DNA from: Methylobacterium sp. 77
GTDB taxonomy: Bacteria > Pseudomonadota > Alphaproteobacteria > Rhizobiales > Beijerinckiaceae
Length of the DNA: 64,000 nt
Assembly: GCF_000372825.1 (NCBI RefSeq)
Contig: NZ_KB910516.1
Coordinates: 3,143,825 to 3,207,824, forward strand
Direction of reading: 5' to 3'
This document shows positions 1 to 64,000 of the stretch, in pieces (positions within the stretch are counted from its first letter, which is position 1; the number at the start of each line of letters is the position of its first letter). The notes below the pieces were generated by a model that did not search any database, was not told the DNA's origin, and saw only the letters and a list, made by a program, of their open reading frames with translations. Made by a program: the position numbers and the translations under genes.

Positions 1-600
1 AGGATGGTCGGCATGAGCCTCAAAGAATGCCGGAAGTCTCTCGCAACTCTGGCGCTGCACGGCATCTACTCGGTCACGGCAGACGGGACGATCTACAGCC
101 GCAGAATGGTCCGGGACAATGCCAAGGCGTTGAAAGATAAGGAGAATGGCAAAAGAGGGGGTAACCCCGACCTTAACCAGGGGGTTAACCCCCCGGATAA
201 GGGGGAGGATAAAGCCCAGAATCCAGAAGCCAGAATCCAGATAGAAGAGGAGGGTGGTACTACTGTTCAGCCTCTTCCTGAAAAACCTGAGCCTGACACT
301 CGCGCCGCCGCTTCGCGATCGTCGCCGGGGGCGAAACGATATTTTTTCGAGAGTGGCGTCATCCGGCTCACCGAGCCCGATTTCCGAAAATGGGAATCCG
401 CGTTCCCCAGCATCAACCTTCGAGCCGAGCTGACGGGCCTGACCGGGTGGGCTGGCGACCAAACGAGCTGGTTTTTCGCCGTGCCAGGGGCACTGGCCAA
501 GCGAGATCGGGAGGCGCGGCTCGCGGTCGAGCGCTTCAGGGCCGATGCCGAGGCCAAGGCAAACGCGCCCAAGCCGAGGCCCTGCGGCTACGTGCCGTGA
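1..600 (+). CDS. Phage DUF1376/YdaU-like replication-associated protein (5' end outside window)
   Basis: The frame is open to the left edge, so only the C-terminal part is visible; the first methionine in view (position 4) need not be the start. A segment with an interface-type tyrosine/arginine pattern (GTIYSRRMVRDNAKALKDKE) is followed by a basic KRGG stretch. This resembles the tail of DUF1376/YdaU-type phage proteins, which usually lie beside helicase genes. A low-complexity acidic linker follows, then a C-terminal segment rich in W and F. The primase zinc-ribbon gene starts inside its stop codon (GTGA overlap), which fits a phage replication operon. The family call is tentative. Confidence 0.5.
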   Translation, partial: RMVGMSLKECRKSLATLALHGIYSVTADGTIYSRRMVRDNAKALKDKENGKRGGNPDLNQGVNPPDKGEDKAQNPEARIQIEEEGGTTVQPLPEKPEPDTRAAASRSSPGAKRYFFESGVIRLTEPDFRKWESAFPSINLRAELTGLTGWAGDQTSWFFAVPGALAKRDREARLAVERFRADAEAKANAPKPRPCGYVP

Positions 601-926
601 GATCGGTCGATGAGATCCTCCGCGAATTCGGGATCGTCCTGCGGTCGACATCCCCCGGCCGGCACTACGCGATCTGCCCTCGATGCGCGGTCAACGCCAA
701 GCACTCCGCCAACCGCCGACGCCGATCCCTGGGCGTCACGATCGACGCCGGTGGCGTCGGGTTTCGATGCCTCAACTGTGACCTGAGCGGCGGGAAGTAT
801 TTCAACGATGACCCTCAACCCATCGGCAATCGCGTGGCTGGAAAGCCGGGCCCTCGACAGCGAAACCGCCTCACGTTTGGGGATCTACAGCGCCAAGCGC
901 GCTCAGGGTGGCGATCCGGTTCCTGA
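597..926 (+). CDS. Zinc-ribbon (primase-type) protein, replication module
   Basis: A 109-residue protein starting at a GTG that overlaps the upstream stop. It has two CxxC pairs (Cys27/Cys30 and Cys58/Cys61) around a short beta-rich segment, the layout of the zinc-binding domain of T7 gp4-type primases. The recognisable domain ends near residue 70 (GGKYF). The remaining ~40 residues are read in a different frame over the start of the helicase gene and look like overhang. The protein probably supplies template recognition to the TOPRIM/helicase encoded next. The long overlap (808-926) could mean a split or frameshifted primase-helicase, but a separate zinc-ribbon subunit is also plausible. Confidence 0.65.
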   Translation: MRSVDEILREFGIVLRSTSPGRHYAICPRCAVNAKHSANRRRRSLGVTIDAGGVGFRCLNCDLSGGKYFNDDPQPIGNRVAGKPGPRQRNRLTFGDLQRQARSGWRSGS

Positions 927-2349
927 CGTCGCCGGCAACATCCTCGTCTTCCCGTATCTCGACGGTGGCGAGGAGGTGAACGCCAAGTACCGAGGGCGTG
1001 ATATGGCCGGTAAGAAGCGGTTCTGGCAGCGGGCCGGCGCCCGTAAGACGTTCTTCAACGTCTCCGTCCTCGACGACCCGGCCGTGCAAACCGGGCAGGC
1101 GCCGGTGGTCATCACCGAGGGCGAACTCGACACGGTCGCGGCTATCCAGTCCGGCCACCCTTTCACCGTCTCCGTGCCTGACGGCGCGCCTCCGGCCCGT
1201 GACGAGCAGGGCAACATCGTCGTGGTTCCGGACAACGCCGACGACGTGGTCCCCGAGCACGACGACAAGTATCGCTACGTCTTCAACAATTGGGATCGCC
1301 TGAAGCGGGTGAAGCGGTTCGTCCTCGCCGTCGATAACGACGAGCCGGGACGCCGTCTCGGTCAGGAACTCGCCCGGCGTCTCGGCCGGTCGCGCTGCTG
1401 CCTCGTTTCCTATCCGACCGAGCCCTGCGTCGCCGATGCCGACGGCGTGCTCCGGCCTGCGAAGGATCTCAACGAGGTGCTTCAGCACTTCGGGGCCGAG
1501 GCCGTCATGGCCTGCATCGAACGGGCAAAGCCCTTCCCTGTGAAAGGCCTCTACAAACTCTCCGACTTTCCGGAGCGCCCTCCGCTCCTCGCCCTGACCA
1601 CCGGATTCCGCGAACTCGACCTTCACATGCGGCTGTACCGCGGGGCATTCGTCGTGGTCAGCGGTCTACCTGGCGGCGGCAAGACTGCTCTGATGACCCA
1701 GATCGCGATGAACATGGCGACGGGACACAGCTGGCGGATCGCCATCGCCTCGTTCGAGATGCACGTCCGTCCGATCCTGGAGAACATGCTGCTCGGCTTC
1801 ATGCTCCAGAAGCCGCGCAGCCTATGGACCAAGCCGGAATGCGACGGCTGCCGGCGGTTCATCGACGAGCACTTCGTCTTCATCGCCCTCGCTCCGGACG
1901 ACGAGGACACCGAGGCCGACGTCCAGTGGGTGATTGATCGAGCGGCCGATGCCGTGGTCCGCGAGGGCATTTCCATGCTCCTCCTCGACCCATGGAACGA
2001 GGTGGAGCACAAGCGCCGGCCCGGCGAGAACGTCGCCGATTACACCAACCGGGCCATCCGTCTGCTGAAGCGGTTCGCGCACAGCTACGACGTTTGCACG
2101 GTGGTCGTGGCTCACCCGACAAAGTCCGCCGGGCTCTCGGTTCGGAGTGGTGAGCCGATGTCCCTCTACGACATCGCCGACGGCGCCACCTGGGCGAACA
2201 AGGCCGAGATCGGTCTGGTCATCCACCGCGCCTCGCCGCACGACCGCATCGCCAATGTAGGCATCCGCAAGGTCAAGTTCCACGAAACCGGCAAGATCGG
2301 CGACGTGTCCCTGATGTTCGACGACGAGCTCCGCCAGTTCGTCGCCTGA
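808..2349 (+). CDS. TOPRIM / DnaB-type primase-helicase
   Basis: A 513-residue phage replication protein combining primase and helicase parts. The TOPRIM domain shows the EGELDT glutamate motif (residue 104 on) and the DND metal-binding motif (176-178). The RecA-fold helicase domain shows Walker A GLPGGGKT (286-293) and Walker B LLLD (Asp394). This matches the T7 gp4/DnaB-like architecture without the N-terminal zinc ribbon, which lies in the overlapping upstream gene. It would unwind DNA at the replication fork and prime lagging-strand synthesis. The frame opens only at 787, so ATG 808 is the earliest reasonable start. Confidence 0.85.
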   Translation: MTLNPSAIAWLESRALDSETASRLGIYSAKRAQGGDPVPDVAGNILVFPYLDGGEEVNAKYRGRDMAGKKRFWQRAGARKTFFNVSVLDDPAVQTGQAPVVITEGELDTVAAIQSGHPFTVSVPDGAPPARDEQGNIVVVPDNADDVVPEHDDKYRYVFNNWDRLKRVKRFVLAVDNDEPGRRLGQELARRLGRSRCCLVSYPTEPCVADADGVLRPAKDLNEVLQHFGAEAVMACIERAKPFPVKGLYKLSDFPERPPLLALTTGFRELDLHMRLYRGAFVVVSGLPGGGKTALMTQIAMNMATGHSWRIAIASFEMHVRPILENMLLGFMLQKPRSLWTKPECDGCRRFIDEHFVFIALAPDDEDTEADVQWVIDRAADAVVREGISMLLLDPWNEVEHKRRPGENVADYTNRAIRLLKRFAHSYDVCTVVVAHPTKSAGLSVRSGEPMSLYDIADGATWANKAEIGLVIHRASPHDRIANVGIRKVKFHETGKIGDVSLMFDDELRQFVA

Positions 2350-2388
2350 GCCACGGACGAGCACCATTCGATTCCAAGGGAGAACTCC

Positions 2389-3099
2389 ATGGCTCGCACC
2401 AAGGGTAAGCGGCAGCGCGAACGAGCGCGGCGGCAGCGTCGCGACGAGCGTAGAGCCGAACGCCGTGCTTCCTCTGGTACCGGTCCCAGCCTCGGGGCTG
2501 CTCAGAAGGCCGGTGCCCGTAGCGCTGCCGATCCGATCTGTGGCGTGGCTTCGCCCACGATCGATCCGAGCCTGTGCTGGTACATCGCCAAGACCACGCC
2601 CCGCATGGGCGTCCGCGCCCTGGAGGCCCTACAGGCCGTAGACGTGGTGACCTATCAACCTCGCGCCTCGGAGGTCGTCGTTCGCCGTGGTCGCCGTGTC
2701 GTCCGGCGGACGCCGATGCTGATCCGGACAGTGTTCATTGGGGTGAAGGATGCCCCGCACCTGGCCGTCGCCAAGGACCGGCCGGGCGTCGCCGAGATTG
2801 TTTGCTACCCTGTCGAGGACAAGTCGCTGGAGGGCAACATCTCCGGACCGGTCCTGAAGCCTGCCCTGCTCGATGCCGAGGGGCTGCAACGGTTCGTGGA
2901 CAGGATCGCCAAGGGTGAGATCGTCGCGCCGATGGGTATCTCGATTGGGCAGCAGGTCCTCGTCATTGATGGGCCGTTCGCCAGCTTCCCGGCAGTGGTC
3001 GAGGATATCTTGCCCAACGACCGCGTGAAGGTGTGCATCTCGATCTTCGGGAGGGCGTCGCCTGTCGATTTGGACATTGCGCAAGTGCAAGTCGTGTAA
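2389..3099 (+). CDS. Phage-encoded NusG-like transcription elongation/antitermination factor
   Basis: A 236-residue protein. A very basic N-terminal tail (residues 1-28, mostly R/K) precedes an NGN-like domain beginning WYIAKTTPR (64-72) with a central RTPMLIRTVFIGV strand. A KOW-type domain follows (about 185-236) with the hallmark GQQVLVIDGPFASF and an IFGR turn. These are the NusG/RfaH-family signatures. It sits between the helicase and the terminase/late genes, where lambda-like phages need an antiterminator, so a role in reading through terminators into the late operon is a natural inference. The basic tail is absent from housekeeping NusG. A different nucleic-acid role cannot be excluded. 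Confidence 0.8.
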   Translation: MARTKGKRQRERARRQRRDERRAERRASSGTGPSLGAAQKAGARSAADPICGVASPTIDPSLCWYIAKTTPRMGVRALEALQAVDVVTYQPRASEVVVRRGRRVVRRTPMLIRTVFIGVKDAPHLAVAKDRPGVAEIVCYPVEDKSLEGNISGPVLKPALLDAEGLQRFVDRIAKGEIVAPMGISIGQQVLVIDGPFASFPAVVEDILPNDRVKVCISIFGRASPVDLDIAQVQVV

Positions 3100-3267
3100 T
3101 ATATCGATCTACGCACAGCCGCCGCTGTACTCTCCCCGGTGGGGATCGACGTTAAGCCGCGACGGAGACGGGTAAGGCCGCTTCTCCACTTTGGAGGCTG
3201 GTTCCGCATCTCTGACCCCATTGGGGTACTACTTGAAGAGACGGGGATCGAGGGTGTTGGCACACCC

Positions 3268-3567
3268 TTAGCCGCGAAATTGGTCCCTCGCATGACCTAA
3301 GACGCGGCCGGCGAGCCATCCAAGGCCGTAGATCACCAACAATGTACCTGTGAATGCGCTGGGAATTACGAGCCACTTCGGCAGGTAACTCACAAAGGAC
3401 AAGGAGTGCGTGGACCACAGCACGACAAAGGCTGGAAGGATCGGAAGCGCCGCAGCCATAAAGAATGACCCGTCATTGCCTTGGATCGACGCAGCGTACC
3501 CCCACGAGACAAGCGAAAACGCTGCGTAGACGGAAACCAGGGCTAGTCCGGCCTTGCTGATTCTCAT
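3268..3567 (-). CDS. Small multi-spanning membrane protein (possible moron)
   Basis: A 99-residue hydrophobic protein on the strand opposite the phage genes, with three to four predicted membrane segments (about 6-25, 36-52, 62-88). An AAGGA sequence lies just upstream of the ATG, at rather short spacing. No recognisable family. Its orientation and isolation between the early and terminase modules suggest an independently transcribed moron expressed in the lysogen. Existence is supported by the coherent hydrophobic pattern only. Confidence 0.5.
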   Translation of the reverse strand: MRISKAGLALVSVYAAFSLVSWGYAASIQGNDGSFFMAAALPILPAFVVLWSTHSLSFVSYLPKWLVIPSAFTGTLLVIYGLGWLAGRVLGHARDQFRG

Positions 3568-3601
3568 GATCCTTAAATCACATTAGCAGCCGGAGACGTC
3601 C

Positions 3602-3814
3602 ATGACCCGTGCGCAGAGGCTTCTCATCCTCATCGACGAGGTCGAGCCCTTCCCCGACACCCTGCTCCGATCCCTGGTCGACGCAGAGGCACGCGGCGAA
3701 CCTGCCGATGAGGGCGACCCCTTCGAACTGCTAAGCATGCGGATCGCCACCCGCCCCGCACTCGCCGGCCTAGTCGTCATCGCATCCGCCACCCCGATCG
3801 AGTGTGACCCATGA
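3602..3814 (+). CDS. Small phage protein, unknown function
   Basis: A 70-residue protein with a good ribosome-binding site (GGAG, about 7 bases before ATG). It is acidic in the middle (EARGEPADEGD) with hydrophobic ends. Its stop overlaps the ATG of the next small gene (ATGA), indicating translational coupling. No family recognised. Confidence 0.55.
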   Translation: MTRAQRLLILIDEVEPFPDTLLRSLVDAEARGEPADEGDPFELLSMRIATRPALAGLVVIASATPIECDP

Positions 3815-3963
3815 GGAAGACCCAACGCGATGCGCTCACCGACATGATGCGCGCGATCCTCGCTGTCGGGCACTGCCCCGATGACATCCGCCTCCGTGCC
3901 TCGGGCCTGCAGATGAAGCTGACCCTGGATGAGGTCGGCATGGGGATGGGACGCCCGTCCTAG
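3811..3963 (+). CDS. Very small phage protein (50 aa), translationally coupled
   Basis: A 50-residue frame starting at the ATG of an ATGA stop/start overlap with the preceding small gene and ending in TAG at 3961-3963. The product begins MRKTQRDALTDMMRAILAVG and is helical, with no recognisable domain. The overlap and its place between two phage genes are the main support. Confidence 0.45.
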   Translation: MRKTQRDALTDMMRAILAVGHCPDDIRLRASGLQMKLTLDEVGMGMGRPS

Positions 3964-4043
3964 GTGCCGGGGACCCTGGAGGGTCGGACCCTATGAGGGT
4001 GGTCGGGGCCCCCAATGTTTCTAGCGCCACGGTCCGAAAACCC

Positions 4044-4076
4044 GTGAACGGTGAACAGTGAACGCGCAAAGTGAAC
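4044..4076 (+). repeat. GTGAAC iteron-like array in front of terminase small subunit (candidate cosB/TerS site)
   Basis: Four copies of GTGAAC lie at 4044, 4051, 4058 and 4071. The first three are in perfect 7-base register; the fourth is 13 bases further on. The array ends 14 bases before the preferred terS ATG (4091). In lambda, TerS binds repeated R sites in cosB next to its own gene, so a packaging-recognition role is a reasonable guess. An autoregulatory operator is the alternative. Confidence 0.5.
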
Positions 4077-4090
4077 GCTCGCCCCAGGCT

Positions 4091-4693
4091 ATGAACCAGG
4101 CCGAATTCGCCCGGCACCGGGGCGTGTCGAAGGCAATCGTCACGAAGTGGAAGGGGCTCGGCCTCCTCAAGCTCACCGACGCCGGCCTTGTCGACGTCAA
4201 CGCGACGGAATGGGAGCTCGACCAGCGCCCGGCCAAGTACCGCGGAGGGGTTTCGCACCGTCCGATCCGCGCAACGGTGCGGGATGAGTCGGATCCGCGC
4301 GAGAAGCCTGAGCGCCCGAAGCCGAAGCCCGCGCCACGGTCCGCCGAGATCCCGGTCACGCCGGACGAACCGCTCGACTTCGACCCGGACGATCCGAACC
4401 TCGACCTCCAAGAGGCGGTCCGGCGCAAAGAGAATTTCCTCGGGCTCCAGCGGAAGCAGGATTACGAGGTCAAACAGGGCGAGCTGGTCAATCGAAGTGC
4501 CGCCGAGACGCTGTGTTTCGATCTAGCCCGAGACTACCGCGACGCCTGGGAGGCGTGGCCTTCCCGCATCGCGACGATCATGGCGGACCAGTTGGGGGTC
4601 GATGCGCGCACGCTCACAACGGTTCTGACCGCGCATGTCCTTGAACACCTCCAGCAGCTCGGAGAGCCGGAAACGACCTTACCTCGATCTTGA
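4091..4693 (+). CDS. Terminase small subunit (Nu1-like)
   Basis: A 200-residue protein with an N-terminal winged-HTH-type motif (MNQAEFARHRGVSKAIVTKW) as in lambda Nu1 and other TerS proteins, a proline- and charge-rich linker, and a C-terminal helical region likely to contact TerL. ATG 4091 is preferred because it puts the HTH at the N-terminus and leaves the GTGAAC array non-coding; GTG 4058 is the in-frame alternative. The 3' end overlaps the TerL start by about 59 bases, normal for terminase pairs. It recognises phage DNA and positions TerL for cutting and packaging. Confidence 0.75.
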   Translation: MNQAEFARHRGVSKAIVTKWKGLGLLKLTDAGLVDVNATEWELDQRPAKYRGGVSHRPIRATVRDESDPREKPERPKPKPAPRSAEIPVTPDEPLDFDPDDPNLDLQEAVRRKENFLGLQRKQDYEVKQGELVNRSAAETLCFDLARDYRDAWEAWPSRIATIMADQLGVDARTLTTVLTAHVLEHLQQLGEPETTLPRS

Positions 4694-5288
4694 GAGCCTG
4701 CGTCGCGCATGGCACGCGGGCACGCGGCCGGCGCCGCAGGTCAACGTGGTCGAGTGGGCCGAGGAATTCCGCAAGCTCAGCAAGGAGTCATCCAACGGCG
4801 GCCGCTTCTTCACCTCGCGCGTCGAGGTGGCGCGCGGTCCGATGCTCGCGGCGACCGAGCCCGGCGTCAGCAAGGTCACGCTGATGGCGTGCACGCAGCT
4901 GCTCAAGACCACCGTGATCGAGAATATCCTCGGACGGTTCATCCACGTCGACCCGTGCCCCATCCTGGTCGTCCAGCCGAAGGACGACGCAGCCGAGACC
5001 TTCTCGAAGGACCGGCTGGCGCCCATGATCCGCGACACGAAGGTGCTGCGCGACCTGTTCGGCGACGCCAAGGCGAAGGACGCCGGCGCGACCCTGACGC
5101 ACAAGCAGTTCCCCGGCGGGCATATCACCCTCGTCGGCTCGAACAGCCCGACCAACCTCGCGATGCGGCCGATCCGGCTGCTCTGCTGTGACGAGATCGA
5201 CAAATATCCGCTCTCGGCCGGCGGCGAAGGCCCGCCTATCGACCTCGCAGAGGAGCGCCAGGCCGAGTTCTCGACGAACAGCCTGACG
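4635..5288 (+). CDS. Terminase large subunit (GpA-like), N-terminal ATPase half of a frameshifted gene
   Basis: The GpA-family packaging ATPase is recognisable over residues 1-218: a Walker-A-like CTQLLKT (86-92), Walker B LLCCDEID (183-190) and the DLAEERQAEF coupling segment. After codon 5286-5288 the frame loses all family similarity and runs on to a stop at 5972, while the expected continuation (VLACSPTVAG) is in the -1 frame from 5288. Restoring one G in ACG(G)TG at 5288 gives a seamless GpA protein. No slippery heptamer is visible, so this is a one-base deletion or an assembly error rather than programmed shifting. Confidence 0.75.
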
Positions 5289-6718
5289 TGCTGGCCTGCT
5301 CGCCCACTGTGGCCGGGCGCAGCGCGATCGAGGCGTCCTACGACGAAAGCGACCAGCGCAAGCCGTTCGTCGAATGCCCGTACTGCCAGACTTGGCAGAG
5401 CCTGGAATGGGAGCGGGTCCGGTTCGAGAAGGACGACACCGACAAGATTGACCCGGCCACCGCCCGCATCGAGTGCGTGTCGTGTGAGAAGCCCTGGACC
5501 GAGTCGCAGCGCCTCGTCGCGCTGCGCCGGATCGAATGGCGGCAGACCAGATCGTTCAACTGCTGCGGCCAACGACAAAACCCGGAGCGCTGGGCACCCG
5601 AAGCGCACGGTGTCCGCCGCGCCCTATGCTCTCATTGCGGCACGATGGCCGTCCCGAACGCCCATGCAGGCTTCCAGGCGTCGAAGCTCTACGCGCCGAA
5701 GCAGACCATCCGCGAGACCGTGGCGAAGTTCGCCCGTGCAAAGCGCCGAGGACCGGAGGCCTTGCGGACGTTCTACAACACGCAGTTGGCGCGCATTTGG
5801 AAAGAGGGCGCCGACGCTCCGGAATGGGAGGATGTCCTCGCCCGACGTGACGCGGACCCATCCGGCACCGTGCCGATGGCGGCCCTCGTCCTATTCGGTG
5901 GCGTCGACGTCCAGAAGGACCGGCTTGAGGTCGGGATCTGGGGGTTCGGTCGCAACCGGGAACGTTGGCTGATCGAGCACCGCGTGCTGATCGGCGAGAC
6001 CAACCGCCCCGAGGTCTGGAAACAGCTTGAGGCGATGTTCTCGGAGACCTGGGACCACGCCAGCGAGAACGAGATCACAGTTCGGGATTGGGGCATCGAT
6101 TCGAGCGGGTTCACTGCCGAAGTCTACGCCTTCGTTCGGTCCCAGGCTGGTCGGGGGAACGTCCATGCGGTCGACGGCGTGGACAGCATGTCTGCGGCCT
6201 TCCTCGGCGCCGGCGGCAAAGACACCAACGCAGCCGGCAAGAAGCTGCGCCGCGGCCTGAAGCTGATCCGGATCGGGGCCTCGTTCTGCAAGCAGGAACT
6301 GATGGGGTGCCTGGCGCTCCAACGGCCCGCCAAAAACAATCCGTTCCCAGCAGGGTTCGTCCATCTGCCGAACGACGTCACCGAGGATCAGGTCAAGCAG
6401 CTGACCTCCGAGGAACTCGTCAGCCACGTCACCCGCGGCAAGACCCGGCGCGAGTGGGTGGTGATCGGCGGTCGACGCAACGAGGTACTCGACTGTGCCA
6501 ACTATGCGCGAGGGCTCGCTGCCATGCGCGGCTGGGAACGCTGGCGCGAAATGCATTGGCGCGAGCGCGAAGCCAGTCTCGGCATCGGGCTCGTCCGCCC
6601 CGAAGACGCCCTCCCGGACCCGGTCCCGCCTGTCGTCGTGGCGGCCGGCTCTCTCGCCAACCGTCAGCTACGCCGTACTGGCGGCCGCAGCAAAGTCCGC
6701 AATCGTCCGTCGAGGTAG
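5288..6718 (+). CDS. Terminase large subunit (GpA-like), C-terminal nuclease half of a frameshifted gene
   Basis: Continuation of TerL in the -1 frame. It opens with the ATPase coupling strand LACSPTVAG, then a zinc-finger-like region (CPYC at the start and further CxxC pairs, about 5380-5650), then the RNase H-like nuclease domain with GGVDVQKDRLEVGIWGFGR and the acidic WGIDSSGF motif. A GTG at 5288 could act as a start, but the half-protein would lack the ATPase. As assembled, the prophage could not package DNA unless the frame is restored. Confidence 0.75.
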   Translation: MLACSPTVAGRSAIEASYDESDQRKPFVECPYCQTWQSLEWERVRFEKDDTDKIDPATARIECVSCEKPWTESQRLVALRRIEWRQTRSFNCCGQRQNPERWAPEAHGVRRALCSHCGTMAVPNAHAGFQASKLYAPKQTIRETVAKFARAKRRGPEALRTFYNTQLARIWKEGADAPEWEDVLARRDADPSGTVPMAALVLFGGVDVQKDRLEVGIWGFGRNRERWLIEHRVLIGETNRPEVWKQLEAMFSETWDHASENEITVRDWGIDSSGFTAEVYAFVRSQAGRGNVHAVDGVDSMSAAFLGAGGKDTNAAGKKLRRGLKLIRIGASFCKQELMGCLALQRPAKNNPFPAGFVHLPNDVTEDQVKQLTSEELVSHVTRGKTRREWVVIGGRRNEVLDCANYARGLAAMRGWERWREMHWREREASLGIGLVRPEDALPDPVPPVVVAAGSLANRQLRRTGGRSKVRNRPSR

Positions 6719-6721
6719 CGA

Positions 6722-6946
6722 ATGGCCAATGACCTCGACAAGCAGATCGCCACCCTCGACCGAGCCATGGCCAGCGGCGTGCTTACGGTCGAGAGCCCTG
6801 ACACGGGCCGGGTGACTTATCGCTCCTATGACGAGATGCGCCGCGTCCGCGCGGATCTCGTCGCCCGCCGCGACGCTGCCAACGGCAACCCGTTCGGGCG
6901 GCGCCGGACCAGCCAGGTCGTCATCACCTGCCGCAGCGGGTGGTAA
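6722..6946 (+). CDS. Head-tail joining protein, gpW family
   Basis: A 74-residue protein. Residues 5-50 show the gpW pattern: an N-terminal helix (LDKQIATLDRAMASG), a beta hairpin (VTYRS) and a second helix with the YDEMRRVRADL signature. It sits between TerL and portal as lambda gpW does. gpW seals the filled capsid and prepares the portal for the connector. The stop lies one base before the portal start. Confidence 0.8.
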   Translation: MANDLDKQIATLDRAMASGVLTVESPDTGRVTYRSYDEMRRVRADLVARRDAANGNPFGRRRTSQVVITCRSGW

Positions 6947-6947
6947 G

Positions 6948-8558
6948 ATGATCGGGTACGGCAAGATCAACGTCACCATGAAAGGCGGCGGGACCCTTCA
7001 ACCGATGACGGCCAGCCTGACGGATGACGTTCTTGCCAGCGCGCCGGATGTCCGCCCCTACGACATCGCCGGCGGCACCGGTCGGCGTTCGCGCAGCTGG
7101 CGCGTTGCGAGCTATGGACCGAACACGGCGATCAACTACGCCATCGACGAGCTGCGGCGGAAGTCGCGCGATCAGGCCCGCAAGAACCCGCTCGCCGGTG
7201 GCGCGGTCGATAAACTGGTCTCGAACATCGTCGGCACCGGCATCGTGCCGCGCTCCACCGCAGCGCGGCCAGTCGAGGGCCTGACGCCCGCCCGAGCGAA
7301 AAAGATCAAGAAGGAGGATGCCGCCTTCCGTGCCCAGATCCAGCGCCTCTGGCTGGACTGGACGGATCAGGCGGATTCGGTCGGAGCCCTGGACTTCTAC
7401 GGCCTGCAGGCACTGGCCGTCCGCGGCATGATCGAGGGCGGTGAGACCTTCATTCGCCTCCGTACCCGCCGACCTAAGGACAACCTGACTGTCCCGCTGC
7501 AGCTTCAGCTTCTGGAGGGCGAGCACTGCCCGCATACGAAGAACGAGCCTGCCAACCGGGTCCGCAGCGGCATTCAGTACGACGTCATCGGCAAGCGGGT
7601 CGGGTACTTCCTCTATCGTGAACATCCCGGCGACGGGCAGGTATCGCAGGTGGCGCCGGATCTGGCCGAGGTGCCCGCCACCGACGTCTGCCACCTGTAT
7701 CGCGCCCTGCGTCCGGGACAGGATCGCGGCGAACCCTGGCTCGCCCGCGCGCTGCGCACCCTCTACGACCTCGACGGCTATTTCGATGCCGAGCTGGTCC
7801 GCAAGAAGAACGCATCCCGCCTCGTCGGCTTCATCAAGCGGATCCGCAAGGAGGCGGCCGAGGGGATCGATTCGCCGGGCTCCGGGCCGATCGGATCGGA
7901 TGGCGCCGATGATTACGGTGTCGGCACGGTCGAGTTCGAACCCGGCACCCTGCAGGTGCTCGACGACAACGAGGACGTAACATTCTCGAACCCGCCGGAC
8001 GTCGGGCCCAACTTCGAGATGTTCGTCCGCGAGGCCAAGCGGAATATCGCCGTTGCCTGCGGCCTCCTCTACGAGGTGCTCAGCGGCGACTACGGCGAGC
8101 TCAACGATCGCACGCTGCGCTCCGCGCTGAACGATTTCCGCCGCGCCGTCGAGGCGTGGCAGCATCACCTCGTCGTCTATCAGGTGTGCCGGCCGATCTG
8201 GATCCGCTGGATCGACCTCGCCCTCCTATCGGGCGCGCTGACGCTGCCGACCGAGATGCGTCGGCAGGACGCCTACGCCGTGAACTGGATTCCGCAGGCC
8301 TGGCCGTACATCCACCCCGTCCAGGACGTGGAAGGCAAGACCTTGGAGATCCAGGCCGGGTTCTCCACCCGATCCCGGAAGGTGTCCGAGAGCGGGTACG
8401 ACGCCGAGGCGGTCGACGCCGAGAACAAGTCCGACAACGACCGCGCCGACGAGCTCGGCCTCACCTACTTCAGCGACGGGCGGCAGAAGGCAACGAAGGC
8501 TCAGGCCGCGCCGGCGCCGGTCCCGGACGACAACGCTCCGCCCGGCGCGAGCGACTGA
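6948..8558 (+). CDS. Portal protein (lambda gpB family)
   Basis: A 536-residue lambda-type portal. Features are the N-terminal RSRSWRVASYGPNTAINYAIDELR segment typical of the family (quoted in part), NPLAGGAVDKLVSNIVGTGI, and the middle YELLSGDYGELNDRT-like motif (here LSGDYGELNDRTLRSAL). The C-terminus is low-complexity and acidic. The dodecameric portal forms the capsid vertex through which DNA passes. ATG 6948 is chosen because it follows the gpW stop immediately and matches the usual N-terminus; the open frame upstream is shadow. Confidence 0.9.
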   Translation: MIGYGKINVTMKGGGTLQPMTASLTDDVLASAPDVRPYDIAGGTGRRSRSWRVASYGPNTAINYAIDELRRKSRDQARKNPLAGGAVDKLVSNIVGTGIVPRSTAARPVEGLTPARAKKIKKEDAAFRAQIQRLWLDWTDQADSVGALDFYGLQALAVRGMIEGGETFIRLRTRRPKDNLTVPLQLQLLEGEHCPHTKNEPANRVRSGIQYDVIGKRVGYFLYREHPGDGQVSQVAPDLAEVPATDVCHLYRALRPGQDRGEPWLARALRTLYDLDGYFDAELVRKKNASRLVGFIKRIRKEAAEGIDSPGSGPIGSDGADDYGVGTVEFEPGTLQVLDDNEDVTFSNPPDVGPNFEMFVREAKRNIAVACGLLYEVLSGDYGELNDRTLRSALNDFRRAVEAWQHHLVVYQVCRPIWIRWIDLALLSGALTLPTEMRRQDAYAVNWIPQAWPYIHPVQDVEGKTLEIQAGFSTRSRKVSESGYDAEAVDAENKSDNDRADELGLTYFSDGRQKATKAQAAPAPVPDDNAPPGASD

Positions 8559-8580
8559 CCCTCACCATCACGGAGGCACC

Positions 8581-9750
8581 ATGGCCACTCTGGTCAATGG
8601 GAATGAGATCATCCTCACGGGGACGGTCGGCGATCTCTATTGGGACGACTGCTTCACCTCGGCAGACGTCATCTTCGCGCTGGCGCAGGTCGGCCGCGAT
8701 CAGGATGTCACGATCCGCCTGAACAGCGGCGGCGGCATCGCCACTGAGGGCGCGGCCATCCACGCGGCCATCGCTGGTCACAGGGGCCGCAAAGTCATCG
8801 TGATCGAGGGGATCGCGGCTTCGGCCGCGTCCGTCATCGCCATGGCCGGCGACGAGATCGTCATGTCGCTCGGCGCGCTCATGATGGTGCACGACCCCTC
8901 AGGGTTCACCTTCGGTACGATCGAGGACCACCAGCTTCAGATCCGGGCACTGACTGCGCTCGCGACGGCCATGGCCGGCATCTACTCGGAGCGCACCGGC
9001 AAGACAGTCGCCGAGGCGCGGGCCGACATGCAGGCCGAGATTTGGATGACGCCCGAGGAGGCTGTCGCCGCCGGCTATGCCGACCGGACCCTGGCTCGCG
9101 CCGCCAACGATGACGCCGAGCCGGAGCCGACCGCCTTCGACTACCGCCTTTTTAGCCATCCGCCGGAGCGCCTCGTCGCCCTGGCCGACCAGCGCGCCTG
9201 GACAAAGCGCATTCGCCCGAGTGCGGCCGTGCCCGCCGCTTCCCCCCGCCACAAGGAGACCCCCATGGCGAACGACAAGGCGGGCAGCGAGCCCGTCATT
9301 CCTCCGAACCCGAGTGCTGCTCTCGCGGCGGCCGTCGACGGCACCAAGCCCGTCACCGACACGACTAGCGTGTCTCGCGCCAATTCTGCCGAGATCGTCA
9401 CCCTCTGCGTCGCAGCCGGCGTGTCTGCGATGGCCGCAAGCCTCATCACCGAAGGCGTGACCGTGGCCCAGGCCAAGGATCGCATTCAGACGGTGGCGAA
9501 CGTCAGCGAGCGTGTCGCGCTGGCCCGCAAGAAGGACCCGACCATCGCGGCCGACTTCGGCACGAAGATGCTGGCCGAGGGTAAGAGCCCCGCCGAGATC
9601 AGCGACGCCCTGCTGAACGCGATCTGCGCGACCGAGGAGAAAACCGCGATCTCCTCGCACATCCGACCCGAGACCGGGGCCGGAGCTGAAGCCCCCAAGC
9701 CCGTCGACCTGGTCGCCGACATGAAGCGCCGCCACGGCGGCAAGGCCTGA
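8581..9750 (+). CDS. Prohead protease (ClpP-like, gpC type) with fused scaffold region
   Basis: A 389-residue protein. Residues 1-190 are a ClpP/S14-like peptidase with nucleophile Ser81 in GIAASAAS and His104 in MMVHDPSG. A low-complexity linker leads to a helical, Ala/Lys-rich C-terminal region (from about 229) that resembles a scaffold. This reproduces lambda C/Nu3, where the scaffold is the C-terminal part of the protease and is also made alone. The protease digests the scaffold during prohead maturation. Follows the portal by 22 bases with GGAGG upstream. Confidence 0.85.
   Translation: MATLVNGNEIILTGTVGDLYWDDCFTSADVIFALAQVGRDQDVTIRLNSGGGIATEGAAIHAAIAGHRGRKVIVIEGIAASAASVIAMAGDEIVMSLGALMMVHDPSGFTFGTIEDHQLQIRALTALATAMAGIYSERTGKTVAEARADMQAEIWMTPEEAVAAGYADRTLARAANDDAEPEPTAFDYRLFSHPPERLVALADQRAWTKRIRPSAAVPAASPRHKETPMANDKAGSEPVIPPNPSAALAAAVDGTKPVTDTTSVSRANSAEIVTLCVAAGVSAMAASLITEGVTVAQAKDRIQTVANVSERVALARKKDPTIAADFGTKMLAEGKSPAEISDALLNAICATEEKTAISSHIRPETGAGAEAPKPVDLVADMKRRHGGKA
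9265..9750 (+). CDS. Nested capsid scaffold protein (Nu3-like internal start)
   Basis: An in-frame ATG at 9265 inside the protease gene is preceded by AAGGAG six bases upstream, one of the strongest ribosome-binding sites in the head module and unnecessary for reading the long gene. Starting here gives a 161-residue, Ala-rich, mostly helical protein matching the C-terminal region of the protease, exactly as lambda Nu3 is nested in C. The separate product is inferred from the internal initiation signal. Confidence 0.6.
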   Translation: MANDKAGSEPVIPPNPSAALAAAVDGTKPVTDTTSVSRANSAEIVTLCVAAGVSAMAASLITEGVTVAQAKDRIQTVANVSERVALARKKDPTIAADFGTKMLAEGKSPAEISDALLNAICATEEKTAISSHIRPETGAGAEAPKPVDLVADMKRRHGGKA

Positions 9751-9763
9751 GGAGGATCGACCC

Positions 9764-10144
9764 ATGGCTCTCAAGACCCTCTCCTACAAGACCGACTCGG
9801 ACGTCGTGAAGACCGAAGGTCGGAACCGCATCAGCCGCGACGAGGGCATCCTCGCCGCCGGCCAGGGCGTGCTTCGGCCCGGTGTCGTGCTCGGTCGCAT
9901 CACCACGACCGGCAAGCTGACGAAGCTGGCGCCTGCCGCCACCGACGGATCGCAGACCGCCGCCGTCATCCTGCTCGAAAACGTGGACACCACCGGCGCC
10001 GATCAGCGCGTTGTCGTCCTCGCTCGCCACGCCGAAGTCGTCCTCCAGGCCCTCGAATGGCCGGCGGGCATCACCGCAACCCAGCAGTCGGCCGCTCTCG
10101 CCGCACTCGAAGCCAAGAGCGTCGTCGCTCGTATGGGAGTCTGA
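9764..10144 (+). CDS. Head decoration protein (gpD family)
   Basis: A 126-residue protein with the gpD layout: a flexible N-terminus, then a beta-rich core (GQGVLRPGVVLGRIT, TAAVILLENVDTTGADQ, VVLARHAEVV). It lies between scaffold and major capsid as in lambda. Trimers stabilise the expanded capsid. A GGAGG sequence precedes the ATG. Confidence 0.85.
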   Translation: MALKTLSYKTDSDVVKTEGRNRISRDEGILAAGQGVLRPGVVLGRITTTGKLTKLAPAATDGSQTAAVILLENVDTTGADQRVVVLARHAEVVLQALEWPAGITATQQSAALAALEAKSVVARMGV

Positions 10145-10147
10145 TCA

Positions 10148-11179
10148 ATGCCAACGCCTCTCGATCTGCTCCGCGCGCCGGAGTTCGCCGCCGACCGCCT
10201 CACCGAGGCCGTCAACATCCCGCCCTACGTCACCGGCCGCCCCGCGCAGCTGGGGATCTTCACCGATACGCCGATCAACACGACCTACGCCGTGATCGCG
10301 ATCGAGGAAGGCGAGATCACCATCATCCCGGCGCGCGAGCGCGGCGGTCCCAGCAACAAAAACATGGGCACCGACCGGCAGGAGGCGCTGGTTCGCATCC
10401 CGCACTTCCCGCTCGACGATGCCATCACGCCCTCGGACCTGCAGAACCTGCTCGTCTACGGCAACGGCTACGCCCTCCAGACGCTCGCCAACATCTACAA
10501 CGGCAAGCTGGAGCTGATCCGGGCCAAGCACGATGCCACCCACCACCACCTCGATTGGGGCGCCCTGAACGGTCTGGTGCTCGACGCGACGGGCCGGGTC
10601 CTCTGCGACCTATTCTCGACCTTCGAGATCACACAGAGCGTCGTCGACTTCGACCTCGACAACGCCTCGGCCGATGTCGCGTCGAAGAACCGGGCGACCA
10701 AGGCCCTGATCCGCAAGGCCCTGCGCGGCACGCCGTCGAGCGGTGTGCGTGTCCTCGCCGGCACCGAGTTCTTCGACCGCTACGTTGGCCATGCCAGCGT
10801 CAAGGAGGCGCTGAAGAACTATGCGGGCCCGACCCCGAATCCTGCCCGCGACGATGTCGCCGACAGCTTCGTGTTCGCGGGTCTCACCATCGAGCGGATC
10901 GACGAGGACTTCCGCTATCGTCAGGCAGACGGGACCTTCGTGACCCGCGACGCCGTCGGCGACAACGAGGCCATCGCCCTCCCGCTTGGGACGCCACTGT
11001 TCAAGCGCTACCTCGCGCCCCCGGACACCATCCAGGAGGCGAACATCCCGCCCTCGACGAAGGTGTTCGTCTCCACGGATGACCTGCCCCACGGCAAGGG
11101 CCAGGAGATTCACACCGAGTCCAACGTGCTTCCGATCTGCCTCCGCCCGGATGTGATCGTGAAGCTCACGCGCACCTGA
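10148..11179 (+). CDS. Major capsid protein (gpE family, HK97 fold)
   Basis: A 343-residue protein of normal gpE length. Family features are the N-terminal LTEAVNIPPYVTGRP, the E-loop region ending in DRQEALVRIPHFPLDDAITPSD (quoted in part) and the C-terminal VKLTRT. It forms the icosahedral shell. The gene starts 3 bases after the gpD stop. Confidence 0.9.
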   Translation: MPTPLDLLRAPEFAADRLTEAVNIPPYVTGRPAQLGIFTDTPINTTYAVIAIEEGEITIIPARERGGPSNKNMGTDRQEALVRIPHFPLDDAITPSDLQNLLVYGNGYALQTLANIYNGKLELIRAKHDATHHHLDWGALNGLVLDATGRVLCDLFSTFEITQSVVDFDLDNASADVASKNRATKALIRKALRGTPSSGVRVLAGTEFFDRYVGHASVKEALKNYAGPTPNPARDDVADSFVFAGLTIERIDEDFRYRQADGTFVTRDAVGDNEAIALPLGTPLFKRYLAPPDTIQEANIPPSTKVFVSTDDLPHGKGQEIHTESNVLPICLRPDVIVKLTRT

Positions 11180-11190
11180 GGTAGGTCTCG

Positions 11191-11493
11191 ATGTACGTCC
11201 GGATCATCAAGGCGTTCTCCTACAAGAACGAGCACGGCGAGAAGGTCACCGCCCCGCGTGGTTGGATCGGGGACCTTCCCGACAAACATGGGGAGGAGGC
11301 CAAGAAGGGCGGCTTTGCCGTCGACGGTCTCCAGCGTTCCTCGCCGTCGGCCGAGGCCGAGATCCCTGCTTCAACCGACGGCCTCGACGATAAGTCGAAG
11401 GCCGACCTCGAAGCGCTCGCCAAGGAGAAGGGTGTCGACATCTCGGCAGCCCGAACCAAGGCCGACATCATCACGGCGCTGCGCGCGGCCTGA
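11191..11493 (+). CDS. Small head protein with C-terminal HeH/SAP-like motif (gpFI position)
   Basis: A 100-residue protein. Residues 1-45 hold a short beta-rich segment (MYVRIIKAFSYKNEHGEKV); the C-terminal 35 residues (KADLEALAKEKGVDISAARTKADIITAL, cited in part) form a HeH/LEM-like helix-extended loop-helix, often seen in phage head proteins at this position. In lambda this slot is FI, which helps present the capsid to the terminase-DNA complex. Function by position only. Confidence 0.6.
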   Translation: MYVRIIKAFSYKNEHGEKVTAPRGWIGDLPDKHGEEAKKGGFAVDGLQRSSPSAEAEIPASTDGLDDKSKADLEALAKEKGVDISAARTKADIITALRAA

Positions 11494-11849
11494 TGGATGC
11501 GTTCGCAATGGGCGTCGATGCTATCTTCGACGACCCGAACCTTGCGATCGATGCGATCTGGCGCGCGGGCGGTGGCTCCGATGGGGTCTCCGTCCGCGTC
11601 ATCAGAAAATCGCCCGAGGCCGTCGTTGGTCTTGCTGGCAACCAGTTCGATCTTAACGCCACGCTGATCGACGTGCGCCTCTCCGAGGTGGCCGTACCGG
11701 CGAAGGGCGATGCGGTCGACCTGCTCGACGACGATGGCGAGGTCACCGAGACGCTGATCGTCATCGGCATGGCCAAGATCGACACTCGGCGGCTGGTCCG
11801 CACCTGTGAGGTGGCGGCCGTTCAGCCCGACGACACGGACGAGCCGTGA
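11493..11849 (+). CDS. Head-tail connector protein (gpFII-like position)
   Basis: A 118-residue protein starting inside the upstream stop (TGATG). It has a beta-rich core (SVRVIRKSPEAVVG, LIDVRLSEVAVPAKGDAVDLL) like small head-completion proteins at the lambda FII position. The downstream gene starts at GTG within its stop. Probable role: joining the tail to the filled head. Confidence 0.6.
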   Translation: MDAFAMGVDAIFDDPNLAIDAIWRAGGGSDGVSVRVIRKSPEAVVGLAGNQFDLNATLIDVRLSEVAVPAKGDAVDLLDDDGEVTETLIVIGMAKIDTRRLVRTCEVAAVQPDDTDEP

Positions 11850-12511
11850 GATACCGCGCCACCGTCCCCGACATCCGGCAGGCCCTGTCCGGCGCGGAGG
11901 TCCAGATTGCCAAGTCGGTGACGGCCGCCATGCGCGAGGTCGAGGGTGGCCTGAAGCAGGATCTGCGCGACGACGTCACCTCGGCTGGGCTCGGCCAGCG
12001 CCTCGCGAACACCTGGCGCGGCCAGACCTTCCCGAAGACAGGTGAGAGCGTCGACGCTGCCGCCTTCGTCAGCACGAACGCCCCGAAGTTGATCGACGCC
12101 TTCGACCGTGGCGCGACCATCGTCGCGAGCGGGCGGAAGTACCTCGCCATCCCGACGCCCGAGGCCGGCGTCCGTCAGATCTCGAAGCGCCGTTCCAAGG
12201 GCTCGACCGACAACACCCTGAGCCCGGCATCCTGGGAGCGGGAGACCGGCGTCAAGCTGCGCTTCATCCCGACCCGCACCGGTGGGGTGCTGGTCGCCGA
12301 TGCCTTCTACCGGCGCCAGGCGCGCCGCTACCAGGGCCGGAAGTCATTCCGCGCGATCAAGGATAGCGGTCCCGAGAAGGGGCGCCAGTTCGTCGTGATC
12401 TTCATCCTGGTGAAGCAGGTGAAACTGCGGAAGCGCTTCGACATCGACGCCACCGCCAAGCGCTGGGCAGACCGCATCCCCGGCGCCATCGCCGCGAATT
12501 GGACGCCCTGA
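11846..12511 (+). CDS. DUF6441-like phage morphogenesis protein
   Basis: A 221-residue protein with a helical N-terminus (VAAMREVEGGLKQDLRDDV-like) followed by LANTWRGQTFP, RGATIVASGRKYLAIPTP and a long basic middle. This resembles the DUF6441 family found between connector and tail-terminator genes in alphaproteobacterial siphophages, the place of lambda gpZ. GTG start overlapping the upstream TGA (GTGA). Confidence 0.6.
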   Translation: MRYRATVPDIRQALSGAEVQIAKSVTAAMREVEGGLKQDLRDDVTSAGLGQRLANTWRGQTFPKTGESVDAAAFVSTNAPKLIDAFDRGATIVASGRKYLAIPTPEAGVRQISKRRSKGSTDNTLSPASWERETGVKLRFIPTRTGGVLVADAFYRRQARRYQGRKSFRAIKDSGPEKGRQFVVIFILVKQVKLRKRFDIDATAKRWADRIPGAIAANWTP

Positions 12512-12945
12512 TGCCAAGCAAGCGCGAACAGGTGATCCAGGCCGTCGTGGCGCTGGTGGCCGCGGCCCTGCCGAAGGCGACCCACTACCGTAACGAGGTC
12601 AAGCAGCAGACGATTCCGGCTGGCGGCTATGTCAACGTCGACGATGGTGACCCGGGCGAACCCGACGTGACGCTGAGCCCGACCATCTGGATCTACAAGC
12701 ACGAAATCCCGCTGGAGTTCGCGGCCAATGCGACCCGGACGGTCTCCGCCGAAGAGCGCCTCGATAAGATGATGCAGGCGGTCGGTGAGGCCGTCGCGGC
12801 CGACCGGACGCTCGGTGGCCTCTGCGACTACGTGATGGTCCAGGCGGCCGTCACCGAGCCCCTGACCGCAGACGGCGCGCCCGTCTCCCGGTCCGCCCTC
12901 GTCGGCCTCATCGCCGTCTACGGCACCACCGATCCCCTGAACTGA
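12511..12945 (+). CDS. Tail terminator/completion protein (gpU-like position)
   Basis: A 144-residue protein starting at the ATG of a TGATG overlap (MPSKREQVIQAVVALVAAALP). The pattern of an N-terminal helix and then beta strands (GGYVNVDDGDPG, PTIWIYKHEIPLEF) fits gpU-type tail terminators, which cap the tail tube before head joining. Position directly before the tube protein supports this. Confidence 0.55.
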   Translation: MPSKREQVIQAVVALVAAALPKATHYRNEVKQQTIPAGGYVNVDDGDPGEPDVTLSPTIWIYKHEIPLEFAANATRTVSAEERLDKMMQAVGEAVAADRTLGGLCDYVMVQAAVTEPLTADGAPVSRSALVGLIAVYGTTDPLN

Positions 12946-12966
12946 TCCGATCCCGAGGAGACGACC

Positions 12967-13914
12967 ATGGCAAGAGCCCGCGGCGCGAACGCCATCATGA
13001 CGGCTGCGTTTGAAACCACCTACGGCACCCCGCCGACGACGGGGTATCGCAAGCTGCCCTTCGTCTCGTCGAACCTCGGCGAGGAGCAGGGTCTGATCGC
13101 GGACGATCTTCTCGGCTACGGCCGCGAGATGCTGCCCCCCTCGCGCGATGTCATCAACAACGACGGCGACGTCGTCGTGCCGATCGACCTGCGCAACTTC
13201 GGCAACTGGCTCCGTCTCTTCATGGGCGAGCCGGCGACCACCACGGCCGGTGCGGTCAACACCCACGTCTTCACGTCCGGCGCGCGCGATCTGCCGTCGG
13301 CGACGGTCGAGATCGGCCTGCCCGAAGTGCCAAGCTACGGCCAGAACTATGGCGTTCGCGGCAACACCATGCGGATCCAGATGCAGCGCTCCGGCCTGCT
13401 GACGGCGACGCTGGGCCTCATTGCCCAGGGCGAGAACAAGCTCGTCGCCTCGGGCTCCGGCACGCCACTGGAAGCTTCGGTCGAGCGCTTCTCGCCGTTC
13501 CAGGGTGCAATCACCCGCGGCGGCGTTGCGCTCGGCTCCGTTGTCTCGGCCGAGTTCACCTACTCGAACAAACTCGACAAGGTCGAAGTCATTCGCGGTG
13601 ACCGACGCATCGAGGATGCCGATGCGGGCATGGTCGGCATGACGGGCTCCATCGTGACCCGTTTCGCGAACACCGTCCTGCTGGATCAGGCCACGTCGGG
13701 CCTGCCGGTGGAGCTCACCTTCGGCTGGGTCACGGACTCGGCGCGCACGCTCATCATCAAGGCGCATGCTGTCTACCTGCCGCGCGCCAAGACGCCCGTC
13801 ACCGGTCCGAACGGCGTCCAGGCCACCTTCGCGTTCCAGGCGGCCAAGGACATGACGCTGGGCAAGTCCGTCCCCGCGACGCTGGTCAACAACGTCACCG
13901 CCTACACGGGCTGA
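12967..13914 (+). CDS. Major tail tube protein
   Basis: A 315-residue beta-rich protein. It shows the tail-tube pattern AAFETTYGTPP, VVPIDLRNFGNWL and ATVEIGLPEVPSYGQNYGV, with a second Ig-like half ending in TAYTG. It precedes the frameshifting tail chaperones and the tape measure as in lambda (V, G/GT, H). GAGGAG lies upstream of the ATG. Hexameric rings polymerise around the tape measure. Confidence 0.8.
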   Translation: MARARGANAIMTAAFETTYGTPPTTGYRKLPFVSSNLGEEQGLIADDLLGYGREMLPPSRDVINNDGDVVVPIDLRNFGNWLRLFMGEPATTTAGAVNTHVFTSGARDLPSATVEIGLPEVPSYGQNYGVRGNTMRIQMQRSGLLTATLGLIAQGENKLVASGSGTPLEASVERFSPFQGAITRGGVALGSVVSAEFTYSNKLDKVEVIRGDRRIEDADAGMVGMTGSIVTRFANTVLLDQATSGLPVELTFGWVTDSARTLIIKAHAVYLPRAKTPVTGPNGVQATFAFQAAKDMTLGKSVPATLVNNVTAYTG

Positions 13915-13958
13915 CGCCCACTCCCTCCAATTCCTCTCGCACCTTTGGCCAGTCCCGC

Positions 13959-14348
13959 ATGCTCAAGTTGAAACCCGCTGCCACCGACCTCGCGTGGCTC
14001 GATCTGCTCCCTGGAGTGCGCGTCCGCGTCCGTCCGATCAGCGTCGCCATGGTGCTGATCGGACGCGACGAGGCGGGTAAGGTGTTCCTAGAGAACCGGG
14101 TGGCGTCGGAGGCGGATGCCGAGGCCGGCAATCCGAACGTCGGGACCCATGCTGGGATCGCTCTCGTCCGGTCCCTGGCCCATGCCGGGATCGTGGAGTG
14201 GGAAGGGGTTGGCGACTCCGATGGTGCCGTGATCGTCGTCACGCCCGAGCATATCGACCTGCTGCTCGACGACTGGCGCGCCTACGACGCCCTCGACCGC
14301 CACTATGTCGGCCCGGCGCTCGACCGGGAGCGGGAAAAAAACGCCTGA
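13959..14348 (+). CDS. Tail assembly chaperone G (unshifted product)
   Basis: A 129-residue protein ending at TGA 14346-14348 just after a slippery A tract. Its place between tube and tape-measure genes, its size and the frameshift signal match lambda gpG. G and the extended G-T product coat the tape measure and recruit tube subunits. Confidence 0.75.
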   Translation: MLKLKPAATDLAWLDLLPGVRVRVRPISVAMVLIGRDEAGKVFLENRVASEADAEAGNPNVGTHAGIALVRSLAHAGIVEWEGVGDSDGAVIVVTPEHIDLLLDDWRAYDALDRHYVGPALDREREKNA

Positions 14349-14662
14349 AGGCCCTCGCCGAGTGGCATTTTGCCGACGAGGGTCAAGAATACTGCGCCGC
14401 CTGCAAGGTCCAGTGCGAGGCGTGCCCCTACACTGAGAGCGCACCTCAGACTGCCGACGGGATCAGCGCCTGGGCGGTCATCAGAGCATGCGGCGCCCAG
14501 GTCCGGTATGGGAATAACGCGCCCTACGGACTCGATTTCACCGCCGTGCTGATGATGGCCGACGCCATGGGCGCGAAGTCCGCGCTTCTTGCCGAATGCC
14601 TGCCGGCGGTCGAGGCGGTCATCATGGGCGCCTATCAGGCCAAGGCTGAGCAAGACACTTAA
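13959..14662 (+). CDS. Tail assembly chaperone G-T (-1 frameshift product)
   Basis: Slipping one base back at the A AAA AAC heptamer (14336-14342) joins the G frame to the -1 frame, which stays open to TAA at 14660-14662. The fusion is about 234 residues, continuing as KKRLKALAEWHFADEG. The T part carries four cysteines in YCAACKVQCEACPY, a potential metal site. The T frame has no convincing start of its own, as in other siphophages. Confidence 0.75.
14336..14342 (+). other. Programmed -1 ribosomal frameshift site A AAA AAC
   Basis: In the zero frame the codons are GAA AAA AAC GCC TGA, so the heptamer A AAA AAC fits the canonical X XXY YYZ rule. The zero-frame stop comes one codon later, and the -1 frame is open for more than 300 bases into the T segment. 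The slip is expected to occur in a minority of passages, fixing the G to G-T ratio. Confidence 0.8.
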
Positions 14663-14699
14663 GACCTATCCGGCCCGAACCCCTCAAACTGGAGGCGTG

Positions 14700-17600
14700 A
14701 TGACCCAATCTGTTGCAATCCGCCTCGGTGTCGAGGGTGGGGCCGAGGTAAAGCGCGTCTTCGACGATACGGGCACGGCTGGAAAGCAGGCCTTCGATGG
14801 CGTCGTCGTGTCGATGGATCGGGCCAGCGCCGCGTCCGATCGGCAGGTCCAGCGCTTCCAGCGCCTCGCACAAGCCGCGAAGGAAGCGGAGGCCGCCGGA
14901 CGCGCGCAGACTAGCATCAATTCTCTGCTCGGCGTCGATACAGCCCCCAGCGCATCAGCACGCAGCTCGGCGGGCGTCTTCGAGCAGCAGCTCCGCGCCG
15001 CCGAGGAGGCGGAGCGCAGGAACGCCACCATCCGCGATGCTCGCGCGACCCAGATGGCGGCGAGCACGCAGGCGAACGTCGCGTCCGCCTATGGGATCGA
15101 CGCAGCTCCTGCGAAGTCCGCCCGCGCCTCGGCTGAGGTGTTCGAAGAGGCAGCCCGAGCCCATCAGGATCTTGAGCAGCGAGCGACAGCCCTGCGCGCC
15201 GTGATCGACCCGCTCGGCGCGGCGCAGCTGCGCATGAATGCGGCTGTCGCCAATGCCGACGAGTTGCTGGCGAAGGGGTCGATCAAGGTCACCGAGCACA
15301 CCGCCGCCGTGGCTAAGGCTCGCATGACCTATGACGAGTTCTCCAAGACGACCGAGCGCCAGCGCACCGGTGGCCTTCGTCCGGATCAGTTGCAGAACCT
15401 GACCTATCAGGTGTCGGACGTGGTAGCGTCCGCTGCGAGCGGCGCATCTCCGTTGACGATCCTGCTCCAGCAGGGCGGCCAGGTCATGCAGACCTTCGGG
15501 CCGGGACAGGGTGGCGTCTCGGGTGTCCTGTCGGGCGTCGCCGAGGCGGTGGGCAAACTCGTAACACCGCTCACCGCGACGGCCGCCATCATCGGCACGA
15601 TCGGCGGCACGCTCGCCTACGCCTACAGCACCTATTCGGCGGGCCAGCGAGAGGCTCAGATGTCGTTGAACGGCATCGGCCGCCTCAGCGGTGCCACGGT
15701 GGCTCAGTTGAACGCCACGGCCGAGGCGTCGGCGCGCCAGGGTGAAGTATCGGTTGCGTCCGCGCGCGAGATGGCGGGCGTCTACGCCTCTACTGGTCGG
15801 ATCGCGCCACAGTTCTTCGGCGACCTCATCAAGATCCAGCGCGACTACGCCAGCACGACCAAGCAGGAAATTCCCGACGCGACCCGCGAGCTGGCCGGCG
15901 CTCTGGCCAACGTCGCGACGGGCGTCGATGCGCTTGAGGCGAAGCTCGGCCCGCTTGGCGGCGGCGCTGGTGAGATGGCGAAGAAGCTGGCCGCGGCCGG
16001 CGACCAGACGGGCGCCGTCAAAGTCATCCTCGACGCGTTGCCGGCGACCCTGACCAAGGCCTCGTCCCAGATGGGCGGCCTCTCGCGCGAATGGGAGCGG
16101 ACGAAGCAGGGGTTCTCCGACAACATCAACTTCATCGGTAAGGCGATGTTCGGCGACGGCACCGACACGTTCGAGAAGCGGATCGCAGACGCTCAGGCGC
16201 GGCTGGCCGAGCTCGAAGCCTCTCGTTCGAAATACGGCAGCAAGTCAAATTCCTACCTCTACGAGGCTGAGGCGACCCGTCAGCGGAAGGTCGTGGCCGA
16301 CCTGCAGGCGCAAGCCGATACGGCACGCAACGCTCCGGCGCGGGCCCAGGCCGATGACATCGCCAACCAGTCGACCCGCGCCACGAAACTCGTCAATCCC
16401 GGGCTTGCCGGCATCGAGGCGCTGGAAGCCGTTCAGAAGAGGATCGGCAACGGGCTGTCGACGATGCTGCTCAGCCCCGATCCGAAGATCAACGTAGGCG
16501 CACAGGAAGCCCTTGAGACCTACAAGGCTCTGAACGTACAGATCGCCGAAATGCGCGCCAACATGGCGAAGGGCGGCGACGCTGCGGCGACTGCCCTGAA
16601 GCAGGCTGATTTTGCTAAGTCGACGGGCGATCTACAGGGCTATTCCCTCGCCGTTGCGCAGTTGAACCATCAGTACGATCAGCTCATCGAGTCGCGGAAG
16701 GCTGGCGACGCCGGCCGGCGTACGGTGTCGGTCGAGAGCCTGAACGAAGCGCGCACAGCCGCCCTCGCAGCCCTGGCTGCGCAGAACCGTCAGGCGGTGA
16801 TCCGCGCTACGGTGATCCCGAACGATTCAATTGCGACTACCATTGCGGCTGAGAGCGGAGGCAACAACTACGCAAAAAACCAGCGCTCGTCCGCATTAGG
16901 TGCCGGACAGTTCCTGAAAAGCACCTTCGTCGAGTTGTTTCGCCGCTACGACACTGAGGCTGCTGCAGAGATCGATGCGGCCAGCGCCAACCAAAAGATC
17001 GCGGATGACACGATCGCTCAGCTGCGCACGAACCGGCCGATCTCTGAAAAATACATTGGGATCTACCTTCAGCAGATTACCAAGGAGCTGACGGACACTG
17101 GCTATGCTGGAACACCTCGGAATGCACAGCTTGGGTATTTCCTCGGGCCCGGCAGTGCGAAGAAGTTCCTCGACGCCGACCCGTCGGCCAACGCTGCCTC
17201 TGTCGATCGAGCCGCCGCCGCCAAGAACCCCGAGGTGTTCAAGAACGGCGCCGCTACGGTTCAGGACGTTTTGGACTATGCGCAGAAGCGCGCGACCGGG
17301 AACAACGCACCGGCGCGGGCATCCAATGAGCGCGTCGTTGCGATCCGCGCTGAGGCGGCTGCCTACGACCAGAGCGCATCTCGCCAAGAGTACCTGCGGA
17401 CAGTCCAAGATCAGTTGAATGCCGCCCGCGAAAACGGTGAGGAGATTGGCGTCCGGTTTAAAACTGCAGAAGAGTTGCTGAAAGCGCCCGTCTCCAGTTT
17501 GACAGCAGAACTTCAGGCGCAACGATCCGCCATTCTAGGTGTCGCTGATGCGCGTCAGAAGGCTTCCTCGACCGCCTTGTCCTCTCGTTTCGAGCGTGAC

Positions 17601-18350
17601 ACCTCGAACGCCTACGGCGCCCTCGGCCGGACCTCCGAGGAGCAGTCGGTCTATATGGGCGCGCGGGGCTATGCCGAGGAAGGCACCAAGGAGTTCGACG
17701 CCTACTATGACCGCCTGCGCGATCTTCAGCGCTTGTCGGAGACCAAGAGCACGACCGGCGGATTCCTCAAGGATCTGAAGATCGACCTGATGCAGGGCGC
17801 ATTTCTGTCCACCGCCATGACCAACGCCCTTGGGCGTCTGGCCTCGCGCCTTTCCGACAAGGTGCTGGATAGCGCGATCTCGATGATGTTCGCCGGGTCG
17901 AGCAAGGACGGCGGCTCGATCGGCACCTTTCTGACCAGCATCCTGCCGAAGTTCGCCACCGGCATGACGCCTGAGGGTGTGGTCTACGGCCCCGGCACCG
18001 GGACCTCGGATAGCATCCTGGCGATGATCTCGAACGGGGAATCCATCGTCAACGCTGATGCCACCCGGCGCTTCGGTCCGATGATCAAGGCCATGAACGA
18101 GAACCGGCTCCCGCGCTTTGCCGCCGGCTACGTGCCGAAGTTCGATGGCCCTGCCAACTCTACCGGCGCTCAGTCCATCGACCTGAACGTGATCAACCAG
18201 TTCGAGGGCGCGCGGGTCGAGAAGCGCGAGGTTCCCGACGGCCGCGGCGGCAAGCGTCCCGAAATCCTCATCCGCGAAGCCTTCGTTCAGGGCGCGAGCA
18301 CCCGCCAGGGGCAGCAGGCCATGAGCCAGCAGAGGGTCGCCACCCGATGA
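14700..18350 (+). CDS. Tail tape measure protein with embedded transglycosylase-like domain
   Basis: A 1216-residue protein. The N-terminal half is helical and Ala/Gln-rich, with YQVSDVVASAASGASPLTIL and a hydrophobic stretch (about 285-315) typical of tape measures. Around residues 705-860 lies an SLT/muramidase-like segment (AAESGGNNYAKN with Glu718, then SSALGAGQFL) that could open peptidoglycan during DNA entry. The C-terminus has the usual YGPGTGTSDSI and GESIVNA motifs. The segment 16,820-17,250 has A-richer codons than its surroundings, hinting at domain capture. ATG 14700 follows GGAGG; an upstream in-frame extension overlaps the T frame and is rejected. Confidence 0.85.
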   Translation: MTQSVAIRLGVEGGAEVKRVFDDTGTAGKQAFDGVVVSMDRASAASDRQVQRFQRLAQAAKEAEAAGRAQTSINSLLGVDTAPSASARSSAGVFEQQLRAAEEAERRNATIRDARATQMAASTQANVASAYGIDAAPAKSARASAEVFEEAARAHQDLEQRATALRAVIDPLGAAQLRMNAAVANADELLAKGSIKVTEHTAAVAKARMTYDEFSKTTERQRTGGLRPDQLQNLTYQVSDVVASAASGASPLTILLQQGGQVMQTFGPGQGGVSGVLSGVAEAVGKLVTPLTATAAIIGTIGGTLAYAYSTYSAGQREAQMSLNGIGRLSGATVAQLNATAEASARQGEVSVASAREMAGVYASTGRIAPQFFGDLIKIQRDYASTTKQEIPDATRELAGALANVATGVDALEAKLGPLGGGAGEMAKKLAAAGDQTGAVKVILDALPATLTKASSQMGGLSREWERTKQGFSDNINFIGKAMFGDGTDTFEKRIADAQARLAELEASRSKYGSKSNSYLYEAEATRQRKVVADLQAQADTARNAPARAQADDIANQSTRATKLVNPGLAGIEALEAVQKRIGNGLSTMLLSPDPKINVGAQEALETYKALNVQIAEMRANMAKGGDAAATALKQADFAKSTGDLQGYSLAVAQLNHQYDQLIESRKAGDAGRRTVSVESLNEARTAALAALAAQNRQAVIRATVIPNDSIATTIAAESGGNNYAKNQRSSALGAGQFLKSTFVELFRRYDTEAAAEIDAASANQKIADDTIAQLRTNRPISEKYIGIYLQQITKELTDTGYAGTPRNAQLGYFLGPGSAKKFLDADPSANAASVDRAAAAKNPEVFKNGAATVQDVLDYAQKRATGNNAPARASNERVVAIRAEAAAYDQSASRQEYLRTVQDQLNAARENGEEIGVRFKTAEELLKAPVSSLTAELQAQRSAILGVADARQKASSTALSSRFERDTSNAYGALGRTSEEQSVYMGARGYAEEGTKEFDAYYDRLRDLQRLSETKSTTGGFLKDLKIDLMQGAFLSTAMTNALGRLASRLSDKVLDSAISMMFAGSSKDGGSIGTFLTSILPKFATGMTPEGVVYGPGTGTSDSILAMISNGESIVNADATRRFGPMIKAMNENRLPRFAAGYVPKFDGPANSTGAQSIDLNVINQFEGARVEKREVPDGRGGKRPEILIREAFVQGASTRQGQQAMSQQRVATR

Positions 18351-18787
18351 TCCCTCTCTGGCCGGCCAGCCTGCCCCAGCGTGTCCTCGCCGAGGGCTAC
18401 AATGAGGGCTTCCGCGAAGGCAGGTTACAGACCGCCCCCGAGCGGGGGCCGGCGAAGTTGCGACGCGGATCCTCGTCGGTTGGCAAGCCGGTTCAGCATT
18501 CGATCAAGATCGACGCCGAGCAGATGACCATCCTCGAACGCTTCTGGGACGTCGACACCGGCGGCGGCGTTCGTCCGTTCTGGTTTCCCGACCAGACGCG
18601 CGGCGGAATTCCGATCCTGACCGAGAGCGGCATGCCGATCCTGACGGCAAACGGCGCCCCGCTGCTGAACGCGAAGTGGTGGCTGGTCCAGTTCGGCGGC
18701 ACCTGCCCGAACGTCGGCACCCGCACGCGCGGCATGTCCTTCGTCGTCCCGGTTCCTATGACGGTGCTGTACTCATGGGCCGCCTGA
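18347..18787 (+). CDS. Minor tail protein (gpM-like position)
   Basis: A 146-residue protein starting at the ATGA overlap with the tape measure. It opens MIPLWPASLPQRVLAEGYNEG, a motif common to distal-tail proteins in this slot. A short internal repeat (GIPILTES, GMPILTAN, GAPLLNA) lies around residues 87-108. Probably links tape measure and tube to the tip. Confidence 0.6.
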   Translation: MIPLWPASLPQRVLAEGYNEGFREGRLQTAPERGPAKLRRGSSSVGKPVQHSIKIDAEQMTILERFWDVDTGGGVRPFWFPDQTRGGIPILTESGMPILTANGAPLLNAKWWLVQFGGTCPNVGTRTRGMSFVVPVPMTVLYSWAA

Positions 18788-19281
18788 TCTCGCTGAACGC
18801 CCGCAAGGCGATGAACGCCTCAACGACCGACGACGGGCCGGTGATGCTGATTAAGATCACGCATTCGAGCCTGCCGGCGCCCGTCTACCTGTCGAGCGAT
18901 CCGACTATGCGGTTCTCGTTGGACCCGCTGCGCTACGGCACCCGCCACCAGGGGCAGGACTACGATTTTGTCATCATGGGCGCGATCATGCCCGACGACG
19001 AAAAGGACACGCCGCCGAAGACCACCCTGGCCTTCGAGAACGTGGCGCCCGACATGGCGGCTCCGCTGAGGGCCATCTCGTCGCCGGCGCGGATCGACCT
19101 GACGGTGGTCATGGCGCTGTCGCCGGACACGATCGAGGCCCGCTACACCAACCTTCGCGGCGTGAAGGCATCTTACGACGCCGACGCCGTGTCGCTCGAC
19201 ATCTCGCGCGAACCCTACACCTCCGAGCCCTGGCCGGCCGGGCGCATGTCGCCGAGCCGGTTCCCCAGCCTGTTTCCGTGA
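18775..19281 (+). CDS. DUF1833-like minor tail protein (gpL position)
   Basis: A 168-residue beta-rich protein starting at ATG 18775, inside the end of the previous gene (MGRLISLNARKAMNAS). Segments such as PVMLIKITHSSLPAPVYLSSDP and the YRDFVIMGA-type strand resemble DUF1833 tail proteins preceding an NlpC/P60 peptidase. The open frame continues upstream but only as overlap with the previous gene. Confidence 0.65.
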   Translation: MGRLISLNARKAMNASTTDDGPVMLIKITHSSLPAPVYLSSDPTMRFSLDPLRYGTRHQGQDYDFVIMGAIMPDDEKDTPPKTTLAFENVAPDMAAPLRAISSPARIDLTVVMALSPDTIEARYTNLRGVKASYDADAVSLDISREPYTSEPWPAGRMSPSRFPSLFP

Positions 19282-19418
19282 GCCCAGCGCAAGCCGCGTT
19301 GATCGCGGCCGTGTCCGCCGTCACCTCGGCATCACTCGGCGCCGACGGGGCGCAAGTCGCCACGACGGTCTGCGTCTGCATGGCCGTCACGCTCGCCGTT
19401 CACCGCCTCAACGCATAG
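19278..19418 (+). CDS. Small hydrophobic phage protein (46 aa)
   Basis: A GTG at 19278 overlaps the upstream stop (GTGA), and the frame ends in TAG at 19416-19418, filling exactly the gap before the peptidase gene at 19426. The product is Ala-rich with one possible membrane helix and two cysteines (VCVCMAVTLAV). No family recognised; support is the coupling and the fit to the gap. Confidence 0.45.
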   Translation: MSPAQAALIAAVSAVTSASLGADGAQVATTVCVCMAVTLAVHRLNA

Positions 19419-19425
19419 GCATCTC

Positions 19426-19878
19426 ATGCATTGGTCTGCCGACTATGTCGGGCTCCCGTGGAGAGCCCGCGGGCTCACGCGCGAAGGTATCGCGTGCTGG
19501 GGCCTCGCCCGCCTCGTCTACGCCGAGCAGCTCGGGATTGAGGTGCCGGACTACGCCGCTGCCGTATCGTCGCTAACGGAGCGGGCCGAGGTCGCTGCGG
19601 TGTTCGCCGAGAACACGTCGGCTGCGGGGCCGTGGGTCGAGGTGCATGCCGCAGGTGCGCAGTTCGAGATCGTCCAGGACTTCGACATCCTGGTCTTCCA
19701 GCGCGCCGGGCTCACCCATCACGTCGGCATTGCGATCGGCGGCGGGCGCATGCTCCACATCGACACTGATCAGGACAGCTGCCTCGTCGACTTCACGACG
19801 GGCCGGTGGGCATCGCGCTTGGTCGGGGCATACCGGCACAAGGCGCGGATCCTCGACCCGGTCATGGAAGCCGCCTGA
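19426..19878 (+). CDS. NlpC/P60-family tail peptidase (gpK-like)
   Basis: A 150-residue papain-fold peptidase. Catalytic Cys24 lies in GIACWGLARLVY and the histidine in LTHHVGIAI (His99), with a further conserved His in RMLHID. In lambda-like tails this protein sits near the tip and is thought to cut peptidoglycan cross-links during entry or assembly. ATGA-type overlap with the tip gene. Confidence 0.8.
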   Translation: MHWSADYVGLPWRARGLTREGIACWGLARLVYAEQLGIEVPDYAAAVSSLTERAEVAAVFAENTSAAGPWVEVHAAGAQFEIVQDFDILVFQRAGLTHHVGIAIGGGRMLHIDTDQDSCLVDFTTGRWASRLVGAYRHKARILDPVMEAA

Positions 19879-22800
19879 TGAACGCACCCGTCCGCGTTCT
19901 CGCTCAGCCTCACCTGCTGGATCCGACCCGTGGCCGGGTCGATCTCATGGTCGCGCCGGGCCAGAGCATCGCTCAGATGGTCGCCGAGGCGATGCCGGCG
20001 GGGCGCAGGCTGGGCGGGGCATACTTCCGGGTCACGATCAACGGGCAGCCGATCGCCGAGGCGCTGTGGCACGCGGTGAAGCCGAAGCCCGGCATGCAGG
20101 TGCTGATCCGAGTGGTGCCGCAGGGCGACATCCTGCGCAACGTCCTGCTGATCGCCCTCACCGTGGCGGCCGTCGCCGCGGGCCAGTTCTACGGACCGAT
20201 GCTGGCCGGCGAGTTGCTGTTCGGTGGTCTCGGCGGCGTCGGCACCGGCTCGCTCGGCACGATCCTGTCCGGCACCATCACGACGACGACGCTGCTCGCC
20301 GGCACGCTCCTCATCAACGCCCTGATCCCGGTCCGCAGCGACAAGAAGGACGCGGCGACCTACGGCATCCAGGGGCTGCGCAACCAGGCGCAGCCCGACG
20401 GCGTCGTGCCGGCCATCCTCGGCTTCCACAAATCGATGCCGCCCTACGGCATGCTGCCCTACACGGAAACGGTGGGCGACGACCGATTCGTCACAGCCCT
20501 CTTCATCCACGGCTACGGCCCCCTCGCCGTGCGCAACCATCGCATCGGTGAGACGCCGATCGAGCGATACCAAGAAGTCACCGCCGAGCATCGCGAGGGA
20601 CGGGTCGGAGATGCTCCGCTGACCCTGACGCCGCGTCAGATCGTCGAGCGGGGCCTGTCGATCGAGCTTCTGAACGGCGGCCCGGGTGCGGGTCCGCAGA
20701 CCCGGTTCACGAAGGCGGATGTCTCAAGCTTTTCGATCGATATCGGCTTCCCTGGCGGGCTCGGCGGCGTCGACAAGGACGGCAAGAAGGTCAGCGTCGG
20801 CGTCACTTTCACGCTCCGCTACCGCAAGGTCGGGACGGAGGCTTGGACCACGATCCCGATCTCCGTCTTCGCGAAGCTCTCGGGCAAGCCATTCACCCGC
20901 ACCTTCCCGTACGACGTGCCGGAGCGCGGCCTCTACGAGATCGAGATCACGCGGACCAGCGGCGACTTCGACAGGCCCGACCAGGATTTCTCGAAGAAGG
21001 ACATCCAACGCACTGGCCGATCGCAATGGACGGCGCTGCGCTCCTTCCGGCCGGAATACCCGCTGAACTTCGACGTTCCACTGGCGGTGTCCGCCGTGCG
21101 CATCCGTGCGACCGGGCAGCTGAACGGCACGCTCGACGAGTACAATTGCGACGCCTTCTGCATCTGCCCGGATTGGGACGTCGCGACCGGAACGTGGATC
21201 GCGCGCGAGACCCAGAACCCGGCCTCGTTGTTCCGGCATGTGCTGACGGGGCCAGCCGGCGCTTATCCCTTGACGGTCGACGAGGTCGACGCGCTGGGGG
21301 CCTGGCACGTCTACTGTGCCGTGAATGGCCTGACCTACAACCGGATCCACGACTACGAGGCATCCGTCCTCGACGTGCTCTCCGACATCGCCGCCGCCGG
21401 CAGGGCCAGTCCGCACGACAAGGGCGACCGCTGGGGCGTCGTCATCGACCGGGCGCTGGATACGATCGTCGCGCACATCACCCCGCGAAACAGCTGGGGC
21501 TTCAAGGGCGAGCGGTCCTATCTGACCTTCCCCGACGCGTTCCGTGTCAGCTTCCTCGACGAGACGAACAATTACATCAAGGCCGAGCGGATCGTACCGT
21601 GGCCCGGCTTCGTCGGTCAGCCGAAGGTCATCGAGAAGCTCGAACTGCCCGGCATCACCAACCCGGCCCAGGTCTGGAAGGAGGCCCGCAAGCGCCAGTA
21701 CGAGATCATGCTTCGGCTGGACACCTTCACGGTGAACCAGGACTTTGAGAGCCTAGTGCCCGTCCGTGGCGATCGGGTCGAGCTTTCGCACGACGTTCTC
21801 GACCGCGACCAGACCTCCGCCCGCGTGGTCACCGTGACCAACTCCGGCATCGTCGTCGACGAGATGCTGACCATGGAGGCGGGACAGCTTTACGCCGCCC
21901 GCGTCCGCTATACCGACGGCACCTCGAACGTGTTCCCGGTCCAGACGGTGGCGGGCACCTCGAACGTGCTGATCCTCACGGGTCCGGGCACGCTGCCGGC
22001 CTACGACGATCTGATCATGTTCGGCAAAGCCACGCGGGTCTCGCAGTCGTGCACCGTGAAGGGCATCCAGCCCCAAAAGGACTTCACCGCGGCGCTCACG
22101 CTGATCCCGCACGCGCCGGAGATCGAGGCGCTCGTCGCCGCCGACGTGCCGCCGGCATGGAGCGGCCGCGCTGGCGCTGTGGTGGACCAGCCCGTCAGCA
22201 TCCCCGTCGCGCCGATCGTCGTCAGCGTCGATTCCGGGACGTCCGCGTCCAGCCTCGCCACCACCGACAACCCCTATCCGGTCGTCGTCAATCTGCGCCC
22301 GAACCCTTCTGGCACGACGCCGCTCGCGACCTTCCAGGTACTCAGCCGCAAGGTCGGCATCACGACGTGGCTGACGAGCGCCGGCCTGGCGGGTGCGGGC
22401 AGTGTGCTTCTCGCCGGCTACGCCAAGAACGACGTGATCGAGTATCAGGCCCGCGGCGTCTCCACGCGCGGGACAGCCGGCGACCTCACGGCGCTCGCCA
22501 CGCACACCGTCGGCGCCACCGACGCGCCGTCCCCGACCGGGCTCGTCGTTGCGGTCGAGCGCGCTGCGGTGAGCAGCACGACCAGCATCGTCTATCTGCA
22601 GCTCACCTGCTCGACACCGGTACGGGACGACCTCTCGCTCGTCGGTCGCTATCGATCGGTCGGAGCCACCGCGTGGACCACGCTCCCGCTAAACGCATCA
22701 GGGCGAACCTCGATCGCGTCCGGTCCGCTGGTGGATGGCACGGATTACGAGGTCCAGGGCGCGCTCTCGACGGATTCCGGGGCGGACATCAGCCCGTTCG

Positions 22801-23687
22801 TGGCGGCATCGGGCTCGCCGATCCGCGCCACCGCCGACAACGTCGCTCCCTCGGCACCGACCTACACCTCGGCGACGCTCGCCGGGACGACGGTCAACCA
22901 CGCGATCAAACAGTCCGGCGGCAACGCCCGCAGCGTTCAACTCTTTCGCGCGCAGGGCTTCGGAAAGGTGTTCGCGGACGGCGGCCTCAGCGTCAGCAAG
23001 GCGGTCGATCCCAACCAGACGGACACCCTCACCGATACGGTCTCGCTCGGCTACATCACATGGTGGCTGACGGCGCTGAACGGGTCGGGCGTCTCCAGCG
23101 GGCCCAGCGCATCGCAGTCGCTGCTCTACGTCACGCAGCCGGGCAACATCACACAGTTCCCGAACGACCTGACAAACGCCGTTTGGCTCAAGACCGCGGC
23201 AACGGCAGCGCTGAATGGCACCGGGCCAGACGGCAACGCCGCCACGATGATCTCGGAGACGACGGCCACCGGAATCCACACGGCGGCCTACAAGGCGACC
23301 GGGCTGACCTCCGGCGCGAAGCTCCGTGCGGTCTGGGGCGTCAAAGCGGCTGGCCGAACCGCGGGCCGTATCGACCTCATCAACAGCTCCGGCACCGGAG
23401 CGGGTGACTACGTGCGGACGACCTTCGACCTCTCGGCCGGCACGATCAGCGTCGGCACCCCGAGCGGGACCACGTTCAGCGGCGTCACCGCGACCATTCA
23501 GAAGGTCTCGGTCGACTTCTGGCTCCTCATCGTCACGGCCAACACGTCCGCATCGACGGGGGCGTCTGGGACGATGGCGATCGAGGATCGCCTCAACCTG
23601 GGCAGCGCCCCCAGCACGATCTCGTACGCGGGCGACACCACGAAGGGAATGCTGGCCTGGGCCTGCTCCTTCGCGCCGGTGATCTGA
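19878..23687 (+). CDS. Host specificity / tail tip protein (gpJ/TipJ family)
   Basis: A 1269-residue tip protein. The N-terminus is ubiquitin-like and TipJ-typical (VRVLAQPHLLDPTRGRV), followed by a hydrophobic hairpin (about 90-150, fusing gpI-like features), then HGYGPLAVRNHRIGETPIE and the hub domain with FRVSFLDETNNYI. Fibronectin-type and carbohydrate-module-like beta domains fill the C-terminal third. It forms the baseplate hub and contacts the host receptor. ATG 19878 overlaps the peptidase stop. Confidence 0.85.
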   Translation: MNAPVRVLAQPHLLDPTRGRVDLMVAPGQSIAQMVAEAMPAGRRLGGAYFRVTINGQPIAEALWHAVKPKPGMQVLIRVVPQGDILRNVLLIALTVAAVAAGQFYGPMLAGELLFGGLGGVGTGSLGTILSGTITTTTLLAGTLLINALIPVRSDKKDAATYGIQGLRNQAQPDGVVPAILGFHKSMPPYGMLPYTETVGDDRFVTALFIHGYGPLAVRNHRIGETPIERYQEVTAEHREGRVGDAPLTLTPRQIVERGLSIELLNGGPGAGPQTRFTKADVSSFSIDIGFPGGLGGVDKDGKKVSVGVTFTLRYRKVGTEAWTTIPISVFAKLSGKPFTRTFPYDVPERGLYEIEITRTSGDFDRPDQDFSKKDIQRTGRSQWTALRSFRPEYPLNFDVPLAVSAVRIRATGQLNGTLDEYNCDAFCICPDWDVATGTWIARETQNPASLFRHVLTGPAGAYPLTVDEVDALGAWHVYCAVNGLTYNRIHDYEASVLDVLSDIAAAGRASPHDKGDRWGVVIDRALDTIVAHITPRNSWGFKGERSYLTFPDAFRVSFLDETNNYIKAERIVPWPGFVGQPKVIEKLELPGITNPAQVWKEARKRQYEIMLRLDTFTVNQDFESLVPVRGDRVELSHDVLDRDQTSARVVTVTNSGIVVDEMLTMEAGQLYAARVRYTDGTSNVFPVQTVAGTSNVLILTGPGTLPAYDDLIMFGKATRVSQSCTVKGIQPQKDFTAALTLIPHAPEIEALVAADVPPAWSGRAGAVVDQPVSIPVAPIVVSVDSGTSASSLATTDNPYPVVVNLRPNPSGTTPLATFQVLSRKVGITTWLTSAGLAGAGSVLLAGYAKNDVIEYQARGVSTRGTAGDLTALATHTVGATDAPSPTGLVVAVERAAVSSTTSIVYLQLTCSTPVRDDLSLVGRYRSVGATAWTTLPLNASGRTSIASGPLVDGTDYEVQGALSTDSGADISPFVAASGSPIRATADNVAPSAPTYTSATLAGTTVNHAIKQSGGNARSVQLFRAQGFGKVFADGGLSVSKAVDPNQTDTLTDTVSLGYITWWLTALNGSGVSSGPSASQSLLYVTQPGNITQFPNDLTNAVWLKTAATAALNGTGPDGNAATMISETTATGIHTAAYKATGLTSGAKLRAVWGVKAAGRTAGRIDLINSSGTGAGDYVRTTFDLSAGTISVGTPSGTTFSGVTATIQKVSVDFWLLIVTANTSASTGASGTMAIEDRLNLGSAPSTISYAGDTTKGMLAWACSFAPVI

Positions 23688-23761
23688 ACCACCCAACCAC
23701 CATCCGAGCAACCTGACGCCGCCTCGCTTTCGCGAGCGATGGCGCGCGGGAGACCCTGTGC

Positions 23762-25747
23762 ATGCCGCTTACGACGGAACTGCCCGTCGGTGATCTCTTC
23801 GAGTTCATCGGCGACTTTCGGCTGAATGGAGATGGTCCGCCAACGACGGGTCGGATGGGGCTGGATCGTCTGCAGGCGATCCTGCTTGGCTCGACAAGCC
23901 TTGTCGGGGCGCGGATTGCGCTGATCGAAGGCCGCCTCACGACCGCCGAAGGCTTCACCAACCAGATCACCAACATCAACACCCGCCTTCAGACCGTCGA
24001 GGCGTTGGGCGGCATCAGCAACGGCACTGACCTCGTCGCCGACGGCGCGGCGGTTCGCACCACCCGCTACTGGGGCCGTCCTGGCGAGGCGCCCCGGACG
24101 TGGACGGCATCCATCGCCGCGACCTCGTCGGCCGCCGCACCGCTGGTGGCAAGCGGGGCCTACAGCATCGTCGCAACGACCATGGGGCCGGCTCTCCGGA
24201 TCACGGGCGTCGCGTCCGCTCGGCCGATCGCGCAGATCCCGCTCGATGACACTCAGGTCGAAGAGTTCAAGGCCGTAGTCAAGCGGGGAATCGACGACAC
24301 GACGACCCCCGCCAACCCGGCCAACAACGCCCCGGTCTTCGTCTTCGCGTGCTTCAAGGCCGACGGCACCGACAATGGCACCGTGGCCCTTCCTGCCGAC
24401 CCGCTGACGGTCGCGCAGGGCTTCAAGAGCTACACCTTCCGCGCCTCGCTAGTCGCCGGCCTCGGCACGGTCGACCTGCCCGCGAACACTCGTCGCGTGA
24501 ACCTGATCCCCGGCGGCAAGGGCACTGGCGCCATCGACGTCCTCAGCGTCGAGAGGTCGTCCCAGAGCCTGACCAGCGCTCCCGATATGGCCGACGCCAT
24601 CGCGCCGGAAGACCGCATCTTCATCTTCGATGACAGCGTCAAGCTCATCAAGAAATACTCCTTTGCACAATTGGAGGCTTACTTGGCACCACCACCCGTC
24701 TACTGGTTCAAGGGGCCGAAGACCGCCTCCAAGGCCGAAGGCACCCTCATTGCCGCTCCGGCAGGGGCCGCGATCATCCAGAATTTCCGGATCCAGAACA
24801 CATCGCGGACTGCCTACATCGCCGTTGCGTTCAGGGGCGTCGTAGCGAGCCTCACCGATGGCGGGTCGTACATCTTCGGTCCGGGCCAGGGGCGCGACTT
24901 CGACGTTCTCCCGCAGGGTCGCATCGGCATCATCTCCGACACCGATGGGTCGTCGATCTCTTGCGACTTCACCTCGACCATCAACCTCGATCCGAACGCC
25001 GCTGACCGGGCCGCCAAGCATCTGGCCCGCTACGGTACGGCGATGACGGCTCCGCAGACATCAGCCGTCGGCACCCTCTACAACGCGCTGTACGATGCCG
25101 GCTGGATCGATCTCTGCGCCAAGGGCGGCTACCTGTGGGTCGGGTCGGCCCCGAGCAATTTCGACGGCCTCATCAATTGGTCGGGCACCAACACGTTCAG
25201 CCGCATCCTGCTCGGCGACAACACCATCCAGCCGGACACGTCCTTCTCGGGGACGCTGTTCAACGGCTCGAATGCGATCGACTCCCTCGTCAAGCCGACT
25301 GTCGCGGCGCTTCCCAACCATGCGCTGTTCGCCTGGACGGACGCCACCCTCAAGAACTTTGCGAAGGTCTCCGCCGGCAACACGGTCATCCGTCTGAACC
25401 CGGATCGGTCGAGTGGGGCGGACTCCGTCTACACCGGCGCCGGATCGAGCATCTTGACCGGTATCCCAGGCTACGGCGGCCTGAAGGGCTACGTCCGTCG
25501 GGACGCGGACAACTTCCGCTACTACCGCAACGGTGATTATCGGCAGGACGTGGCCAAGACGGTGAACGAGACCACCGGCGGCTCCCAGACCCTCGCCATC
25601 GGCGCGCTCAACACCGGCTCCGGCATCCAGCAGGGCGAGACGACGCCCATGAAGATGTCGCTCTACACGCCGACCATCCCCACCGATGACCAGGTGACGA
25701 AGCTCTACAACGCCTTTGCCGCCTTCCACACCGCGCTGGGGGCCTGA
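23762..25747 (+). CDS. Tail fibre / receptor-binding candidate
   Basis: A 661-residue protein directly after TipJ. Residues 1-45 (LPVGDLFEFIGDFRLNGDGP) look like a virion-anchoring segment; a short coiled coil follows (about 50-82), then beta-rich domains with a late KGYVRRDADNFRYYRNGDYR segment. The ending (AFHTALGA) and lack of enzyme motifs fit a fibre. Position, length and composition are the support; the receptor is unknown. Confidence 0.6.
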   Translation: MPLTTELPVGDLFEFIGDFRLNGDGPPTTGRMGLDRLQAILLGSTSLVGARIALIEGRLTTAEGFTNQITNINTRLQTVEALGGISNGTDLVADGAAVRTTRYWGRPGEAPRTWTASIAATSSAAAPLVASGAYSIVATTMGPALRITGVASARPIAQIPLDDTQVEEFKAVVKRGIDDTTTPANPANNAPVFVFACFKADGTDNGTVALPADPLTVAQGFKSYTFRASLVAGLGTVDLPANTRRVNLIPGGKGTGAIDVLSVERSSQSLTSAPDMADAIAPEDRIFIFDDSVKLIKKYSFAQLEAYLAPPPVYWFKGPKTASKAEGTLIAAPAGAAIIQNFRIQNTSRTAYIAVAFRGVVASLTDGGSYIFGPGQGRDFDVLPQGRIGIISDTDGSSISCDFTSTINLDPNAADRAAKHLARYGTAMTAPQTSAVGTLYNALYDAGWIDLCAKGGYLWVGSAPSNFDGLINWSGTNTFSRILLGDNTIQPDTSFSGTLFNGSNAIDSLVKPTVAALPNHALFAWTDATLKNFAKVSAGNTVIRLNPDRSSGADSVYTGAGSSILTGIPGYGGLKGYVRRDADNFRYYRNGDYRQDVAKTVNETTGGSQTLAIGALNTGSGIQQGETTPMKMSLYTPTIPTDDQVTKLYNAFAAFHTALGA

Positions 25748-25750
25748 CCC

Positions 25751-27340
25751 ATGGCGATCGTTGCAGATGTCGACGTCTTCATCATGGGCTCGGGCGGGGC
25801 GGGCTTGGCCTGTGGCGCGCGGCTTCGCAAGTTCGGCCTGTCCGTCGCGATGGCGGACGAGGCGCAGTGGCCGGGCGGCCTGCTGACTGGCGGTCTCGGC
25901 CTGCCGGATTATGTCGGCGTCGGCCCGAGCTCCGACACCCTGAGCGGCGTCGGGCGGCAGTTCTTCTACGATTGCGAGACGGCTGCCATCGCCGACGGCG
26001 CGGTCGTGGGCACGCCGGCCGACAGCACCACCACGCCGCCGACCGCCGAGGTCCGCGGTTACGGCCGGTATCAGGATCTGCCGCGCCGCTACCTGCCGGA
26101 ATGGGGGCGATATGCCCGCGACCGGATGCTGACCGGCATCCAGACCTTCTGGGACATCGAGATCGTCGACTTCCAGATCGACCAGTTCACGAAGCTCGGC
26201 GGCGTCGTCACGTTCGCGGACGGGCGTCAGGTCCGCGCCAAGCAGTTCGCCTCGGCCTCCTACAGTGCGGAGCTCGGGCGGGCCGCCAGGGTCCCCTACA
26301 CCTTTGGCCGCTCAGAGAACCGGGCGACCTTCAATGAGGTGCTGGCCGGCGCCTACAGCAACAACCGCAACACGGTGGCGGCAGCCGTGCTGAACGCCAA
26401 GGGCGACATCGTCCGCGAAAACCAGGGCTACACCATCGTCGGCGAAGGCATCGGTGACCTTCGGACCATGGCCTACAACTGGCGCTCGACCTTTTCCCAG
26501 CATCCGCAGCGCCTGCCGCTCCAGGCTCCAACCCGCCCCGATGGCCTGCCCTTTCGCGAGGCCGATTTCGAGGATTGGATCAACGAGCGCGGCAGCAAAT
26601 ACACCACGATCGAGGGCATCACCTCGGGCCAATACGTCGATGCCTACTGCATCACGACGAACGGTGGCTCGCAGTGGGGATCTCCGAGAGACTACACCCG
26701 CTGCAAGACGAAGGCGCAGCGTCGCGCATTTTGGGCGTGGCACTACTACTACACCGCCGGCTGGTACTACCTCGCGCAGACCTCGTCTCGGGTGAACCCG
26801 GCCCTCAAGGCGAACATGGCGACCTGGGGCCTGCCTCATAACCACAACGTCACCGAGTTCTACGGGCAGCGCGGCTGGTCCGCGCATCTCTACGTCCGGA
26901 CCAGCCACCGGATGCGGGCGGCGGGTGTCGTTTCCTTCGAGAATATCGGCCGGTCGGCCGTCGGCACGGTCCTCGAACCGATGGGGCGCGGCGGCTACCA
27001 TGCCGACAGCCACGCCAAGTGCCATGCGACCATCCCCGGCGGCGGATACACCCAAGACGGGGACATGATCGACGACGTCCAGGACGGTCGGACGTACTGG
27101 AACCTGCCGTTCGCCGCGCTCAAGCCGCCGCCCGGCATCATCCGGAACATGCTGGAAATCGGGTGCCCTGCGGTTACCGAGACGGTCATGTGCTCGCTTC
27201 GGATGGAGCCGACCTGGATGTCGATCGGCGAGGCCGGCGCCATCGCGTTCTACGTCGCGGTCCGCGACGGCATCCCGGTCTCCGAGGTGCCGTATGCCAA
27301 GATCAAAGCCATCGTCGATAGCCTGGGGTTGAAGGTATGA
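25751..27340 (+). CDS. FAD-dependent oxidoreductase encoded in the tail operon
   Basis: A 529-residue protein of the FAD-dependent oxidoreductase type (PF12831-like). It has a Rossmann dinucleotide-binding motif GSGGAG (13-18) with an acidic residue after the second strand, the WPGGLLTGGLG segment (38-48), and a C-terminal FAD-contact region GEAGAIAFYVAVRDG. The middle (about 270-400) is rich in W/Y/H and unfamiliar. It starts 3 bases after the fibre stop and overlaps the next gene by ATGA, so it is cotranscribed with the tail. No signal peptide or membrane segment. Substrate unknown; a virion-borne enzyme or a fold reused as a structural protein are both possible. Confidence 0.75.
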   Translation: MAIVADVDVFIMGSGGAGLACGARLRKFGLSVAMADEAQWPGGLLTGGLGLPDYVGVGPSSDTLSGVGRQFFYDCETAAIADGAVVGTPADSTTTPPTAEVRGYGRYQDLPRRYLPEWGRYARDRMLTGIQTFWDIEIVDFQIDQFTKLGGVVTFADGRQVRAKQFASASYSAELGRAARVPYTFGRSENRATFNEVLAGAYSNNRNTVAAAVLNAKGDIVRENQGYTIVGEGIGDLRTMAYNWRSTFSQHPQRLPLQAPTRPDGLPFREADFEDWINERGSKYTTIEGITSGQYVDAYCITTNGGSQWGSPRDYTRCKTKAQRRAFWAWHYYYTAGWYYLAQTSSRVNPALKANMATWGLPHNHNVTEFYGQRGWSAHLYVRTSHRMRAAGVVSFENIGRSAVGTVLEPMGRGGYHADSHAKCHATIPGGGYTQDGDMIDDVQDGRTYWNLPFAALKPPPGIIRNMLEIGCPAVTETVMCSLRMEPTWMSIGEAGAIAFYVAVRDGIPVSEVPYAKIKAIVDSLGLKV

Positions 27341-27906
27341 GCGGCATATTCGCAGGCTTCGGCAGCGCGGGCGGCGGTGGCGGCGTCATCTCCGTCCCCG
27401 GCCGGGGCGTCGTGTTCCAGCTGGGCGGCACCAAGGACAACCCGCTCCTCATGGGCCTGCCGATCCACGGCCGGGGTGGCATCCGCATCGAGAACAACGA
27501 CGGCGTCGACGGCCCGCTGACGATCTGGAACATGCCGGACGGCGTGCTGATGACCGCCGAGGGCGTCGACTGTTCGGCCACGACCGAGATCGAGCTCGGT
27601 ATGGCGACGCAGGACGGCCAGGACACCTACATCATCGACACGGTGACGTTCTGGGGGGCGACCTCGGCCCCAACCGTCTTGCGGGGCAGCGTCTATTCCG
27701 GATCGGGCGTGAACAGCACGCTCCTCGTCCCGGCCACGCAGAGCTTCGCGGCTCTGACGTCGAGTGACGTGGTCCTCGACGTGCCGGTCCAGGTGAAACG
27801 TGCGGCCCGCTACGGCCGCCTGCTGTGGAAGCCATCCGTGACCGAGAACATCAGGATCAACATCGCCGTCTATCGGCGGCTGCTGCGGCAGGTCGAAGTG
27901 TTCTGA
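27337..27906 (+). CDS. Glycine-rich late protein, last gene of the tail operon
   Basis: A 189-residue protein starting at the ATGA overlap with the FAD protein. The N-terminus is Gly-rich (GFGSAGGGGGVISVPG), followed by a beta-rich body and a basic C-terminus (RRLLRQVEVF). No family recognised. Coupling to the oxidoreductase gene suggests the two products act together, for example as a tail appendage or partner. Confidence 0.6.
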   Translation: MSGIFAGFGSAGGGGGVISVPGRGVVFQLGGTKDNPLLMGLPIHGRGGIRIENNDGVDGPLTIWNMPDGVLMTAEGVDCSATTEIELGMATQDGQDTYIIDTVTFWGATSAPTVLRGSVYSGSGVNSTLLVPATQSFAALTSSDVVLDVPVQVKRAARYGRLLWKPSVTENIRINIAVYRRLLRQVEVF

Positions 27907-27949
27907 TCTGCGACCCCGTCGGACCCTCACGGGCTGACAGCAGGATTTC

Positions 27950-28411
27950 GCTGCGAGCTAGTTGTCAAAATCTAACGTTTGGTACCCATCGCTGAATGTC
28001 CGAGAAGGGCGGGGAGCGGACCCTGGCCGTCAAGCCCGAAGCGGACGTACTGCTGCCGACTCAGCTTTGCCGTAGCTGCCGGTCCTTGCCGTCCTCGGAA
28101 GCGGACGTTCGCGTGTTGGACGTTAAGAAACATCGCGGTTCTCATCATCGCGTTCTTGCCTCGGCAAGCCCAGAAATGGTCTACCCGCCTCCAATAAGAA
28201 ATAACTGGTCGATTTAATCCCTAACCACTGCGAAATTTATGTAGTAATTTTGCAGCAGTCTAAATAGCAACATTTAGAAATGTCACAACTAAGGCCACTA
28301 TCAATAGTTACTCATTCTTATGATCTCGACCTGAAACCTTTATGGTTAACCATGCGTATAAGCGTCGCCGCAAACCCGTGAGCCGCACGTGCATCTCAGG
28401 CTGCGAGCTAG
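27950..28411 (+). repeat. 12-base direct repeat GCTGCGAGCTAG flanking the pre-RTX segment
   Basis: GCTGCGAGCTAG occurs at 27950-27961, just after the last tail gene, and again at 28400-28411, just before the RTX start. The copies are identical and bracket 438 bases. They may mark a junction where the RTX cargo was joined to the phage. Confidence 0.5.
28005..28060 (+). repeat. Dispersed GC-rich repeat, copy A
   Basis: A 56-base segment matches 56300-56355 at 52 of 56 positions by hand alignment, with weaker similarity continuing on the right. One copy lies in the prophage and the other in core chromosome, so it is a host-genome interspersed repeat. Confidence 0.65.
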
Positions 28412-28423
28412 GGAGACGACGAA

Positions 28424-30670
28424 ATGGCTACGATCAATGGCGATAACGGCGACAATTTCCTGACCGGCACCGAAGAAGAAGACACCATCAATGGCCTCGG
28501 CGGCAATGACACCATCGACTCAGTCGATCGTCCTGCCAATATTTTCGCAGGATCAATCAATCCGGTCCGTGATATCGTTCGCGCCGGATCTGGCGACGAC
28601 ACGGTTACTGGCGGCAAGCTCGATCGGCTGGTCGGCGGCGAAGGCAATGATTTTCTGTCGGTGAATTTCAATTTCAACGGACCAGTTGTCGGCTCGGCGA
28701 CCCCGATCAAGTTGACGCTTGATGAGAATGGGACGGGCAGGGCATCCGATGGCACCGTGATCTATGGCTTTGAGTCGGTGAACTTCAACCTGTCCGATAC
28801 CGGTGACAATGTCGTCGATACTGGCAATGTCCGGGCGCAGCTGACGGGTGGAAACGGAAACGACACGCTCACCACCGGATCGGCGGACGATGTCGTCTTT
28901 GGCGGCGGCGGTAACAATGTGATCTCGACAGGTGGCGGCAACGATACGATCAGCGGCGGCTCCGGGATCGACACCGTCTTTGGCGGCGGCGGCGACGACA
29001 CTTTCGGCGTCAACGTCTACACTGACGGCAGTGACCAGGTGAATCTCGGCGACGGCAACGACACCGTCCGGTTCGACCGCTTCGACGGCGGTACCGGTAA
29101 CGTTCGCCTGACTTTCACCTCGGCCGAGGTGGGCAATGGCAACACCAACGATGCCGGCAGCTTGACCAACCAGGATGGCGGCTTCGCCGTCCGCGTCCAG
29201 GCGGAGGATGCTGACGGCAATCTGACCGGGCCCGTCTCCCGCTACGACGATGAGGGGATCACCTTCGTCGCCGGGACGCAGGGCATCACTTTCGACGTAC
29301 GCGACCTCGTCTCGGGCACTCAGCGCGGCAATACGTTCGAGGGTGTGGTTCTGGGGACCGGCGGTGACGACGCGCTGACGTTCTTCCCGCCTTTCCGCGC
29401 CGGGCAGGACTTCTACTACAACGCGGGTCAGGGCAACGACACGATCTTGGCCGGAACCGGCAACGACTTCCTCGTCGGCGGTGCCGGTAACGACACCATG
29501 ATCGGTGGCCTCGGCAATGACAGCTACATCGTCGATTCCCTCGGTGACACGGTGGTCGAAGGCGCTGACGCAGGTACCGACACCGTTCTGTCCTCGATCA
29601 CCTACTCCCTGTCCGACACCGTCGAAAACCTCACCCTCACAGGCTCCGGCGCCATAGATGGAACCGGCAACGCCCTCGATAACAGCATCACAGGCAATAT
29701 CGGTGACAACCGTCTTGCTGGCAGAGAAGGAAATGACCTGATCACGGCTGGTGCTGGTAACGATCTCCTCATCGGCGGCGACGGCGACGACGTTATGACC
29801 GGTGGTGCCGGCGATGACATGTACTTTGTGGGTTCAGCAGGTGATCAGGTCAACGAAGGTGTCGGCGAAGGGAACGATACCGTTCGCTCGGCGGTCGATT
29901 ACGCTCTTGGCGCCAACATCGAGAACGTCTTTCTCCTTGGATCCGACGACATCAACGCCACTGGCAACGAAGGCGACAACAGCCTCATCGGCAATAGCGG
30001 TAACAACCGTCTCGATGGTGGGGCCGGGGCTGACCGCCTTAACGCTGGCGATGGCGATGATGTCCTCGTTGGTGGAACCGGCGCCGATGTCATGCGCGGC
30101 GGAAACGGCGACGACACCTATGTCATCGACGATGCAGGTGATCAGGCCATCGAACAGTCGGGCCAAGGCTTCGACACCGTTCGATCCAGCGTCAGCTACA
30201 CGATGGAAACCAACATTGAAAAGCTGGTGCTCAATGGCTCCGAAGACCTAACCGCCAGCGGAAATGCTGGCCGGAATCAAATCTACGGCAATGCCGGCGA
30301 CAACGTGATCTACGGCGATGACGGCCGCGATCTCCTCTACGGCCGTGATGGTGCCGACACCTTCGTGTTCAAGGCTATCACTGATAGCGACATCGAAGTT
30401 GCTGGACGCGATATCATCAAGGACTTCGACTTCGCCGCAGGTGATCGTATTGACCTCAGCGGGATCGATGCGGACTTCGGACAGGCCGGCGACCAGGGCT
30501 TCCAGTTCATTGGAACGGACGCCTTCTCCGGTCAGGCAGGCGAACTGCGGACGAAGTTCGGTGGGGGTAACACCCTCGTACAAGGCGATACCAATGGAGA
30601 TGGCACGGCTGACTTCGCCGTTCTCCTCCAGGGCCATCAGACCTTGGATAACGGGTCATTCGTCGTCTGA
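28424..30670 (+). CDS. RTX calcium-binding protein, prophage cargo
   Basis: A 748-residue secreted protein without a Sec signal. It is built of GGxGxDxx nonapeptide repeats (several blocks from residue 5 on) and three tandem ~98-residue modules beginning near residues 363, 461 and 560 (pattern GxDxYxVDxxGD, then DTVxSSxxYxL). The C-terminus resembles M10-peptidase C-terminal domains (DTFVFKAI to the final FVV), as expected of type I secretion substrates. Nothing catalytic is visible, so a Ca-dependent surface or adhesive role is likely. A strong terminator follows at 30691, indicating an independent transcription unit. Confidence 0.8.
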   Translation: MATINGDNGDNFLTGTEEEDTINGLGGNDTIDSVDRPANIFAGSINPVRDIVRAGSGDDTVTGGKLDRLVGGEGNDFLSVNFNFNGPVVGSATPIKLTLDENGTGRASDGTVIYGFESVNFNLSDTGDNVVDTGNVRAQLTGGNGNDTLTTGSADDVVFGGGGNNVISTGGGNDTISGGSGIDTVFGGGGDDTFGVNVYTDGSDQVNLGDGNDTVRFDRFDGGTGNVRLTFTSAEVGNGNTNDAGSLTNQDGGFAVRVQAEDADGNLTGPVSRYDDEGITFVAGTQGITFDVRDLVSGTQRGNTFEGVVLGTGGDDALTFFPPFRAGQDFYYNAGQGNDTILAGTGNDFLVGGAGNDTMIGGLGNDSYIVDSLGDTVVEGADAGTDTVLSSITYSLSDTVENLTLTGSGAIDGTGNALDNSITGNIGDNRLAGREGNDLITAGAGNDLLIGGDGDDVMTGGAGDDMYFVGSAGDQVNEGVGEGNDTVRSAVDYALGANIENVFLLGSDDINATGNEGDNSLIGNSGNNRLDGGAGADRLNAGDGDDVLVGGTGADVMRGGNGDDTYVIDDAGDQAIEQSGQGFDTVRSSVSYTMETNIEKLVLNGSEDLTASGNAGRNQIYGNAGDNVIYGDDGRDLLYGRDGADTFVFKAITDSDIEVAGRDIIKDFDFAAGDRIDLSGIDADFGQAGDQGFQFIGTDAFSGQAGELRTKFGGGNTLVQGDTNGDGTADFAVLLQGHQTLDNGSFVV

Positions 30671-30690
30671 CGTTCACCTACATCCTCAGA

Positions 30691-30720
30691 GGGGCTGTCT
30701 GACGGCAGCCCCTTTTTTTA
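30691..30720 (+). terminator. Rho-independent terminator after RTX gene
   Basis: Stem GGGGCTG (30691-30697) pairs with CAGCCCC (30706-30712) around an 8-base loop and is followed by seven T. Confidence 0.85.
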
Positions 30721-31056
30721 TTTCCGCTAAACGACCGAAAGCCTGACAGGTTGGCTAGGTATCGTGCGGTTTGCCTGCCCTGGGCAGCTCGCGCCTGGAA
30801 ACCCTGTCTGGTTCTCAAAGATCAGGAATATGTTTGTGACGGTACGCTCCGACTGCGCATCGTGAGGGACCGTTCGGGGTCCACACCGGGCGAACGCTAA
30901 CGTCCGCTTTGCCAATGATCGGCACGAAACCGGACACGCAGAAAACCACCCAACCCGGACGTTGGCCTCTGCCTCAACAGCTTTGGAGCGGACCTTCCGA
31001 GGGTCGGCAAGGGGTCGTGTGCGGACGGTATCAAAAGTCAGATTTCTAACTTTAGC
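30721..31056 (+). other. 336-base gap holding a dispersed repeat
   Basis: A second type of interspersed repeat lies at about 30901-30965: CGTCCGCTT, then some 30 variable bases, then GCAGAAA-N-CCACCCA-N-CCCGG. It resembles 60659-60723. A degenerate GC-rich palindromic region surrounds it. No gene seen. Confidence 0.45.
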
Positions 31057-31245
31057 TCAGAACCGCATCGGTGCTCGCCGCACCTTCTCTGCCTTCAACA
31101 TCTCGGGCCAGTAGCCTGCCCATTCGATGAGCGCGAGAGCCAACGCGACAGAGATGACGACAACGGCAACGATGGCCTCGGTCTTCGTCCAGCGCCGCCG
31201 TGTCCATCGGCTCAAGATGATCGTCAGTCGTAGAAGCTGATCCAT
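31057..31245 (-). CDS. Small single-pass membrane protein (62 aa)
   Basis: A 62-residue frame opposite the endolysin: basic N-terminus (SRWTRRRWTKTEA), one hydrophobic helix (about 23-42, AIVAVVVISVALALALIEW) and a short charged tail. The layout is that of a small inner-membrane protein. Unrecognised; it could be a lysis-associated or superinfection-type protein, or a chance frame. Confidence 0.45.
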   Translation of the reverse strand: MDQLLRLTIILSRWTRRRWTKTEAIVAVVVISVALALALIEWAGYWPEMLKAEKVRRAPMRF

Positions 31246-31313
31246 CCGGACGGCTTACCATCCCCGTACCGGCCGGTCGCCGCGCAACTCCCCACAATCG
31301 AGAGAAGAGACCC

Positions 31314-32012
31314 ATGACCGTCGCTGATATTCAGCGCGCTCTCTTGGCGCGCGGCTATGACCTCGGGCCTTCCGGCGCCGATGGTGACGCCGGGCCGAAG
31401 ACGATCGCAGCCGTGACCGCCTTCCAACGCGCCGCCGGACTCATCGCCGACGGCATCGCCGGACCGCTCACCATCAAGGCTCTTGGCAACGTCGACGTGA
31501 CCGCGAAGAAGGCCGAACCCGACCAGCCGGCATGGCTTACCCTGGCGGCCGACGAGGTCGGAACCGTCGAAGGCATCGGAAAGGCGAACAACCCGAAGGT
31601 GGTCCGCTACTTCGCGGACGCGGGCTTCGCCGGCATCAAGGATGATGCTGTGGCGTGGTGCGCTGCCCTGGTCGGTGCGATGCTCCAGCGCGCCGGCCGG
31701 AAGCCGTCAGGCAGCCTCGCCGCACGATCCTACGAGTCCTGGGGCGTTGGCCTCAAGGGCCCCGTCCTCGGCTGCATCGCCACAAAGAAGCGCGGCAACT
31801 CCTCATGGCAGGGGCACGTCGGCTTCGTGGTCGGCGCCAACAAGGATCAGGTCTTCCTGCTCGGCGGCAACCAGGGCGACAAGGTCTCGGTGGCAGCGTT
31901 CAAGCGCTCCGAGTTCACGTCCTTCCGCTGGCCGGCCGACGTGCCGATCCCGACCTCGTCCGTCCTGCCCTCGACCATCGCCGGGGCACGCTCCGGCGTG
32001 AGCGAAGCCTGA
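31314..32012 (+). CDS. Endolysin: peptidoglycan-binding domain plus TIGR02594-type CHAP-like domain
   Basis: A 232-residue protein. Residues 1-57 form a PG_binding_1 domain (IQRALLARGYDLGPSGADG, with TIKALG). Residues 75-200 match the TIGR02594 family, with Cys116 in AVAWCAALVG and His168 in WQGHVGFVVG as probable catalytic residues. It should cleave peptide bonds in the cell wall at lysis. There is no signal peptide, so release would need a holin. GAGA precedes the ATG. Confidence 0.8.
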   Translation: MTVADIQRALLARGYDLGPSGADGDAGPKTIAAVTAFQRAAGLIADGIAGPLTIKALGNVDVTAKKAEPDQPAWLTLAADEVGTVEGIGKANNPKVVRYFADAGFAGIKDDAVAWCAALVGAMLQRAGRKPSGSLAARSYESWGVGLKGPVLGCIATKKRGNSSWQGHVGFVVGANKDQVFLLGGNQGDKVSVAAFKRSEFTSFRWPADVPIPTSSVLPSTIAGARSGVSEA

Positions 32013-32196
32013 TAGGCGCGCGCGGCATACTCCGAACCATAGAAGGCGGGCGCGTCGGATTTTACCGTCCCGGCTGTAACGAGATGCGCGTGGTCGCCGT
32101 CGATTCGAGCAATTAGATGTCGAACGGGGCCAAGTGGGGGCTTCAACGGCAACTATGCCCGCCCGACCTTCACGCCTATCCACTGCGAGTATCTAC

Positions 32197-33315
32197 CTAG
32201 CGATTTATAAGCTGTCTTGAACTAAAAAGCTGTTCGCTAAGTCTTTTCCGAATAGGAAGATCATATAAATAGAATATCAGTAAGGATAATGCCGATATTA
32301 TGCATGTTAATAATATTGAAATGATGATATTAACCGCTTCGGATAGTGCAAAATGGCGAATGATAACACTAAATCCTCTGACTATCGGGTAGTGAATGCA
32401 ATACAACGGATAAGATAAATCGCCACTCACAGAAGCAAGTTCTTTATTTGCCTCATTCGCATGATTTGCGCCTAAATATACAATAAGTGGAAATATAAAT
32501 GCAATTGAAACGAGATCGAAAGTTGCGCTTAAAGTCGTGTTTTCAATTTTGGGAATTATGAATATGCAGATTATCAATATCGCACTTACCGGCCATTTTG
32601 TTGGTTTGATTTTAAAATTAATGTAATTCAGTAGGCCGCCAATGAAGAAAGAAAAGAATACTCGCGGAAACGCGAGTAGAAAAAATTCAATATGAGGGCC
32701 AAAGTGGACGCTGCCTGTAATTAATGACGCATGGATTAATAGAATTAATGATAGAACGCATACTGACATCATAATCGACTTACAAAAGCGAAGTCGAGCA
32801 ATCAAAGCAAATACAATATTTGCGAAAAATTCAAAAAACAAAGACCAAACAGGCCCATTAAGGGGATATGTTGTTTCTTCTAGGCTAGTTTTATACAATG
32901 TCGGAAGTAAAAACGAACTCATTATCAATACAATAACTATATTTATTACATGCTCTAGGATGCTATAGGTTCCCGGCCTAAATAAATCTGTGAACGCAGC
33001 AATAAGATTTCCTAGTAATATAAGCGGCATTAGTCTTACAAGGCGCCTGACAATAAACTGGCCTGTAGTAATCTTCATCGATAAAAATTTATGAAAGTAA
33101 GATCGAAATATGACATAGCCGCTGAGGCAGAAAAAGAAATCTACAGCCAAATATCCATGGTACATTAAGCCGGCGTAATTGATTCGACTAGAAAAATGAT
33201 ATATTACGACAGCTATAGCCGCAATACCCCGCAATAAATCAAGTGTTTGAAAATGCTGCCCTTGCTCGTCTTGAATACCAAGACTTTTTTGATTTGATAT
33301 TGTATCAGAGAGCAT
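32197..33315 (-). CDS. Acyltransferase 3 family membrane protein (OafA-like)
   Basis: A 372-residue integral membrane O-acyltransferase. The N-terminal TLDLLRGIAAIAVVIYHFSSR motif (cited in part) carries the conserved Arg and His; FFFCLSGYVIF follows, with about ten hydrophobic helices. Such proteins O-acetylate LPS, capsule or exopolysaccharide. The gene is strikingly AT-rich with codon use unlike all neighbours, and lies reversed to the phage operons, so it is almost certainly acquired lysogenic-conversion cargo that could alter the phage receptor. ATG 33315 has GAGGGG eight bases upstream and is preferred over the TTG at 33372. Confidence 0.85.
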   Translation of the reverse strand: MLSDTISNQKSLGIQDEQGQHFQTLDLLRGIAAIAVVIYHFSSRINYAGLMYHGYLAVDFFFCLSGYVIFRSYFHKFLSMKITTGQFIVRRLVRLMPLILLGNLIAAFTDLFRPGTYSILEHVINIVIVLIMSSFLLPTLYKTSLEETTYPLNGPVWSLFFEFFANIVFALIARLRFCKSIMMSVCVLSLILLIHASLITGSVHFGPHIEFFLLAFPRVFFSFFIGGLLNYINFKIKPTKWPVSAILIICIFIIPKIENTTLSATFDLVSIAFIFPLIVYLGANHANEANKELASVSGDLSYPLYCIHYPIVRGFSVIIRHFALSEAVNIIISILLTCIISALSLLIFYLYDLPIRKRLSEQLFSSRQLINR

Positions 33316-33670
33316 TTGATGCACCCCTCGTACTACGTAGGAAGCCGTGACAGTGTAAGGTTCCACAGACAAGGCGCCCTGATTAAACTTTAATTTATGT
33401 CAGACTTGGATAATGATCAAAAGGTCAAATTTTATGCATAATATCGTGTTTTTGATTATTTCGTGACCGGTGGTATTGCGATTTCTACAATGTACAAAAC
33501 AATCCATTCGTTCATTCATTTGAATTTAATCGACCTTTAACTGTGGGACAGGCAGCTGAGATTCGGCTTGTCCAATCTAATCCGCTGCCGGAGCCGACCG
33601 TCGTGGCGTCTCCTTCATGGGGCTCTCGGCTCGCGTCGTCGCTGATGCGGCCCTGGTTCGGGTGAGGAGA
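33316..33670 (-). other. 355-base AT-rich upstream region of the acyltransferase
   Basis: The part nearest the acyltransferase is strongly AT-rich and holds a sigma70-like promoter (33392-33420). The composition returns to GC-rich at about 33,550, marking the right edge of the acquired segment. No gene seen. Confidence 0.5.
33392..33420 (-). promoter_or_regulatory. Candidate sigma70-type promoter of the acyltransferase
   Basis: On the minus strand TTGATC (-35-like) and TAAATT (-10-like) are separated by exactly 17 bases, about 75 bases before the chosen ATG. AT-rich sequence yields such matches easily, so support is moderate. Confidence 0.4.
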
Positions 33671-33790
33671 TCAGATCGCCAAGCCACGCCCGAAGTACCC
33701 GAGGGCGAGCAGGCCGGCGACTAGCAGGAACAGGATGTAGAACTTCACGCCGAAGATCTGACGCGTCCACCAAACGCCTTCAGGGGTCAT
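33671..33790 (-). CDS. Very small membrane protein (39 aa)
   Basis: A 39-residue frame (MTPEGVWWTRQIFGVKFYIL, then LFLLVAGLLALGYFGRG) with one membrane helix. A strong ribosome-binding site (GGGAGG, 7 bases before ATG) decides this start over longer open frame upstream. It points away from the adjacent membrane cassette. Function unknown. Confidence 0.5.
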   Translation of the reverse strand: MTPEGVWWTRQIFGVKFYILFLLVAGLLALGYFGRGLAI

Positions 33791-33855
33791 TGCAGGCCCT
33801 CCCAGAATTCCGAGCCCGGCGGCACCGGCGCATCTGATCCGTGAAAGACCATAGC

Positions 33856-34359
33856 ATGACCCGCATCCTTCTCGCGGCGCTGGCGCTCGCCTGTGCTGTC
33901 TCTGCCGCATTCGCTCAGACCCCGTCTCCGACCGTCCTCCCGATCCAGTGGGGCGACATGGCCAACGGTCTGTTCAAGGTCGCAGTGGAGGCCCTGTATC
34001 CGGTCGTGCTTGCTGCCGTGGCCTACGCTACCGGCAAGCTGCCCTGGTGGGTTTCCATGTGGCTGACCACGAAGCGGATCGACCGCGCGCTCCAGACCGG
34101 TGCCGACTACGCGCTGAACGCGGTGGCAGGTGCTACGGCCGGCAAGGCGCTCAATGTCGACGTCAGTTACACCGTCCTGAAGGTCGCTCTAGAGCGAATC
34201 CTCGGCTCGACCCCCGCGTGGCTCATCAAGGAGATGGGCGGCGCAAAGGGCATCTCCGAGCGCCTGTTCCGCGTCTTCAAGTTCGATGAGACGGTGTCGG
34301 ACAAGAACACTCTAACGCCGCTCGTCAATGCGCTGCCGTCCCTCCCGTTCGTGAAGTGA
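33856..34359 (+). CDS. Signal-peptide-bearing phage protein, lysis/membrane cassette gene 1
   Basis: A 167-residue protein with a signal peptide ending in AFAQ (about residue 21), a hydrophobic segment (EALYPVVLAAVAYATG) and a soluble helical remainder containing LKVALERILGSTPAWLIKEMGG. Resembles unannotated proteins next to phage endolysins. May belong to the lysis or membrane-remodelling machinery. ATG 33856 starts the signal peptide; GTG 33841 adds five residues. Confidence 0.5.
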   Translation: MTRILLAALALACAVSAAFAQTPSPTVLPIQWGDMANGLFKVAVEALYPVVLAAVAYATGKLPWWVSMWLTTKRIDRALQTGADYALNAVAGATAGKALNVDVSYTVLKVALERILGSTPAWLIKEMGGAKGISERLFRVFKFDETVSDKNTLTPLVNALPSLPFVK

Positions 34360-34379
34360 GGTCGGCCGGAGGCGTCGCA

Positions 34380-34838
34380 ATGAACCCGAACAACCCCACC
34401 GCCATGAACAAAACCCGCTCCACCGAGTGGCTGCTCACCTGTCTCCTTCTGGCGTGGGGCATCAATATGCTCAGGCCGGAGAGCTTCTTCGACCTGCCGG
34501 TCTACCGGATCATGAACGACCTCATGTCCGAAACCCGATGGGGAATGCTGACGGTCATCGTCGCGATCCTCCGCGGCGTCGGGCTGGCGATCAACGGTTG
34601 GTGGAGACGAACCCCGCTGATCAGGTTCATGGGGGCGTGGGTCGGCGGGCTGTGCTGGCTCGCCATCGGGTTCCTGATGCTGGCCTCGTCCTACGCCCTG
34701 GATACTCGGCTACCGGCGGGCTTCTTCTGGTACCCGATCTTCTTCGTCTTCGAGGGCTGGTGCGTCCTCGCGACGGGCTACGACATGTTCAAAAACGGTT
34801 CCCTCTCCACCGGAGCTGCGCCGCGCAATGTCGCCTGA
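34380..34838 (+). CDS. Four-helix membrane protein, lysis/membrane cassette gene 2
   Basis: A 152-residue protein with about four membrane helices (WLLTCLLLAWGINML; MLTVIVAILRGVGLAI; FMGAWVGGLCWLAIGFLML; PIFFVFEGWCVLATG). GGAGG lies 7 bases before ATG 34380. Possible holin by size and position, though no holin family is recognised. Confidence 0.55.
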   Translation: MNPNNPTAMNKTRSTEWLLTCLLLAWGINMLRPESFFDLPVYRIMNDLMSETRWGMLTVIVAILRGVGLAINGWWRRTPLIRFMGAWVGGLCWLAIGFLMLASSYALDTRLPAGFFWYPIFFVFEGWCVLATGYDMFKNGSLSTGAAPRNVA

Positions 34839-35274
34839 GGATGTGAAACAGTGGGTCGATATCCTGAGCACCCTTCTGGCGGCCGGTGGCGGCGGAGGCA
34901 TCATCCTTGCCGTCATCGGCTACATGCGGGCGAAGATGGAGAGGCCGCCGCACATCGCTCCGCCTTCAGTTGGCAACAATGGCTTGGCGCAGATCGCCGG
35001 TATGGTGATGGGACAGGGCGACCTCAAGGACATCATTGACGGGCTACGCGGGGTGTCCGCCTCACACGACCGATGCACCCTCATGCGAGAAACCGAGATG
35101 GCCTTCCGAAAGAAGGAAGCCGAGGAGCATCGGGAGCATGAGCGCCGGCTTCTGGAGGAGCGGCGCCAGCATGAACAGCGCCTCGCCGAGGACAAGCACC
35201 GGGAGCATCGGGAACTCGTCGAGGCGGTTCAGAACCTGACCCGGAGCGCGAAGGATATGCGCTGCGCGGGGTGA
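34828..35274 (+). CDS. N-terminally anchored coiled-coil protein, cassette gene 3
   Basis: A 148-residue protein: one N-terminal membrane helix (about 14-33, glycine-rich), a linker, and a long charged coiled coil (about 88-140, many E/R/H heptads). The layout resembles i-spanin-like or holin-associated proteins. It overlaps the previous gene by 11 bases. Confidence 0.55.
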   Translation: MSPEDVKQWVDILSTLLAAGGGGGIILAVIGYMRAKMERPPHIAPPSVGNNGLAQIAGMVMGQGDLKDIIDGLRGVSASHDRCTLMRETEMAFRKKEAEEHREHERRLLEERRQHEQRLAEDKHREHRELVEAVQNLTRSAKDMRCAG

Positions 35275-35351
35275 TCGCCCTAACCCGGCACACCCCGTGC
35301 ATCGCCCTGCCGCTCCTCGTCGAGGGGCAGCCTCCCAGAACTTGCGACTTG

Positions 35352-35383
35352 ACCCCGCCCGGCTGACGCTGGGGTGGGGTTTT
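35352..35383 (+). terminator. Rho-independent terminator closing the membrane cassette
   Basis: ACCCCGCCC (35352-35360) pairs with GGGTGGGGT (35372-35380, one G-T pair) and runs into TTTT. It is the last strong phage-style signal and may mark the end of the phage late region. Confidence 0.75.
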
Positions 35384-35665
35384 AGTTGTTAGTGCCCCCT
35401 GGTGCGACCTCCGGTAATAGACTGCAAGTTTTCCTGACCGCTTCAGCGCACTCGGAGGACACGGCCTCAGATCAGAACTCTACGGAGAGTTGCAGTTTTG
35501 CTATTGACCCGCCGCTCTTCCGCATGGAGACTGCCGGCGCCTTAATATTCGATTAACCGAATAGAGGCAGGGAGGCTCGCCGAGCCAACTGATTATTACA
35601 GTTTTAACGCGCAAATTGGCGCAGCGGCATCCTATTGCCTAAGTGTAGTATTTGCGGGTTTATTT
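35384..35665 (+). other. Promoter-bearing gap before the second RTX gene
   Basis: Composition shifts to AT-rich from about 35,540. No clear ribosome-binding site precedes either possible start of the RTX gene. No gene or repeat recognised. Confidence 0.4.
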
Positions 35666-37624
35666 ATGGGAAAATTATCAATGGCTGTTCAAACGATTTA
35701 TGTCGATGGTTCTGCAAGCATTGGTGGTGATGGTTCAGAGGGATCACCGTTTAGATCAATTCAGGCGGCCATCGATGCAGCAGGTACTGGCGACACCATC
35801 CGTGTTGCTGACGGCGATTACACAGAGAACCTAACGATCAACGTTGCCGACCTTAAGTTGCAGGCAGATGGGTCGGATGTGAACGTTCACGGCGGCATTG
35901 CGATCGGCGCCGAGGGTGTGGCCGTCGACGGCTTTACGATTGATCGTTCGATTGCAGGAAACGAGGGTTCGAGCATTTTCGTCTCAGCGAACGACGTTGT
36001 TTTGACAAATAACGTTATTACGGCAGACGATGCTGCTGAGACCGGCATCGTGATCGGCAGTGGTGCCGGCAATGCTACAATCCAGGGAAACACGATTGCC
36101 GGCTTCGACGCGTACGGCGTCTACGTCAACCCGAGCAGCAATGGTGCCTCTTCGGTCTTGGGTAACACATTTAACGGCAACGGAGAAAGCTTAGTCTTCG
36201 AAGCCGGGCCAAGCGTTGATGTGGTTTCGAACAATACTTTTGGCGCTGCCACCAACGACATCCGCATCTCGCTTCGTGAATCAGGTACGTTCAATCTGTC
36301 TGATATCATCGACAGCACAAATGTTGACGTGTCCGAGGTGAACATCCGAGCCTCAGGCAACTCGACGGTGATCGGCACTGCGTATGACGACCGTATTGAG
36401 GCGGCTACGATTGGCTCGTACGAAGCTAAGGGTGGGCAGGTTAGCTTTAACGGCGGCGCTGGCAACGACACACTGATCGGTAACGATGGTGCCGACACCC
36501 TCAACGGTGGTACTGGGGCAGACGAGCTGAGGGGCCTTGTTGGCAACGACACCTACGTCGTCGACAACGCTGGCGACCGGGTGATCGAGAGGCTTGATGA
36601 AGGCACCGACACGGTTCGGTCGTCCATCAGCTACTCGCTTGGCGCCAATGTCGAGAAGCTGGTTCTGACCGGATCGGCCGATCTCGACGGCGCCGGCAAT
36701 GCCCTCGACAATACGCTCACCGGAAATGCCGGCGATAACACGCTTGATGGCGGCACTGGATCAGACTTCCTGTCTGGTGGTGCGGGCGATGACTTCCTCA
36801 TCGGCGGAGCCGGGGCGGATTTGATCGCGGGCGGATCTGGGACCAACACGGCCAGCTACGAGACCTCGGCCTCGGGTGTGACGGTCAACCTGACGACGCT
36901 GGTGAACTCCGGCGGCGATGCTCAGGGCGACTCCCTCAGCGGCATCAACAACCTGGTTGGCAGCAGCCAGGCCGACCGCCTGACCGGCAATGAAGATGCC
37001 AACGTGCTGCGCGGTGGCGGTGGTGCGGACGTGCTCTCCGGCCAGGGCGGCGACGACCGCTTGGTGATCACCGGAGATGCGGACTTCGCGTCGAGTGCCC
37101 TCAATGGCGGCAAGGGCGACGACAGCCTGTTCTTCGTCGGCGGAGGAGACGTGACTCTTGGTTCCGGCAGCATCCGGTCCGTCGAGCAGATCTACGTCCG
37201 GAACGGCGGCAGCCTCGACATGAGCGAGCTGACGACGGGCCAGAACGTGATCTCCGATAGCGTCAAGGGCGAGAGCATCACGATCATCGGTTCGGCCGGT
37301 GCCGATCGCATCGAGGCCGGCAAGGGCGGGGATATGATCGAAGGTAGCGGTGGCAGTGACAAACTGTTTGCTGGCGCTGGCTCGGATACGTTCGCGTTCA
37401 ACGCAGGCTTTGGTCGAGACAACGTCTACGGCTTCAGCACGGCGAAGGACCACTTCGATGTGTCGTCGCTGGTAGACAGCTTCGATGACGTGAACATTCG
37501 CAGCCTGAACGGAGGGAAGGATGCCGTCATCACATTCGATGGCGCTGGGGCCGCGAACAAGATCATCGTGCACGATGTCGACGCTGCCACGCTGACTGCC
37601 GACCACTTCCTGTTCGGCGCCTGA
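35666..37624 (+). CDS. RTX protein with N-terminal right-handed beta-helix
   Basis: A 652-residue protein. Residues 1-230 show beta-helix repeats (IYVDGSASIGGDGSEGSPF, IQAAIDAAGTGDTI, then NNVIT/GNTI turns) typical of pectate-lyase-fold or alginate-epimerase-like domains; no catalytic residues could be confirmed. RTX nonapeptides follow, plus one ~95-residue module (GNDTYVVDNAGDRV, DTVRSSISYSLG) clearly related to those in the 28,424 gene. The C-terminus (DHFLFGA) fits type I export. Start uncertain between 35666 and 35681. A terminator follows at 37648. Confidence 0.75.
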   Translation: MGKLSMAVQTIYVDGSASIGGDGSEGSPFRSIQAAIDAAGTGDTIRVADGDYTENLTINVADLKLQADGSDVNVHGGIAIGAEGVAVDGFTIDRSIAGNEGSSIFVSANDVVLTNNVITADDAAETGIVIGSGAGNATIQGNTIAGFDAYGVYVNPSSNGASSVLGNTFNGNGESLVFEAGPSVDVVSNNTFGAATNDIRISLRESGTFNLSDIIDSTNVDVSEVNIRASGNSTVIGTAYDDRIEAATIGSYEAKGGQVSFNGGAGNDTLIGNDGADTLNGGTGADELRGLVGNDTYVVDNAGDRVIERLDEGTDTVRSSISYSLGANVEKLVLTGSADLDGAGNALDNTLTGNAGDNTLDGGTGSDFLSGGAGDDFLIGGAGADLIAGGSGTNTASYETSASGVTVNLTTLVNSGGDAQGDSLSGINNLVGSSQADRLTGNEDANVLRGGGGADVLSGQGGDDRLVITGDADFASSALNGGKGDDSLFFVGGGDVTLGSGSIRSVEQIYVRNGGSLDMSELTTGQNVISDSVKGESITIIGSAGADRIEAGKGGDMIEGSGGSDKLFAGAGSDTFAFNAGFGRDNVYGFSTAKDHFDVSSLVDSFDDVNIRSLNGGKDAVITFDGAGAANKIIVHDVDAATLTADHFLFGA

Positions 37625-37647
37625 CCGCCAGCAGACTGAAACGATTG

Positions 37648-37680
37648 ACCCCGCCCGGTGAGAGCCGGAGCGGGGTTTTT
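37648..37680 (+). terminator. Rho-independent terminator after beta-helix RTX gene
   Basis: ACCCCGC-CCGG pairs with CCGG-A-GCGGGG around a short loop, followed by five T. Nearly identical to the hairpin at 38134. Confidence 0.85.
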
Positions 37681-37786
37681 CGTACGTCTGGGCTCACGAG
37701 AGCGTGATTGAGCTTGGAGTTTTCGGCAATCCGCCGTTCATTCTGGGTGGTCCATCACTGCGCCGGACCACTTCAGGGAGGCAGTT

Positions 37787-38089
37787 ATGCGCACTCGTTT
37801 AAGGCAGATCCTTCTGACGATCGCGGCCTGTGTCGGCCTGGCTTCCGTCGCCGAAGCGGCGCCGCTGCCTATCGCCGGGGCCAGCGATTCCTCGCGTGAA
37901 GCGATCGAGACCGTACAGTACTATGGCGGTGGCTATGGCTATCGAGGCGGCGGCTACGGCTACGGTCACTCACCCGAGCACCGCTATCGGCAGCACATTC
38001 GCCGCGAGTTCCTCCATGAGCGTCGCTACGATGCCCACCTGCGCCGCCAGGATCAGCATTATCGTCGCGCGTACCGTTACGGGTACTAA
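37787..38089 (+). CDS. Small secreted Gly/Tyr/Arg-rich protein
   Basis: A 100-residue protein with a signal peptide (cleavage near SVAEAA, residue 25), then YYGGGYGYRGGGYGYGH and a basic, His-rich tail. GGGAGG lies upstream of the ATG. Such low-complexity exported proteins are common in Methylobacterium relatives; function unknown. Confidence 0.65.
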   Translation: MRTRLRQILLTIAACVGLASVAEAAPLPIAGASDSSREAIETVQYYGGGYGYRGGGYGYGHSPEHRYRQHIRREFLHERRYDAHLRRQDQHYRRAYRYGY

Positions 38090-38133
38090 GAGAACGCAAC
38101 TCGCTACGGGCAGCGCCCCTCACACCTATGATG

Positions 38134-38166
38134 ACCCCGCCCGGAGCTATCCGGAGCGGGGTTTTT
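38134..38166 (+). terminator. Rho-independent terminator after secreted protein gene
   Basis: CCCCGC-CCGG (38135-38144) pairs with CCGG-A-GCGGGG (38151-38161), followed by five T. Confidence 0.85.
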
Positions 38167-38394
38167 CCTTCGTCTCGGTGACGAGCGGCAGTTGGTACGG
38201 ATTCCTTACGTACTGACGGCTCGTGCAGCATTGCTGTTGCAAATGGGTCTGGCTGAGGCCGCTGCGGGGTATCCGTACCTAAAAGGGGAACGCCTTTAAT
38301 CGGCCGAAAGACATTCAGCAACATAATTTCACGTTAACGAGTATTTTATTGCCTGACATTTATTATTGATTATACTCGCAGACGGTGTAGTCAA

Positions 38395-38784
38395 ATGTCT
38401 AGATTGCAGGCGCCACTTGCAGACAACGCTTCTGGCTTACTTATGGATCGGGCTCCGCGAAGTAGTACAAATTGGATTGCGGTGATCCGGACTAAAGAAG
38501 GCGTTGAAATCCCATGCAACGTCAAAGACGTCTCTAAGTCTGGGGCAAAAATTGGCGTTCCTTCGTCCTACCAACTGCCTGAAAGCTTCATGCTTAAGGT
38601 GATTGGAAAGGATTTTGTGCTGCAAGTTAGTTTAGTTTGGCGAAGCGGAAACTTCGTTGGAGTAAAGATTGATCAGGTTGGGAAGTTAGCGGTCCGCGTC
38701 GAAGCTGATTTAACGCAAAATGAGGCAACCCAGGCTTCGCACCACCTGATAGGAAGTCGGCGCAGCCGCGTCTCTAAGTTTTGA
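38395..38784 (+). CDS. PilZ-domain protein
   Basis: A 129-residue protein. The second PilZ motif (D/N)xSxxG is present as DVSKSGAKI (about residues 45-53), with following strands (FVLQVSLVWRSGNFVGVKI) typical of the barrel. The RxxxR motif is degenerate (RAPRSS), so c-di-GMP binding is uncertain. AT-richer than the flanking genes. Stand-alone gene. Confidence 0.7.
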   Translation: MSRLQAPLADNASGLLMDRAPRSSTNWIAVIRTKEGVEIPCNVKDVSKSGAKIGVPSSYQLPESFMLKVIGKDFVLQVSLVWRSGNFVGVKIDQVGKLAVRVEADLTQNEATQASHHLIGSRRSRVSKF

Positions 38785-39004
38785 TATTAGGTAGGGAGGC
38801 TTGCTGCGTACGATCCTTTTTGGGCAATTTGTCGCCCGCACGCCAAGACCGAAGCAGGCCGCTTGCTTCTGTCAATGAGGCGACCAGATCTAGCATTGTA
38901 CCAAAGTACTGTACCGCTCCAAAAGGTTGCGGTTGGAGATTGTCGGTAATCATCTAGAGTGCAGCTGGAAAATGGTGCCCAATTGTTCCGCCTCAATCAA
39001 GGGC

Positions 39005-39235
39005 ATGAAAGTGGCAGATCCATCACAGGTTCCAGCTGTTAGCCTAACCAATCTGACATCGCCAGTTTACCGAGCGCTCCTCCTCCACAAGAGCGGGACG
39101 GTAGTAAATATATTCCGTGTCCTGGCTCAGGACGATGACGAGGCAACCGAGTGTGCCAAAGCCCTGGTGGATGGTCACGCCGTCGAGCTTTGGGATGGCC
39201 TACGCTTCATTGAGCACTTCCCCGCAGTTGATTGA
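39005..39235 (+). CDS. Small conserved-looking protein (76 aa), unknown
   Basis: A 76-residue frame whose C-terminal half (DDDEATECAKALVDGHAVEL, then WDGLRFIEHF) has the look of a small globular protein seen in Methylobacterium relatives. ATG 39005 is preferred to the longer frame because the upstream part is unlike protein. No function assignable. Confidence 0.5.
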   Translation: MKVADPSQVPAVSLTNLTSPVYRALLLHKSGTVVNIFRVLAQDDDEATECAKALVDGHAVELWDGLRFIEHFPAVD

Positions 39236-39373
39236 TGTTTTGAGCGGTCGCCTTTTGTACAAGCGGCCGCCGATCCTAAACCTATTCAACGAGATATGCC
39301 GCCGTCGGGGCTAAAAGGTGTTATCGTACGATACCCGACCGTTTAAGGGATCGTTAACCATCCACCCCACACC

Positions 39374-39475
39374 ATGAGCCTCACTCAGAGGCCCGCCATG
39401 ACGCTCACGGTTTTCGATCCGATCTCGGGCAAGCTGGTGACGATTGAGCTTCCCGTGCGGAAGCCATGCCCCTGA
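39374..39475 (+). CDS. Very small protein (33 or 25 aa) overlapping the next gene
   Basis: Reads MSLTQRPAMTLTVFDPISGK and ends at TGA 39473-39475, ten bases into the next gene; ATG 39398 is an alternative start. The overlap suggests a translationally coupled leader or micro-protein. Confidence 0.35.
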   Translation: MSLTQRPAMTLTVFDPISGKLVTIELPVRKPCP

Positions 39476-39675
39476 CCCTCTACCGCATCGGACCTGACGA
39501 GCATCACCTGATCCAGGGCGGTGAGGTCGTCGGCAATCTGGCGCGGGAGGATGGTAAGACGAGCTGGCGGGTGTCGCTGGTCAGCGAGGCCGGGACGATC
39601 CGGGAGCGTCTGTTCCGGTCGTTCGACGCGGCGTTGGCGTGGCTCGGGGTGCCGGCGGGCGTAGAGCCGGTTTAG
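39466..39675 (+). CDS. Small protein (69 aa), unknown
   Basis: A 69-residue alpha/beta protein (LYRIGPDEHHLIQGGEVVGN; FDAALAWLG). No family recognised. Coupled to the upstream micro-frame and transcribed toward the convergent gene at 39734. Confidence 0.5.
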   Translation: MPLTLYRIGPDEHHLIQGGEVVGNLAREDGKTSWRVSLVSEAGTIRERLFRSFDAALAWLGVPAGVEPV

Positions 39676-39733
39676 CCCCTCACCAAGGCCTCGGCCGCGT
39701 CACCATCGTATCAATCGGCTTGCGCCCGCCGTA

Positions 39734-40012
39734 CTAATCGGCAGCCCCAATCTCGAACTCCATCCCTCTACCCGGTCCCTGGTCGGCATAGTCGATCAGC
39801 ACATACCCACGTTCGGCAAGGTCGGCCTCAAGGATGTCGCGGTGCTTCCGGTACATCTGGCCGATCGCCAGCGGCGTCAGCCTCGGGTTTCCTCGCCTGA
39901 GCGTGTCGACGCTGATGCTCACTGGTGCGCCCTCCCGATCGGCGATCTTGACGATAGCCGATGCGAGATCCGCAGCCTTCGTCTCCGAGGCCGACTTTGC
40001 CTTGAATGCCAT
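39734..40012 (-). CDS. Hypothetical protein (92 aa)
   Basis: A 92-residue protein. The helical N-terminus (KAADLASAIVKIADREG) is followed by LRRGNPRLTPLAIGQMYRKH (cited in part), HTH-like in feel but not assignable. Third gene of a leftward group with 40040 and 40306. Confidence 0.5.
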   Translation of the reverse strand: MAFKAKSASETKAADLASAIVKIADREGAPVSISVDTLRRGNPRLTPLAIGQMYRKHRDILEADLAERGYVLIDYADQGPGRGMEFEIGAAD

Positions 40013-40039
40013 GTCGTCATCCTCTTTCGGTCTCGGAGC

Positions 40040-40309
40040 CTACCTGCCCTGAAGGCTCTCGGCGAAGTCGTCCGGGATCTCGCCGAATTGACCGAGGATC
40101 GCCACGCTCTCCAACTCGCCGGTCTCATCGTCAGCCATGACCTTCATCGCTGCCGTGCCCGGCATGCGGCTGGCCATCGCCTCGGCCTTCTTCAGCGCAC
40201 CGAACTCGGTCGGTGCGATCTCGCGGTCGCCGGGGACGAGGCGCTTCCGCTTGATGGTGAAGGTTTGCACCAGGAACGTCGTCTTGATCGTTATCTCGCG
40301 TCTCCTCAC
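40040..40309 (-). CDS. Hypothetical protein (89 aa)
   Basis: GTG start at 40309 overlapping the stop of the upstream DUF6894-like gene (GTGA). The product contains KRKRLVPGDREIAP and an Ala/Met-rich helix (FGALKKAEAMASRMPG), ending in an acidic strand. Unknown function; coupling supports it being real. Confidence 0.5.
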   Translation of the reverse strand: MRRREITIKTTFLVQTFTIKRKRLVPGDREIAPTEFGALKKAEAMASRMPGTAAMKVMADDETGELESVAILGQFGEIPDDFAESLQGR

Positions 40310-40554
40310 GCTGCCATTGGGACGTTGCGCACGTCCATGAAACCAAGGGTCATCACGTGCCGGCCAGCGCCGTCGTGGACGTCGACAACCCAATCCGACC
40401 AGTCGAGATTGCGGCCGGTCAGCTCCATTACCTGCCATGCTGATCGCTCGGCGTTGTGCCAGAGCAGGCCGGTGTTTGGCAGCTTCATGCCCTTCTCATC
40501 GATGATCGCGGTGTGTCCATCGGTGCAGTGAAATCGATATGTCTGGCTCGCCAT
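40306..40554 (-). CDS. DUF6894-like small protein
   Basis: An 82-residue protein with the pattern of an N-terminal strand, HCTDGHTAIIDEKGMKLP, and a C-terminal VVDVHDGAGRHVMTLGF, resembling the DUF6894 family widespread in Methylobacterium. First gene of a leftward operon, divergent from umuD. Function unknown. Confidence 0.55.
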   Translation of the reverse strand: MASQTYRFHCTDGHTAIIDEKGMKLPNTGLLWHNAERSAWQVMELTGRNLDWSDWVVDVHDGAGRHVMTLGFMDVRNVPMAA

Positions 40555-40622
40555 CCACAGCTCTCCACAGGGTTGAACAGGCCGCGTGCGGTTAAGATTG
40601 ACCTGGAACCCTCAGCCTGTTT

Positions 40623-40637
40623 GTTCTCTTTTCGTTC
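40623..40637 (+). promoter_or_regulatory. LexA (SOS) box, GTTC-N7-GTTC
   Basis: A perfect alphaproteobacterial SOS box (GTTC, seven bases, GTTC) ends 15 bases before the umuD ATG. LexA repression with DNA-damage induction of umuDC is expected. Confidence 0.85.
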
Positions 40638-40652
40638 TACACGAGGAGAGCC

Positions 40653-41108
40653 ATGAGCGTCTATCGAATCGGCGAGCTTGGGCTGATCCCAGGGAACGTT
40701 GTCCACATTCCCATCATGGGGTCTGCGCTCTGCGCCGGCTTCCCTTCACCTGCCGACGACTTCCTGGAAGGCGCCCTCGAACTGCCGCGCTGGCTCGCCC
40801 CGAACCCGCCGGCCACCTTCGCTTGGAACATCTCCGGCGATTCGATGCGCGATGCCGGGATCTTCGACCGAGACCTCGCTGTGGTCGACCGGAGCCTGAA
40901 ACCGTCCCATCGGAGCGTCGTCGTGGCGGCGATCGACGGGCAAATGTCGATCAAGCGGCTGCTTGTTGAGGGAAACGTCGCTCGACTGTCGTTCGAAAAC
41001 CCGGATCTCCCGGCCTTCGCCGTTGAGGAGACTGGCGAGGCCGAGATCTGGGGCGTTGTCCGCTTCTCGATCCGCTGGCACATCGCCCGCAGCGGCCTGA
41101 TCCGATGA
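40653..41108 (+). CDS. umuD: UmuD-like S24 peptidase, Pol V accessory subunit
   Basis: A 151-residue protein. The self-cleavage site is Cys27-Ala28-Gly29, nucleophile Ser64 lies in SGDSM and the catalytic lysine is Lys101 in MSIKRL. Length and order match UmuD. After RecA-stimulated self-cleavage, UmuD' joins UmuC to form error-prone Pol V. Starts 15 bases after the SOS box with GAGGAG as ribosome-binding site; ATGA overlap with umuC. Confidence 0.9.
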
Positions 41109-42397
41109 ACCGGGCCATCGCGCTGATCGATGGCAACAGCTTCTATTGCTCATGCGAGCGGGTGTTCGACCCGAAGCTGGCCCGTGTGCCGGTGATCGTG
41201 CTGTCCAATAATGATGGATGCGCCATCGCTCGGACGGCTGAGGCCAAGGCGCTCGGCATCAAGATGGGCGATCCCTGGTTCCAGATCCGCGACGACTGCA
41301 AGCGTCAGGGCGTGCGGGTGTTCTCCTCAAACTACACCCTCTACGGCGACATGAGTTCGCGCACGAACGCGGTGTATCGGGACTTCTCGCCGGCCGTAGA
41401 GATCTACTCTATCGACGAGAGCTTCCTCGACCTTTCCGACGTGCGTGAAGATCTATGGTTGGAGCTCGCCCGCGACCTTCGTGCAACCGTCCGCGCATGG
41501 ACTGGTATCCCAACCTGCGTTGGCATCGGGCCGACGAAGACCCTCGCGAAGCTGGCGAACCATATCGCCAAGACGATCCCGGATCTCGGCGGCGTCTGCG
41601 ACCTGTCGGACGAGGACGAGCGGGCCGCTTGGCTTTGCCGCATTCACGTCGGGGAGGTGTGGGGCATCGGCCGCGCTTCGCTCGCAAAGCTCGAAGCCAT
41701 GGGCGTCGACTCCGTCGCGGATCTGCGCGACCTAGACCCTCGACCGGTCCGCAAAGCGATGACGGTGGTGGGCGAGCGCATCATCCACGAGCTGCGCGGC
41801 GTCGCCTGTCTGCCGCTTGAGCTGATGCCGGCTCAGCGGAAGGGCTGCGCCGTGACGCGCTCCTTCTCCAGCCGGATCGAGGATCGGGCGACGATGGAAC
41901 AGGCGGTAGCGGCCCACGCGACGCGCTTGGGCGAAAAGCTGCGCCGGGGCGGGCTCGGAACGACACATATCTCGGTCTTCTATCACACGTCGGAGCACGA
42001 CCGCGGCGACCCGATGCGATCGATCTCGACGACGGTCACGCTGCCCGAGGCGACGAACGACACGCTGGCGCTGATCAAGGCGGCGCGCGAGGGCGTGGCT
42101 CGGACTTGGCGCGAGGCGCCCGGCGATCGTCCGTGGCGGTTCAGCAAGGCCGGCGTCATCACCACCGACCTCAAGCTGCTGGAGGAGACCCAGCGCGCCT
42201 TGATAGGCCAGCTCGACCGTGAGCTCAGCGCGCCGCTGATGGCAGCGATGGACGAGTGCAATCGCCGCTTCGGACGTGGCGCTGTCGTGCCGGCCCGCGC
42301 TGGTCTGGAGAAGAAGCGGATCTGGTCCACGAAGTTCGAGATGCGCAGCCCGCGCTACACGACGCAGGTGAGCGAGTTGCCGACGGCGCATGCCTAA
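41105..42397 (+). CDS. umuC: UmuC-like Y-family DNA polymerase (Pol V catalytic subunit)
   Basis: A 430-residue polymerase. The catalytic [13 protein letters not shown] (Asp9) and IDESFLDL motifs, the [12 protein letters not shown] fingers segment, helix-hairpin-helix [15 protein letters not shown] and a little-finger domain are all visible and full length. Performs translesion synthesis under SOS. In operon with umuD. Mobile umuDC copies are common on prophages and plasmids; this one lies near the putative right end of the element. Confidence 0.92.
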
Positions 42398-42445
42398 GGA
42401 AATCGCTACGTCGGCCGGATCCCAGCGGTGACGGACGCGGTCGAC

Positions 42446-42706
42446 TCAATCCTGCGCGCGCAAGCTCTTAATGAATCGCCTCGCGATCTCTCTCACGGCC
42501 TCATCATCGCGCGTCTCGTCATGGGCCTTGTCCCAGAGATGATCGATGCTCTGGTCGAGTTCATCCAGCAATCCTGGATGGCGCTGCGCAACGAAGCGGA
42601 TCGTGCCGAATAGCAGGTGCTCGATTGCCATTTCGCGACGGTTCGCGTCTACGACCTGGTCCGAGGCGGAGTGGCTAGTTGATTCTGTCATACCCCACAA
42701 CGTCAC
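42446..42706 (-). CDS. Hypothetical protein (86 aa), convergent to umuC
   Basis: An 86-residue acidic helical protein (RHPGLLDELDQSIDHLWDKA; REIARRFIKSL). GTG 42706 has GGAGAG upstream; ATG 42691 is an alternative. Protein-like composition, no family recognised. Confidence 0.5.
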   Translation of the reverse strand: MTLWGMTESTSHSASDQVVDANRREMAIEHLLFGTIRFVAQRHPGLLDELDQSIDHLWDKAHDETRDDEAVREIARRFIKSLRAQD

Positions 42707-42814
42707 CCACTCTCTCCAGGTTCGCTGATCGCAGCTGCGGAAAGTGCCGCAGCATCGAACGCAATCGCGGCCTGTTATCGCCGCGCTGGATGAAGCCAGA
42801 TTGGTAGAACCAGA

Positions 42815-43196
42815 CTACCTCTTCACCGCCCAGATCGGCACCGCACCTGTCGGCCTGCCTGGGATGGTCCGGCAGAACCGCGTGCGCTCGAACCGGATGA
42901 AGTCCGCGTGGACCTCAGACGCCAGCCCCCCACCGAGGACCATGGCTCCGCAGAATTTAGAGCGGATCACGCTGAGGTCGGGATGGACACCGAACAGCTG
43001 CAGCGTCGTCCACCCGCGCCGGCCAGCCTCGTCTGCGTGCTTGTCCAGGAAGTCCAGGGACGTGGCGTGAATGGCAGGCCAAGTGGAGGGCGTCAGGCCA
43101 GCGCAGGGAACCACGGCTGGGCTTCATCGCTAGGAACGCCTCCCGCCACGCCTGAGGGGTGTTCGAGACGATCTTGAAGGCTGGTGAGGCTGACAT
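42815..43196 (-). pseudogene. Frameshifted hypothetical gene
   Basis: The N-terminal frame (from ATG 43196: MSASPAFKIVSNTPQAWREA, then FLAMKPS) and the C-terminal frame (VPCAGLTPSTWPAIHATSLD, then FLDKHADEAGRRGWTTLQLF) together make one coherent protein, but lie in different frames that meet near 43,112. The C-terminal part, with GVHPDLS and YERT-like FERTRF motifs, resembles a small conserved Methylobacterium protein. Either decayed or an assembly indel. Confidence 0.45.
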
Positions 43197-43276
43197 GAAA
43201 TCCGGCGGCTGTGGCGCGGAGGTCGATGGGGGTCATGCGTTACCCTGCTCAACGAGATCAATACGCAGCTTCCGGG

Positions 43277-43456
43277 CTACGTCGTTGGCTGCCACGGTCC
43301 CGGCTGCATCGCGTCGGCCCGCTTTGAAAATTTGGGCCGTGAGCGGGCGATGAGGAAATGCCCCGTTCCGCAGTAGATCGCCCACGACCATTCGTTGGGC
43401 TGTTCGCCAGTCGCTTCAGCTTGGGCCACCAGAGAGGTCGGATTAACGTGTGGCAT
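43277..43456 (-). CDS. Possible small protein (59 aa)
   Basis: A 59-residue frame whose middle (NEWSWAIYCGTGHFLIARSR) looks protein-like, but the gene lacks a clear ribosome-binding site and lies in a decayed region. The rest of 43,197-43,650 shows only overlapping short frames. Confidence 0.3.
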   Translation of the reverse strand: MPHVNPTSLVAQAEATGEQPNEWSWAIYCGTGHFLIARSRPKFSKRADAMQPGPWQPTT

Positions 43457-43656
43457 ACCCAATTACGCCACGTCCGCCTTCCAGGTTCCCGAATCAGGGC
43501 GTCGGCATCAGGCATCGGGGTTGGCCCCTAGCTGAGAGAAGAGGCGGGGAGAGAGCAGGTCATTAGCCAACCCTCATCTCACGCAGCTTGGCGGGGATGA
43601 GGCGCAGCAGAGCCCGCTGTTCACCGGCAACAATGCCCGAGGTCTGCTTACCATGC

Positions 43657-43685
43657 GCTTACCGGAACCGAAGGCCGGTAAGCGA
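43657..43685 (-). repeat. Perfect 10-base inverted repeat downstream of tRNA-Thr
   Basis: CGCTTACCGG (43657-43666) and CCGGTAAGCG (43676-43685) flank a 9-base loop, 26 bases beyond the tRNA 3' end. No T-run follows on the minus strand, so it is not a textbook terminator; it could stop the tRNA transcript or belong to an integration site. Confidence 0.5.
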
Positions 43686-43711
43686 GTCAGGCGCTAAGTC
43701 ATTGAAGGAAA

Positions 43712-43786
43712 TGGTGCTGCTGGACAGGATTGAACTGTCGACCTCCTCATTACCAATGAGGTGCTCTACCACTGAGCTACAGCAGC
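43712..43786 (-). tRNA. tRNA-Thr (anticodon GGT)
   Basis: A 75-base cloverleaf on the minus strand: 7-base acceptor GCTGCTG/CAGCAGC, D-loop with AGTGGTA, anticodon stem CCTCA/TGAGG with loop TTGGTAA (GGT), T-loop TTCAATC, and encoded CCA. The 3' end faces the prophage side, as expected for a tRNA used as attachment site. Confidence 0.95.
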
Positions 43787-43845
43787 CGATCGTCGCGACG
43801 TGTCGGGACGAGCGGGGAGTTAGCGGATCGAAAGCCGCTTGGCAA

Positions 43846-44334
43846 TCACCCCTGGCCGCCTTTGATCGCGGCGTGTCCTACGAGCAACCCCGTTTCCTTC
43901 TTGCACGCCGCGCGGATGATGCCGGCGAGACCGGATTCGGCCACGGCTTCGGCCGCGTCGGACGGACTGAACCAGCGATCCTCGCGCTCGTCCCGCTCCG
44001 GCCAGTGCTTGAGCTGTTTGCGCACCTCGAGGGGAAACACCTTGACCTGGCAGAGCACGAAGTCGCGGCTCTTCAGGCGCTTCTCGTAGAGATAGAAGCC
44101 GAGCGGCCGCTTGCCGACCTCGCCCAGAAGGCCGGCCTCCTCGTAGGCCTCACGAGCTGCCGCATCGAAGGGCTTGCGCCCCTTCATCGGCCAGCCCTTC
44201 GGGATCACCCAGCGGCGGCTCTCGCGGGAGGTGATCAGGAGGATCTTGAAGCCCCCGTCCGGGAGGCGCCGGAAGGGCAAGGCGCCGACCTGGCGCCGAG
44301 GCTCCGCCTCACTGTCCATCAGGGCTGAACTCAT
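43846..44334 (-). CDS. Nudix hydrolase (DIPP-like)
   Basis: A 162-residue protein with the Nudix box visible as GWPMKGRKPFDAAAREAYEE plus AGLLG (residues about 48-72). The KGW start and long acidic middle resemble diphosphoinositol-polyphosphate-type Nudix enzymes, although substrates cannot be told from sequence. ATG 44334 (MSSALMDSE) is preferred; an in-frame start at 44385 exists. First core gene beyond the tRNA. Confidence 0.8.
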   Translation of the reverse strand: MSSALMDSEAEPRRQVGALPFRRLPDGGFKILLITSRESRRWVIPKGWPMKGRKPFDAAAREAYEEAGLLGEVGKRPLGFYLYEKRLKSRDFVLCQVKVFPLEVRKQLKHWPERDEREDRWFSPSDAAEAVAESGLAGIIRAACKKETGLLVGHAAIKGGQG

Positions 44335-44732
44335 GGGACATGAACGCCCGGCCACCGCGTCAGTTCGATGGATCGCGGCAACCATGCGGTCTCGAACCGA
44401 GTATTCGGGCGACGCTGCGACGACGCGGACCGTTTTATCACTCGGGCGGTCACGGCGAGGATAGTCGGATTCTGGATCATCGGACGTCCTTGCTCGGTCA
44501 CGGGAGGACGGGACGGATGGGAATAGCCCAGCTGCGCTGCGGCATACCGGATGCGAACTGGCCTTAGCGGAAAACGAAAGCCGCCCTCAAGACAAAATTT
44601 ATCCGGCAAATTAATTGGCCTCGCGCGCTCCGAGCAAGGAGACTAGCCGGCTTGCACAACCCGACTGTGACACAGAGGACCCGACCGCCATCGAACGGCG
44701 TGTCACTCCCGGCGCCGATGCGGCGGCGGGTC
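44335..44732 (-). other. 398-base gap between ohrR-like and Nudix genes
   Basis: No credible gene: the open frames here have shadow-like, Arg/Pro/Ser-rich translations. A short AT-rich patch (about 44,590-44,620) may hold the promoter of the Nudix gene. Confidence 0.4.
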
Positions 44733-45209
44733 TCAGCCCGCGGCGCTGAGGTTTTCGATCAGCGCGTTCAGGTCGGCGCGCATGGCCTGAACCTCCGGCT
44801 CCGACATGTTAAGCTGGCACATCACCGATTCCCGCACGTTCCGGGCCTCGGCGCGAAGGTCGCGGCCGTGCTCGGTCAGCTGGATCTCGACCTCGCGCTC
44901 GTCGCTCTGCCGTCGGTGGCGGATCAGGAAGCCGGCCGCTTCGAGCCGCTTGAGAACGGGAGTCAGGGTGCCGGAATCGAGGCGCAGGCGGCGGCCGATA
45001 TCCGACACCGTTACGCCATCCGTCTCCCAGAGGACGAGAAGGACCAGATATTGCGGATAGGTCAGCCCCATCCGTTCCAGCATCGGCCGGTAGGACCGCG
45101 TGATCCGGTGAGCGGCGGCATAGAGGGCGTAGCAGAGCTGGTTGTCGAGCAGCAGCGGGTCCGTGACGGAACTGACCTGCTGCTCCGGAGCGTCGACCAT
45201 ATACACCAC
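44733..45209 (-). CDS. ohrR: OhrR-type MarR regulator
   Basis: A 158-residue MarR-family winged-HTH protein. LDNQLCYALYAA holds the single N-terminal redox cysteine (Cys26) diagnostic of OhrR organic-peroxide sensors; DIGRRLRLDSGTLTPVLKRL (recognition helix) and the DEREVEIQLTEHG wing follow. No ohr gene is adjacent, so its target lies elsewhere or is the divergent asparaginase. An OhrR-like palindrome lies upstream (45325). The start could also be the ATG at 45200. Confidence 0.85.
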   Translation of the reverse strand: MVYMVDAPEQQVSSVTDPLLLDNQLCYALYAAAHRITRSYRPMLERMGLTYPQYLVLLVLWETDGVTVSDIGRRLRLDSGTLTPVLKRLEAAGFLIRHRRQSDEREVEIQLTEHGRDLRAEARNVRESVMCQLNMSEPEVQAMRADLNALIENLSAAG

Positions 45210-46718
<1,509 letters not shown>

Positions 46719-46737
46719 GGCTCGGATGCGCGCCGCG

Positions 46738-47658
46738 TTAGCGCAGGAGGAACCCCTCCGGCGCCAGGGGCGGCGGCACCGGCTCACCGAGGGCGTCGAG
46801 GACGGTGCCCTCCACCACGCGCAGCAGCGCATCGAGGGGGAGGTCGTTGGGCTCCAGGCCGAACGGGTCCTCCAACTCGTCGCCCAGGGCATCGAGGCCG
46901 AAGAAGGTGTAGGCGACGAGGGCCGCCACGAACGGCGTCACCCAGCCCAGGGTTCCCGCCAGCCCGAACGGCAGGAGCAGGCAGTAGATCCAGGCCGTCC
47001 GGTACAGGAGCAGGGTGTAGGCGAAGGGCAGCGGCGTGCCCTGGATGCGCTCGCACACGATCTGCACCTGGGACAGGGCGGCGATCTTCTGTTCCAGCAG
47101 GCCGAACTGGATATCGCTCAACGCCCCCGCCCGCTGGGTCCGGCCGAGATCGGCCGTGAGGTGTCCGAGCACGGTATCGGCCGGGCTCGGGCGGCCCTGC
47201 AGGGTCGCGGCCTCGGTCTCGGACAGAAACGGAGTCGCCGCCGCGATCTCGTCCTCACGCCGCATCTGCGCATGCAGGGCGCGGGCGAAGGCCAGCACGC
47301 GTTTGAGGGCGCGCGTTCGCACCGCTTCATGCCGCTCGTCGGGGAGAAGGGCCGCGAGAAGGCGGGCGACCGCCCGCGCCTCGAGGATCAGCGTTCCCCA
47401 GGCTTTGCGCGCCTCCCACCAGCGGTCGTAGCAGGCCCCGTTGCGGAAGCTCAGGAAGATCGAGAGCGCCAACCCCACCAGGGTGAAGGGGCCGATGCCG
47501 GCGCTCAGCGGGAAGGGATCGGGCCAGGCCCGCTCGACCGCCACCACCGCGATCGCCGCACCCGTGATGAAGCCCACCTTCAGCGCCACCCTCGGCAGGA
47601 TCGAGCCCTGAAGCGTGAACAGGATCGCCATCAGGTTGGGCCGGGAACGGACGATCAT
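46738..47658 (-). CDS. Bestrophin-like membrane channel
   Basis: A 306-residue protein with the family signature SFRNGACYDRWWEARKAWG (about residues 70-88), four hydrophobic segments and the ALVAYTFFGLDALGDELEDP (cited in part) C-terminal motif. Bacterial bestrophin homologues form pentameric ion channels. Convergent with the asparaginase gene. Confidence 0.85.
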   Translation of the reverse strand: MIVRSRPNLMAILFTLQGSILPRVALKVGFITGAAIAVVAVERAWPDPFPLSAGIGPFTLVGLALSIFLSFRNGACYDRWWEARKAWGTLILEARAVARLLAALLPDERHEAVRTRALKRVLAFARALHAQMRREDEIAAATPFLSETEAATLQGRPSPADTVLGHLTADLGRTQRAGALSDIQFGLLEQKIAALSQVQIVCERIQGTPLPFAYTLLLYRTAWIYCLLLPFGLAGTLGWVTPFVAALVAYTFFGLDALGDELEDPFGLEPNDLPLDALLRVVEGTVLDALGEPVPPPLAPEGFLLR

Positions 47659-47985
47659 GGAGAGCTTGCGGTTCCGTGGAGGGATCGGAGGCGGACCGGG
47701 CCTGATTCACCGGAGGATGCGAAGGCGAGGCAGCCGATGGGCCGGAAGCGGGCGGCGGGAAACGGCCCCGCATTCCGCGGAGGCGGACCGGTACCGAGAG
47801 GCATGGACCGGGAGGCGTGACGGAAGCAAGGCGCGTATCGCCGCCCTGTTTCGTAAAATTATGAATACTTTCGACCTTCCCGCACTGCAAAAGTGTTCGC
47901 GGCCGCCGGTATAGAGCGGGAGATTGAGCGGCATCCTCCGGGCCGTCCGAAAAAGAGGACTTCAGAGGCACGAGAACTCCCGATT

Positions 47986-48005
47986 GTTGTGCAGTGCAAC
48001 ACAAC
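47986..48005. promoter_or_regulatory. Dyad GTTGTG-N8-CACAAC (operator candidate)
   Basis: Perfect 6-base arms with an 8-base spacer, 159 bases before the CoA-transferase ATG. Confidence 0.35.
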
Positions 48006-48102
48006 GCTCCCGGCGCTACTGGTCCTAGACCGGACACTTGCGGAATCTGGACCGTATCTTTACGCTGCTGGCGCCAAATAAGACTTCCGTAGCCCCGAAA
48101 CT

Positions 48103-48122
48103 ATGCAAGATATCACTTGCAT
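48103..48122. promoter_or_regulatory. Dyad ATGCAAG-N6-CTTGCAT (operator candidate)
   Basis: Perfect 7-base arms with a 6-base spacer, 41 bases before the CoA-transferase ATG, where a repressor or activator of that gene would bind. TGCAA-type half-sites are used by several alphaproteobacterial acyl-CoA-metabolism regulators. Confidence 0.5.
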
Positions 48123-48163
48123 CGCGGCCGGGCGGGGGAGGCGCCTGAAGGATAGAGCGGTCG

Positions 48164-50140
48164 ATGAAGAAAAATAAGGTGATCACGGCCGAAGAGGCGA
48201 TCGCGCTCATCCGGCATGACGACGTCGTCACCACCACGGGGTTCGTGCAGAGCTGCATCCCCGAGGCGCTTCACGCGGCTCTCGAGAAGCGCTTCGTCGA
48301 TACTGGCGCCCCGCGCGGCCTGACTCTGATCATGACCGCCGGCGCCGGCGACAGCAAAGGCCTCGGCACCGGCCGCCTCCACCACGAGGGCCTGCTGAAG
48401 CGCGTCATCGCCGCCAATTTCGGCCGCATGCCGAAAGTGGCCAAGGCCGCTCAAGAGAACCGGATCGTCGGCTACAACCTGCCCCAGGGCGTGATCTCGC
48501 AGCTCTACCGCGCCTGCGCCGCCGGCCAGCCCGGCCTCTTCTCCAAGGTCGGCCTTCACACCTATGTCGACCCGCGCCATGGCGGCGCCCGCGTCAACGA
48601 GGTGACGCAGGACGAGATCGTCAAGCTGGTGGAGGTCGATGGCGAGGAGTGGCTGTTCTACACCGCCACCAAGATTGACGTCGCCTTCATCCGCGGCACC
48701 TCGGCCGACCCGGCCGGCAACATCTCCTTCGAGAAGGAAGCCCTGACCCTCGACTGCCTCGCCCAGGCGATGGCGGCGCGCAACAACGGCGGCATCGTCA
48801 TCGCGCAGGTGGAGCGCATCGTCGATGACGGCTTCCTGCTGCCCAAGGACGTGCGGGTGCCGGGCATCCTGGTGGATTGCGTGGTGCTGGCCGAGCCCGA
48901 GATGCACCGGATGAATTACGGCGTGCAGCACGATGCGGCGCTGGCCGGCCAGATCCGCGTGCCGGTGAGCGGCATGAAGAAGATGAAGCTCGACGCCCGC
49001 AAGGTCATCGCCCGGCGCGCGGCCTTCGAATTGCCGCCGAACGGCGTGGTCAATCTCGGCGTCGGCGCGCCCGAGGGCATCTCGGCCGTGGCCAACGAGG
49101 AGAAGGTGACGCCCTACATCACCCTCACCACGGAAGCCGGCGCGGTGGGCGGCGTGCTCGCCTCGGGATCGAGCTTCGGCGCGGCGACCAACGCCGATTG
49201 CGTCATCGACCAGAACCAGATGTTCGACTTCTACGACGGCGGCGGTCTCGACATGACCTGCCTCGGCCTCGCCGAATGCGACCAGTACGGCAACGTCAAC
49301 ACCAGCATGTTCGGCGGCCGCCTCAACGGCTGCGGCGGCTTCATCAACATCAGCCAGAACGCGCGCAGCGTCGTCTTCGCCGGCACCTTCACGGTGGGCG
49401 GGCTCGAAACCGTGGTCGAGGACGGCAAGCTCAAGATCCTGCAGGAAGGTCGCTCGCAGAAGTTCCTGCCCCAGGTCGAGCAGATCACCTTCAGCGGCCC
49501 CTACGCGCAGAAGCGCTCGCAGCCGGTGATCTACGTCACCGAGCGCTGCGTCTTCCAGCTCACCGACGAGGGGCTCGAACTCATCGAGGTGGCGCCCGGC
49601 ATCGATATCGAGCGCGATATCCTGCCCCATATGGGCTTCAAGCCGATCATCAAGCAGCCGGCGCAGATGGACCCGCGCCTGTTCCGCGACGAGCCGATGG
49701 AGCTGCTCTCCGATCTCCTCAACCTCAATCTGTCGGAGCGGGTCAGCTACGACACCGAGCGCAACATCCTGTTCCTCAACCTCGAAGGCTGGCACGCCCG
49801 CATCAAGAGCGACATCGACGACCTGCGCAAGGTCCTGGTCGAGGCCTGTAAGAAGGCCGGCAAGCGGGTCAACTCGGTGGTCAACCATGACGGGTTCCGC
49901 ATCAACGAGAACCTGTACGACGATTATGCCAGCATGATCCAATACCTGTCGGCGAACTATTACCTCACCACCACGCGCTACGCGACGAGCGCCTTCCTGC
50001 GTCTCAAGATGGAAGAGGCCCTGAACAATCGCGGCCTCGCCCCGCACGTCTTCGAGCGCAAAGAGGACGCCCACGCTTTCCTCGACGGCATGGACCGCAA
50101 GGTGCGCCGCGCCTCCACCGCCATCGACGCGGCGGCCTGA
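48164..50140 (+). CDS. Acyl-CoA:acetate/3-ketoacid CoA-transferase (YdiF-like) with C-terminal extension
   Basis: A 658-residue family I CoA-transferase with both halves in one chain. The catalytic glutamate is Glu324 in TLTTEAGAVGG, and ATKIDVAFIRGTSADPAGNI and GVGAPEGI are family motifs. It moves CoA between short-chain acyl-CoAs and free acids. About 120 residues beyond the usual YdiF end (from ~535) form an extra domain with LFLNLEGWHARIKSDIDDLR and RYATSAFLRLKMEEAL. In methylotrophs such an enzyme could serve propionyl/acetyl-CoA balance; the substrate is not provable here. Confidence 0.85.
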   Translation: MKKNKVITAEEAIALIRHDDVVTTTGFVQSCIPEALHAALEKRFVDTGAPRGLTLIMTAGAGDSKGLGTGRLHHEGLLKRVIAANFGRMPKVAKAAQENRIVGYNLPQGVISQLYRACAAGQPGLFSKVGLHTYVDPRHGGARVNEVTQDEIVKLVEVDGEEWLFYTATKIDVAFIRGTSADPAGNISFEKEALTLDCLAQAMAARNNGGIVIAQVERIVDDGFLLPKDVRVPGILVDCVVLAEPEMHRMNYGVQHDAALAGQIRVPVSGMKKMKLDARKVIARRAAFELPPNGVVNLGVGAPEGISAVANEEKVTPYITLTTEAGAVGGVLASGSSFGAATNADCVIDQNQMFDFYDGGGLDMTCLGLAECDQYGNVNTSMFGGRLNGCGGFINISQNARSVVFAGTFTVGGLETVVEDGKLKILQEGRSQKFLPQVEQITFSGPYAQKRSQPVIYVTERCVFQLTDEGLELIEVAPGIDIERDILPHMGFKPIIKQPAQMDPRLFRDEPMELLSDLLNLNLSERVSYDTERNILFLNLEGWHARIKSDIDDLRKVLVEACKKAGKRVNSVVNHDGFRINENLYDDYASMIQYLSANYYLTTTRYATSAFLRLKMEEALNNRGLAPHVFERKEDAHAFLDGMDRKVRRASTAIDAAA

Positions 50141-50157
50141 CCCTCGCTTACAGCACA

Positions 50158-50188
50158 ACGCCGCGCCCGCTTCACGCGGGCGCGGCGT
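50158..50188. terminator. Long GC-rich hairpin between convergent genes
   Basis: A perfect 13-base stem (ACGCCGCGCCCGC with its complement) and 5-base loop lie 18 bases after the CoA-transferase stop and face the convergent RTX gene. No T-run; probably a bidirectional stop signal. Confidence 0.6.
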
Positions 50189-50249
50189 CGTCATTAGTTC
50201 GGTAACCGGCCGGGCGGGGTGCCGCGTCGGCCCTCCGGCGCGACGCGCG

Positions 50250-51005
50250 CTACAGGACGAAATCCGTCGTGTGCAACTCGACGATACCCTTCAGCAGGAT
50301 GGAGAAATCCGCCTTGCCGTTGCCGTCGACATCGCCGCTGACGAGGGTGTTGCTGCCGGAGACCACCGCACGCAACTCGCCGGCATGCTTGGTGAAGGCC
50401 GCATCGCCAATGAAGGAGAACGCGTCGTTGGCCGAGGTGCCGGAGATGGCGTCGATCGATTTGAGATGGATCGTGTCGTGCTGGCCCGGCTTGAAGTCGA
50501 GAATCGTGTCGCGCCCGGTGCTGGAGACCGTGCTGTCGGCCAGGGTCTTGAAGACGAACGTATCGGCTCCGGTATTGCCCTTGAGCGTATCACGCCCGAG
50601 ACCACCCGTGATCGTGTCGTTGCCGCCAAAACCGTCGATGTAATCATTGAACGCCGAGCCGACGACGGTATCGGCGCCGCCGAAGACACTCTTGTTCGTG
50701 GCGACCGGATCACCGGAAACGATGTAATTGTAAGCCTGTTCGGAGGTGATGTTCAGGCCGCTGATCTTCCCGACGATCTTGCCATCCGCATAAGTAGCGG
50801 CATACGTCGTCGTGCCGCTGGAAGGAAAACTGTTCGGCGAGTCATAAACGAAGTTGGTACCCTTGACGATGGAATATTGATTGTCGCCGAAATCGATCCT
50901 GTAGCTCGTCGATGTCGCCTTCGAAACCTGTGGATCTTCATTGATGAATTCATAGAGGTCGAACGTCCGCGAGTCCGACGCAACGTATTCAACAATCGTC
51001 GCCAT
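50250..51005 (-). CDS. RTX calcium-binding protein with M10-type C-terminal domain
   Basis: A 251-residue protein. Residues 1-110 form a unique domain (MATIVEYVASDSRTFDLYEF). Short RTX repeats follow (FGGADTVVG, GFGGNDTITGGLGRDTL), then a C-terminal domain (GADTFVFKTLADS to TTDFVL) closely parallel to that of the 28,424 gene, including HAGELR and LVSGDVDGNGKADFSILL. A type I secretion substrate by its architecture. No protease HExxH motif. Confidence 0.8.
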   Translation of the reverse strand: MATIVEYVASDSRTFDLYEFINEDPQVSKATSTSYRIDFGDNQYSIVKGTNFVYDSPNSFPSSGTTTYAATYADGKIVGKISGLNITSEQAYNYIVSGDPVATNKSVFGGADTVVGSAFNDYIDGFGGNDTITGGLGRDTLKGNTGADTFVFKTLADSTVSSTGRDTILDFKPGQHDTIHLKSIDAISGTSANDAFSFIGDAAFTKHAGELRAVVSGSNTLVSGDVDGNGKADFSILLKGIVELHTTDFVL

Positions 51006-51320
51006 AATTGATCGCCCCCTCCTGCCCCGTGATGCGGCATCCCCTGCCCATTGCTTGAGCCTTGAAGATGACCGCCGAAACGTAGCGCTCGTCGGCCATC
51101 TCCCGCAATGGACGGGCGAGCCGCATCAGCACTCTTCAATCATCACGAAGGAAAATTCCATATCCCATTTGAGGGTATGGTGCATTCGGAGCGGCCGGTG
51201 TTGTAGCTATGCCTGTCACCGGCGGGCCATGGCGGCGGCTCCCGCTTCGGCATTGCCCGGAATCACGATGTCATCGGCTCATCACAGCCGAATACTGTTC
51301 GACGTCGGGCGCGAGCCGGC
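51006..51320 (-). other. 315-base gap upstream of the RTX gene
   Basis: Holds the presumed promoter of the leftward RTX gene. No repeat, palindrome or credible gene recognised. Confidence 0.4.
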
Positions 51321-52637
51321 CTACGCCTCGAGCGTCGGCACCCCGATGCCGACATAGTGGAAGCCGTGGCGGGTCACGTCCTCACCCCGGTAGACGTTGC
51401 GCAGGTCGACCACCACCCGCGCCGCCATGGTCTCGGCGAGCAGGGCCCAGTCGAGGGCGCGGAAGGCGTTCCACTCGGTGACGATGACGAGGGCGTCGGC
51501 CCCTTCCGCGCAGGCATAGGGATCGTCGGCATAGGCGATGTCCGGCATCAGCGCGCGGGCGCCCTCCATCCCTTCCGGGTCGTGGGCGCGGATGCGGGCG
51601 CCGGCATCCTGCAGGCCGGCGACGATGGACAGGGACGGCGCGTCGCGCATGTCGTCGGTGTTCGGCTTGAAGGTGAGGCCCAGGAGCGCGATGGTCTTGC
51701 CCCGCACCGAGCCGCCGCAGGCGGTGACGATCTTGCGCGCCATGGCCCGCTTGCGCTGGTCGTTGACCGCGACCACGGCCTCCACCAGCCGAATCGGCGT
51801 GCCGGAATCCTGGGCGGTCTTCACCAGCGCCAGCGTGTCCTTGGGAAAGCACGAGCCGCCGTAGCCCGGCCCGGCATGCAGGAATTTCGAGCCGATGCGG
51901 TTGTCGAGGCCGATGCCGCGGGCGACTTCCTGGACGTTGGCGCCGACCTGCTCGCAGAGGTCGGCGATCTCGTTGATGAAGGTGATCTTGGTGGCGAGGA
52001 ACGCGTTGGCGGCGTATTTTGTCAGCTCGGCCGTGCGCCGGCCGGTGACGAGGATCGGCGCCTGGTTGAGGTAGAGCGGGCGGTAGACCTCGTTCATCAC
52101 ACTCGCCGAACGGGCGTCGTCGGCCCCGATGACGATGCGGTCCGGCCGTTTGAAATCGCCGATCGCGGCGCCTTCGCGCAGGAATTCCGGGTTCGACACC
52201 ACGGCGAAATCCGCATCGGGCCGCGCTTCGCGGATGATGCGCTCGACCTCGTCGCCGGTGCCCACGGGAACCGTCGATTTCGTCACCACCACGGTATAGC
52301 CGGTGAGCGCGGCGGCGATGTCGCGCGCCGCCGCATAGACGTAGGAGAGATCGGCGAAGCCGTCGCCGCGCCGGGACGGCGTGCCCACCGCGATGAACAC
52401 CGTGTCGGCGGCAGCCACCGCGCTGGTCAGGTCGGTGGTGAAGGTCAGGCGGTTCTGGCGGACGTTGTCGGCCACCAGCGTGTTGAGGCCCGGCTCGAAG
52501 ATCGGGATGCGGCCCTGCTCCAGGGCTTCGATCTTGGCCGGATCGTTGTCGACGCAGCAGACGGTGTGGCCGAAATCGGCGAAACAGGCACCGGAGACTA
52601 GGCCGACATACCCCGCGCCGATCATCGCGATCTTCAT
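51321..52637 (-). CDS. ugd: UDP-glucose 6-dehydrogenase
   Basis: A 438-residue enzyme. The N-terminal NAD-binding motif is MKIAMIGAGYVGLVSGACFA and the catalytic cysteine lies in GYGGSCFPKDTLAL (about residue 260), followed by LGLTFKPNTDDMRDAPS. Oxidises UDP-glucose to UDP-glucuronate for exopolysaccharide or LPS. ATG 52637 has GAGGAG upstream and gives the canonical N-terminus. Confidence 0.93.
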   Translation of the reverse strand: MKIAMIGAGYVGLVSGACFADFGHTVCCVDNDPAKIEALEQGRIPIFEPGLNTLVADNVRQNRLTFTTDLTSAVAAADTVFIAVGTPSRRGDGFADLSYVYAAARDIAAALTGYTVVVTKSTVPVGTGDEVERIIREARPDADFAVVSNPEFLREGAAIGDFKRPDRIVIGADDARSASVMNEVYRPLYLNQAPILVTGRRTAELTKYAANAFLATKITFINEIADLCEQVGANVQEVARGIGLDNRIGSKFLHAGPGYGGSCFPKDTLALVKTAQDSGTPIRLVEAVVAVNDQRKRAMARKIVTACGGSVRGKTIALLGLTFKPNTDDMRDAPSLSIVAGLQDAGARIRAHDPEGMEGARALMPDIAYADDPYACAEGADALVIVTEWNAFRALDWALLAETMAARVVVDLRNVYRGEDVTRHGFHYVGIGVPTLEA

Positions 52638-53005
52638 CAGGCTCTCTCCTCGGCCGCCTCGGCGGCGCGTCTCGACCCAGCGTCTTCTAAACCAAGCGTC
52701 TCTTGCCGCCAGCGGTGACAAGCCCATGACAGGCAGGACTCATGACACGCAGGACTCATGACAGGCATGCTTCACGGCGAGTCCGGCGTGTGACACCGTG
52801 GGGCTTCGTTGAGCCGGCGCCGTGCCGGACGGGTCGCGACCGCCGCATCGACGGGCCTGCCTTCGTCCCGCCGCCGCCGGGCGGCTCGGTCGCACGGGGC
52901 TGTATAGCAGCCCCTTTGGGATGACAAACGTGGCCGACGATCAGAGCGGGTTCGGGCGCGTGCGTCGCCGAGCGTCCCGCCCCCGGCCATGATACGATCC
53001 GGATC
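52638..53005. other. 368-base divergent region between ugd and the ABC importer
   Basis: Contains the 16-base tandem repeat (52725-52772) and a GC-rich remainder. No cobalamin riboswitch or Fur-box pattern was recognised that would reveal the importer's substrate. Confidence 0.4.
52725..52772 (+). repeat. Three tandem 16-base repeats (CATGACAGGCAGGACT type)
   Basis: Copy 1 at 52725-52740, copy 2 at 52741-52756 (one mismatch), copy 3 at 52757-52772 (diverged at its end). A mini-satellite in the ugd/importer intergenic region. Confidence 0.7.
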
Positions 53006-54100
53006 ATGATCCACCGATGCCTCCCGCCGGCCGCCTCGACACCGATCCGCCTGCGAGGAATACGCAGGTTCGTGGCGGTCATCACGGCCCTCGCCGGCCT
53101 CGCACTCGCCACCGGGGCAGCGACCGCCCGCCCCTTCGTCGACGCTGCGGGCCGCACGGTGCAAGTGCCGGACCGCGCCACCCGAATCCTCGCCGCCGGT
53201 CCGCCGGCCTCCGTCCTGCTCTACACCCTGGCGCCCGAGGCGATGATCGGGTGGGTCCGTGCCCCCTCCCCCGACGAGGCCGCCTTCCTGACGCCGGAGA
53301 CGCGCGGCCTGCCCGCCTATGGCCGGCTCACCGGCCGGGGCAACACCGCCAATGTCGAGGCCGTGCTCACCCTGAAGCCGGATCTCATCATCGATGTCGG
53401 CAGCACGGCGCCGACCTACGTCTCGCTAGCCGACCGGGTGCAGGCGCAGACGGGCATCCCCTACATTCTCCTCGACGGCAGCCTCGACCGGACGGCCGAG
53501 ACCTATGCCAAGCTCGGCGAGCTGGTCGGCGCGCGCGAACGGGCGACGGAGCTTGCCGCCGATGCAGAGGCGACGATCGCCGAGGTCAGGGGCCGGATCG
53601 CGTCGATCCCCGCCGACAGGCGCCCGCGCGTCTATTACGCCCGTGGACCGCGCGGATTGGAGACGGGGGTCGCCGGCTCGATCAATACCGAGATCCTCGA
53701 ACTCGCCGGCGCCCGCAACGTCGCCGAGGGCGGGGGCGCCACCGGCCTCACCACGATCTCGCCGGAACAGGTCCTGGCCTGGGATCCCGACGTCATCGTC
53801 ACCCTCGACCCCGCCTTCCGGCAGGCCATCGCCGGCGATCCGCTCTGGAGCACGCTCCGGGCCGTGCGCGCCGGCCGGGTCTACCAGACGCCGCGCCTGC
53901 CCTTCGGCTGGTTCGATTCACCGCCGGGGATCAACCGCCTGATCGGCCTGCGCTGGCTCGCGGGCTTGCTCCATCCCGGCCTGTTCCCCGAACCGATGGA
54001 AGGAGTGACGCGCGACTTCTACCGGCGCTTCTACCATCTCGACCTCGATGCCGCGCAGCTGCGAACACTGATGAAGGATTCCGAGGCGACCCGGCCGTGA
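53006..54100 (+). CDS. ABC importer periplasmic binding protein (BtuF/FecB-like)
   Basis: A 364-residue protein with a signal peptide (AVITALAGLALATGAATA) and the class III binding-protein fold: VDAAGRTVQVPDRATRILAAG at the start, LKPDLIIDVGS, and a C-terminal PFGWFDSPPGINRLIGLRWL (cited in part). Binds an iron chelate, heme or cobalamin in the periplasm. Operon with permease and ATPase (GTGA overlaps). Confidence 0.85.
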   Translation: MIHRCLPPAASTPIRLRGIRRFVAVITALAGLALATGAATARPFVDAAGRTVQVPDRATRILAAGPPASVLLYTLAPEAMIGWVRAPSPDEAAFLTPETRGLPAYGRLTGRGNTANVEAVLTLKPDLIIDVGSTAPTYVSLADRVQAQTGIPYILLDGSLDRTAETYAKLGELVGARERATELAADAEATIAEVRGRIASIPADRRPRVYYARGPRGLETGVAGSINTEILELAGARNVAEGGGATGLTTISPEQVLAWDPDVIVTLDPAFRQAIAGDPLWSTLRAVRAGRVYQTPRLPFGWFDSPPGINRLIGLRWLAGLLHPGLFPEPMEGVTRDFYRRFYHLDLDAAQLRTLMKDSEATRP

Positions 54101-55137
54101 CCACCTCCGCCATCGCCGCCCGGCCGGCCCTGCGCATCGCGCTGCGGGGCGTGCTCCCGCTCCTCGCGCTGCTGCTCCTCGTCGTCGTGTCGCTGGCGAC
54201 GGGCAAGTTCGCGGTGCCCGTCGCCGACGTGGCGCGGATCCTGTGGGCGACGCTGTCCGGCGTCCCATCTTCCGTCGATGCGACCGCGCAGATCGTGGTG
54301 CTGCAGGTGCGCCTGCCGCGCGTGGCGGCGAGCCTCGTCGTCGGCGCGGCCCTCGCCGCGGCGGGCTCGACCTACCAGGGCCTGTTCCGCAATCCCCTGG
54401 TCTCGCCCGACATTCTCGGCGTCTCGGCGGGGGCGAGCCTCGGCGCGGTGCTGGGCATCTTCCTCTCGCTTCCCGTCGGCGCGATCCAGCTCCTCGCCTT
54501 CGCGGGGGGATTGCTCGCCGTCGGCGCGGTCTATGCGGTGGGCCTCGCGGTGCGGCGGCACGATCCGGTGCTCACCCTGGTTCTGGCCGGGGTCGCCATC
54601 GGGGCGGTGCTCGGCTCGGCGATCTCGCTGCTGAAGGTGCTGGCCGACCCCTACAATCAGCTCCCCGCCATCACCTACTGGCTGCTCGGCAGCCTCACCG
54701 CCGTCACCCTCGGCGATGTCGGCGCCATCCTGCCGGCGATGACGCTCGGCCTGCTGCCGCTGGTCCTGCTCGCCTGGCGGATGAACCTGATGAGCCTGGG
54801 CGAGGAGGAGGCGCGGGCGCTCGGCGTCGAGACCCGCCTGCTGCGCCCGCTCTTCATCGCCGCGGCGACGCTGGTGACCGCGGCGGCCGTCTCGGTCACC
54901 GGCGTGATCGGCTGGATCGGCCTCGTCATCCCGCATGTGGCGCGGCTGATCGTCGGGCCGGATTTCCGCCGCCTGCTGCCGGCCTCGCTGCTGATGGGGG
55001 CGGGGTATCTCCTGGCGGTCGATCTCGTCGCCCGCACCATCGCGCCGATCGAGGTGCCCCTCGGCATCCTCACCGCGCTCATCGGCGCGCCGTTCTTCCT
55101 CTGGCTTCTCGCCACCGCCAAGCGGGGCTGGGCGTGA
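54097..55137 (+). CDS. ABC importer permease (FecCD/BtuC family)
   Basis: A 346-residue, about ten-helix permease with family motifs RLPRVAASLVVGAALAAAGS, QGLFRNPLVSPDILGVSAGA and GLVIPHVARLIVGPD. GTG start overlapping the binding-protein stop. Forms the transmembrane channel for the chelate. Confidence 0.9.
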   Translation: MTTSAIAARPALRIALRGVLPLLALLLLVVVSLATGKFAVPVADVARILWATLSGVPSSVDATAQIVVLQVRLPRVAASLVVGAALAAAGSTYQGLFRNPLVSPDILGVSAGASLGAVLGIFLSLPVGAIQLLAFAGGLLAVGAVYAVGLAVRRHDPVLTLVLAGVAIGAVLGSAISLLKVLADPYNQLPAITYWLLGSLTAVTLGDVGAILPAMTLGLLPLVLLAWRMNLMSLGEEEARALGVETRLLRPLFIAAATLVTAAAVSVTGVIGWIGLVIPHVARLIVGPDFRRLLPASLLMGAGYLLAVDLVARTIAPIEVPLGILTALIGAPFFLWLLATAKRGWA

Positions 55138-55907
55138 GCCTCGTCGTCGAGGATCTCGCCTTCGGCTACGGCGCGACGACCATCGGCGAAGGTGTCGGTT
55201 TGAGCCTGGGCGCAGGCGAGGTGCTCGGCCTGCTCGGGCCGAATGGCGGCGGCAAGACCACCCTGTTCAAGACCATCCTCGGCCTGATCCCAGCCAAGGC
55301 GGGGCGGATCGTCCTCGACGGCGAGGATGTCGCGACTTGGTCGCGGGCGCGGTTCGCGCGCAATGTCGCCTACGTGCCCCAGGCACAGGCCGCCTATTTT
55401 CCCTTCCGGGTGCAGGACGTGGTGCTGATGGGCCGCGCCAGCCGCCTCGGCGCCTTCGCCACGCCCGGCAGGGCGGACGAGGCGGCCGCCACCGAAGCCC
55501 TGGCCGCCCTCGGCATCCGCCACCTGTCCGAGCGCAGCTACACCGAGATCAGCGGCGGCGAACGCCAGCTCGTCCTCATCGCCCGCGCGCTGGCGGGAGA
55601 ACCGCGCTTCCTGGTCATGGACGAGCCGACCGCCAGCCTCGATTTCGGCAACCAGGCCCGGGTCCTCGATCAGGTGCGGCGCCTCAGGCAGCGCGGCATC
55701 GGGATCGTGCTCTCGACCCACGACCCCGACCACGCCTTCCTCTGCGACACGGTCGCCCTCCTGCATGAGGGCCGCCTGCTGGCGCTGGGACCACCGAAGG
55801 AGGCGGTGACGCCGGAGACGCTGCGGCTCCTCTACGGCGTCGCGGTCGCGATCGTGCCGCTGCCGGGCGAGGACCGCTTCGTCTGCACGCCGATCCTGTC
55901 GCGCTGA
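55134..55907 (+). CDS. ABC importer ATPase (FecE/BtuD family)
   Basis: A 257-residue ATPase: Walker A GPNGGGKTT, signature ISGGERQLVLIARAL, Walker B FLVMDEPTASLD, and the switch His in STHD. GTG start overlapping the permease stop. Powers import. Confidence 0.92.
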   Translation: MSLVVEDLAFGYGATTIGEGVGLSLGAGEVLGLLGPNGGGKTTLFKTILGLIPAKAGRIVLDGEDVATWSRARFARNVAYVPQAQAAYFPFRVQDVVLMGRASRLGAFATPGRADEAAATEALAALGIRHLSERSYTEISGGERQLVLIARALAGEPRFLVMDEPTASLDFGNQARVLDQVRRLRQRGIGIVLSTHDPDHAFLCDTVALLHEGRLLALGPPKEAVTPETLRLLYGVAVAIVPLPGEDRFVCTPILSR

Positions 55908-55935
55908 CCCCCTCCACACCGCAACGGACACCCGG

Positions 55936-56256
55936 ATGCCCGTGACCGAAACGCCCGATGGCCGCTACATCGTCGTCAAGGGGCGGCTGTGGCGGCGCGC
56001 CGATCCGAACCTCGACGCGGCCGAGCGCGACCGCCTCGTCAAGGCGCTGATGGACGCGCGGCGGGCGGTGAAGGTTGCCAAGCGCTCCGGCGACGAGACC
56101 GCCCTCGCTCAGGCCCGCCAAGCGGTCGATGCCGCCAAGCACGCCCTCGGCGAGCGCGGCCCCGTCTGGTGGACCGACGGCGCCCCGGACGAGAACCGCC
56201 GCATGGTCGTCAATACGAGTTATGCGGATTGGTATGCGGGGTTGGGGGTTGCGTAA
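55936..56256 (+). CDS. Small conserved hypothetical protein (106 aa)
   Basis: The body shows WRRADPNLDAAERDRLVKAL, an Ala/Arg-rich helix, and ERGPVWWTDGAPDENRRMV (ending YADWYAGL), a pattern of small conserved proteins in Methylobacterium relatives. Probably last gene of the importer operon by proximity; function unknown. Confidence 0.65.
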   Translation: MPVTETPDGRYIVVKGRLWRRADPNLDAAERDRLVKALMDARRAVKVAKRSGDETALAQARQAVDAAKHALGERGPVWWTDGAPDENRRMVVNTSYADWYAGLGVA

Positions 56257-56299
56257 AGGTCGGCATCCGATGCTTGGTGTCCACTTTCGGGGGGCCAGT

Positions 56300-56355
56300 A
56301 AGGGTGGGGAGCGGACCCTAGCCGTTAGGCCCGAAGCGGACGTACTGCTGCCGAC
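56300..56355 (+). repeat. Dispersed GC-rich repeat, copy B
   Basis: Matches 28005-28060 in the prophage at 52 of 56 positions. The upstream flank GGTC-GGCATCCG-A-TGCTTGGTG (56,258 on) also resembles sequence near 63,342. Confidence 0.65.
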
Positions 56356-56569
56356 CCGATGTTGCCGTCCAAGCGTGTTTCGGGGCGCCTCGGAAGCGGT
56401 CGTTTTTCGATGGACCTCGTATGAGGCGGTACGCATTCGGGTCCAAGTGCGACTTGATCAAGGGCTTCGATGCGCCGCCTGAACCTGGGATCAGTCGACT
56501 GAAATGCCTTGAGATGGTCTTTGCAAGGTCGAGTCCTCGACGGAGGTCCCCCCAGGAATCTGTATCCGA

Positions 56570-56596
56570 TGTCACATTAGGCTTTCGCGCTTCGTC
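56570..56596 (+). promoter_or_regulatory. ECF41-type promoter P1 (TGTCACA-N16-CGTC)
   Basis: TGTCACA at 56570-56576 and CGTC at 56593-56596 are separated by 16 bases, matching the published ECF41 promoter consensus. The -10 element ends 33 bases before the ATG of the membrane-protein gene that leads the sigma-factor operon, implying positive autoregulation. Confidence 0.75.
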
Positions 56597-56629
56597 ACTC
56601 TCGTGAACCAATCACGTGAGGAGAGCGCG

Positions 56630-57025
56630 ATGAGCAAAACCATACCGGTGCTCGCCGGATGTCTTGGTGCAGGCTTGGTCGGCAACGGCATCTTCATGCT
56701 CATCTCACCCGAAGCATGGTACTTCGCGGTTCCGGGCGTGACCTCGACGGGGCCGTTCAATCAGCACTTTCTGCGCGACATCGGTTTGATCTTCGTGCTG
56801 ATCGGGGCAGGATTTGTGTTCGGGGCCGTGAGATCCGGCTCGCGCGCGCTGCTCTGGAGCATGGGGGCGATCTGGCTCTCGGGCCACGCGCTGTTCCACT
56901 TTTGGGAGGTGGCGGTCGGCATCTGTGGCCCGGAGGTTCTGCCCCGCGACTTTCCTGCGGTGACACTTCCTGCGCTTATCGCGGTCGCCCTCAGCGTCTG
57001 GTCGGTTCGCCATGCCGATCACTGA
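56630..57025 (+). CDS. Four-helix membrane protein, first gene of the ECF41 operon
   Basis: A 131-residue protein with four hydrophobic helices (IPVLAGCLGAGLVGNGIFML; DIGLIFVLIGAGFVFGAV; ALLWSMGAIWLSGHALF; LPALIAVALSVW). GAGGAG precedes ATG 56630. Overlaps the sigma-factor start by 14 bases. Driven by P1; possibly a DoxX-like or stress membrane component, or a modulator of the sigma factor. No classical anti-sigma domain is visible. Confidence 0.7.
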   Translation: MSKTIPVLAGCLGAGLVGNGIFMLISPEAWYFAVPGVTSTGPFNQHFLRDIGLIFVLIGAGFVFGAVRSGSRALLWSMGAIWLSGHALFHFWEVAVGICGPEVLPRDFPAVTLPALIAVALSVWSVRHADH

Positions 57026-57911
57026 CGATCCGACCCTCGTCTTCGAACAGGAGCGGACGCGTCTCGTCCGGCTCGCCTACCGGATGCTCGGGTCCCTCAC
57101 TGAAGCGGAGGATGTCGTACAGGATGCCTGGCTGCGCTGGCGGCACGTCGACCATGCTGGGATTGTAACGCCCGCAGCATTTCTGTCTCGGACCGTCACG
57201 CGGCTCTGCCTGGATGTGATGAAGTCCGCCCGTGCGCGCCGCGAGACCTACGTTGGAACCTGGCTGCCCGAGCCCGTCGCTCTGCCGCCCGATGAAGACG
57301 TGGCCGACGACATGACGCTGACGTTGATGCTTGCATTGGAGAGGCTTTCGCCGCTGGAGCGGGCCGCGTTCCTCCTGCACGATGTCTTCTCGGTCCCCCT
57401 CGACGAAGTGGCAACGACCCTCGGACGCGAGCCGCCGGCCGTTCGTCAACTCGCATCACGGGCCAGGAAGCACGTCCAGTCGGCTCGCCCGCGCTTCCCG
57501 GTGGCGCGAGACGAGGGTGCACGCATCGCGAAAGCCTTCTTCGAAGCATCTTCAACGGGCAACGTCGCGGCACTCCGCGCGATGCTCGCCGCCTCCGTCA
57601 CCGTGCATTCTGATGGAGGCGGCAAGGTCCTCGCCTTCCCGAAGCCGATCATCGGCATCGACAAGGTCACGCGGATGCTGGAAGGCATCGCCCGGAAGGC
57701 GTGGATCCAGGGCGCTCGGAAGCTGCAGGATCTCTGGATCGACGGACTGCCGGGCTACCTCAGCCTGGAGCCCGGCGGGATGCTGCAGACGGTTGCCCTC
57801 GATATCCAGGGTGGACTGATCGTCGGCATCTACTTCACCCGTAACCCGGACAAGCTCGCGCGCTTGGCCGAGAAGTTCGATGGGACGGTGGGGACGAAGG
57901 CGCCGCATTAA
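57012..57911 (+). CDS. ECF41-group RNA polymerase sigma factor (SigJ-like, SnoaL-type C-terminus)
   Basis: A 299-residue protein: sigma2 (RLAYRMLGSLTEAEDVVQDA), sigma4 (LSPLERAAFLLHDVFSVPLD) and a fused C-terminal SnoaL-like domain. The ECF41 hallmarks are all present: WLPEP in the linker (84-88), DGGGK (201-205) and NPDKL near the C-terminus (278-282). In ECF41 proteins the C-terminal domain replaces a separate anti-sigma and tunes activity. Cotranscribed with the overlapping membrane-protein gene from P1, so likely autoregulated. Confidence 0.92.
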   Translation: MPITDDPTLVFEQERTRLVRLAYRMLGSLTEAEDVVQDAWLRWRHVDHAGIVTPAAFLSRTVTRLCLDVMKSARARRETYVGTWLPEPVALPPDEDVADDMTLTLMLALERLSPLERAAFLLHDVFSVPLDEVATTLGREPPAVRQLASRARKHVQSARPRFPVARDEGARIAKAFFEASSTGNVAALRAMLAASVTVHSDGGGKVLAFPKPIIGIDKVTRMLEGIARKAWIQGARKLQDLWIDGLPGYLSLEPGGMLQTVALDIQGGLIVGIYFTRNPDKLARLAEKFDGTVGTKAPH

Positions 57912-57914
57912 GCG

Positions 57915-58358
57915 TCAGCGGCGCCTCGCGATTGCCAACTCCCTCCGGCACGCCGTCGAGAAGGCGCAGAGCGGGTCGAGGTCGCTTGAGTGGCGGATGT
58001 CCGCGAATGCGGCGAGATCCTTGTTCGGGGCGAAGTAGGTCTCGCCGATCCGCTGCATGACGCGCTCGGCCTCGTTGAGCGTCTCAGGCTCCCCGAAGAG
58101 CCGGACCTTGTTCACGATGGCATAGAGGTTCACCAGCTTGGCCGGGTCGTCGAGGTCATGTCGGAAGGCGTCGCCGAACAAGGTCGACGCCTCCCGGATG
58201 AACTCGCCGTAGAGCGCCTCTCGTCGCGCACGATCCTGGACGAGCAGGGTCGCGCGCTCCTGGCTATGCTGCGTCAGCCATGTGGTCGCAAAGGAGGCCA
58301 TGGCGCCGATGGCTGACCCCGCGAGGGCGGAAAGCGCCGAGATGTAGGCCGCATCCAT
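57915..58358 (-). CDS. Membrane-anchored hypothetical protein
   Basis: A 147-residue protein: N-terminal membrane helix (YISALSALAGSAIGAMASFA) then a long helical, charged domain (ERATLLVQDRARREALYGEF). It lies 12 bases after the SDR gene and is probably cotranscribed from P2. Function unknown. Confidence 0.65.
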   Translation of the reverse strand: MDAAYISALSALAGSAIGAMASFATTWLTQHSQERATLLVQDRARREALYGEFIREASTLFGDAFRHDLDDPAKLVNLYAIVNKVRLFGEPETLNEAERVMQRIGETYFAPNKDLAAFADIRHSSDLDPLCAFSTACRRELAIARRR

Positions 58359-58370
58359 CGGCGGGAAGCC

Positions 58371-59129
58371 TCAGCTCACGCGCTTCGGCTGTGTCGCCAC
58401 CCAGTCTTCGTAGCGCCACTGCGAGAGCCATGCGTCTTCATCCGGTGTCAGCCAGCGGTCTTCGAGGACGACACCGAAGTAGGGTGCCGTGTCGTCCCGG
58501 ATGACCTCACGCGTGTCACCAACGCCGTCGAAATGACGCCGCACCAGCTCGTCCATCGGCAGTCTCTCAGGGCCGGCGATCTCGACCATGCCGTTTCGAG
58601 GTGGCGCCAGGGCGGCTTCGGCAACCTTGGCAGCGACATCGGCCGAAGCGATGGGCTGGATCGAGGCGGACGTCGCACGCGCGCTGCCGTCGACAATTGC
58701 GGCTGCGGCAATCGTGGCGACGAACTCGAAGAACTGGGTAGCGCGCACCACGGTCCAGGGCACGCCGGCCGAGGCGACCAACTCCTCTTGCGCGAGCTTG
58801 GCCCGGAAATAGCCGCTGTCGAGCAGGCGCTCGGTTCCCACGACCGAAAGGGCGACGTGGTGCGAAACGCCCGCCGCCTTTTCGGCCTCGGCCAGATTCT
58901 GTCCGGCGCGGACGAAGAAATCCATCACCGCGTCGTCGGCGAAGGAGGGTGAGTTGGCGACGTCGACCACGACATGCGCGCCCCGCAGGGCTTTCGCCAA
59001 GCCCTCTCCCGTCACAGCGTTCACCCCCATACTGGGCGAGGCCGCCAGCACCTCATTGCCAGGAGCTTTTAGGGCGGAAACAACCTGCGAGCCGATCAGC
59101 CCGGTGCCGCCGATGACAACGATTTTCAT
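58371..59129 (-). CDS. NmrA/SDR-family NAD(P)-binding oxidoreductase
   Basis: A 252-residue atypical SDR. It has the glycine-rich GGTGLIGSQV nucleotide motif (8-17), VVDVANSPSF, HHVALSVVGTERL and a WTVVRATQFFEF segment in place of the classical YxxxK. Such genes are recurrent partners of ECF41 sigma factors. ATG 59129 gives the standard MKIVVIGGTG start; the P2 promoter lies 48 bases upstream. Confidence 0.8.
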   Translation of the reverse strand: MKIVVIGGTGLIGSQVVSALKAPGNEVLAASPSMGVNAVTGEGLAKALRGAHVVVDVANSPSFADDAVMDFFVRAGQNLAEAEKAAGVSHHVALSVVGTERLLDSGYFRAKLAQEELVASAGVPWTVVRATQFFEFVATIAAAAIVDGSARATSASIQPIASADVAAKVAEAALAPPRNGMVEIAGPERLPMDELVRRHFDGVGDTREVIRDDTAPYFGVVLEDRWLTPDEDAWLSQWRYEDWVATQPKRVS

Positions 59130-59439
59130 GTGACGCTCCATCTCAACCACAGTCCCGGCGGGACCGTCACGGTCATGACGAGAAGCGCCCCTCGCAGTGT
59201 GACATTGGCGCGGAAAATCGATGCGCTCGACTTGGGCCTGCGAAGGCATGACCTTCTGGGATGCTTGGGACGAGGGCGGTCCCAAAAAAGACGGTTCCCG
59301 TTCGAATCTGCTCGGACGGCTCACGACCTTACGAAAGCGCATCCCCGGGACAGATTCCGGGGATGAACGAGTTTTGACAAGGGAGCCGTGCACGACCCCG
59401 CATTCGAAGAGGGACCGCGTCAGCACGGTCCCAATGTAT
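59130..59439 (-). other. 310-base gap holding ECF41 promoter P2
   Basis: The P2 promoter of the SDR gene lies at 59177-59204. The remainder contains no repeat or credible gene and ends at the convergent-side 3' end of the metallo-hydrolase gene. Confidence 0.5.
59177..59204 (-). promoter_or_regulatory. ECF41-type promoter P2 (TGTCACA-N17-CGTC)
   Basis: On the minus strand TGTCACA (59204-59198) and CGTC (59180-59177) are 17 bases apart, upstream of the SDR gene and its downstream partner. Confidence 0.65.
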
Positions 59440-60387
59440 TCAGTAGTCCCAGAACACGGGAACCCATCGAAAAGCGTCGCCATCAACCGCGACCCGACCG
59501 ACCGACGGGAACGGCAGATGCGTGGCGATCAGCTGCTCGCCGGACGCCGCCAGTTCCCGCAAAAGCCGAACGCGAACACGCGCCGCCTCTTCGGGATCAT
59601 GTTCGAAGCCGTTGTGCCAGTCGGGGTGCTCAAACCCGACCGAGAACACGGCGTCGCCGGCGAAGGTCAGCCGGTCGCCGCCGGATGCCAGGCGCACCAC
59701 ACTATGCCCCGGCGTGTGGCCGCCGGTGCGACGGACGATCACCCCCGGCGCGACCTCATGCTCCTCGTCGAACAGCCGCAATTGACCGCGGTACTCTTGC
59801 GCAAACCGTTTGGCGGCTGCGCGAAGCGCATCAGGGAACCCCTCTGGCATGTTGACGTGAGCGAAATCCGGCGCTTCCCAGAACTTGACCTCGGCAGCCG
59901 CCACGTGGATCCGCAGGTCCGGGCGGAGCCGCTCCTTCACGCCGTCGACGAGGAGCCCGCCGACATGGTCCATGTGCATGTGGGTCAGCACCACGTCGGT
60001 CACAGACGCGAGGTCAATCCCAACGGCGTCCAACCGCCTGATCAGTTGACCTGCCCGCGGCAGGTTCAGGTTCGGATCCAGCCCCAACCCGGCGTCGATG
60101 AGGATGGTCTGATCGCCACTGCGGACCACAACCACGTTCAACGACCAGTCGAACGCGTCCTGAGGCAGGAACATGTCGTTCAGCCACGCCGCCCTTAGGG
60201 CCGGTTCGACGTTGTGTCCCAACATCTTGGTAGGGAGCGGCAACACGCCATCGCTGACGACCAGCACGTCGATCTCGCCGATCCGTACCGCGTAACGCGA
60301 GGGCACCAACTCCTCACCCCCCAAGCGCGGAGTGCCGGCATACGCCGGATCGGTTCGTCCGGCATTGGCAGTTACTGCATCAGTCAT
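59440..60387 (-). CDS. MBL-fold metallo-hydrolase, ECF41-regulon member
   Basis: A 315-residue metallo-beta-lactamase-fold protein. The metal motif is THMHMDHVGG (HxHxDH), with HTPGHS and later FAGDAVFS (metal-binding Asp) and THLPFP (His). Lactonase- or hydrolase-type activity is likely; substrate unknown. ATG 60387 has AAGGG upstream and leaves a sensible leader after promoter P3. The longer frame to 60444 would start almost at the -10 element. Confidence 0.8.
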   Translation of the reverse strand: MTDAVTANAGRTDPAYAGTPRLGGEELVPSRYAVRIGEIDVLVVSDGVLPLPTKMLGHNVEPALRAAWLNDMFLPQDAFDWSLNVVVVRSGDQTILIDAGLGLDPNLNLPRAGQLIRRLDAVGIDLASVTDVVLTHMHMDHVGGLLVDGVKERLRPDLRIHVAAAEVKFWEAPDFAHVNMPEGFPDALRAAAKRFAQEYRGQLRLFDEEHEVAPGVIVRRTGGHTPGHSVVRLASGGDRLTFAGDAVFSVGFEHPDWHNGFEHDPEEAARVRVRLLRELAASGEQLIATHLPFPSVGRVAVDGDAFRWVPVFWDY

Positions 60388-60457
60388 CGTCATCCCTTTC
60401 GTGGGACGCGCGTAGATCTGTCTCAGCAGGATCGCGAAACGCACGTCATGTCTGAGG

Positions 60458-60484
60458 GACGAGCCTAGGTAGGCAGGTGTGACA
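60458..60484 (-). promoter_or_regulatory. ECF41-type promoter P3 (TGTCACA-N16-CGTC)
   Basis: On the minus strand TGTCACA (60484-60478) and CGTC (60461-60458) are exactly 16 bases apart, about 70 bases before the ATG of the metallo-hydrolase gene. Confidence 0.75.
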
Positions 60485-60658
60485 TGAGCGGCGGAAAATT
60501 GAATCTCTCGCTCCTGGATGATCGTTGTCTTATTCAGAGCTTCCTTGAGCGACCAGCCTCTTTAAAGCCCGTCTCAGTCGTCTGAAGCTGCTTCACCACG
60601 AGCCTGAGGACGGACATTCCTTGGACCTGCTATGGGGCGGAAGCGGGCACGGCGGCGA

Positions 60659-60723
60659 CGTCCGCTTCGATGCATTCATTTCCGATAGCGGATCGGCAGA
60701 AATCCACCCACCCCGGCCGTGGG
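60659..60723 (+). repeat. Dispersed repeat resembling the prophage copy at 30901
   Basis: Shares CGTCCGCTT and, about 30 bases on, GCAGAAA-N-CCACCCA-N-CCCGG with 30901-30965. A diverged interspersed host repeat. Confidence 0.45.
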
Positions 60724-60856
60724 TCGAAGGCTCATCAAGAATCCCACATGCGGACGTTCCCAGCTTCCGCAAAGGGTCGGAAGCCAGCCTCGGCACCGGG
60801 TTACGATCGCCCCAGATGCCGACCGCCGGCCCTCCCCGCCCGGCCCCCTCCCAGCC

Positions 60857-62047
60857 TTAGATGGCGAGGCCGAAGGCGAGGGTGCTGTCGAGGCCGTAGG
60901 AGAGCATCACGTGGCTGTCCATGATCTTGTTCGTGACCTGGCCGCGGAGCGACTTGATCTCGTGCTGGCAGGTATCGGCCATCATGGCGCCGGCGCCCAG
61001 TAGGGTGCGCGAGCCCATCACCGAATCGAGCGTCACGGTCTCGGTGGCGAAACGGCCCTTGAACGACTCGTCGCCGCACAGGAAATCGATGGTGCGGTAG
61101 CCGTGGTCGATGGACCACTGGATGTAGTCCATCATCAGGACCATCCCCGGCGATCCCCGCTCGAAATCGGGATCGTAGGTGGTGACGAAAGCCATCATCG
61201 ACCCGGCCTGCACGAAATTCACCGACACCGCGATCACTACCCCGTCGCATTCGAGCACGAAGAGATGGAGCAGGCCGGTCTCGGCCAGGACGCGCACGAG
61301 GGCCGGCAACGCAGGGGTACCCTCGTCGAACAGGGCGGATTCGAGCGCGCGACCGTCGAGCCATTTGCGCTTGAGCGCCGCGAGCCGCTCGAGGATCGGC
61401 TCGATCGACTCGTCGGGGCCGACCAGCCGGAACCGCAGCGGCCCCTGCTCGGACAGGAATTTCTGCCCGCGCCGATAGTTCTGACGCATCTTCTTGGACT
61501 GGCCGTCGAACCATTCCTGGCCGCTGCGCCAGGACCCGACGACGCGAGAACTCGCCTCGCTGCGATGGTTCGGGTGGAGGCCGGCCGCCTCCCTCTGCGC
61601 GGGCCCGAGGAGCGCGCGGATCTTCGCGTTCGGCAGCATGCGGTTGACATAGATCAGGTCGAACCCGCCGGCGGCGAGGAGATGCTCCCACATCCGGCCG
61701 ATCACGGCAGAATCGTCGCCGGGCGCGAGGAGGGCATCGCCGTAATCGGCATGGTCCTTGGCCGCCCATTCGAGGAGAAGGACGCCGCGGCGGCGACAGG
61801 TGGCGAGCGGGAGGACCGCCTCGAGCCGGTCGCCCCGCCAGGCCAGCACGATCAGGAGCGCGCGCCGCTCCCGGTCCGGGGCGGTCGTCCACCACGCCTG
61901 GATCCAGGCATGGCTCTGGAACACCAGGCCGCCGGCACGCTGCCACAGGTCGGTCCAGGCGGTCTCGACGGCGGCCAGCCGCTCCGGGGACCGCACGATT
62001 TCGAGCCGTTCGGCCACGGCTTTTCCGGGATGCGCGAATGCGTTCAC
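60857..62047 (-). CDS. GNAT-superfamily acetyltransferase, BcsL/CelD type
   Basis: A 396-residue protein of the CelD/BcsL (Acetyltransf_6) kind: VFQSHAWIQAWW, then WFDGQSKKMRQNYRRGQKFL (family KNRRR-like motif) and the late YDPDFERGSPGMVLMMDYI and FLCGDESFKGRFA motifs. Such enzymes act in polysaccharide or surface-lipid modification. GTG 62047 overlaps the stop of the upstream hydroxylase gene (GTGA), so the two form an operon. Confidence 0.8.
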   Translation of the reverse strand: MNAFAHPGKAVAERLEIVRSPERLAAVETAWTDLWQRAGGLVFQSHAWIQAWWTTAPDRERRALLIVLAWRGDRLEAVLPLATCRRRGVLLLEWAAKDHADYGDALLAPGDDSAVIGRMWEHLLAAGGFDLIYVNRMLPNAKIRALLGPAQREAAGLHPNHRSEASSRVVGSWRSGQEWFDGQSKKMRQNYRRGQKFLSEQGPLRFRLVGPDESIEPILERLAALKRKWLDGRALESALFDEGTPALPALVRVLAETGLLHLFVLECDGVVIAVSVNFVQAGSMMAFVTTYDPDFERGSPGMVLMMDYIQWSIDHGYRTIDFLCGDESFKGRFATETVTLDSVMGSRTLLGAGAMMADTCQHEIKSLRGQVTNKIMDSHVMLSYGLDSTLAFGLAI

Positions 62048-63030
62048 GAGGGAGTCCCTTTCTTCGCGGCGAGGCCAGCCTTGGCGCGGGCAAAGCCGGC
62101 GATGTGGCGCCACATTTCCTTCAACGGCAGGACGTAGAGCCCGAACAACGACTGGTAGTCCCTGACGTTTCGGTCCATCAGCCCGAACGTGAAGTCCTCG
62201 TTCGGCTCTGGCACGCACAACGTCCCGAACAGACGATCCCAGAACGAGAACATCAGCCCGAAATTCTTGTCGTAATGCTTCGGGTTCGTGCTGTGATGCA
62301 ATTGATGCCAGTGCGGGCACAGGATGATGGTATTCAATCGACCGAACGAAATCTTGAAATGCGTGTGCCGCACGAAATCCATCATCAGGATATTGCGCAT
62401 GATGTAGACGTTGATGCCGAAGATCGTCACCTCGACCGGATCGAGCGCCACCAGCGTCCAGAGGCCGAAGCAGAGGCCCGGAATCACGCCGTCCCAGATC
62501 CGGTTCATCAGCTCGTCGAGGGGGTGGACCCGGTCCTTGGTGATCCCGACCATGACCTCGGCGGAATGGTGGACCTTGTGCAGTTCCCACAGCAACGGGA
62601 AGGCGTGCTGGGCCTTGTGATAGACGTAATACGAGATGTCGTAGGCCAGCAGCATCGTCAGCGTGAAGAGGCAGACGGTGATCGGGCCGGGCGGCCCATC
62701 GAGCAGAGGCGCATGGATGCCGAGCGCCCGCCCGACGACGACATGGGTGGCATAGCCGACCGCGACGACGAAGGTGATTCCGGCCGGGATCAGAAGGAAG
62801 GGCATGATCGCCCGGCGCGTGATCCAGAACAGAAGGTCGGCCCTGGCGGAGGGGTGTGTCGCCACCTCGTGGGGCAGCACGAATTCGAAAAACTCCCGGA
62901 CCGATTTCTGCTCGACCGTGCGCCAATAGGCGATCAGCGCGCAGCAGAAAGCCGTCAGCAACAGCAGGACGGCAGCAATCATGCCCGACGACGAGATCCT
63001 TTGCTGAACGATCTCGATCATCGTCTCCAT
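62044..63030 (-). CDS. Sterol desaturase / fatty acid hydroxylase superfamily membrane enzyme
   Basis: A 328-residue membrane protein with the full set of histidine boxes for a di-iron centre: HKAQH (138-142), HKVHH (151-155), HTH (222-224) and HWHQLHH (240-246), between hydrophobic helices. Hydroxylates or desaturates a lipid chain. Operon with the CelD-type acyltransferase suggests joint modification of a surface lipid. Confidence 0.88.
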   Translation of the reverse strand: METMIEIVQQRISSSGMIAAVLLLLTAFCCALIAYWRTVEQKSVREFFEFVLPHEVATHPSARADLLFWITRRAIMPFLLIPAGITFVVAVGYATHVVVGRALGIHAPLLDGPPGPITVCLFTLTMLLAYDISYYVYHKAQHAFPLLWELHKVHHSAEVMVGITKDRVHPLDELMNRIWDGVIPGLCFGLWTLVALDPVEVTIFGINVYIMRNILMMDFVRHTHFKISFGRLNTIILCPHWHQLHHSTNPKHYDKNFGLMFSFWDRLFGTLCVPEPNEDFTFGLMDRNVRDYQSLFGLYVLPLKEMWRHIAGFARAKAGLAAKKGTPS

Positions 63031-63431
63031 CGGCGGCTCTCTCGTATAATGGCTTCTCCCTACAAACGGCCGGACCCCGCGAAAAGTCCCGGCTTTATCG
63101 AGATAATACGAAGTTATGTTTGATTTACCCTAATCTTACTTCCTAATTCCATTCCATAGATGACCATCGTTCGGAATTATTCAAACATAAGATCGATGAT
63201 CATGCTATGAATATATATTTATAGTGCTACTTCCATGATCCAATCGGCGCCCTGCCCCGGCTTTGCGGCGCAATCGCTCCCTCGTCCCCGGCTCGCATGA
63301 GCGGGGACCGGAAGGCCGATGCCGGGCAGGGTTGGTCCTAAGGGTCGACATCCGGACGCTTGGTGCCGTCCGCTCGCGACCCCGATCCGCAATTCGGGAG
63401 GTCCGTTCGCGGGCGTCCGATCGCAGCGCCG
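63031..63431 (-). other. 401-base gap, AT-rich centre
   Basis: The 63,090-63,235 part is unusually AT-rich and presumably holds the promoter of the hydroxylase operon. The right part (about 63,342-63,420) resembles the dispersed GC-rich repeats. No gene recognised. Confidence 0.45.
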
Positions 63432-64000
63432 TCAGAACACGGCGTGGTCTCCGCGCTCGGCAACCGTCTCGCCTCGGACCAGGCGCGCGTAATAGTCGAA
63501 CAGTGTTTCCGAACCCGTAGACGGGGTCGCACTCGCATCGTATCGCCCCGTCGCCGGGTCCAGGACGAGCATGGACTCGGTGGCGTAGTAGCGCCCGATC
63601 CGCGCGAGCTCGGCCTTGGCTGCCAGTGCCGGCACCAACCGTCCGAGCGTTGCCAGGACGGCGATGATCACGTCCAGCATCAGCACCGGCACATGGGTGA
63701 ATCGCGGTTCTCGCCCGAGCAGGGCGAAGAGCCGCTCGCCCTGCGCCTTCGGCGTGACCGCTTCGCCCGGTCCGCCGATCGGGAGCACGCGGTTGCGTCG
63801 ATCTGCGTTGTCGATGCATTCGGCAAGGTAGGTGCCCAGGTCGTCGTCGCCGATCGGCTTGCAGGCGGTCAGCATGCCGTTGCCGAAAACCAGGAATGGC
63901 TTGCCGCGTTTTACGCGGTCGATTTGCCCCGAAAGCGATTTGAAGAAGGCAGTCGGCCGGACGATCGTGTAGTCGAGCCCCGATGTGGTCAGCACCTCCT
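63432..64000 (-). CDS. bciA: Divinyl chlorophyllide 8-vinyl reductase-like protein (5' end outside window)
   Basis: About 189 C-terminal residues are visible and the frame is open to the right edge. LDYTIVRPTAFFKSLSGQ, KPFLVFGNGMLTACKPIGD and the late ARIGRYYATESMLVLDP are characteristic of BciA/DVR enzymes, which reduce the 8-vinyl group in (bacterio)chlorophyll synthesis. Fits an aerobic anoxygenic phototroph such as Methylobacterium. A related NAD(P)-binding reductase remains possible. Confidence 0.75.
   Translation of the reverse strand, partial: EVLTTSGLDYTIVRPTAFFKSLSGQIDRVKRGKPFLVFGNGMLTACKPIGDDDLGTYLAECIDNADRRNRVLPIGGPGEAVTPKAQGERLFALLGREPRFTHVPVLMLDVIIAVLATLGRLVPALAAKAELARIGRYYATESMLVLDPATGRYDASATPSTGSETLFDYYARLVRGETVAERGDHAVF

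Follow-up and report, generated by a model that had tools for sequence, protein, structure and literature searches.

ECF41 sigma factors form a widespread group for which we know of no established signal. The founding study carried out experiments on promoter signature, activity and truncation in two species, and reported that partial removal of the C-terminal extension raised the activity of two factors some 20-fold and 120-fold (PMC3426412). This study found one target and no reproducible phenotype; it concludes that control of a single gene or operon is the general rule for ECF41 factors, and its table 4 documents sites upstream of both genes in many divergent pairs (PMC3426412).

The window analysed here—a 64,000-nucleotide stretch of the genome of Methylobacterium sp. 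77—holds a locus (Table 1) in which a sigma factor of the ECF41 group, carrying a fused C-terminal domain, very probably serves three promoters within 4 kb. A first-pass annotation had proposed three TGTCACA-N16/17-CGTC sites and had equated this motif with the published ECF41 promoter signature; a pattern search of the window recovered all three sites at zero mismatches, and the signature agrees with the published one (PMC3426412). The CGTC element lies 33 nt from the TM1 start codon (ATG) at promoter 1, 47 nt from the NmrA start at promoter 2 and 64 or 70 nt from the hydrolase start at promoter 3.

Table 1: Features of the ECF41 locus, in window coordinates.
Feature	Position	Strand	Details
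ECF41-type promoter 1	56570..56596	+	TGTCACA-N16-CGTC, 5' of TM1-ecf41 operon
TM1, 131-aa membrane protein	56630..57025	+	reading frame overlaps sigma gene
ECF41 sigma factor, 299 aa, C-terminal NTF2/SnoaL-like domain	57012..57911	+	profiles, motifs, structure match, model
TM2, 147 aa, one N-terminal hydrophobic segment	57915..58358	-	directly 3' of NmrA gene
NmrA-like NAD(P)-binding protein, 252 aa	58371..59129	-	PF05368, PF13460, PF01370 above cut-off
ECF41-type promoter 2	59177..59204 (from 59204)	-	TGTCACA-N17-CGTC, 5' of NmrA-TM2
MBL-fold metallo-hydrolase, HMHMDH motif	59440..60393	-	PF00753; start codon 60387 or 60393
ECF41-type promoter 3	60458..60484 (from 60484)	-	TGTCACA-N16-CGTC, 5' of MBL gene

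In profile searches PF04542 and PF08281 scored above their cut-offs, which accounts for sigma regions 2 and 4, and the SigJ subfamily model gave 357.9 bits (cut-off 271). The three motifs by which the protein had been assigned to ECF41 are all exact (WLPEP from residue 84, DGGGK from 201, NPDKL from 278) and almost invariant among 33 aligned relatives; DGGGK we take to be a motif of the ECF41 C-terminal extension. WLPEP has been named as the ECF41 linker motif (PMC3426412) and NPDKL as a motif of the C-terminal extension (PMC7730460). Residues 11–283 match SigJ (5xe7, E 5.4e-44), and a structure search with an AlphaFold model built from 33 sequences (mean pLDDT 87.5) returned SigJ at the top (TM 0.72/0.78) and SigG1 of ECF56 second, with NTF2-like proteins also among the fold matches. 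Exact motifs and a SigJ-like fold uphold the assignment; with SigG1 as the second match, the fold by itself cannot separate ECF41 from ECF56. No SnoaL match appeared at E 0.001 in a Pfam search of the sigma factor. The genome has one ECF41 gene (E 1e-30), and a partner of the COE class (carboxymuconolactone decarboxylase, oxidoreductase or epimerase) is present in the convergent NmrA gene (PF05368), two genes away, NmrA falling in the 'epimerase' partner class of ECF41 (PMC3426412).

The MBL protein has as its closest solved relatives the MBL-fold hydrolase 7y7u and the organophosphorus hydrolases 4o98 and 4le6, along with a reconstructed lactonase ancestor, methyl parathion hydrolases and the acylhomoserine lactonase 4zo2. 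It is a relative of AidB-type lactonases and we do not assign it as a member, its score against the curated NCBIfam model for AidB-type quorum-quenching lactonases being 126 bits against a cut-off of 360. Translation probably starts at the ATG at 60387 or 60393 rather than at the GTG at 60444, because the GTG lies only 13 nt past CGTC. We considered and rejected an RNA structure in the leader of NmrA: a 5-bp inverted repeat, with two pairs showing two-sided change in one sequence each, is too slight. Both of the membrane proteins claimed in the first-pass annotation are present, TM2 having a single hydrophobic segment only. TM1 had no match in a Pfam search; its relatives at loci L088 and L090 gave weak DUF4345 matches, under the cut-off of that family. 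The source names of TM1 relatives include DUF4345 for one and DoxX for another, and the close relatives that bear a source name are mostly from Methylobacterium.

On the reading that we prefer, the ECF41 factor would direct RNA polymerase to the TM1-ecf41, NmrA-TM2 and MBL-fold hydrolase promoters. We strongly infer that the present factor reads these sites because their motif equals the published ECF41 signature; positive feedback we infer because one site precedes the factor's own operon. The C-terminal NTF2/SnoaL-like domain would, by homology to the two tested factors, hold the sigma factor down (PMC3426412), and a ligand or a change of shape would release it. The enzyme classes invite the guess that the enzymes jointly remove some reactive or lactone-like compound and that the signal is this compound or its product; a search for an oxidative-stress phenotype in the founding study found none in the two other species (PMC3426412).

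The small membrane proteins, TM1 foremost, might also join in control; one of them could, for instance, be a partner in the membrane that holds the sigma factor or senses for it, the regulon being otherwise unchanged. Of 21 orthologous loci, 20 have TM1 next to the sigma gene, and in the window the two genes overlap. At L088, L090 and L100 a TM1-like gene with a site is found upstream of the sigma gene, and SigG1, an ECF56 factor that also has a SnoaL domain, has its antagonist encoded next to it (PMC7730460). Against this, a TM1 match is absent from many ECF41 loci, and in the two species tested the fused domain was reported to control activity, with no sign of a separate anti-sigma factor (PMC3426412). 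We consider such a role unlikely; it is in any case compatible with the ECF41 regulon proposed above rather than exclusive of it.

How far the three sites exceed chance was assessed by several routes. Three TGTCACA-N16/17-CGTC sites in the window compare with a mean of 0.15 and a maximum of two in 100 shuffles. Across the genome (4.66 Mb), TGTCACA-CGTC with a spacer of 14–19 nt gave seven matches, against one for a reversed-pattern control, and the motif with the fuller −10 element TCGTC and N16/17 spacing gave exactly three perfect matches, every one inside the present locus. One-mismatch versions of the latter pattern outside the locus numbered 21 across the whole genome, against 8 for the reversed control. 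A crude purpose-made gene caller covered 20 of these 21, placing 12 within a predicted gene and 8 outside, three of the eight having a reading-frame start at most 300 nt downstream. We rejected the one-mismatch sites as extra targets in this genome. A 257-aa reading frame begins 58 nt downstream of the one at genome position 2032336, which was treated as chance because near-consensus sites proved inactive in published tests (PMC3426412).

The three sites are conserved across the genus. Sigma genes at least 76% identical to the present one occur in 21 of 111 Methylobacterium genomes (one match partial), several of the orthologous stretches being cut by contig ends. Of 19 aligned orthologous leaders, 18 have a perfect promoter 1 and the other has a single mismatch in it; this footprint was made without G386 (no TM1 match at 40% coverage), G351 (contig end) and two genomes with a different ECF41 clade (G022, G400). 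Promoter 2 is perfect in 22/22 aligned leaders, 21 of which keep the 17-nt spacer, and promoter 3 is perfect upstream of all 20 orthologous hydrolase genes in the genus sample, a count that includes G025 (internal stop) and G400 (partial match). With leaders aligned by gene start, pairwise identity is 0.98–1.00 in the −35 and −10 elements versus 0.57–0.58 in the spacers. The hydrolase gene itself moves about—adjoining NmrA, lying about 3 kb farther, sitting across the sigma operon or inverted—and the site is always present. Genome counts, shuffles, reversed-pattern controls and footprints thus rule out a chance origin, and the counts against the reversed pattern show that the sites are not equally dense elsewhere, so the three-site claim survives that check.

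Conservation on this scale bears on whether the locus might be an ordinary single-target ECF41 unit, with one promoter in use (that of NmrA or of the sigma operon) and the other two inactive look-alikes. Precedent speaks for that: the founding study found one target per species in two species, drew a general single-target conclusion and tested three near-consensus sites that were inactive (PMC3426412), and Sinorhizobium meliloti RpoE9 has one target (PMC6180224). The candidate sites in Bacillus licheniformis and Rhodobacter sphaeroides were, however, reportedly inexact against the consensus (PMC3426412), whereas the present three are exact, and all three have been kept while spacers drift, even in front of relocated hydrolase genes. 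This makes a single working promoter very improbable.

Set against the published single-target rule, three promoters are an unusual feature. That rule is a general statement about ECF41 factors rather than a definition, and the locus departs from it in having three conserved promoters, as judged from sequence only. Among 80 diverse named ECF41 loci, some of them shorter than 18 kb, 41 had no perfect site, 31 had one, eight had two and none had three, and the reversed control matched one of the 80. At least three perfect sites occur in 15 of 21 orthologous loci versus none of the 80 (Fisher 2e-13, which overstates the case for related genomes), and three occur in two of 27 other ECF41 loci of the genus, a non-random set, some of which were chosen because of a site. 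Scans with the pattern in 298 family genomes, 161 of which matched, and in 61 relatives served for locus finding only and not as a test. No multi-operon ECF41 regulon of this kind was found by a text search of titles and abstract openings, most subscription journals lying outside its scope, including the Azospirillum RpoE10 paper. We read the locus as a real and conserved multi-operon variant of the known ECF41 system. The three-promoter layout had been recognised in the first-pass annotation, which was silent on the single-target rule (PMC3426412) and on a fourth target described below.

Sites and ECF41 genes also travel together. ECF41 genes occur in 59 of the 111 genus genomes, and at least one TGTCACA-N14..16-TCGTC site is found in 51 of these 59 versus 8 of the 52 genomes without such a gene (Fisher 1e-14; the genomes are related, so P overstates); no exact TCGTC site occurs in the remaining 8 of the 59. 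G016 counts among the 51 solely through one sequence repeated 15 times. Among the eight site-bearing genomes without an ECF41 gene, G362 shows two plausible sites close to the end of a contig, and its assembly may lack the sigma gene there. Twenty of the 111 genomes carry the hydrolase gene, and all 20 also have an ECF41 gene (chance 5e-7 assuming independent genomes; the genomes are related, so P overstates); the hydrolase gene is absent from four of the 21 with an orthologous sigma gene (G014, G029, G031, G386). Family, motif, footprint and co-occurrence support the proposed ECF41 unit of own operon, NmrA/SDR gene plus small membrane protein, and MBL hydrolase.

Beyond the genus, the hydrolase gene was found in six further genomes of a class sample of 385 Alphaproteobacteria, and the stretches around it contained neither an ECF41 gene nor a perfect site. 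Two of the six have NmrA and decarboxylase-like genes near the hydrolase, one of them with TM1 and TM2 as well. Judged by these clusters, the enzymes seem to form a module under ECF41 control in Methylobacterium and under different control elsewhere. In Stenotrophomonas tumulicola the hydrolase gene adjoins an ECF41 gene, without a site; this case and the six alphaproteobacterial stretches rule out a strict pairing of ECF41 and MBL genes. That some other regulator or sigma factor reads the motif, with the ECF41 gene merely among its targets, might be argued from these outside clusters, where hydrolase, NmrA and decarboxylase-like genes lie together and the stretches examined lack ECF41, and from the exact sites in 8 of the 52 genus genomes lacking the gene. 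It is hardly credible given that the six outside clusters yielded no perfect site, that the motif matches the ECF41 signature in print and that sites are concentrated in ECF41-bearing genomes (51/59).

In relatives, a carboxymuconolactone decarboxylase is a predicted fourth target of the ECF41 regulon, sometimes unlinked to it. A site lies 47 nt upstream of its start codon in 23/23 copies, perfect in 20 and with one mismatch in three. Seven copies are unlinked, being at least 90 kb away from the nearest ECF41 gene or on a contig that has none; six of these have perfect sites, the measurable distances being 90 kb, 178 kb and 2.04 Mb. The seventh unlinked copy (G362) sits at a contig end. The genome of the window has no copy of this gene at E 1e-50. 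G316 carries three ECF41 genes and eight sites inside about 20 kb, two of the sites preceding a PF00211 cyclase and an alpha/beta hydrolase.

We suggest tentatively, and with somewhat less than even confidence, that the ECF41 factors of Methylobacterium operate, in cis as well as in trans, one shared and modular regulon for detoxification. It would take in TM1-sigma, NmrA-TM2, the MBL hydrolase and carboxymuconolactone decarboxylase, with a nucleotide cyclase and an alpha/beta hydrolase added in one genome. Targets would enter and exit by gain or loss of one promoter code common to paralogous ECF41 factors, and the same enzymes would be under other regulators elsewhere. A conserved co-regulated set of NmrA-like protein, MBL hydrolase and CxxC decarboxylase-family protein narrows the candidate signal and job, and three promoters inside 4 kb offer a compact reporter set for both in Methylobacterium.

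Among described systems, Azospirillum RpoE10 (ECF41-type), likened here by description only, reportedly acts past one neighbouring enzyme gene, on lateral flagella, and its targets differ from those of the present regulon (PMC12826043, PMC8999054). Mycobacterium tuberculosis SigJ (5xe7), compared by protein only, is the best match in sequence and fold over nearly the full length, including the SnoaL-like domain, at about 32% identity in the structural alignment. S. meliloti RpoE9 (ECF41) has TGTCACA-N16-CGTC 9 nt upstream of a mapped operon start; its single target is a carboxymuconolactone decarboxylase operon, unlike the three predicted targets here (PMC6180224, PMC3616915). The ECF41 factors of B. 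licheniformis and R. sphaeroides share with the present one the promoter signature, linker and C-terminal motifs; NmrA/epimerase is among the partner classes described with them, and the site lies before the sigma operon or the partner gene, as here (PMC3426412). They are reported to serve one target (PMC3426412), whereas the present locus appears to comprise three transcription units, with an MBL hydrolase as a target and two small membrane proteins.

The stretch between the CGTC end of the second promoter and the NmrA start codon carries an inverted repeat, GTCCC-n-GGGAC, which is retained in most orthologues when the leader from the window is aligned with 21 related leaders (alignment A2). 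Pairing is kept in 89.5% of cells of this alignment, and two of the pairs show a two-sided change, each in one sequence.

Coordinates of the leader repeat, the multi-ECF41 cluster and the flanking genes
Feature	Location	Coordinates	Strand	Content
NmrA-leader inverted repeat (alignment A2)	window	59130-59176	minus	GTCCC-n-GGGAC
Cluster L151 + L152	G316, contig C40	about 109063-129140		three ECF41 genes, eight perfect sites
Flanking genes	window	53006-55907; 62044-63030		identities judged by eye from translations

On contigs C2 and C3 of genome G016, a single motif-bearing sequence is present in 15 identical copies, which probably belong to a repeat or mobile element and are not promoters. Genome G393 yielded no match to ECF41 and no MBL-fold hydrolase at E 1e-80; a perfect site is retained on its contig C95 (stretch L198), upstream of a reading frame whose beginning resembles the hydrolase but whose length is just 229 aa.

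Genes for the hydrolase, NmrA and a decarboxylase-like protein are closely grouped in stretches L243 (genome G685) and L246 (genome G447), joined in L243 by both small membrane proteins, TM1 and TM2. Neither an ECF41 gene nor a perfect site was found within these two stretches, where by eye other kinds of regulator-like frames lie near the enzyme genes.

Within the G316 cluster, one perfect site precedes a protein of 479 aa that contains a nucleotide cyclase domain, and another precedes an alpha/beta hydrolase; in stretch L053, a cyclase-like frame, likewise with a site, adjoins NmrA. Judged by eye from their translations, the genes flanking the locus in the window resemble those for a FecBCD-type ABC transporter of metal chelates and for a membrane enzyme like fatty acid hydroxylases or sterol desaturases.
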